Shown here: one piece after another, positions 1 through 24,893 of the stretch
How the letters are laid out: every line of letters starts with the position of its first letter
Numbering within the stretch: the stretch's first letter is position 1
Virus record (IMG/VR): IMGVR_UViG_3300026263_000014
Coordinates: 1-24,893 of that record
DNA from: a virus
Length of the DNA: 24,893 nt
Direction: 5' to 3' (one strand)
Program-made: the position numbers and the translations under genes
Notes under the pieces: generated by a model
Told to the model about the DNA's origin: nothing
The model's database searches: none
The model's input: the letters and a program-made list of their open reading frames with translations, nothing else

Positions 1-1267
1 TAATGTGTGCACCAGAGCCCGCAGCTTGGGCTTCGTAGTTTCCAGTAGACGGGTTATAGAGTACGAATGCTCTGTCATCTTTCTGGAGCGAAATGCCAGT
101 AAACTGAGCAACAACCATTGATTTGAAACCAGTTGCCTCTGCACCATTAGCGTGCATACCATTTATACCCCAAACTGATCTTAGTGAACAGTTGAATACA
201 TATGGAGATGCTGAGTCAACAGTATCAATCTCAACTTTAACCAGTACGTTACTACCAATAGCATTACCAGATGGTTCTGATGACATCTGATACGTAAACT
301 GGTTACCTTGTGCTGACGTGACAAGGAACGATCCATTATAAAGGTTAGCGTCTGCCTCAGTTGGTCCTGTTACACCACTCAAGTTAACAGCAACACCAAC
401 AGAGAATCCGTGGTTTACTGGGTTATCTTGAATGTCAACAGTAAATGCTGTTGCAGTTTGACCGTTTCTGATAATTTGAGATACTCTAAATTCGTCAGAA
501 ATCGGACCTACAATTCTATTCTCTTCGACTCTTGCCTGTAATTGGTCTTGTGCAATAGTACCAGAGGTATCAGGTATCGTTGCGTATGCTTTAGATATCT
601 TCTGATAGTAAAGTTCCAAGTCTGCATTGTTTGCATACTCGAAACAAGTTAGTTTATGATGAGAGAAGTTTGGAGCAATAGTATCAACTACATCACTACG
701 GTAGTAAACTCCATTGTTGTCACCATCAAAAAATGACTGTTGCCAGAAATAACAACCACCAGTTAGTCTGAATATAGCAGAGGCAGATGGTTCATTACTT
801 GAGGTAATACCTAATGATGCTTGTATCGTTGGATATGGTACATACTTTGGAATAATCTTAGTACGACGTAAGTCAGATCCAACAACAGAACAACCTCTGG
901 GAACAATAATACCACCATTCACTGAGTTAAACTTGTGAAGGATGTTGTTCGGAGAGGTTAGATCGAAATTTGTATTTTCATCAAATGGTGTGATCTCAGT
1001 ATATAAGTTAGTACCTGGTCTATTGTCTAGAACATATTCAGAGGGATATAGGTAGATCGAAAATGCGTCAAATTCGTCATTACTTAGACCAACACGATAA
1101 GAGAATCTTGCCACTTCAAGAAATGCCCTCTGCAATGTCTTGAACGGACGTAGTGCCGAGTTACCTCGGTTATCATATGCATCTGATGCGTCAAAGTCGT
1201 CGGGGTTGACGTATATAATACGACCAGTCCTCGACGTGATGATATTCTTTAGACGGGTTAGTGCCAT
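1..1267 (-). CDS. Large virion structural protein, N-terminal part (runs off window)
   Basis: The frame is open from an ATG at 1267 down to base 1 with no stop, so at least 422 residues are visible and the C-terminus lies outside the window. The N-terminus reads MALTRLKNIITSRTGRIIYV and is followed by a segment with the pattern NRGNSALRPFKTLQRAF (about residues 40-56). Such a 'some-bases-then-PFKTLQ-A' segment is typical of the entry to parallel beta-helix domains in phage fibre and baseplate proteins. Later residues are rich in Gly, Ser, Thr and Asn with aromatic-polar alternation, as expected for a beta-rich virion protein. Large proteins with this N-terminus are seen among structural genes of T4-like cyanophages. 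It is the last gene of the leftward structural run. A purine-rich AAGAGGA lies 12 bases before the ATG. A role in tail fibre or baseplate periphery is inferred; the exact location in the virion is unknown. Confidence 0.8.
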   Translation of the reverse strand, partial: MALTRLKNIITSRTGRIIYVNPDDFDASDAYDNRGNSALRPFKTLQRAFLEVARFSYRVGLSNDEFDAFSIYLYPSEYVLDNRPGTNLYTEITPFDENTNFDLTSPNNILHKFNSVNGGIIVPRGCSVVGSDLRRTKIIPKYVPYPTIQASLGITSSNEPSASAIFRLTGGCYFWQQSFFDGDNNGVYYRSDVVDTIAPNFSHHKLTCFEYANNADLELYYQKISKAYATIPDTSGTIAQDQLQARVEENRIVGPISDEFRVSQIIRNGQTATAFTVDIQDNPVNHGFSVGVAVNLSGVTGPTEADANLYNGSFLVTSAQGNQFTYQMSSEPSGNAIGSNVLVKVEIDTVDSASPYVFNCSLRSVWGINGMHANGAEATGFKSMVVAQFTGISLQKDDRAFVLYNPSTGNYEAQAAGSGAHI

Positions 1268-1288
1268 TTACTCTGATCCTCTTATGTT

Positions 1289-1295
1289 TATTTAG
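1289..1295 (-). promoter_or_regulatory. Possible late promoter variant (CTAAATA)
   Basis: The minus strand reads CTAAATAAA in the 34-base gap between two structural genes, 22 bases upstream of the ATG at 1267. It differs from the T4 late motif TATAAATA at the left edge. The non-coding position and the match to a similar CTAAATA upstream of gp26 support a promoter role, but a seven-base AT-rich motif is weak evidence alone. Confidence 0.3.
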
Positions 1296-1301
1296 TTGTC
1301 A

Positions 1302-3224
1302 TTAAGGATTGGGGTTACCACCGCCACCTTGACCACCAGCACTAGAACTAGTTACCTGATTATATTGTGCTGCCTCCCAGTCGGAAACGGTATTCTCAAA
1401 TCCGTTTACCTGGAATGTCACATCAGCTGTTGAGGCATATACAATGAGATGTGAATTAGGACCAACTACGATACCTTTATGCTCATTAGTGCTATTAGCA
1501 GTAAGAGCTACATCATAGAAAATGTAATCCTTAGTTTCAAGATCAGTCGCTGCTGCTACAGATGATACTGTTGCAGTATCACGATCAGCACCTTGACCTA
1601 ATGGTGTGTCTACAAATGTATCAGATCCTGCGAATGCAGCAGATCCAGTACCTAATGTGACATATAGGGCAGTGCCTTCCCAAGCAGAGACCCATCCATA
1701 CTTACCACCAGTTACAGTACCAACTGTCTGTGTAGAAGTACCAATAGTAAATGTATCACCAGTAATCCAAGTACCCTTAACATCATAGAGGAAAATCTCT
1801 GTGAATTGAGGATCTTGTACTACAGTTACCTGTGATGAATAATTTGTATCTGGTGCAGCAGATGCTGTACCTTCAGCGTAGTAATAAATTGGGTTTGGAG
1901 TTGTACTTGTTGGAATAATTTGAATCGTTCCGTTTGAACCAGCAGTACCAGTCTTAGTTACCCCTGTGGTATATTCAACACCAGCAGTAGGTGTGGCACC
2001 TGTACCCTCCTGAATATCAGAGAATCTTAATGGTAAACCTGTGTTGGTTGAATCAGACTGATCAAAGAGATAAGTACGATCAACGTCCATTGTGAAACCA
2101 GTAGGAACTACTTCACGTCCAGCAACAGTTCCCCAAGTAAATTGAGTTGTGTATGATGCACTAGCAGTAGGAGTGAACTGAGTTTCTACAGTTGCGTTTG
2201 ATGTACCACCTGTTAATGTTTCAGCACCATCAAACCAATCGATCTGTGCTTGTGCACCCTGTACCATTGGAGTAACAGTTGAACCATCGTTATGTGCTGC
2301 ATCGGTTGTACCCCATACACCACGTGTGACTGTTACGTCATTACCAGTAACACCAGTAGCAAGCATAACTTCGTTACCGACTCTGATATGAGTACCAGTA
2401 ACAATCGTTGTACCATCAGTAACTGTTAGAGTTGTATCTCCAGCAGCAAACTGAGCACCCTCATTAATGGTAGTTGTGGTTGCGTTGTCTGTGAACATAG
2501 AAACAACCTGTCCAGAAGGGTGTGCAGCAGCACTCGTTCCAAACTGTGCACGAGTAACAGCAACGTCACCACCTCCAGTAGTACCAGAGTAATAAGTAAT
2601 CGCTCCTGCTAGTATAATTTCAGGAGTATATCCAGTCAAACCATCTGATAGAACGAAATATGCCGCTGCACCTGCAAGAGCCCCCGCATCTACAAATTTC
2701 AGCGATGTATCACCTGAAGCAATATCAGCAACTTCCAAACTCATTGCGGTTGTACCTGTACCCCTAAAGGTACCAGTAAAACCAGAAACACCACCAGTAA
2801 TAGTCTCACCACCTTGGAAAGTTCCAGTAGCACCCTGTGAGTTAGTGTTCACAGCAGTACACTTCTTAACTTTCACATAGTTAGTGATCGTTGCTGTGGA
2901 TACAACAGTGTCAAGAATAAATCCACTCTTTGCTAGATCAGTAGATCCTACAAGAAGACCAGGAGTAGCATCTGATCTGCTGATTCCTGGATTAATTTCC
3001 ATCTTATAGGTTGAGATGGGATTACCTCGTGCAAATGCATACGTTGAGGCATCCATCGTTAATTTCTGTGTATAGTCTTTATGTCCTATACGATATGTTG
3101 CAGCACTACCTCCTCTCTCAGCCACACTCAATACTGAAGATGCAGTATGTTCTGAGTCTGTCGTGTAAAGGACGGATGCTGTTGTTGCTGCGGGGGCTGC
3201 GGCAGCGAGTCTTCCTGCTGTCAT
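1302..3224 (-). CDS. Virion structural protein with internal repeats (640 aa)
   Basis: A 640-residue protein very rich in Thr, Gly, Ala, Ser and Val, with no signal peptide or membrane segment, as in beta-rich phage fibre and baseplate-wedge proteins. The middle contains at least two copies of a module of about 70-80 residues. Each begins with (A)(A/S)GDT(S/T)L, passes through an ILAG- or MLATG-like turn, and ends with V(A/T)VTR followed by a GT-(S/D)-AAH segment; the two ends read VAVTRAQFGTSAAAH and VTVTRGVWGTTDAAH. The C-terminus has a segment KGIVVGPNSHLIVYASTADV resembling the end domain of other cyanophage structural proteins, and then a glycine-rich tail GGQGGGG. It lies four bases downstream of the 441-residue structural gene and is surely co-transcribed with it. 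I recognise it as a cyanophage structural protein type but cannot equate it with a T4 gene. Baseplate or fibre location is inferred. Confidence 0.8.
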   Translation of the reverse strand: MTAGRLAAAAPAATTASVLYTTDSEHTASSVLSVAERGGSAATYRIGHKDYTQKLTMDASTYAFARGNPISTYKMEINPGISRSDATPGLLVGSTDLAKSGFILDTVVSTATITNYVKVKKCTAVNTNSQGATGTFQGGETITGGVSGFTGTFRGTGTTAMSLEVADIASGDTSLKFVDAGALAGAAAYFVLSDGLTGYTPEIILAGAITYYSGTTGGGDVAVTRAQFGTSAAAHPSGQVVSMFTDNATTTTINEGAQFAAGDTTLTVTDGTTIVTGTHIRVGNEVMLATGVTGNDVTVTRGVWGTTDAAHNDGSTVTPMVQGAQAQIDWFDGAETLTGGTSNATVETQFTPTASASYTTQFTWGTVAGREVVPTGFTMDVDRTYLFDQSDSTNTGLPLRFSDIQEGTGATPTAGVEYTTGVTKTGTAGSNGTIQIIPTSTTPNPIYYYAEGTASAAPDTNYSSQVTVVQDPQFTEIFLYDVKGTWITGDTFTIGTSTQTVGTVTGGKYGWVSAWEGTALYVTLGTGSAAFAGSDTFVDTPLGQGADRDTATVSSVAAATDLETKDYIFYDVALTANSTNEHKGIVVGPNSHLIVYASTADVTFQVNGFENTVSDWEAAQYNQVTSSSAGGQGGGGNPNP

Positions 3225-3228
3225 TGTT

Positions 3229-4554
3229 TTACCAGAGTCCTACGAAATGATTTTGAAGTCTTAGTCTGCCACCAAAGTCAGGAGCAGAAATTGGTCCACC
3301 GAAGCTAACACCCAGTGTTCCAACGTTTTCAGTAGATAACAGAGTAGCATCTGCATCTGGGAACTTGATTGATCGAGTTCCTGTAATATTATCTATGATC
3401 AGTTTGACTTGGTTCTGATCATTAGCTGCGTCTAAAAGAGTAAATTCTTTAGCAGATTTACCTTCAAATACCTGGGTAGCTTTTTCAGTAAGTACTATGT
3501 TGTTCTCACTAATTGGAACGTTAAGGTTCGCTTGTGGGAACTCGTACCTAAGAATTGTAGCACCAGACATATTACTTAGGTCAAACTGAATACGCTTAGT
3601 AATATCAGTACCATCAGCGAACCGAGGGTCAGCGTAATCTTTGTTTGTAAATGTCTGTGTAGCATTAGTACCAGCAACAATCAATGATTGGTCTGGCCAA
3701 GTCACTACACGATCAGATGTTACATCAGGTGAGTTAAAAGTAACCTTTGGTGTAGGGTTATTAGGATCACCAGATTCAATATTAGATATTGTAGGATTGA
3801 TAAGGTTTTTATTACTAATATTTTGTTCAGTAATAGTATCAATCAGTGTTGACTGTGATGCTGTGGTACCATAGTCAGGCAATCTATAGATGTGCGTAAC
3901 TGGTGCTTCCCAAGAGTCAGTCTCAAATAATGCAATCTTACCAGAGTTAGATGAACCCACAATTTGTAGGTTACCATCCTGAATAATAATAGTCTTATTA
4001 CTAATAGTCTGTGTAGTATCGTTACCTAATAATGTTGTAGATGTGAAACTACCTGTACTTGGTAGAGCAAACGAACGTATACCTGCACCAGTTGATACAC
4101 CAGATATTTCAAACTTTGCTTTCTTATCAGGGTTCTGATCGTCAGCAAGGAAGAAGTTGGTATCTTGGAACTCAGCAGGACCATTAACAAGGAACTTACC
4201 AGAACCCTGTGGTCTCATATCAATGTTTACATTGGAAGATGTAGTATCTCCAGCAATGAATCTAATAGTAGCGGAACCATCAGCGTTATCTTGCTTCTTA
4301 TAGTACATACTAGATGTACCGAAAGCCAGACCAAGTTCGTTGTAAGCATCTTGGTAAAGACCTGTGTCTCTGTCAAGGTCAAAACAAAGTCCTGGTTGGG
4401 ACTGACTACCTGCTCCCACTCCTTTAAAGATCTGATTGACCTTTGCCTTACGGTTAGGAATGAGTGGATCACTGATTACGACAGGTAAAACTGCTTCACC
4501 AGTTAACACGCCATCGGCCAGTGTATCTAATTGTGAAATTCTTTTGGTTCCCAC
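3229..4554 (-). CDS. Fibre/baseplate-type structural protein with NK-repeat motifs (441 aa)
   Basis: The start is GTG at 4554; the N-terminus GTKRISQLDTL is a common opening of cyanophage structural proteins. The body carries recurrent segments of the form Q-(T/N)-(I/F)-(S/T)-N-K: QTISNKTI, QNISNKNLINPTI and QTFTNKDYADPRF, with a fourth, degenerate copy QVFEGKSAKEF. Each follows a polar beta-rich stretch, and three of them directly follow hydrophobic strands ending in LLGNDTT, STLIDTIT or LIVAGTNAT. This 'T-x-T-N-K-x-(L/I)' repeat is widespread in phage fibre-like proteins. The last 30 residues (GTLGVSFGGPISAPDFGG and after) look like a globular tip. No strong Shine-Dalgarno sequence precedes the GTG, but an exact TATAAATA lies 29 bases upstream, so this gene probably heads a late transcript covering the three leftmost genes. 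Fibre or wedge-periphery function is inferred. Confidence 0.8.
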   Translation of the reverse strand: MGTKRISQLDTLADGVLTGEAVLPVVISDPLIPNRKAKVNQIFKGVGAGSQSQPGLCFDLDRDTGLYQDAYNELGLAFGTSSMYYKKQDNADGSATIRFIAGDTTSSNVNIDMRPQGSGKFLVNGPAEFQDTNFFLADDQNPDKKAKFEISGVSTGAGIRSFALPSTGSFTSTTLLGNDTTQTISNKTIIIQDGNLQIVGSSNSGKIALFETDSWEAPVTHIYRLPDYGTTASQSTLIDTITEQNISNKNLINPTISNIESGDPNNPTPKVTFNSPDVTSDRVVTWPDQSLIVAGTNATQTFTNKDYADPRFADGTDITKRIQFDLSNMSGATILRYEFPQANLNVPISENNIVLTEKATQVFEGKSAKEFTLLDAANDQNQVKLIIDNITGTRSIKFPDADATLLSTENVGTLGVSFGGPISAPDFGGRLRLQNHFVGLW

Positions 4555-4582
4555 TTACACTTTGCGCTATTTCGTACAGTTT

Positions 4583-4590
4583 TATTTATA
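4583..4590 (-). promoter_or_regulatory. T4-type late promoter (TATAAATA)
   Basis: The minus strand carries an exact TATAAATA in the gap 4555-4608, 29 bases upstream of the GTG start of the 441-residue structural gene. TATAAATA is the T4 late promoter -10 element read by the gp55 sigma with gp33 and the clamp. The non-coding location and the position before a structural gene make this one of the three best promoter calls in the window. Confidence 0.7.
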
Positions 4591-4608
4591 ACTCTTCTAC
4601 AGGCGGGA

Positions 4609-4857
4609 TTAATAAGGTACCTCACCTTCACAGAGTTCAGACATTTCAAAGATAATAGGATGACACTCCTCCATAATCAAATATTGTGATATATGGTATA
4701 GATCATCCATCGTATATTCCATTTCACACCCATCAATCAATTCCATTGAAGGGTTATCTACCTCATCAAAGGTAAAAGCCATACCATTGATGAACCACAT
4801 CTTAACAACACCTTGATTCTTGAGTAAAACATACTCACTGCTTATTTTGTATAGCAT
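4609..4857 (-). CDS. Small conserved-looking protein of unknown function (82 aa)
   Basis: A short acidic protein. Its body includes MWFINGMAFTFDEVDNP and ends in MSELCEGEVPY; no membrane segment, signal peptide or known motif is visible. Two starts are possible. The ATG at 4857 gives 82 residues and overlaps the end of the CpeT-like gene by 16 bases; the ATG at 4800 gives 63 residues and begins directly at MWFINGMAF. The second looks more like a natural protein start, but its ribosome site (GGTG) is weak. The gene is the last of the accessory run before the late promoter at 4583. I do not recognise the family. Confidence 0.6.
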   Translation of the reverse strand: MLYKISSEYVLLKNQGVVKMWFINGMAFTFDEVDNPSMELIDGCEMEYTMDDLYHISQYLIMEECHPIIFEMSELCEGEVPY

Positions 4858-5306
4858 TTTGTAAACTCAAATGGTCCGCTATTTGATCCCCAGAGTAGAT
4901 TACCTTTCTTATCCCAACCTCTATCATCAGTAGAAAACTTATTATCCTCCAGCACAGCCTTGGTTTTGACTTTAATACCATCAGGGTGTTCCCAATCAGG
5001 ATCAGTTTTACCTGCCCATCCTTTAGGAATCTTTGTCCAAATAGTATCTGCTGCTTTCTCTCCTCCTTTCTGTGGATTATATGTCTCAAGTATTAATGAT
5101 AGATCGTGTTGCCTTAACCATACAAAATGATTTCTCTCTCTGTATGGTTCTTCAGGGTTATAATCATACCACTGTTTAGTCTTGAGAATTTGTCCGTCCC
5201 AGTACCAGAGGTAGTGCACATATGCAAAAGATGCTGGTGATGATTGAGCTTGTTGTAGATTATGCCAGTGACCCACTAGCATTTCAAGGAAGTCATCCGT
5301 GTACAT
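4842..5306 (-). CDS. cpeT: CpeT/CpcT-like phycobiliprotein lyase family protein, copy 2 (154 aa)
   Basis: Features of the CpeT/CpcT family are visible in the expected order: an N-terminal helix FLEMLVGHWHNLQQAQ, then FAYVHYLWYWDG, then a KQWYDY..EEPYRERNH block (about residues 43-57), and a C-terminal DRGWDKKGNLLWGSNSGPFEF signature. Family members attach or handle bilin chromophores on phycobiliproteins in cyanobacteria, and cyanophages are known to carry cpeT-like auxiliary genes. At 154 residues it is somewhat shorter than cyanobacterial CpeT (around 200). The copy immediately upstream (5309-5743) is a clear paralogue, with two bases between them. The middle third, with KIPKGWAGKTDPDWEHPDG, differs strongly between the copies. 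Family membership is judged from motifs; enzymatic activity is inferred only. Confidence 0.7.
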   Translation of the reverse strand: MYTDDFLEMLVGHWHNLQQAQSSPASFAYVHYLWYWDGQILKTKQWYDYNPEEPYRERNHFVWLRQHDLSLILETYNPQKGGEKAADTIWTKIPKGWAGKTDPDWEHPDGIKVKTKAVLEDNKFSTDDRGWDKKGNLLWGSNSGPFEFTKCYTK

Positions 5307-5308
5307 TG

Positions 5309-5743
5309 CTATGTATGCTTGAAGATAAAGGGACCAGGTATCTTACCCCACAGTATATTACCATCCTTATCGGTTCCTTTGTCAAATGATGTATAGGTAA
5401 CAGAATCTAATGTAATAATTGTCTCAATCTTAATTCCTTTCTCATTATATGTGTCTGGTGGTGTCATACCAATAAAACCTGTCACATCTTCCTTAAAGAT
5501 AAGGTGCAGGCCACTCTCATTGATATTTAATTTTATATGATCTTCCTGTATATCTAAATGATGTGTCCTTTGACGATAAACTTCTCCACTCCAGTCATAC
5601 CATTGTTTAGAGTGTAAATGAGCACCTTCTACCCACCAGTCATAATGAACGTGTGCAAATTCATTAGGCCACTGTTGTGCCTGTTGCAAGTTATCCCATT
5701 TATGACAGAGGTACTCTAGAAATGTAGCACTAGAGATTGCCAC
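5309..5743 (-). CDS. cpeT: CpeT/CpcT-like phycobiliprotein lyase family protein, copy 1 (144 aa)
   Basis: This is a paralogue of the next gene downstream. Shared positions include FLE.L...W.NLQQAQ..P..FA.VHY.W...G, KQWYD, YR.R.H, and the C-terminal FDKGTDKDGNILWGKIPGPF block typical of CpeT/CpcT proteins. The start chosen is GTG at 5743. It places FLE at residues 8-10, close to its place (6-8) in the paralogue, and has AAGGA about 11 bases upstream. The frame stays open to a TTG at 5788, but that start would add a basic segment absent from the other copy and overlap the upstream gene by 59 bases; the GTG overlaps it by only 14. The presumed role is a bilin lyase or chaperone acting on host light-harvesting antenna during infection. 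That role comes from the family, not from the sequence. Confidence 0.7.
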   Translation of the reverse strand: MAISSATFLEYLCHKWDNLQQAQQWPNEFAHVHYDWWVEGAHLHSKQWYDWSGEVYRQRTHHLDIQEDHIKLNINESGLHLIFKEDVTGFIGMTPPDTYNEKGIKIETIITLDSVTYTSFDKGTDKDGNILWGKIPGPFIFKHT

Positions 5744-6026
5744 GTGCTTTAATATCCTTAATCGCTGCCATAGTCTCTTGAGCAGCAAATGATCCTACAT
5801 CTGCTTGACTTGGTAAACCACCTAGACCTGGTATAGGCAGTGGTCCTTGATGATACTCTTGTTCTTTAAGTGCTTCTTCTGCTGCCTCTACCTTTGCTGA
5901 GTTTGCAACAGGTGAAATAATTACATTGCCTTCGGGACACTCTATTACGAATGGTGTTCCTCTAGCAGCAAGTTTCAAAGTAAAAGCAATATTCTCTATT
6001 GCTTCCTCATAAGTTAATCTATTCAT
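5730..6026 (-). CDS. Small protein of unknown function (98 aa)
   Basis: The N-terminal half, MNRLTYEEAIENIAFTLKLA and on to FVIECPEGNVIISPVAN, looks like a small mixed alpha/beta fold. Next comes an Ala/Glu-rich helix KVEAAEEALKEQE. A low-complexity Pro/Gly linker follows (GPLPIPGLGGLP), and then a second short helix. No catalytic motif, membrane span or signal peptide is seen. It overlaps the upstream gene by four bases (ATGA-type junction), so translation is probably coupled, and it overlaps the CpeT-like gene downstream by 14 bases. Function unknown; its place in a run with CpeT-like genes makes a host-modifying accessory role possible but unproven. Confidence 0.65.
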   Translation of the reverse strand: MNRLTYEEAIENIAFTLKLAARGTPFVIECPEGNVIISPVANSAKVEAAEEALKEQEYHQGPLPIPGLGGLPSQADVGSFAAQETMAAIKDIKARGNL

Positions 6027-6295
6027 TGTGTAATAAAACAGCGTTGTTCTTCTGGTACAGATTCACAGATCTGTGCTATGGTCTCTTGAAAACCTTCTGC
6101 ACCTTCTTTGTCCCATTTAAACTTAATCTTTTCAATGTTTCCATCAGAGGCTTGAAGGGACACTGATCGTTGAGGGACATTGATCCAGACATAATCTAAC
6201 CATAAATCTTGGGAGTCCATAAGCAAGTCAAGGTATTCAAAGAGTATGTAGTTGAGTTCTTCGTTGTCCATTAGGAAGGCCAAGCTACCATACAT
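6023..6295 (-). CDS. Small acidic protein of unknown function (82-90 aa)
   Basis: The protein is acidic and Leu-rich at the N-terminus (MDNEELNYILFEYLDLLMDS), then has a WLDYVWINVPQRSVSLQ beta-like segment, and ends in a helix with three acidic residues. Two starts compete. The ATG at 6295 has an AGGA with ideal five-base spacing (AGGATGTAAATG). The ATG at 6271 forms a TAATG stop/start overlap with the 50-codon gene upstream, which favours re-initiation. The longer form is annotated here because of the ribosome site. No domain is recognised. Confidence 0.6.
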   Translation of the reverse strand: MYGSLAFLMDNEELNYILFEYLDLLMDSQDLWLDYVWINVPQRSVSLQASDGNIEKIKFKWDKEGAEGFQETIAQICESVPEEQRCFITQ

Positions 6296-6423
6296 TTACA
6301 TCCTGTACGTGCTTCTGCACGTTGTATTGCTTCTTGCATCGTAACACAATTGTCAACCACTTCCTCGAAAGGTACAGAGGAATTTGGTCTCTTCAATTTA
6401 ACTGTGTACTTTCTTGTGGACAT
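6271..6423 (-). CDS. Very small basic protein of unknown function (50 aa)
   Basis: An ATG at 6423 opens a 50-codon frame beginning MSTRKYTVKLKRPNSSVPFE and ending in a Cys-x-Cys segment (GCKCMVAWPS). It is preceded by a strong ribosome site, GAGGT, with ideal spacing, which is the main reason for calling it. The composition (beta strand with alternating charges, then an amphipathic helix MQEAIQRAEART) looks like a real folded protein. Its stop overlaps the start of the next gene (TAATG), and part of it overlaps the longer version of that gene in another frame. It is the first coding gene after the structured gap at 6424-6651, so its translation could be influenced by that leader. Function unknown. 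Confidence 0.6.
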   Translation of the reverse strand: MSTRKYTVKLKRPNSSVPFEEVVDNCVTMQEAIQRAEARTGCKCMVAWPS

Positions 6424-6485
6424 AATGACCTCGAAAATATTGGGGTGGGAGATTGGATTTCTGTATTACCAATAAAGGACGGGCA

Positions 6486-6500
6486 TTACTACAGTAGTAA
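6486..6500. repeat. Perfect 15-base palindrome in intergenic gap
   Basis: TTACTACAGTAGTAA has two perfect 7-base arms around one central base. It lies in the 228-base gap between gp5 and the 50-codon gene, 63 bases upstream of that gene's ATG. It could be a protein-binding operator; as an RNA hairpin the loop would be too tight for all seven pairs. No downstream T-run makes it a terminator. Confidence 0.4.
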
Positions 6501-6513
6501 ATTTTACATCCTT

Positions 6514-6571
6514 GCCTGAGACCCGACTGGTAAGTCGATTCTGCTTTCGCAGCAGCACCACCTGTGTCTCA
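6514..6571 (-). ncRNA. Candidate structured RNA element in gp5 downstream gap
   Basis: The gap 6424-6651 holds no convincing gene but has nested complementarity. Read on the minus strand, an outer stem UGAGAC (6571-6566) pairs with GUCUCA (6522-6517). It encloses a CUGC-GAAA-GCAG stem-loop with a GNRA tetraloop, and a second stem-loop UCGACU-UACC-AGUCGG (one end G-U). The two are separated by AA, giving a three-way-junction shape. An alternative six-base pairing, GCCUGA (6625-6620) with UCAGGC (6519-6514), shares three bases with the outer stem, so the two folds exclude each other. The element would be in the leader of the accessory run headed by the 50-codon gene. No T-run follows, so it is not a simple terminator, and it matches no RNA family I know. 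Whether it acts in cis, as an RNA processing site or not at all is open. Confidence 0.3.
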
Positions 6572-6651
6572 TCACCTTATCCAGCTATATGCCAGAAAGA
6601 TTATTCAGTCACTCCCGTGTCAGGCGATCAACCCAACAAATATATTATACA

Positions 6652-9063
6652 CTAGTTCAAGAGAATTGGCAACCCATAGAACTGAGCAGGACCAGCACCA
6701 CATCCAGCAGTGAAGACTCCAGTGTTTACGTTATATACAGCTACACCATTTTCAACTTGGTTCATTATCGCACCACCCTTGGCAGTATTGAATTCTCCGA
6801 TACCACCTGCCTTGGTGTTCACTAGGGTCAAACGACCTCCCATCTTACCGTTCACAACATCAATGATTCCACCAGGTACAGTACATTCACAAATATTAAT
6901 CTGTGCTGCTGGCATTGGACTTGGACCTACACCTGTAGCATTGATTGAAATTGTTGGACCTTTAATCAAATTGACCACACCTGTTATAGCAGGAATGGGA
7001 TTAAGCATACCAACGTTCTTAAAGTGAACATTGTTAATAAATTCTGTCTTCCAAGCACACTCATTAATGATCTCACCAGATATGGAGTTCATTAGTGAAG
7101 ATGCTTTCACTGACATTGCAGAGGTGTTAACAGCAAACTCATTAAGGGCATTAAACGTGATATTAGGAGCCTGTATTTTGTAATCTCCTTCATAGCTAAC
7201 ATCGTAGTCAGATGCAAACGTTTGTGCTGCTTTAGATTGCTTGGTACCATCAGGGCCGACACCCTGTGATACGTGTAGGTTCTGTGTACCTCCAACTTCT
7301 ATGTTGAAATTACCCATCACCTTGAGAGTATAGTCACCTTCTACTGTAAGTGTCTTATTACCTTTAACTGTCTTACAGTCGTCACGACCTAAGATCTTAG
7401 TCTCATTACCAGGAATATTGGTATGTTGATCACCGTGAGCAGTTGCAATAACAGTCTGACCACCAGCGTGTGAAACAATTGTCTTCTCTTTGCCTGGTGT
7501 ATTATCCTGTATGGTTGTAGCACCATTCATTGACGTAACTGCTTGAACCTTATAAGGATCAATAGCTTGCATCAAGCTAGAGAAATAATCTCCTTTAGTT
7601 TGATGATTACCACCACTACTACCAGACATATCAATCTCAATCTCTTGTTGTAGAAATTCTGGTACATCTTCACAAGTACTCGTACCTAACAATGGTAACC
7701 AGAACGTTTGTTTAGGCGGTCTATGACTTCTACCACAATCCTTATTACCAAACAATGCTTTCAATAGACCCATTATGATGCTGATCAATGAAGACCAGTT
7801 CATCTTAGAGAAATCAAATGAGAATAATGATGTAAGTTTAGATATTGCACTCAATCCACCTTTAGCAACAGCGATAGCAGCCATTACCTTCTGACCCATC
7901 GCAGAAACCTTACCCATTGCTCCTTGAACCTTGCTTAGAACACCATTAACTGTGTCATCTACCTTACTAGCAAGACCACCAACTACCTTGTCAACAATAT
8001 TTGCAGAGATACTATCAGCAAAACCACTGATATCACTCATAGCACCACTAATGGCACCTAATATATAATTTCCTTCAAATCCACAGAATAGACCTGTGAT
8101 AAAACTGGATAATTTGGTTAATGTTTGAATGATACCCAATGGTATAACATTAGTCAGTGCACCCATCAAACTACTAATCATACCTTCCAAGGCTTTGGCT
8201 AGTACGTTCTTTAATGCACTCATAACACCACTGATGGCATTAGATACTGCTGTCTTTATACCCTCGAATGATGATTCAAGTACATCATTCCTCAATTTCT
8301 TACCAGTAATGATAGAAATTAAGTTTCCATTGCTATCCTTAGCAATTGAACCCGATAACTGACCGAATTCGTTAAGCATCCTCTTGAGATCTCTTTCGAA
8401 TCCTTTACCTGCTGGTCCTGATAGTCCATCTGCTATGCCTTGAGCATCAGCAGGAACTTTCATTGGGTTTGTGTATACGTTGCCTGGTGCTCTTTGTTCT
8501 GCTACAGAAATGACACCACGGGACTTCTCTTCTCCTCCGTTCTCATCTCCTCGCTGTGATCCACCTACAACGTTAAAAGGGGCTCCTCCGTGAACTACGT
8601 CTCCTTGTAAAGACTTAGACTGAGGTGACATTTCACTGTCTGGTACTGCTTTCGTAGAATCAGCAACGATCGTTGCTCCAGCACCTTCCTCTGAATTTGC
8701 TGCTCCGTCTTTACTGTTGTTCTTGAATCCACGTAGTGAACCCATAACAACTGGTAGTTGTGCTTCCTCACCATCAAGGAAGAAACCTAAAACCTGTGCA
8801 CCGACCTGAAGTTCACACTTCGTCCCAGAGTTTTTAATACCTGCCTGATCCGTTGGGAGCATTGTAACTGCCCAAGGTAGGTCTGTTGTGGGTATTTCTT
8901 TCGTATACGCTACTTCACCCGCACCAGTGTACCACCCTATAATACGTACCTTAGTACGTCCTAGGTTTTGAGGATCCTCGATGTCTTCGACTTCGCCCAC
9001 CCACCAGGTGAACCCGTCTCTTCCCATTACATCCGACTTTCCTATAGCGTCAAGAACTGGCAT
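6652..9063 (-). CDS. gp5: Baseplate central spike / hub protein gp5-like, without visible lysozyme domain (803 aa)
   Basis: Residues about 15-110 look like the gp5/VgrG OB-fold domain: GFTWWVGEVEDIEDPQNLGR, then KVRIIGWYT and a GAQVLGFFLDGEEAQLPVVMGSL strand pair. The C-terminal third is the triple beta-helix needle type, with short strand repeats such as GNKTLTVEGDYTLKVMGNFNIEVGG. Between them lies a long Ala/Gly/Ser/Leu-rich amphipathic segment (roughly residues 260-430) where T4 gp5 would carry its lysozyme; I see no T4-lysozyme-like catalytic motif. A CGRSHRPPKQTFWLP segment follows. The trimer is expected to form the membrane-piercing spike on the gp27 hub. The gene starts directly after the oxygenase stop (TAAATG), with a GATAAATA motif 32 bases upstream of the ATG. 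It is longer than T4 gp5 (575 residues). Confidence 0.88.
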   Translation of the reverse strand: MPVLDAIGKSDVMGRDGFTWWVGEVEDIEDPQNLGRTKVRIIGWYTGAGEVAYTKEIPTTDLPWAVTMLPTDQAGIKNSGTKCELQVGAQVLGFFLDGEEAQLPVVMGSLRGFKNNSKDGAANSEEGAGATIVADSTKAVPDSEMSPQSKSLQGDVVHGGAPFNVVGGSQRGDENGGEEKSRGVISVAEQRAPGNVYTNPMKVPADAQGIADGLSGPAGKGFERDLKRMLNEFGQLSGSIAKDSNGNLISIITGKKLRNDVLESSFEGIKTAVSNAISGVMSALKNVLAKALEGMISSLMGALTNVIPLGIIQTLTKLSSFITGLFCGFEGNYILGAISGAMSDISGFADSISANIVDKVVGGLASKVDDTVNGVLSKVQGAMGKVSAMGQKVMAAIAVAKGGLSAISKLTSLFSFDFSKMNWSSLISIIMGLLKALFGNKDCGRSHRPPKQTFWLPLLGTSTCEDVPEFLQQEIEIDMSGSSGGNHQTKGDYFSSLMQAIDPYKVQAVTSMNGATTIQDNTPGKEKTIVSHAGGQTVIATAHGDQHTNIPGNETKILGRDDCKTVKGNKTLTVEGDYTLKVMGNFNIEVGGTQNLHVSQGVGPDGTKQSKAAQTFASDYDVSYEGDYKIQAPNITFNALNEFAVNTSAMSVKASSLMNSISGEIINECAWKTEFINNVHFKNVGMLNPIPAITGVVNLIKGPTISINATGVGPSPMPAAQINICECTVPGGIIDVVNGKMGGRLTLVNTKAGGIGEFNTAKGGAIMNQVENGVAVYNVNTGVFTAGCGAGPAQFYGLPILLN

Positions 9064-9645
9064 TTATGCGTATGAAATCCATCCTGTTACTATATATTTA
9101 TCTTCTTTAGGTGCAGGTATTCCGTGGTGTACGTGAGTCCAGTCTGCTGGCCAGATCATAGTCAGTCCTTTCTTAGGTTCTAACTCTAGATCTTGGTGTA
9201 CAAAGTTAGTACCACCACCCTCTTCAATGTCATTAAGATAGGTCATCCAGACTAGATGTCTGAAGGAACTTGTCTTATTAGATCCTACACGTTCAGTGTG
9301 AGGTTGAGAGAAACAAGCACCAGGAATATAATGCTGTATATTAAATGGTTCAAGTACCTCTAAGTCTGCCATCGAAGCCCAAGGATACTGTTCGATGTAT
9401 AGAGATATTCCACCTTGAACTGCATCAAGATATTTGACAATACGTGGATCCTTTATCCAAGATGGTACTGCCATATCCATTGATTGCTTGATAACCTTAT
9501 TCACCCCTTGTGATGTTTCACCAGGAGTTTTCTCTAGGTAGTCACAGGTCTCGTAAAAATCAAGTACACCGTCACAAATATCTGCATCTATGGTCCCTCC
9601 TGCTATAAAGGATTGAACCACTCTAGTAGGTGTTTCTTCAGTCAT
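9064..9645 (-). CDS. 2-oxoglutarate/Fe(II)-dependent oxygenase, prolyl-4-hydroxylase type (193 aa)
   Basis: The C-terminal half shows the double-stranded beta-helix pattern of P4H-type oxygenases. An iron-binding H116-x-E118 in QPHTE is followed by LVWMTYLND and EEGGGTNF (residues 131-148). The strand PKKGLTMIWPADWTHVHHG carries the distal iron ligand, probably H173, and the final DKYIVTGWIS has K183 in the place of the co-substrate-binding Lys/Arg. Such enzymes couple oxidation of 2-oxoglutarate to hydroxylation of a substrate; the substrate here is unknown. The proximal ligand pair is H-x-E instead of the commoner H-x-D. The gene sits between a small membrane protein and gp5, inside the tail block, so modification of a virion protein is conceivable. 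P4H-like genes are common in cyanophage genomes. Confidence 0.85.
   Translation of the reverse strand: MTEETPTRVVQSFIAGGTIDADICDGVLDFYETCDYLEKTPGETSQGVNKVIKQSMDMAVPSWIKDPRIVKYLDAVQGGISLYIEQYPWASMADLEVLEPFNIQHYIPGACFSQPHTERVGSNKTSSFRHLVWMTYLNDIEEGGGTNFVHQDLELEPKKGLTMIWPADWTHVHHGIPAPKEDKYIVTGWISYA
9095..9102 (-). promoter_or_regulatory. Possible late promoter upstream of gp5 (GATAAATA)
   Basis: The minus strand has GATAAATA, one mismatch from TATAAATA, 32 bases upstream of the gp5 ATG and inside the 3' end of the oxygenase gene. The spacing to the start codon is close to that of the exact motif before the 441-residue gene. Because it lies in coding sequence and other one-mismatch copies occur by chance elsewhere, this is a moderate call. 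Confidence 0.35.
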
Positions 9646-9648
9646 AAT

Positions 9649-9822
9649 TTAATTGTTCCAGTGACGAATTACCCCTGCTGTAATAAAGCAGTTAGTTATA
9701 AGATATGTAGCAAAGATGAAAGACCTCATAATTGCTACAATATTATCGTATCGTTTAGTTGCCTCATCACTAAAAGAACCCAGAGTATACTTCCAGACTC
9801 TCCATAATCTTCTAATCATCAT
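9649..9822 (-). CDS. Small single-span membrane protein (57 aa)
   Basis: Two consecutive ATG codons (9822 and 9819) open a frame beginning MMIRRLWRVWKYTLGSFSDE. Residues 29-52 (NIVAIMRSFIFATYLITNCF and following ITAG) form one hydrophobic span, and the protein ends VIRHWNN. The basic Arg/Lys N-terminus suggests that end stays in the cytoplasm. The start overlaps the stop of the upstream His-rich gene by 11 bases and its stop is three bases before the oxygenase ATG, so it fits the coupled gene chain exactly. Short proteins opening with an RLWRVWKY..GSFSDE segment occur in T4-like cyanophages. A role such as membrane-associated assembly or lysis control is possible, but nothing in the sequence decides it. 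Confidence 0.7.
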   Translation of the reverse strand: MMIRRLWRVWKYTLGSFSDEATKRYDNIVAIMRSFIFATYLITNCFITAGVIRHWNN

Positions 9823-10039
9823 AAACTAAGCATTCTGGTTCGTCTGGATGCTGATCGCAGAATAGTTCTAAGCAGTTAGGATCGTGATGATCTCCTGCTA
9901 CGATCTCATCGTGATGATGCTCTTCATATTCTATCAAATCGTGTAGCTCTTCCTCAGTGTGTCTTCGTGCTTGAGGTGATGTCTGAGGATCATCAAGGAT
10001 CTCTTTATCGTGTTGGATATGTTGTTCTATAGTAGTCAT
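9812..10039 (-). CDS. Small acidic His-rich protein of unknown function (75 aa)
   Basis: A hydrophilic protein with an N-terminal helical part (MTTIEQHIQHDKEILDDPQT, then RRHTEEELHDLIEYEE) and a His/Asp cluster HHHDEIVAGDHHDPN. A C-terminal part holds two cysteines (C56-x-x-x-x-C61 region, C70) and ends CLVYDD. The His/Asp/Cys content suggests metal binding, but no classical zinc motif is present. It begins six bases after the gp27-like stop and overlaps the small membrane-protein gene. The conserved-looking opening and ending recall short hypothetical proteins of T4-like cyanophages. Function unknown. Confidence 0.7.
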   Translation of the reverse strand: MTTIEQHIQHDKEILDDPQTSPQARRHTEEELHDLIEYEEHHHDEIVAGDHHDPNCLELFCDQHPDEPECLVYDD

Positions 10040-10045
10040 AATTGT

Positions 10046-11461
10046 TTAACTTGGAGTAGTGATACTATCTTTGGATAGGTTTAGTATAGTAGTGACCCCT
10101 TCTGGATTGTACTTATGTGTCAGTCCTGTAATAAGGTATATACCTGAGTAAACAGGATCTGGCATAGTTCTCTCCTCTTCTTTTGTTGAAGCAGGGATAA
10201 CACATTCTAACTGTTGTCCTACTGCTAATGCTACATTACCTGGTACCGTAATGTCAAGGGTTATCGCTTTCAATAACTGCCATCGGCTGAAACTGTAAGC
10301 AGATGCCCACACTGTATCATAATCCATATTACCAGCACCACCCGTAGAATTTTGGGCAGAGGCACTGTTTTTCATACCAGGAAGAGCACGTATCTTAGTA
10401 CGAGTAGGTCTCTTATCATCAAAGTATATAGTCTTGACTTTGGGATATGGGAACTGATCATTCAAAATTCCCTCTGCTTTTTTAGCAACTCCAAACACAG
10501 CACTCAATCCCATATGTAGTGGTGGTTGGATGGAACCAGATGCACCTTGTTGATTACTAGGGTCATCAGCAGGAGCGTCACCATCACCAGCAGCAGGTAA
10601 ATTACCACTAGTCAAAGCAGGTAACTTAAGTCCCAGAACAGTATTGCTATAAGCACCAGACCTCATCTTCTCTAGATGATTTGCTCTATCTGGGAAGTTT
10701 AAAGTCTCAATCTTATATGCGTTTAGATCTGAATCACCTACGTTTGCTTGTTCATAGGTATACTTAGCTGGTCTCTTAGAACTTGGGTTCCTATTAGAAC
10801 AAAGCCAGTCTATAGTATGGAAATAATATCCATCTCTATTCTCATAGAAGACATAACCAGCAGTATTAGTAACAGAACTAACCACCTTATCTGAGATATA
10901 TGCTATACAGTCAAATGGTCTCCAAGTCGGAGCTAAGAAGTTGAAATTACCTTTGGATGGTTCATACGAATACTTCTTACCTGATGACATAAGTTTTTCA
11001 TCAACCAACTTCTTAACGTGGGATGATCCTATATCATCTTTGAATGACTTGAAGACTTTATTGGTTTCATTATTAATAGTCTCAGGTGACACAGTATAGA
11101 TTACATACAACTGTGCACGTTCAGACTTAGTAATAGCACCAATCTTAAATATTTTCTGAGTTATTTCCAACTCAACTCCAGGAGCAGAGTCAGTCTCTAT
11201 GGTTATTTGAATAATCTCATTACCACTAAGACTACTAATAAGGTCAATAGTATCGAAAATTGCTATCTCCATCCTAATCGAAGGAGAATCTATTGACTCA
11301 ATATAATTCCAACCAGAACAAACCTTCCTGATATCAACAACAGAACCCTCCTTGGGGTTTACTTGATCAGTCTTAGTTGTAGGATCTGAATCATCCTGTG
11401 TTACAAGGTTAAATCTAGTTAACTTATAACCTTTGGGTTGACTTGGTAAGTTGTCGGTCAT
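10046..11461 (-). CDS. gp27: Baseplate hub protein, gp27-like (471 aa)
   Basis: The protein is soluble and beta-rich with the organisation of phage tail-hub proteins. An N-terminal domain has a VVDIRKVCSGWNYIESIDSP segment and a METH-like strand MEIAIFDTIDLI. A central domain contains WRPFDCIAYISDKVVSS and YVFYENRDGYYFHTIDWL (near residues 180-220). At the end, VGQQLECVIPA and YSGIYLITGLTHKYNPEGVT form the last barrel strands. The 'DGYYF..ID.L' and 'SG.YLITGLTH' patterns are typical of gp27/gp44-type hub proteins, on which the gp5 spike sits. It begins with a four-base ATGA overlap with the tape-measure-like gene upstream, and gp5 lies three genes downstream, in line with a hub block. Similarity to T4 gp27 itself is distant and inferred from position and pattern. 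A low-complexity insert (GDGDAPADDPSNQQGASG) lies near residue 295. Confidence 0.75.
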   Translation of the reverse strand: MTDNLPSQPKGYKLTRFNLVTQDDSDPTTKTDQVNPKEGSVVDIRKVCSGWNYIESIDSPSIRMEIAIFDTIDLISSLSGNEIIQITIETDSAPGVELEITQKIFKIGAITKSERAQLYVIYTVSPETINNETNKVFKSFKDDIGSSHVKKLVDEKLMSSGKKYSYEPSKGNFNFLAPTWRPFDCIAYISDKVVSSVTNTAGYVFYENRDGYYFHTIDWLCSNRNPSSKRPAKYTYEQANVGDSDLNAYKIETLNFPDRANHLEKMRSGAYSNTVLGLKLPALTSGNLPAAGDGDAPADDPSNQQGASGSIQPPLHMGLSAVFGVAKKAEGILNDQFPYPKVKTIYFDDKRPTRTKIRALPGMKNSASAQNSTGGAGNMDYDTVWASAYSFSRWQLLKAITLDITVPGNVALAVGQQLECVIPASTKEEERTMPDPVYSGIYLITGLTHKYNPEGVTTILNLSKDSITTPS

Positions 11462-13449
11462 AAGAAGTTACTAACAGGATTACTAGTTTCAGCAGTACGA
11501 CCAAATCTACTTACTAAGAACTCAGATGCTGGATTACGTACCCCTTCGTGAATGATAGGTATATCAACTTGTTCTCCAGGTGTCTCTGTTGGTGGCAAGA
11601 CTAATGCTTGTTGAATCATTGCCTCCATCTGTTGACCTAGATTACTACTTCTAACTTGACCAGCAGCAGTCTTAACACTAGCCATCATATTCTGTAAGTT
11701 TCTACCCACACCTTTAGCAGCAGGAATAGCAACGTGCTTAGCTGCTAGTGCAGCAGGTGCGTTGTTTATGTAAGCACTTGCAGCAGATTGAGCAGTATTT
11801 TGCATTAGATTTACAATTCCACCCATACTTCTCGCTGGTTTACCAATCGATAATGGCATACTAGCACGTGCATTAACAAAATTAGATACATTAACTTGTC
11901 CACCAGTAGAGAATCCAGGAACCTTGTATCCGTGTGCCTTTGCTTGAACTGCTTGCCTTCTACTTAAACTAGGATCTCGACGTGTGTGTGGTGTATCAAC
12001 AGGTATAACAAAACCACCTGATGATCTTTGTGCTACGTACTCTGTACCGTGACCTATAAAGTCAACACCCTTACCTGTTAATGATACAGGATAACCAGAC
12101 TGAGGACCGTGTATCCAACCACCCTTACTCTTCTCAGGTAGTTTAAAGTCCATATTAAATGGAACTATACCACCAATAGATCTCCAAGGTACTATCCCAC
12201 CTTTACTCTTCTCAGGTTTATCCTTATTCTCTTCAGCATTTTTCTTCAATTCATCCATCTCACCACCTTTAGGCACTAGCTTAAGGAGAGCTGTAAGACC
12301 TTTAAGCATTAATATTAAAGGACCAAAGACAAGTTTACCCATAATACCAGCAACCTTTTCAATGAAAGGCATATTCGCTTTCAACCCATTAACAACTGTC
12401 TGCATAGCAGGTCCAAGTGCTTCAAATACCTCCTTCACTGCATCCTTCAATGGTTCCATAAGTTTATTGAACCATTCCATAACAACACCAAATACATCCT
12501 TGATTCCATTGAGGAAATCACCAGCGATAGGTCCTAAGAACTTACCAACGTTCTCACCTAAGAAACCACCAAGTGCAGATCCAATGATACCACCTAGGGG
12601 TCCTAGGAACTTAGCACCAATCTCACCACCTGCTAATGCACCAGTTGTCTTACCTAATGCTGCACCACGAGCAGCTCCTTCCCTATCTTCTTCTGCTATT
12701 GACTCATCATTCTTAACTCTTTGATATGCCTCAACACCTTGTCCTAATGCTAGTGATGCTCTACCCAGTACAGTTCCACCAAGGAACTTACCTAGGTTCA
12801 TAATACCACCACCAACCATCTGGAAGACACCAGTGATACTCTTAATAAACCCTACAGGATTCGTTAAGAAGGCTAAACCAGCTAAAGCACCACCTAAACC
12901 AGCGATGCCTTGCAGTTTCTCCATAGCAGAGTTACCTTCACCAAATGTTTTCTCCCAGTTCTCACCAACCCAGTTGGCAAGCTTAGTGAATATATTAACT
13001 AAACCATCCCAAATCTTTTGTATTCGTTCGAATGTCTTGATAATATTCTCTCGATTCTTAGGATCACTCAACCAATCCAAAGCCTTGTACATCACAAGAC
13101 TCTTGAAGAACTTCATAAGATTCCCTAAGAATCCCATTCCTCCTCCAACAATCTTCGCTACTGTCTTACTATCATCCTTACCACCCTTATCTGCTTCTAA
13201 CTTATTCTCTCTACTAGCATCAGATGCTAGACCTTGTGCTCTCTTTGCTCGTTCAGCAGCATTCTTTTGTTGATTCTTTATCTCCTTTAAAGCTACACCA
13301 ATACTATTAACTGTAGCACCTAGGGAATTAATTGCTGAGATAGTCGTAGAAAAACTTGTCCCTGCAATGGTTTTATTACCGACAGTCGTCTTGGTATCTC
13401 CGTCGGGTGGAGTTACCATCTTAAAAAATCTAATCTTACTTACTGCCAT
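11458..13449 (-). CDS. Tape-measure-like tail protein, copy 2 (663 aa)
   Basis: The N-terminal region is a charged helix (KEIKNQQKNAAERAKRAQGL), followed by KALDWLSDPKNRENI, a segment also seen in the upstream gene as FTLDFMSDPKNKEFL. The middle has long amphipathic and hydrophobic stretches. One is a glycine-zipper-like part with GGEIGAKFLGPLGGIIGSAL, as in tape-measure proteins that insert into the host envelope. The C-terminal third switches to Ser/Gly/Pro-rich sequence with repeated KSKGG(I/W) and GGIVP segments and VSRFGRTAETSNPVSNFL at the end. No peptidase motif is visible. The gene lies between its paralogue and the gp27-like hub gene, joined by TAAATG and ATGA junctions. Tape-measure, hub-core or DNA-channel function is inferred from composition and location; T4 gp29 is the functional counterpart I would consider. 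Confidence 0.7.
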   Translation of the reverse strand: MAVSKIRFFKMVTPPDGDTKTTVGNKTIAGTSFSTTISAINSLGATVNSIGVALKEIKNQQKNAAERAKRAQGLASDASRENKLEADKGGKDDSKTVAKIVGGGMGFLGNLMKFFKSLVMYKALDWLSDPKNRENIIKTFERIQKIWDGLVNIFTKLANWVGENWEKTFGEGNSAMEKLQGIAGLGGALAGLAFLTNPVGFIKSITGVFQMVGGGIMNLGKFLGGTVLGRASLALGQGVEAYQRVKNDESIAEEDREGAARGAALGKTTGALAGGEIGAKFLGPLGGIIGSALGGFLGENVGKFLGPIAGDFLNGIKDVFGVVMEWFNKLMEPLKDAVKEVFEALGPAMQTVVNGLKANMPFIEKVAGIMGKLVFGPLILMLKGLTALLKLVPKGGEMDELKKNAEENKDKPEKSKGGIVPWRSIGGIVPFNMDFKLPEKSKGGWIHGPQSGYPVSLTGKGVDFIGHGTEYVAQRSSGGFVIPVDTPHTRRDPSLSRRQAVQAKAHGYKVPGFSTGGQVNVSNFVNARASMPLSIGKPARSMGGIVNLMQNTAQSAASAYINNAPAALAAKHVAIPAAKGVGRNLQNMMASVKTAAGQVRSSNLGQQMEAMIQQALVLPPTETPGEQVDIPIIHEGVRNPASEFLVSRFGRTAETSNPVSNFL

Positions 13450-15693
13450 TTAAGTTAAACCCACCTTAGCTGGTTTTATGATGTTGTGAACAGCTACACC
13501 TTCACCCGTCTTGATAACCTCTTTAATCATAGGTTGAATAACAAAGGTCTCAGTTGTGCCAGGTCCAGCGAATTGTCCAGAAGCGTCTTGTATAGATCTA
13601 TCCTTCAATTCACTATTTATTCCTCCACCTTGTGCTCCTTCTGAAGGAGTAATTTTTGCTGAAGGTTCTGCTACACCTGTGAATGGTGACTCTTTACCAT
13701 ACTTACTTAAAGGATTGATCCTACTTAGAGGATTATCTTTTGGTCTACCAACATCATTAGGATTAGTTGATGTTTCCCAATGCAAATGAGGTCCAGTAGA
13801 TTGACCAGTGTTACCAAGTAAACCTAATACAGCTCCAGGAGAGAATGTATCACCTGCCTTGAACTTGGACATCTCCTTCATATGAGCGAAGAATTGTCCC
13901 ATACCATCACTACTTGTCCAAGCAATATAGTTACCAAATCCCTTATCAAATCCTACCTGTTGTACTGTACCACCAAGGAATGCTTTAAGTTCTTCTCCAA
14001 CTGCACCAGCAATATCAACACCCATATGCATACCAGGTGACAACTTCAAGGCTCTCTCCTTCATTGCCTCCGAAGTAACAACGTGTCCTCTATTACCTTC
14101 ACCACCTGTACCAGACTCAGCAGCAGCCAACTCTTCTGCTTGCCTCTCTTTGTCTAGTTCTTTCTCACGTTCCCACTTCTCCTTAGCCTTAACTACACGT
14201 TTCTCACGTTCGATCAATTCATCAGCAAGATCTTGGATATGCTCTTCTTCGAATTGGATTCTCTCACCAATAGTATATCTCCAAGACATATTCTTACCAT
14301 CAGGATCACCATCAAACTTCTTATCACGCATAATTATAAGTTTACCTAACTTCTTCGCAGCATCTTTCTGTGCTCTCTTATGTTTCTCAACTTCCCTCTC
14401 TCTATCTCTAAATTCTTGACCTGCTTTCTGAACATCAGATGTCCACACTCCTGCTACGTCAATTCTAGAACCTAGATCCTCAGCACCTTCAACGAAATCT
14501 GCTATAGCTCTAGCACCAGTCTTGATAATCCATATCAACCCTGTAAATAGTGGTTCAAATCTTTCACTAAGGAAGTCACCTATCGCTTTAACTGCTGGTC
14601 CCATCAATGGACCTAAGAACTCAGCAATACCTTTTAATATTGGTGACAACTCCTCAAATAGATCCATTATTGGACCTACTACTGGATCAATAAATGCTTT
14701 AAACGCAGGCCAAAAAACATCCACAAAATACTCTTTAATAGGTCCAAAGATAGGTGTCATTGCATCACCTAAGAATGCACCAATCTTATCTCCTATAAAT
14801 CCACCTACTAAACTACCAACCAAAGGTGCAAATGGACCTAAGATAGGTGTTAAAAATGCTGTTAGTGCCATACTACCAACAGTAGCACCAATACCACCAC
14901 CTACAGCATTCTGTACTGTCTCACCTGCTGCTAATCTACTAGTTGTTGATACAACACCAGCAGTTAGTGACATTGCCATTGGGTTGGTGGCAAAAGCTTT
15001 TGCACCACTCAATCCTTTACTAGCTAACTTCTTAGTACCTTGAGATAAGACTTGACCAAGTTTCTTAATGCCAGGTCCAAGGAACTTACTTAATTTTTGA
15101 AAGTCTCCAAGTAATTTCCAAGGTTTGAGTATCCTATCTGCTACAAATAATGCTGCTAAACCACCTAATATCTTCAGACCACCCATTATAGGTGACTTCT
15201 CACCAAATGCTTCTAATAGCCAACCAACACCTGTAGAGAATACCTTCCAGAATGTCCCTAACCATTTACCTATAACATTAAGTGTGTTACCTAAAAATTC
15301 TTTATTCTTAGGATCAGACATAAAGTCAAGAGTAAACCATATAGCTGCCTTCTCTAATAACCATACAAATGGTGATAATAACTTCTCTATCCAAGTACCT
15401 GCTTTCTTATCAGAGTTACCAGTCTCTTTCTCTGCTTGCTTCTTAACTTGTGGTGCTATCCTCTTCTCAATCTTACCTTCCCTAGCCTTATCCTTGGATA
15501 ATGTTCTACCTCTCCGTGCATCCTTTACCGTGTCCACCTTATCTTGGTACATATCAACGATAAGATTGCCAATGTCAGACACGACAAAACCTAGACGATT
15601 CATAGAAGTCGTCATTGCGGCTACAGGATCCGTCCGAATGTCTCCTTTAACGTTCGCTGGTAGAAAATTCCTTATCTTTAATTGTCCTGCCAT
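13450..15693 (-). CDS. Tape-measure-like tail protein with C-terminal M23 peptidase domain (747 aa)
   Basis: Residues 1-100 are charged and helical. About 100-400 is a chain of hydrophobic helices and a glycine-zipper region (GATVGSMALTAFLTPILG, VGSLVGGFIGDKIGAFLGDA), a pattern common in tape-measure proteins. Residues about 420-540 form a highly charged coiled coil (ERIQFEEEHIQDLADELIER and after). From about 550 to 640 there is an M23/LytM metallopeptidase domain: H556-x-x-x-D560 in HMGVD, H604 in FAHM, and H636-x-H638 in GPHLHWE, with the usual GNTGQSTG turn. These residues bind zinc and cut peptidoglycan cross-bridges. The domain would help the tail tube pass the host wall. The gene starts directly on the gp51 stop (TAAATG) and shares a short segment with the next gene, suggesting an old duplication. 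Confidence 0.85.
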   Translation of the reverse strand: MAGQLKIRNFLPANVKGDIRTDPVAAMTTSMNRLGFVVSDIGNLIVDMYQDKVDTVKDARRGRTLSKDKAREGKIEKRIAPQVKKQAEKETGNSDKKAGTWIEKLLSPFVWLLEKAAIWFTLDFMSDPKNKEFLGNTLNVIGKWLGTFWKVFSTGVGWLLEAFGEKSPIMGGLKILGGLAALFVADRILKPWKLLGDFQKLSKFLGPGIKKLGQVLSQGTKKLASKGLSGAKAFATNPMAMSLTAGVVSTTSRLAAGETVQNAVGGGIGATVGSMALTAFLTPILGPFAPLVGSLVGGFIGDKIGAFLGDAMTPIFGPIKEYFVDVFWPAFKAFIDPVVGPIMDLFEELSPILKGIAEFLGPLMGPAVKAIGDFLSERFEPLFTGLIWIIKTGARAIADFVEGAEDLGSRIDVAGVWTSDVQKAGQEFRDREREVEKHKRAQKDAAKKLGKLIIMRDKKFDGDPDGKNMSWRYTIGERIQFEEEHIQDLADELIEREKRVVKAKEKWEREKELDKERQAEELAAAESGTGGEGNRGHVVTSEAMKERALKLSPGMHMGVDIAGAVGEELKAFLGGTVQQVGFDKGFGNYIAWTSSDGMGQFFAHMKEMSKFKAGDTFSPGAVLGLLGNTGQSTGPHLHWETSTNPNDVGRPKDNPLSRINPLSKYGKESPFTGVAEPSAKITPSEGAQGGGINSELKDRSIQDASGQFAGPGTTETFVIQPMIKEVIKTGEGVAVHNIIKPAKVGLT

Positions 15694-15864
15694 TTAAAGT
15701 GATGGATTACTTGTCGTAGCTTTCTGTCTCTGCTCCTCCTCTCGAAGATAGCGTAAAAGCATATTGACATACACATCCCTTTCCCACGGAATCATATCTT
15801 CCAACTCAGTAATGCTCCACTTGTGGTGTTGCATCATTGCGAAGTTAACCTCATAGAGGTTCAT
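15694..15864 (-). CDS. gp51: Baseplate hub assembly protein gp51-like (56 aa)
   Basis: A 56-residue protein from an ATG at 15864: MNLYEVNFAMMQHHKWSITE, then LEDMIPWERDVYVNMLLRYL and a charged tail. The 'NLYE-NF--MQHHKWS-TELEDM-PWERD-Y' pattern is that of the small gp51 of T4-like cyanophages, the counterpart of the T4 hub assembly catalyst. The location between gp26 and the tape-measure-like genes matches T4, where genes 26 and 51 are neighbours. No Shine-Dalgarno sequence precedes the ATG, and a six-pair hairpin begins right after it. The frame is open upstream into gp26 through a slippery heptamer, so gp51 may be made mainly as a gp26-gp51 frameshift fusion, as with tail assembly chaperones of other phages. 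The stop is followed directly by the next ATG. Confidence 0.8.
   Translation of the reverse strand: MNLYEVNFAMMQHHKWSITELEDMIPWERDVYVNMLLRYLREEEQRQKATTSNPSL
15847..15861 (-). repeat. Six-pair hairpin immediately after the gp51 ATG
   Basis: Minus-strand AACCTC-TAT-GAGGTT is a perfect stem of six pairs with a three-base loop, starting at the base after the gp51 start codon. It could hinder independent initiation at that ATG. It lies 29 bases after the slip site, too far for a classic frameshift-stimulating stem. Confidence 0.35.
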
Positions 15865-15884
15865 CAAAGAGTCGTGGGCTAGGG

Positions 15885-16589
15885 CTACGCGAAAAAAGAG
15901 GCGAGACCCTCAAGCATAACGGTACTAGTAACTTCAGTCTTGGGATTAAATACTTCAATCTCTTTCTGAAGCTTAGGCATAGTTTCAAAGAACTTTTGAA
16001 CGTCCTGAAACTGTCCTGAGTTCATACCTTCAAAGAAAGCAACTAATTCTGCCTTCTTATAGTCCTTGGCTTCGTGCAGTTCATCACCATCAGCGATAGT
16101 ATCAGTACAATCTGCTGCTAGTTTAAATACGTCATCTATACCAGGATTATCTGTCAAATTATTCTTAACGAACACATCCAGTGAAGGATACTTCATCGTT
16201 AGAGTAATTGTTTCATCAAGTTTAATAATATTAGTGTGTTCTTTTGGAATAATTACTTCAACTTCATCCAAGTTAACTTCAGCATCAACTTGGGTTGTAT
16301 CATCATCAGGGCAAGTGACTTTAAATTCACTTACTTCTCCAACAGACTTACCACGTATTCTCAAGAAGAGATATTCAATTTCAAAAGTTGCTAAATCATT
16401 AACATTCTTGATACTAGTACAAGCTTTAATGATATCCTTAACAGCTTTGATCATCTCCTTCTGATTTTGCGTCTCCATTGCCATATAGAGAAGTTTTTCT
16501 TCTCTCACTAGAAATGGACGATAGGTAACTTTCGTTCCTCTCGGCAACACGCATTCATAATCTGGAATGCTCAGCTTGGGTAAAGGCAT
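15885..16589 (-). CDS. gp26: Baseplate hub subunit gp26 (234 aa)
   Basis: The N-terminus MPLPKLSIPDYECVLPRGTK and the block RPFLVREEKLLYMAMETQNQ (near residues 24-43) match gp26 of T4-like phages. So does the following ATFEIEYLFLRIRGKSVGE segment (about 67-85). The rest has a beta-rich part with FKVTCPDDDTTQ and a helical C-terminus ending GLASFFA. In T4, gp26 is a hub component or assembly factor with gp51. The stop codon (15887-15885) lies two codons after a T TTT TTC heptamer, and the -1 frame continues into gp51. The fold and neighbourhood resemble the tail assembly chaperones encoded just upstream of tape-measure genes in many phages. A CTAAATA motif lies 30 bases upstream of the ATG. 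Confidence 0.85.
   Translation of the reverse strand: MPLPKLSIPDYECVLPRGTKVTYRPFLVREEKLLYMAMETQNQKEMIKAVKDIIKACTSIKNVNDLATFEIEYLFLRIRGKSVGEVSEFKVTCPDDDTTQVDAEVNLDEVEVIIPKEHTNIIKLDETITLTMKYPSLDVFVKNNLTDNPGIDDVFKLAADCTDTIADGDELHEAKDYKKAELVAFFEGMNSGQFQDVQKFFETMPKLQKEIEVFNPKTEVTSTVMLEGLASFFA
15891..15897 (-). other. Candidate -1 ribosomal frameshift site (T TTT TTC)
   Basis: In the gp26 frame the last codons read TCT TTT TTC GCG TAG. The heptamer T TTT TTC fits the X-XXY-YYZ rule for -1 slippage. After slippage the frame reads CGC GTA GCC and runs without a stop through RVALAHDSL into the gp51 ATG and on to the gp51 stop. The fusion would have about 298 residues (233 + 9 + 56). Confidence 0.5.
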
Positions 16590-16618
16590 CTTGTAAGGGG
16601 GTTACAATTCAGTATTAC

Positions 16619-16625
16619 TATTTAG
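16619..16625 (-). promoter_or_regulatory. Possible late promoter variant upstream of gp26 (CTAAATA)
   Basis: Minus-strand CTAAATA lies in the 39-base gap between gp54 and gp26, 30 bases before the gp26 ATG. It is the same variant as the one upstream of the leftmost gene and sits at the usual distance for a late promoter. Confidence 0.35.
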
Positions 16626-16628
16626 CTA

Positions 16629-17363
16629 CTACGTACCGAACTGTGTATTCTCTGCTTTTGATCCACCAAGTACCTGTATACCTAGTATCTCTGCAACAGA
16701 ACTCCTCTCACTAACCACGTGATCTTGTGTCCAATCCTTATTCTTCTCTACCTTCGTTGTGAATCTATATCTCTCGTACTTAAATGTCACTGTAAGCTTC
16801 ATAACGTCACCATTAGCGTTACCAAACTCCAGATTACCCATATTGTATGGGTATACTCCAACGAATCTATATACACCAACTGCTTTATTCAACCTACCAA
16901 AGTAGTCTATACCTGCCTTCCTAGTCTTAGACAATAAATTAGAACCACGTTCCCACTTTCTCACAAATACATCAGTAATATAATCATCATAGAAACCAAC
17001 TCTATTCTCACTGTCAGGTGCCATAGTATTCATCCACTTCTCATAGAAGTTTCTATGCCACTGATCCTTAGTTACTAAGAAACTAATAGTCAGTTCATTC
17101 TGAGTTTGTCCTGTAGCATATGTCCTCTGAATACCAAAATTCTTAATCTCACCAGTAGTTACGTTACGTGAGGGTATTGTTACATTGTCTGCATAGTAGT
17201 TAAGTGCTTCATAATATTCGCCTGGGTTATGACTATACCCGTCCATTCTTGTAAATATCCTTGGCACTCCAAACTCAACCGAGTACAGATTACCTAATGC
17301 AGGTTCCTTTGCACCAGTTGCTACTAGGTCTTGGAATCGTCTAAATGAATTTGGAATTACCAT
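16629..17363 (-). CDS. gp54: Baseplate tail-tube initiator gp54 (244 aa)
   Basis: The protein has the tail-tube fold pattern: GNLYSVEFGVPRIF near residues 24-37, then YYADNVTIPSRNVTTGEIKN, then ELTISFLVTKDQWHRNFYEKW (about 90-110). A late strand pair VYRFVGVYPYNMGNLEFGN and KLTVTFKYERYRF follows. This arrangement of 'position in fold – P-S-R – FYEKW – VYPY' is that of gp54/gp19 proteins, and the length is close to T4 gp54 (320) minus its C-terminal extension. gp54 binds gp48 on the baseplate and starts polymerisation of the tail tube. It shares one base with the upstream gene (TGATG). Confidence 0.85.
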   Translation of the reverse strand: MVIPNSFRRFQDLVATGAKEPALGNLYSVEFGVPRIFTRMDGYSHNPGEYYEALNYYADNVTIPSRNVTTGEIKNFGIQRTYATGQTQNELTISFLVTKDQWHRNFYEKWMNTMAPDSENRVGFYDDYITDVFVRKWERGSNLLSKTRKAGIDYFGRLNKAVGVYRFVGVYPYNMGNLEFGNANGDVMKLTVTFKYERYRFTTKVEKNKDWTQDHVVSERSSVAEILGIQVLGGSKAENTQFGT

Positions 17364-17809
17364 CAGAATATAACTTTAGTTGGAATAGGGATGTTTCTCC
17401 CATTAACTGTAATAACAAATTGTTCAGAAGGAACAAGACCAATGTCATCCCATTCTTCCTGTGGAACATTGTAGAAAGGACTTAATACATTACTCCTCAA
17501 GTATTTATGGAAAGTTTGAGGCGGTGCTTGTGGAGAGAAACCTATCCTTCTAGTGGCAGGTTGTAAATAATGAACATTTGATCCCCAAAAATGATGCGTA
17601 CTCTCTCCTAAGACGTACACCATTGGATATTTATCCCATTTTTGCATCTTTTCACCAAATTCAGCATCATATTGGAACGTTATAGCACTACCTACTAGTG
17701 GACCATCTTGTCCACGTCCTTGTAATCCAAAAAATAGCTGACTCCTCCACCAAGAAGGTGATTGTGGTTTACCATCAGATAGATCTCTAATATCTTCGAA
17801 GACACTCAT
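17363..17809 (-). CDS. Conserved phage protein of unknown function (148 aa)
   Basis: A soluble protein with many aromatic residues: SPSWWRSQLFFGLQG near residue 18, then YDAEFGEKMQKWDKYPMVYV, FWGSNVHYLQPATRR and FHKYLRSNVLSPFYNVPQEEW. The 'WYR/WRSQL – F-Y-A – D-YPMVYV – N-HYL-P – R' pattern recurs in a protein found among head and tail genes of T4-like phages of marine hosts, but I know no assigned function. It overlaps the gp4 stop by four bases (ATGA) and the gp54 start by one base, so all three are probably translated together. Virion-assembly involvement is inferred from context. Confidence 0.7.
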   Translation of the reverse strand: MSVFEDIRDLSDGKPQSPSWWRSQLFFGLQGRGQDGPLVGSAITFQYDAEFGEKMQKWDKYPMVYVLGESTHHFWGSNVHYLQPATRRIGFSPQAPPQTFHKYLRSNVLSPFYNVPQEEWDDIGLVPSEQFVITVNGRNIPIPTKVIF

Positions 17810-18246
17810 ACCTTTAACTCGTGTTCTGTTAGTATCACAAATTCCATACCTCGATCTCTAGCATAACTCTTGGCAGCCTTCCATTTTGCTTGATTGACAC
17901 CATAAGTTGCTATCTCCTTCAAAAGCTTCTTAGTTTTCCTCCCCCGTTTCGGTGGTTGAGTCTGAGCATAAGGTTTGACCTCAATGAGTCTCTTCGAGAA
18001 TCCTCCAGCTCTGTTCTTTGATTTAACGTAAAAATCAGGGAAATACCTATGAGGACGACGATCCAAGGGACTAATATAAGGAACAATGATTTCTTCACTT
18101 CCCCACTCCATAACGTTTAAATTTCTATCACACCATACCATAAATTTTCTCTCCCACAAAGATCTATAAATAATGTTTGTGGGATCCCCTTTGTATTTGC
18201 CAGGATTGCTTGGTTTGAACCTACCCTGATAACTTTTATAGGTCAT
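17806..18246 (-). CDS. gp4: Head completion protein gp4 (146 aa)
   Basis: The body has the gp4 arrangement related to TnsA/PD-(D/E)XK folds. IIYRSLWERKFMVWCDRN (E32) comes first, then VMEWGSEEIIVPY, PHRYFPDFYVK with D71, and LIEVKPYAQ with E89 and K91. A helix with NQAKWKAAKSYARDRGMEFV follows. T4 gp4 closes filled heads before tails join. The ATG at 18246 is chosen (MTYKSYQGRF); a TTG at 18261 in frame would add five residues that look unlike the family. No clear ribosome site precedes the ATG. The start codon is one base away from the divergent gp48 ATG at 18248, so each gene's upstream signals must lie in the other's coding sequence or further off. Confidence 0.85.
   Translation of the reverse strand: MTYKSYQGRFKPSNPGKYKGDPTNIIYRSLWERKFMVWCDRNLNVMEWGSEEIIVPYISPLDRRPHRYFPDFYVKSKNRAGGFSKRLIEVKPYAQTQPPKRGRKTKKLLKEIATYGVNQAKWKAAKSYARDRGMEFVILTEHELKV
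18165..18172 (+). promoter_or_regulatory. T4-type late promoter for gp48-gp53 (TATAAATA)
   Basis: The plus strand has an exact TATAAATA 75 bases before the gp48 ATG, inside the gp4 coding sequence. It is the only exact plus-strand copy noticed and lies upstream of the only plus-strand operon, which makes a chance match unlikely. Confidence 0.65.
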
Positions 18247-18247
18247 A

Positions 18248-19354
18248 ATGGTTAGAATCAACTTAAATGATATTTGGTCTAAGTTCGGACTAGGAAAAAA
18301 TCCCAGTGACTTCGGCGATACAAGATCACCTCTGGTATACCCAAGAGAGCTTCCTGCTCAAGTGCCAACAAGTCGTGATGGAATTAGACCAGAAGACGAG
18401 GCAGAAACCAAATATTTAGATTATTTAAGAATACAGGTTTATAAAACACAAGGTGCCAATGGTGCTAACCCATATACTTGGGTTGGCGGTGGTGGCGGGT
18501 TTCAAGAACCTTTCAAAGGATTAAATCAAAGTGCGTTAGCTAAGACTATTTATCTTTACCTCCCTAGCGGGTTAAAAGAGGAGTATGGAGCTAACTATAA
18601 TCAAGCTACTTTAGGTGCTGCTGGTGTAGGTGCAGCAAAAGCAGGTGCTGCTGCATTGAGTGGAGAAAATATTGATGCTGCCAATTTAGCAGCAAAAACT
18701 GCTGGTACTGCAAAACCAGAATTCCTTATGAATACTGCTGCTTCAGCACTCGGTGCTGTTAATAGTCAAGCAGGTACTGGTGGAAGTCTAGATACTAATG
18801 ATCTACTAGCAGTAACAACTAAGAAGGTATTCAACCCATACCAAGAAACAACATTTAAAGGTGTGAACTATAGAAGTCACCCCTTTAACTTTAAAATGGC
18901 ACCTCGTAATGCTAAAGAAGCATTAGAGTGTTATAGAATTATCTCAACGTTAAGACAGGCAATGCTTCCTTCTGCTAGTAATGGAGCTGATGCCTTTGGT
19001 GACATAAACAACACAGCTCAGAATCTATTAAATAGTAAGTCTGGGAGTCACGGTGGAGCAAGATTCCTAAACATACCTGATATCTTTAAGTTATCACTTG
19101 TAAGGGTTGAAACTAATGATATTGGTGGTGCAAATTTCACTGCTAATAACTCACCAAGTAGACTCGCACAAATTGTAAGATATCCAACTAAGTGCGTACT
19201 AGCAAGTCTGAGTGTCGATGTGTCACCAGATGGACAGTACAATTCTTTGAAGAGTGTAATGGATGATCAATGGGATCACGGTCCTGCTGCTATGACACTT
19301 GCACTTAATTTCCAAGAAACACAATTCATTACAAGGGAGATGGTAAGAGGCTAA
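18248..19354 (+). CDS. gp48: Baseplate tail-tube cap gp48 (368 aa)
   Basis: The N-terminus MVRINLNDIWSKFGLGKNPS leads to SPLVYPRELP and a DYLRIQVYKTQG segment near residue 60. Then come TIYLYLPSGLKEEYGANYNQ (about 95-115) and an Ala/Gly-rich stretch. After VFNPYQETTFKGVNYRSHPF the block FKMAPRNAKEALECYRIIST (about 215-235) carries the usual 'P-R-(S/N)-x-x-E' helix found in tube-cap proteins. gp48 joins the baseplate to the tube started by gp54. AGG six bases before the ATG is a good ribosome site. The gene ends in a TAATG overlap with gp53. Confidence 0.85.
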   Translation: MVRINLNDIWSKFGLGKNPSDFGDTRSPLVYPRELPAQVPTSRDGIRPEDEAETKYLDYLRIQVYKTQGANGANPYTWVGGGGGFQEPFKGLNQSALAKTIYLYLPSGLKEEYGANYNQATLGAAGVGAAKAGAAALSGENIDAANLAAKTAGTAKPEFLMNTAASALGAVNSQAGTGGSLDTNDLLAVTTKKVFNPYQETTFKGVNYRSHPFNFKMAPRNAKEALECYRIISTLRQAMLPSASNGADAFGDINNTAQNLLNSKSGSHGGARFLNIPDIFKLSLVRVETNDIGGANFTANNSPSRLAQIVRYPTKCVLASLSVDVSPDGQYNSLKSVMDDQWDHGPAAMTLALNFQETQFITREMVRG

Positions 19355-20106
19355 TGGCATACTTCAGATACCTACCAAAAGTTTATGTCCGTAATAGGAC
19401 TATCAAAGATGGTGTTCATCCCTATGAATTGACACGTAATATCTTTCGTAGAATTAAAATTAAAGACAATCTACAGGGTAGTCTATTAGGATTCACTCAG
19501 TATGAGATAATGGAAGGTGAAAGACCAGACCAAATCGCTCGTAAGTTCTATGGTGATTCAGGTCTTGACTGGATTGTATTAATAGTCAATAATATAATCA
19601 ATGTGAATGAAGACTGGCCAATGACACGTGCTGACCTATACAGCTATGTTGTTAAAATACACGGTAACGTTGATGGTGTAAGTCACTATGAATCTAATGA
19701 TATATTTGCTACTGACGGTACAAAAGTATTTCAATCAGGTTTAGTTGTCAATGAAGACTTTCAATATACCAGACCTGATGGTACAATCGTACCCAAAGCA
19801 GATTGTCGTCACGGAGTGACTCATTATGAGGTCTATGCAGAAAGAAATGAACAAAAAAGGAACATATATTTGCTACGTGAAGAATATGTAACTGACTTTA
19901 TCAATGAGTTCAAGAGACTTGCTAAGTATCTACCTCACGGTGAGATTGATGTGGAAGGTAATAAGAAGACAGAGACCTCTATCGCTGAAGAATTCATAGG
20001 TATCTCAACATACAGAAAACCCAGTCAAAGCACTGCTTCAACTGGGTCTGCACAGGGAAGTGGTTCTTCCACTGCTTTAATTAGTTCTGGTTCGCAATCT
20101 GTTTAG
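19354..20106 (+). CDS. gp53: Baseplate wedge subunit gp53 (250 aa)
   Basis: The gp53 signature is clear: NIFRRIKIKDNLQGSLLGFT, then YEIMEGERPDQIARKFYGDS (near residues 50-70), GLDWIVLIVNNIINVNEDWP and MTRADLYSYV. The 'GERPD-IA-KFYGD--LDWIVL' block is a LysM-like fold part of T4 gp53. A later ERNEQKRNIYLLREEYVTDF segment is the 'NE-KR-I-L' element of the family. T4 gp53 has 196 residues; this one has a Ser/Gly/Thr-rich C-terminal tail of about 28 residues (QSTASTGSAQGSGSS). It overlaps gp48 by one base and meets the convergent secreted-protein gene in a four-base overlap (20103-20106), with no terminator visible between them. Confidence 0.9.
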   Translation: MAYFRYLPKVYVRNRTIKDGVHPYELTRNIFRRIKIKDNLQGSLLGFTQYEIMEGERPDQIARKFYGDSGLDWIVLIVNNIINVNEDWPMTRADLYSYVVKIHGNVDGVSHYESNDIFATDGTKVFQSGLVVNEDFQYTRPDGTIVPKADCRHGVTHYEVYAERNEQKRNIYLLREEYVTDFINEFKRLAKYLPHGEIDVEGNKKTETSIAEEFIGISTYRKPSQSTASTGSAQGSGSSTALISSGSQSV

Positions 20107-20408
20107 AAGCACCAGTTATCGTCTTTATAGAAGTAGCACGGTACTCCGTGATTGTTGTGTCTATTTGGGACGAAATATCGTCTATATTGTGGAACGTGGT
20201 AATGATCGTTATATTCAGGCCAAGCTCGTCTCCTTCGCTTTCTTCTGACTGGGGAGTACCAACAATTCCAACTATCAAACACTGCATCGTGTACACAGTG
20301 TGATGGTTCAACTTCGAATCCATCACTTGAATGGAGTCGATGACGTGCCATTGCTGCATTAGGTGCAGCTAGTACAAGTGCTAAAGCAGCAATAGCAAAT
20401 CGTTTCAT
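20103..20408 (-). CDS. Small secreted protein with four cysteines (101 aa)
   Basis: A classical signal peptide is seen: MKRF, a hydrophobic core AIAALALVLAAPNA and an AMA cleavage site after residue 21. The mature part of about 80 residues is rich in Arg, His, Tyr and Trp. It has four cysteines (C38, C49, C91, C100) that could form two disulphides, and a basic cluster RRKRRRR at 55-61. GGAG lies ten bases before the ATG. The gene lies 15 bases downstream of gp32 and converges on gp53. No domain is recognised. It should be exported to the host periplasm, where lysis, superinfection control or envelope binding are all possible; none is supported directly. Confidence 0.7.
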   Translation of the reverse strand: MKRFAIAALALVLAAPNAAMARHRLHSSDGFEVEPSHCVHDAVFDSWNCWYSPVRRKRRRRAWPEYNDHYHVPQYRRYFVPNRHNNHGVPCYFYKDDNWCF

Positions 20409-20423
20409 AATAAAGTGTCTCCG

Positions 20424-21344
20424 TTAACCTTCATTAGCTAGTTTAGCAAAATAAGACAGAGCGTCATCATCTTCTGTGACAGAAGGTGTACTGTCCACTG
20501 ATTCTGTCCAATTCTTAGCAGCAACAGTAGTTACATTAGAAGTATCCACTGTTGTTGTAGGTTGTGGGACATCGATCTCAATCTCAGTAGTTTCACGATC
20601 TACACGAGACCCTAAAACTGACTTGAGACGTGCTTCAAGTTCCTCATAGGACTTGAATTGATCTGGTGCAGTAAACTGTGCCAAGTCATATGCTTGGTTG
20701 TACACTTCCTCCAGTTTGGCATCATCATACCCACCGAGAACTCCTGGTGTGGTAAAGACGGAATCGTCATAATTCCAAAAACCTGCAACCTGCTTGATCT
20801 TCAGTTTGAAGTCAGCACCCTTCCATAAATCGAAAGGATTGAAAGCGGGTTCTGGATCGTAATCGTTCTCATTGGGCTGCATCTTAGCCATAATCTTGTC
20901 AAAAATACGCTTGCCGTACTTGTACAAGAATACTCTACCCTCATTTTCAGGGTTGATAGGATCCTTTATGACTTGGATATTGCTGTAGTAAGAAAGCTTA
21001 CGCTTTTGCTTACGTGCAGTGTCCTTGTCTGATTCAGCACCAGAATTCCATAAAGAGGAGTTCAGAGCAGAAACTGGATCTTTCTGACCTAATGTAGTCA
21101 GACTGTTTTCGATGTACCAACCACCTGGTCCTTGAAATGCGTGACTCCATACCTGTGCCCAAGGGACATCAACCCCTTCGGTCTCAGGAAGGAAGCGAAT
21201 AACGGCAAAACCGTTACCTGCCTTGTCAACTGCTGGTTTCCAAAATCGTTCATCGACTTTGCGACCACCGCTGGTCATCTTTTCTATCTCTTTGGTCAAG
21301 TTTTGAAACTTGCCAGACTTTTTCTTTAGATTCGAAAAAGACAT
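20424..21344 (-). CDS. gp32: Single-stranded DNA-binding protein gp32 (306 aa)
   Basis: Matches the T4 gp32 pattern: AGNGFAVIRFLPETEGVDVP, HAFQGPGGWYIENSLTTLG, RKLSYYSNIQVIKDPINPEN then EGRVFLYKYGKRIFDKI, WKGADFKLKIKQVAGFWNYD, and an acidic C-terminus DDDALSYFAKLANEG. It coats single-stranded DNA during replication, recombination and repair, and its acidic tail recruits replication proteins. The ATG at 21344 (MSFSNLKKKS) is chosen because gp32 of this group opens there; the frame upstream is open to 21398 but would add 18 unrelated residues. The T4 zinc ligands (H and the CPVC-type cysteines) are absent: the corresponding segment reads QKDPVSALNSSLW. The leader between the promoter and the ATG is A/C-rich and mostly unstructured, which could suit autoregulation as in T4. 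Confidence 0.92.
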   Translation of the reverse strand: MSFSNLKKKSGKFQNLTKEIEKMTSGGRKVDERFWKPAVDKAGNGFAVIRFLPETEGVDVPWAQVWSHAFQGPGGWYIENSLTTLGQKDPVSALNSSLWNSGAESDKDTARKQKRKLSYYSNIQVIKDPINPENEGRVFLYKYGKRIFDKIMAKMQPNENDYDPEPAFNPFDLWKGADFKLKIKQVAGFWNYDDSVFTTPGVLGGYDDAKLEEVYNQAYDLAQFTAPDQFKSYEELEARLKSVLGSRVDRETTEIEIDVPQPTTTVDTSNVTTVAAKNWTESVDSTPSVTEDDDALSYFAKLANEG

Positions 21345-21380
21345 AAGTGTGTACCTGTATTGTGTAAGTGTGTTTTTACT

Positions 21381-21393
21381 ACCCTTTAAGGGT
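21381..21393 (-). repeat. Short inverted repeat at the 5' end of the gp32 leader
   Basis: ACCCTT-A-AAGGGT on the minus strand has two six-base arms around one base; as RNA, a four-pair ACCC/GGGT stem with a five-base loop can form. It lies just after the expected start of a transcript from the TATAAATA at 21401-21408, with an unstructured A/C-rich leader between it and the gp32 ATG. It may protect the 5' end or take part in gp32 autoregulation. Confidence 0.4.
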
Positions 21394-21400
21394 AACATAC

Positions 21401-21408
21401 TATTTATA
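21401..21408 (-). promoter_or_regulatory. T4-type late promoter for gp32 (TATAAATA)
   Basis: An exact TATAAATA on the minus strand, 57 bases upstream of the gp32 ATG and overlapping the stop codon region of the DUF1825 gene. Position and exactness support a late promoter giving gp32 its own transcript. Confidence 0.65.
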
Positions 21409-21742
21409 CGTTGTCAAGAGTGGATTTAAAGTGTCTTAACTTGTCCTCCATCTCCTGTAACACGTCATTAATAGTGCGTCCTTGAGAATAAACCTTAGAC
21501 ATTTCATCAAGTTTTAACTTGACTGCCATTGCCTCTTCATCCTCGTGGGACATTAAGCATATTCTAGCATAGAACACCTTCTGCTTTGCAATAAGCATAA
21601 GTGTCTTTTCAAGGTGGTCGATTTTATCCTCTTCTGTAAGAGAAGCGAATTTGGTGGAAAGACGGGCTAAATCCGTGTATAATCTCTCCATATCCTTGAT
21701 TTCATCGATCACTTGTTCAGATTCGTAGAATCTATCGGTCAT
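21404..21742 (-). CDS. DUF1825 family protein (112 aa)
   Basis: The pattern RFYESEQVIDEIKDMERLYT, then LTEEDKIDHLEKTLMLIAKQ and KVFYARICLMSHEDEEAMAVK, followed by GRTINDVLQEMEDKL, fits DUF1825, a small helical family known mainly from cyanobacteria and their phages. The protein is nearly all alpha helix with heptad-like Leu/Ile spacing. The start overlaps the gp33 stop by four bases (ATGA), and gp32 follows immediately. In T4 the gene between 33 and 32 is 59, the helicase loader (217 residues). This protein is half that length and shows no visible gp59 resemblance, so a replacement role is inferred from position only. Molecular function unknown. Confidence 0.75.
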   Translation of the reverse strand: MTDRFYESEQVIDEIKDMERLYTDLARLSTKFASLTEEDKIDHLEKTLMLIAKQKVFYARICLMSHEDEEAMAVKLKLDEMSKVYSQGRTINDVLQEMEDKLRHFKSTLDNV

Positions 21743-21987
21743 ATCGGTAAAACCCCTCTACTAGTGCGTTTGACATAATTTAACTCTTGGGCATTAAACT
21801 TAATTTTGTCCTTCAGAGGTTTGCTGATCAACTTATTGACAGTATCAACCTCGATGTCCAGCTCGTCGCAGACTACGATGACTGCATCGATATAGTTCAC
21901 CAAGCCTTCACTGTTCTTGACCACTTCCTCAACCATAGTTGAGAATTTAGCTTGTGTCATAAACTTTTCTTTAAATTCTTTTGTCAT
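21739..21987 (-). CDS. gp33: Late promoter transcription accessory protein gp33 (82 aa)
   Basis: MTKEFKEKFMTQAKFSTMVE, then YIDAVIVVCDELDIEVDTVN and LISKPLKDKIKFNAQELNYV, matches the cyanophage gp33 pattern (KFS – (E/D)-V – YIDAV – C-E – IE – V-K – NA-ELN). T4 gp33 links RNA polymerase to the gp45 clamp for late transcription with gp55. It is shorter than T4 gp33 (112), as is usual in cyanophages. The C-terminus RTSRGVLPI lacks an obvious clamp-binding motif of the usual form. It overlaps its upstream exonuclease gene and downstream DUF1825 gene by ATGA junctions. The T4-like late promoters in this window would be its targets. Confidence 0.8.
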   Translation of the reverse strand: MTKEFKEKFMTQAKFSTMVEEVVKNSEGLVNYIDAVIVVCDELDIEVDTVNKLISKPLKDKIKFNAQELNYVKRTSRGVLPI

Positions 21988-22649
21988 TTAAGAGTTGCCA
22001 TAAATTCAGAGATGTACTCCAGCAAGAGTTCGTAATAATAATCCAAGTCAGTTTTCTCAACAACCTGAATCATACCTTCCTCTGTAGCAATGAGTGTAAC
22101 GATCTTATCGACCTTCACACCGCAACGTTCATAGTACATTGCAGCATAAGCAGTCTCTTGAACAAAGTAATTTTCAATCCATTCAATCTTCTTCTCTCTA
22201 GTTGATGTCTTAAAGTCAATGACAGCGAGTTCACCATCAAATTCTGCTATACAGTCAACCCTACCAGCAAGACATAACTTATCTGAGTAGAGAGGAGATT
22301 CAAGAAGGTGTATGTTATCGATACGATTAATAGTATCCTTTGCAGATTTAAATAGGAAACTGGCAAGAGGATGCTTCGCATCAAAACTAACTTCTTCGTT
22401 CTTCAGGTAACATTCTACCATAGAATGAAATTTATTGCCACGAGATGTTGCTCGATTGCAAATCAAGTTAGCCTTTTCCTCACCAACTCTCTTCCTCCAC
22501 TTAAGGATACCCTCCTTATTCCGTGATCCTGTCACTGTAGTAACAGACGGATACCATTTGCCTTCCTGTACTTGATACAAACGCCCTACATCCTTAGTAA
22601 TGGCATTCATCTCAGTTAATGGAACAGGTGGTCCCACAGTTTTGAACAT
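21984..22649 (-). CDS. PD-(D/E)XK exonuclease, MGME1/RecB-like (221 aa)
   Basis: The order of motifs is YPSVTTVTGSRNKEGILKWR (near residues 33-52), ATSRGNKFHSMVECYL (67-82) and LAGRVDCIAEFDGELAVIDF (128-146), continuing KTS. D132 and D145-F-K147 form the nuclease core, and Q164-E165 in the following helix fits motif IV. This is the single-strand DNA exonuclease type related to MGME1 and Cas4/RecB nucleases, common in T4-like cyanophages beside replication genes. It should process DNA ends or flaps during replication or recombination, or degrade host DNA. It lies between phoH and gp33 in a coupled run. Confidence 0.85.
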   Translation of the reverse strand: MFKTVGPPVPLTEMNAITKDVGRLYQVQEGKWYPSVTTVTGSRNKEGILKWRKRVGEEKANLICNRATSRGNKFHSMVECYLKNEEVSFDAKHPLASFLFKSAKDTINRIDNIHLLESPLYSDKLCLAGRVDCIAEFDGELAVIDFKTSTREKKIEWIENYFVQETAYAAMYYERCGVKVDKIVTLIATEEGMIQVVEKTDLDYYYELLLEYISEFMATLK

Positions 22650-22651
22650 AG

Positions 22652-23401
22652 TTAGAGTTGAGCGTTCATTTTAGCGATAAGGTACTCTCTGACTAATCCA
22701 GAGCGTACGATGTCGTCAATACCAAACTCAATACTATCAAATGACGGCATTGCCTGAACTATCTGGAGAAAGTCCAGAATACCAGTACGTTCATTATTTT
22801 TGACGAGATCGGACTGTGCTACATCACCTGAGAAGATGATTCGACAGTTTTGTCCTATCCTCGTAATTATACTATCTAACTCGTGAAAATTCAAGTTGCT
22901 AAACTCATCCACAATGATGACAGAGTTATCAAAGGTGGTACCCCTTATGAATGAGGTAGACCAAAAGGAGATAGTCTCCTGAGTCCTTAGATTGTCATAT
23001 AATAGTTGAAAAGCATTATCATCAGGCATTTCGAACATATACTTAACCATATTCTTGTATGGTATCTGGTATAGGTTAGATTTGTCCTCGTGGTCACCTG
23101 GTAAGAATCCAATCTCTCTTGTAGGTACGAGAGACCTTACCATATAGACTTTATCGTATGGATTGCCTTCATCTAACACCTGTTGTAGTGCTAAGTAAAG
23201 ACTAATAAATGTTTTACCTGTACCTGCTGCACCGTGTAATACGAGATGCTTACCCTCACCATAAGACTTGAACACCCTCTCTTGATTGCTAGTGAGGGGT
23301 TCTATAGTCTTAAGGTGATCAATATTAATGGGCTTTTTGCGTCTCATCTGCTTTGCAGTCTGTTTGGCAGCAGGGAAAGTTTTGCGTCTTTTAACAGCCA
23401 T
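22652..23401 (-). CDS. phoH: PhoH-like P-loop ATPase (249 aa)
   Basis: After a basic N-terminus (MAVKRRKTFPAAKQTAKQMR) come LTSNQERVFKSY, a Walker A GAAGTGKT at residues 57-64, MVRSLVPTREIGFLPGD, and a Walker B VIIVDEF at 161-167. A final motif CRIIFSGDVAQSDL follows, the PhoH set. PhoH-like ATPases are widespread in marine phages; a link to phosphate stress is traditional but unproven, and an RNA-helicase or RNA-handling role is also considered. The gene begins directly after the previous stop (TAGATG). Confidence 0.9.
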   Translation of the reverse strand: MAVKRRKTFPAAKQTAKQMRRKKPINIDHLKTIEPLTSNQERVFKSYGEGKHLVLHGAAGTGKTFISLYLALQQVLDEGNPYDKVYMVRSLVPTREIGFLPGDHEDKSNLYQIPYKNMVKYMFEMPDDNAFQLLYDNLRTQETISFWSTSFIRGTTFDNSVIIVDEFSNLNFHELDSIITRIGQNCRIIFSGDVAQSDLVKNNERTGILDFLQIVQAMPSFDSIEFGIDDIVRSGLVREYLIAKMNAQL

Positions 23402-23632
23402 CTAGGTAAAACGTGATAGGTTTGCAGCGGGGTGATCTTTTTGGATCTTGGACATTACTTCTTTGAATCCGTCCGACTGCTTAGGTTTACCATAGGTAGT
23501 TCTTGGAATTTGGTTGCCAAAATAGCGTTCTAACTCAGGGTGGTCTTCTTTATATTTATCCAGGGCAAGTATAGACATACTAACCTCGATAATTTCACCC
23601 GTTTCCTTGTTTTTAAAATCGTAGTTTGGCAT
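23402..23632 (-). CDS. Small conserved phage protein, zinc-ribbon-like fold without cysteines (76 aa)
   Basis: The start MPNYDFKNKETGEIIEV looks like the first hairpin of an FmdB-type zinc ribbon, but where that family has Cys pairs this has Lys-Asn-Lys-Glu and Gly-Glu, and there is no cysteine in the protein. The end, SDGFKEVMSKIQKDHPAANL, is the 'SDGF-(K/R)-(E/D)V—I—HP–N' tail of short T4-like cyanophage proteins. It shares one base with the upstream oxygenase stop (TAATG). Function unknown; likely a structural relic of a zinc-binding protein. Confidence 0.7.
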   Translation of the reverse strand: MPNYDFKNKETGEIIEVSMSILALDKYKEDHPELERYFGNQIPRTTYGKPKQSDGFKEVMSKIQKDHPAANLSRFT

Positions 23633-24240
23633 TAGATTTTTAATAGTTTTGTATGTACACCATATTCGCCTCTACAGATCACATTGAATGAGAGACTAAT
23701 ACGTGCTTCCTTGGGATTTACAAGGTTGCAAGGTGTAACTGAGTGTACCACATCTGAGGGGAAGATGACAATCATCCCTGTTTCAGGTGTTATTGCATAT
23801 TCACTTGCATTATACAGGTTCGGATGCTGTAAATGTGGTTCCAGTGCCTTATATTTAGACTGATGGAAAATAATGTTACCCGAACCTTTAGGTGAATAGA
23901 GATAGCATACACCAGAAAACTGTGAATTGCAATGGTCGTGACCGTGTACAGTATCACCCTTGAACATAAAATTTATCCAAGAGTTAGTTACTTCTGCTGT
24001 GTGCTTCTTAGGATCTATACCCTGAACACCATACACATACTCTTCAATATGACCCATAACCCACGTCTGTAATTGAGGTAACTCCCTCAAGGAGTGTCTA
24101 GCACTGGTCATATTGCCAGTATTATTGTATGGTTCGTCTGCTATATCCATCTCTGTAATTACATCAGTAACTTCAGGCATCTTGCCATCGTTACTAACGT
24201 ATACAGGAGTAGAGAACAGTGGGATTACTTCAGAGGGCAT
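23632..24240 (-). CDS. 2OG-Fe(II) oxygenase-like protein (202 aa)
   Basis: The pattern is that of the 2OG-FeII_Oxy_5 type. NSWINFMFKGDTVHGHDHCN carries H101-x-H103, followed by SQFSGVCYLYSPKGSGNIIF, GMIVIFPSDVVHSVTP with H166, and EARISLSFNV with R180 for the co-substrate. Such cupin-fold enzymes are frequent in cyanophages; substrates are unknown. The ATG at 24240 is chosen over 24276 because it begins MPSEVIPLFSTPVYVS, the family's usual N-terminus (I-x-L-F-xTP-V), and forms a TAATG overlap with thyX. This is the second oxygenase in the window and is only distantly related in sequence to the P4H-type one at 9064-9645. Confidence 0.8.
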   Translation of the reverse strand: MPSEVIPLFSTPVYVSNDGKMPEVTDVITEMDIADEPYNNTGNMTSARHSLRELPQLQTWVMGHIEEYVYGVQGIDPKKHTAEVTNSWINFMFKGDTVHGHDHCNSQFSGVCYLYSPKGSGNIIFHQSKYKALEPHLQHPNLYNASEYAITPETGMIVIFPSDVVHSVTPCNLVNPKEARISLSFNVICRGEYGVHTKLLKI

Positions 24241-24893
24241 TAATCTATTCTTAGGCAGGGCTGCGTTTCTCCCCACCCATCATCGTAACGACAGTCGCAA
24301 TCGTCCTCAGCATCTGGACACCAGTCCAAAGCTTTGGCAATCGTTGGGAAGTTACAGATGAAATGGTCACGACATAGCTTTGCTATATCAATGTGCTCCT
24401 TCTGGGTACCATTAGCAGTACGTAACTGAATGTAATGCATCCAACTACGAACACTACCAGTCATATAGACCCTAGTGGGTGTTGCTAACGGGAGAACAAA
24501 TCTCGCACATTCCTTCGCAACACCCTCACGTATGAGTTCATCATAGAGATCCACTCCCTCGGCGAAATACTGTGAGATCCTACCTTGTAAGAACGATACT
24601 TGTTTTTCATCTAAGTCATCTATAGAGTTCTGTCTGTTCTTTGTATCTTGTCTTCTCAGTTCAGGTAAATCAATTGCTTGTGCAAGTAGTTCAGTGTTAG
24701 CGTACCTTTGACTGAACTCTTGGAATGTAAAACTTCTATGCCTTAAGATCTGTGCTGCTAGTCCTCTAGTAGTGTTGATCTCTAGGGTCATATGGGCTTG
24801 CTCAAACACAGAGTAGTGACCGTGTTCTATACAATAACTCAAGAGTTTCTCAACTTTTGGATTCTCTTGGTTCTTAGGGTTAGATACCCTAGC
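24240..24893 (-). CDS. thyX: Flavin-dependent thymidylate synthase ThyX (N-terminus beyond window)
   Basis: The frame is open to the window edge, beginning ARVSNPKNQENPKVEKLLSY, so the first few dozen residues are missing. The ThyX signature RHRSFTFQEFSQRY is present, preceded by the helix MTLEINTTRGLAAQIL and followed later by ARFVLPLATPTRVYMTGSVR, with the conserved WMHYIQLR. It makes dTMP from dUMP with FAD, NADPH and methylene-tetrahydrofolate, supplying thymidine for phage DNA. The C-terminus has a Cys/Asp-rich extension CPDAEDDCDCRYDDGWGE. The TTG at 24842 is not the true start, because homologous sequence continues upstream of it. Confidence 0.93.
   Translation of the reverse strand, partial: ARVSNPKNQENPKVEKLLSYCIEHGHYSVFEQAHMTLEINTTRGLAAQILRHRSFTFQEFSQRYANTELLAQAIDLPELRRQDTKNRQNSIDDLDEKQVSFLQGRISQYFAEGVDLYDELIREGVAKECARFVLPLATPTRVYMTGSVRSWMHYIQLRTANGTQKEHIDIAKLCRDHFICNFPTIAKALDWCPDAEDDCDCRYDDGWGETQPCLRID

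Follow-up and report, generated by a model that had tools for sequence, protein, structure and literature searches.

In the window, a viral contig of 24,893 bases whose T4-like tail genes lie on the minus strand, genes 26 and 51 very probably form one expression unit from which a pair of tail assembly chaperones would be produced by a programmed -1 frameshift. Most ribosomes would terminate at the gp26 stop and release a short protein of 234 aa. A fraction of them would pause at the slippery heptamer T_TTT_TTC, helped by the upstream Shine-Dalgarno-like element GAGGG and, in many relatives, also by a downstream hairpin. The two tRNA-Phe would then slip back by one base, and continued reading in the -1 frame would lead to a gp26-gp51 fusion of 298 aa. 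If the two proteins behave like lambda G/GT and P2 E/E', coating of the tape-measure protein would fall to the short form and recruitment of tail tube subunits to the long one.

The conserved programmed -1 frameshift is real, as judged from sequence. This reading is carried by the heptamer, its phase, the open frame, the coding conservation of the -1 peptide, the many relatives without an alternative start and the match in gene copy number with T4 and RB43; the slippage itself, its efficiency and the chaperone role are inferred. The frameshift from gp26 to gp51 had been proposed in the initial annotation and is supported by our results. Three findings that could speak against it were looked for and did not appear: no homologue examined carries a stop in the -1 frame between the heptamer and gp51, only Vibrio phage BX-1 and Pseudomonas phage Cygsa01 among these homologues are without the T-run, and the relatives share no ribosome-binding site ahead of the gp51 ATG, the position of which is itself unconserved.

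The zero-frame product gp26 (15885..16589, minus strand, 234 aa) belongs to PF12322 (E 5.6e-65) and phrog_150. Its 3' end reads GAG GGT CTC GCC TCT TTT TTC GCG TAG, with the stop TAG at 15885..15887 (minus); re-reading the sequence thus agrees with the gp26 end TCT TTT TTC GCG TAG reported before, in which T TTT TTC fits the slippery rule. The heptamer itself occupies 15891..15897 (minus) in the canonical phase X_XXY_YYZ. From there the -1 extension, the C-terminal part of the putative long form, runs over 15694..15897 (minus) with 67 codons from the slip site and a stop, and contains the gp51 of conventional annotation (phrog_634). It reads FFRVALAHDSL-MNLYEVNFAMMQHHKWSITELEDMIPWERDVYVNMLLRYLREEEQRQKATTSNPSL and ends at the TAA at 15696..15694, confirming that no -1 frame stop interrupts the stretch between the heptamer and 15694, across the gp26 stop and through gp51.

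The ATG of the next gene (13450..15693, minus, 747 aa) directly abuts this stop at 15693. The encoded protein is tape-measure-like, its matches to tape-measure PHROGs coming mainly via an M23-peptidase-like stretch; in this putative tape-measure protein the M23-type stretch covers approximately residues 535-690. Two tape-measure genes had been suggested to follow gp51. This agrees only in part: the first is tape-measure-like, mainly through the M23 stretch, while the second mostly matches PHROGs labelled endolysin or unknown. As in pairs of the lambda G/GT type, two consecutive ORFs thus stand directly upstream of a tape-measure-like gene; the second is open in the -1 frame starting at the slip site, and its protein sequence is conserved. 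In Caulobacter phage Cr30, the annotated tape measure is found two genes further on. Since a megablast search of the window junction against phages gave no match, the window represents a diverged lineage.

A comparison of many gp26-gp51 junctions, suggested earlier as a check, was carried out on two sets. The first comprised 96 junctions from 15 named phages, 80 gp26-related viral contigs and the window. All but one of them, that of Vibrio phage BX-1, have T_TTT_TT(C/T) in phase (95 junctions, 92 with C and 3 with T), and the -1 frame is open in 95/95 loci. The other Phe-Phe pairs of these genes served as an internal control, and only 2 of 100 are spelt TTT-TTC. After clustering below 80% nucleotide identity (n=72), 69 clusters have T_TTT_TTC and 3 have T_TTT_TTT, compared to 2/76 for the control Phe-Phe pairs. 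The second, more distant set was collected by single-protein scans with Pseudomonas pf16, Aeromonas PX29, Rhizobium IC12, Caulobacter Cr30 and BX-1 as queries; it overlaps slightly with the first, as query phages were re-found and a few phages occur in both. Here the in-phase heptamer was present in 81 of 82 readable junctions. The window has one further TTTTTTC, at 18294-18300; like the first it is a minus-strand sequence, and it is antisense to a plus-strand gene.

Named carriers of the heptamer are Kyanoviridae, PX29 (one Straboviridae record), Pseudomonas pf16, Caulobacter Cr30, Stenotrophomonas Yut2, Ochrobactrum ORM_20, Rhizobium IC12 and Desulfovibrio 7757. Aeromonas phage PX29 (L011) has the single-gene frameshift arrangement, and T4 and RB43 of the same family Straboviridae have two separate genes. 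No heptamer is found near the gp26 stop of Vibrio phage BX-1 (L012, L193; GTT TTT CGC TAATG) or in Pseudomonas phage Cygsa01 (L101:1900-1925; ATT TTC ACC TAATG). In these two lineages with overlapping stop and start, another slip site may be used, or coupling may replace frameshifting.

Evidence on how gp51 is made comes from the -1 frame itself. It is open for 58-71 codons in all 95 loci, whereas the other two frames are open in 0/95. Just past the slip site, the three codon positions carry 0.89/1.11/0.46 bits of information (72 clusters), a pattern typical of a coding frame. The consensus FFR(I/V)(A/S)LxHxxLExYY starts at the heptamer itself, before any possible start codon. The first ATG of the -1 peptide ranges from residue 4 to 35 among the relatives, and 13 loci have no ATG, GTG or TTG before residue 14. 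The second set includes 28 loci (7 clusters) whose gp26 stop comes only 8 codons after the heptamer; in these, no start is possible before residue 21-34. Reinitiation is therefore excluded there, and the predicted -1 peptide of these loci cannot be made by reinitiation or from an independent start. In L126, L141, L153, L156, L164, L168, L169 and their relatives, where the stop has this position, a stretch of about 9 codons would be used in two reading frames, each of which apparently encodes protein.

These observations bear on a rival view in which gp51 would be a small protein in its own right, with translation either beginning at its own ATG or reinitiating once the gp26 stop has been reached. 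Most phage records do annotate gp51 as a separate gene, often labelled 'baseplate hub assembly catalyst', the ATG likely to be annotated as the start of gp51 in the window (15862..15864, minus) lies 20 nt past the gp26 stop, and TGATG or TAATG overlaps occur in Cr30, Yut2, BX-1 and Cygsa01. However, the start position is not conserved, the 13 loci mentioned above have no early start at all, and the stretch upstream of every start is conserved as protein in the -1 frame. In the 28 loci, the gp26 stop falls inside the conserved -1 peptide. The start is also without a Shine-Dalgarno sequence, as noted previously for the window, where none precedes the ATG and the duplex energy is 0, and the in-phase heptamer would be left unexplained. 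We consider an independent gp51 very improbable.

Elements that could stimulate the frameshift were searched for on both sides of the heptamer. Upstream, the Shine-Dalgarno-like GAGGG (15907..15911, minus) ends 9 nt before the heptamer; this element was absent from the initial annotation. In relatives, GAGGG or GAAGG is formed by the codons of a conserved Glu-Gly pair. The element pairs with the 16S tail at a mean energy of -6.9 kcal/mol, compared to -5.15 kcal/mol in synonymous shuffles, the z-score of this comparison being inflated by relatedness. In addition, of 67 clusters that have Glu at this site, 51 use GAG, compared to 32% elsewhere.

Downstream, about half of the relatives have a hairpin. 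Folding exceeds that of shuffles preserving the -1 frame with a mean z of -2.2, compared to -0.4 in a control stretch, and 54% of loci fall below -2, where the shuffle z-scores count related sequences as independent. One clade exhibits an 11-bp stem 5 nt past the heptamer, in which one pair alternates between U-A, A-U and G-C. This strong hairpin is seen in L005, L029, L057, L066, L089, L091 and relatives at heptamer +12..+42; it is missing from neighbouring clades, which have other stems. The window's nearer relatives show a stem at +27..+33/+44..+50, where counting starts at the heptamer's first T; both partners vary in 5 of its 7 pairs, but because of the long spacer its role is uncertain. 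No significant structure near the slip site was detected in the window (z -0.7) or in its nearest relative L017 (z +2.0). The earlier caveat that a strong stimulatory structure is lacking accordingly stands for the window and falls for the family, many members of which have a downstream hairpin.

A six-pair hairpin, AACCTC-TAT-GAGGTT (15847..15861, minus), is specific to the window sequence. Its distance from the heptamer is 29 nt, and its first base directly follows the gp51 ATG (15861..15847), exactly as had been described. As a conserved stimulator it was rejected, being unconserved in relatives, and it is probably not the stimulator.

Escherichia coli dnaX has a Shine-Dalgarno-like element approximately 10 nt upstream and a hairpin approximately 5 nt downstream of its heptamer A_AAA_AAG. 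The upstream element of the window matches that of dnaX in direction and position, whereas a downstream hairpin occurs only in some relatives of the window. Further, the -1 product is the shorter one in dnaX (A_AAA_AAG) and would be the longer one in the window.

In principle, the same fusion could arise by transcriptional slippage on the T-run instead of ribosomal slippage, as the site contains six or seven T in a row and either mechanism would give the same product. Polymerase slippage usually takes place on runs of about nine or more. A run that nearly always ends after six T with a C (69/72 clusters) is short for it, and the Shine-Dalgarno-like element together with the clade-specific, covarying hairpins are marks of ribosomal frameshifting. 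Transcriptional slippage is thus very improbable compared to slippage of the ribosome.

The comparison with T4 and RB43 is in accordance with the frameshift. Each of the 19 records with adjacent gp26 and gp51 has one PF12322 gene, and T4 and RB43 have two. Seventeen of these 19 also have the heptamer, the exceptions being BX-1 and Cygsa01. T4 gp26 is of the same PF12322 family as that of the window and corresponds to the short form without the heptamer, its Phe-Phe being spelt TTC TTT. T4 gp51 joins a PF12322 domain and a phrog_634 domain in a single frame, with a phrog_150 match over nearly the whole length; this C-terminal domain is what the -1 frame adds in the window, and the window fusion as well as T4 gp51 match both phrog_150 and phrog_634. 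RB43 likewise has a short PF12322 gene and a second one fused in frame to a gp51-type domain. The genes for the short and long forms are divergent in T4 and tandem in RB43. With one PF12322 gene in the frameshift phages and two in T4 and RB43, two genes therefore stand where other phages frameshift: the two forms are paralogous genes in T4 and RB43, whereas in the window one gene would give both by frameshifting.

That the Phe-Phe pair and the T-run are kept solely for the gp26 C-terminus (GLxxFF), without any frameshift, is hardly credible: the two Phe are invariant in gp26 and T4 gp26 also keeps GLKEFF, but T4, with its separate gp51 gene, spells them TTC TTT without a heptamer, and the others show no variation at the synonymous sites of the junction (the last base of the codon before the pair, then TTT and TTC), while those of Phe-Phe elsewhere are not fixed.

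Recognition of the T4-like tail assembly chaperones as such dates from 2022. As represented in PMC10885494 and PMC12846349, the assignment of gp26/gp51 to this role goes back to Vladimirov, Gautam and Davidson (2022, Virology 566:9-15). The two-gene alternative to the frameshift in T4-like phages is credited to the same work in PMC10885494, and poly-T signals in the TAC-N genes of T4-like phages in PMC12846349. Priority for the cyanophage frameshift is presumed to lie there as well, at least in outline. Tentatively, and without leaning towards this scenario, frameshifting could be ancestral in the chaperone family and have been split into two genes in T4 and RB43; the hairpin would have been re-invented in several registers, and the window lineage would rely on the heptamer and the Shine-Dalgarno-like element alone.

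The frameshift chaperones G/GT of lambda and E/E+E' of P2 were reportedly described by Xu, Hendrix and Duda in 2004. Like the window, they combine a short ORF, a slippery site near its end, a -1 ORF and a tape measure gene immediately downstream; unlike the window, they use other heptamers, and their C-terminal parts show no detectable sequence similarity to that of the window. In a profile comparison with hhalign, each target being a single sequence, the gp51 domain showed no similarity to P2 E' or lambda T, and no Pfam or NCBIfam model for this domain was found. The single-sequence model of gp51 was of low confidence (pLDDT 66.5) and was set aside. The gp26 model (pLDDT 86.5) finds its best match among all PDB chains, a weak one, in the HK97 tail assembly chaperone 2ob9 (E 0.5, prob 0.84, 63 columns); gp26 has no sequence match in the PDB. 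The analogy to G/GT drawn initially agrees with the short PF12322 genes and the in-frame PF12322-gp51 fusions of T4 and RB43. By this analogy, there is a strong case that gp26/gp51 would work like G/GT, whereas homology to G/GT is only suggested. Gene position, the logic of two forms and the published work on T4 point towards a chaperone role of gp26/gp51.

A further related arrangement is the TAC locus of Vandenendeviridae and Andersonviridae, in which GTTTTT is conserved (PMC12846349). It shares with the window that TAC-N ends in a T-rich site for -1 slippage and that the -1 frame is open without exception, and differs in its slip site, GTTTTT in place of T_TTT_TTC, and in belonging to other virus families (PMC12846349). 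The GTT TTT of Vibrio phage BX-1 resembles this GTTTTT.

In most of the cyanophage and other T4-like records fetched, gp51 is listed as a free-standing gene with varying starts or is missed altogether. Treating it as the C-terminal part of a frameshift fusion would correct the annotation of many cyanophage genomes. It would also place gp26/gp51 of cyanophage-type phages and, by homology, those of T4 among the tail assembly chaperones. The heptamer with hairpin, the heptamer without hairpin and the separate genes provide a natural series for testing how the ratio of the chaperone forms is set. In Synechococcus phage S-WAM1 (L001, KU686210.1), the annotated gp26 lacks the first 114 nt of the conserved frame, and no feature is given for the gp51 part. 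Among the tail genes of the window, a 193-aa protein encoded at 9064-9645 (minus) resembles 2OG-Fe(II) oxygenases, as judged by eye.
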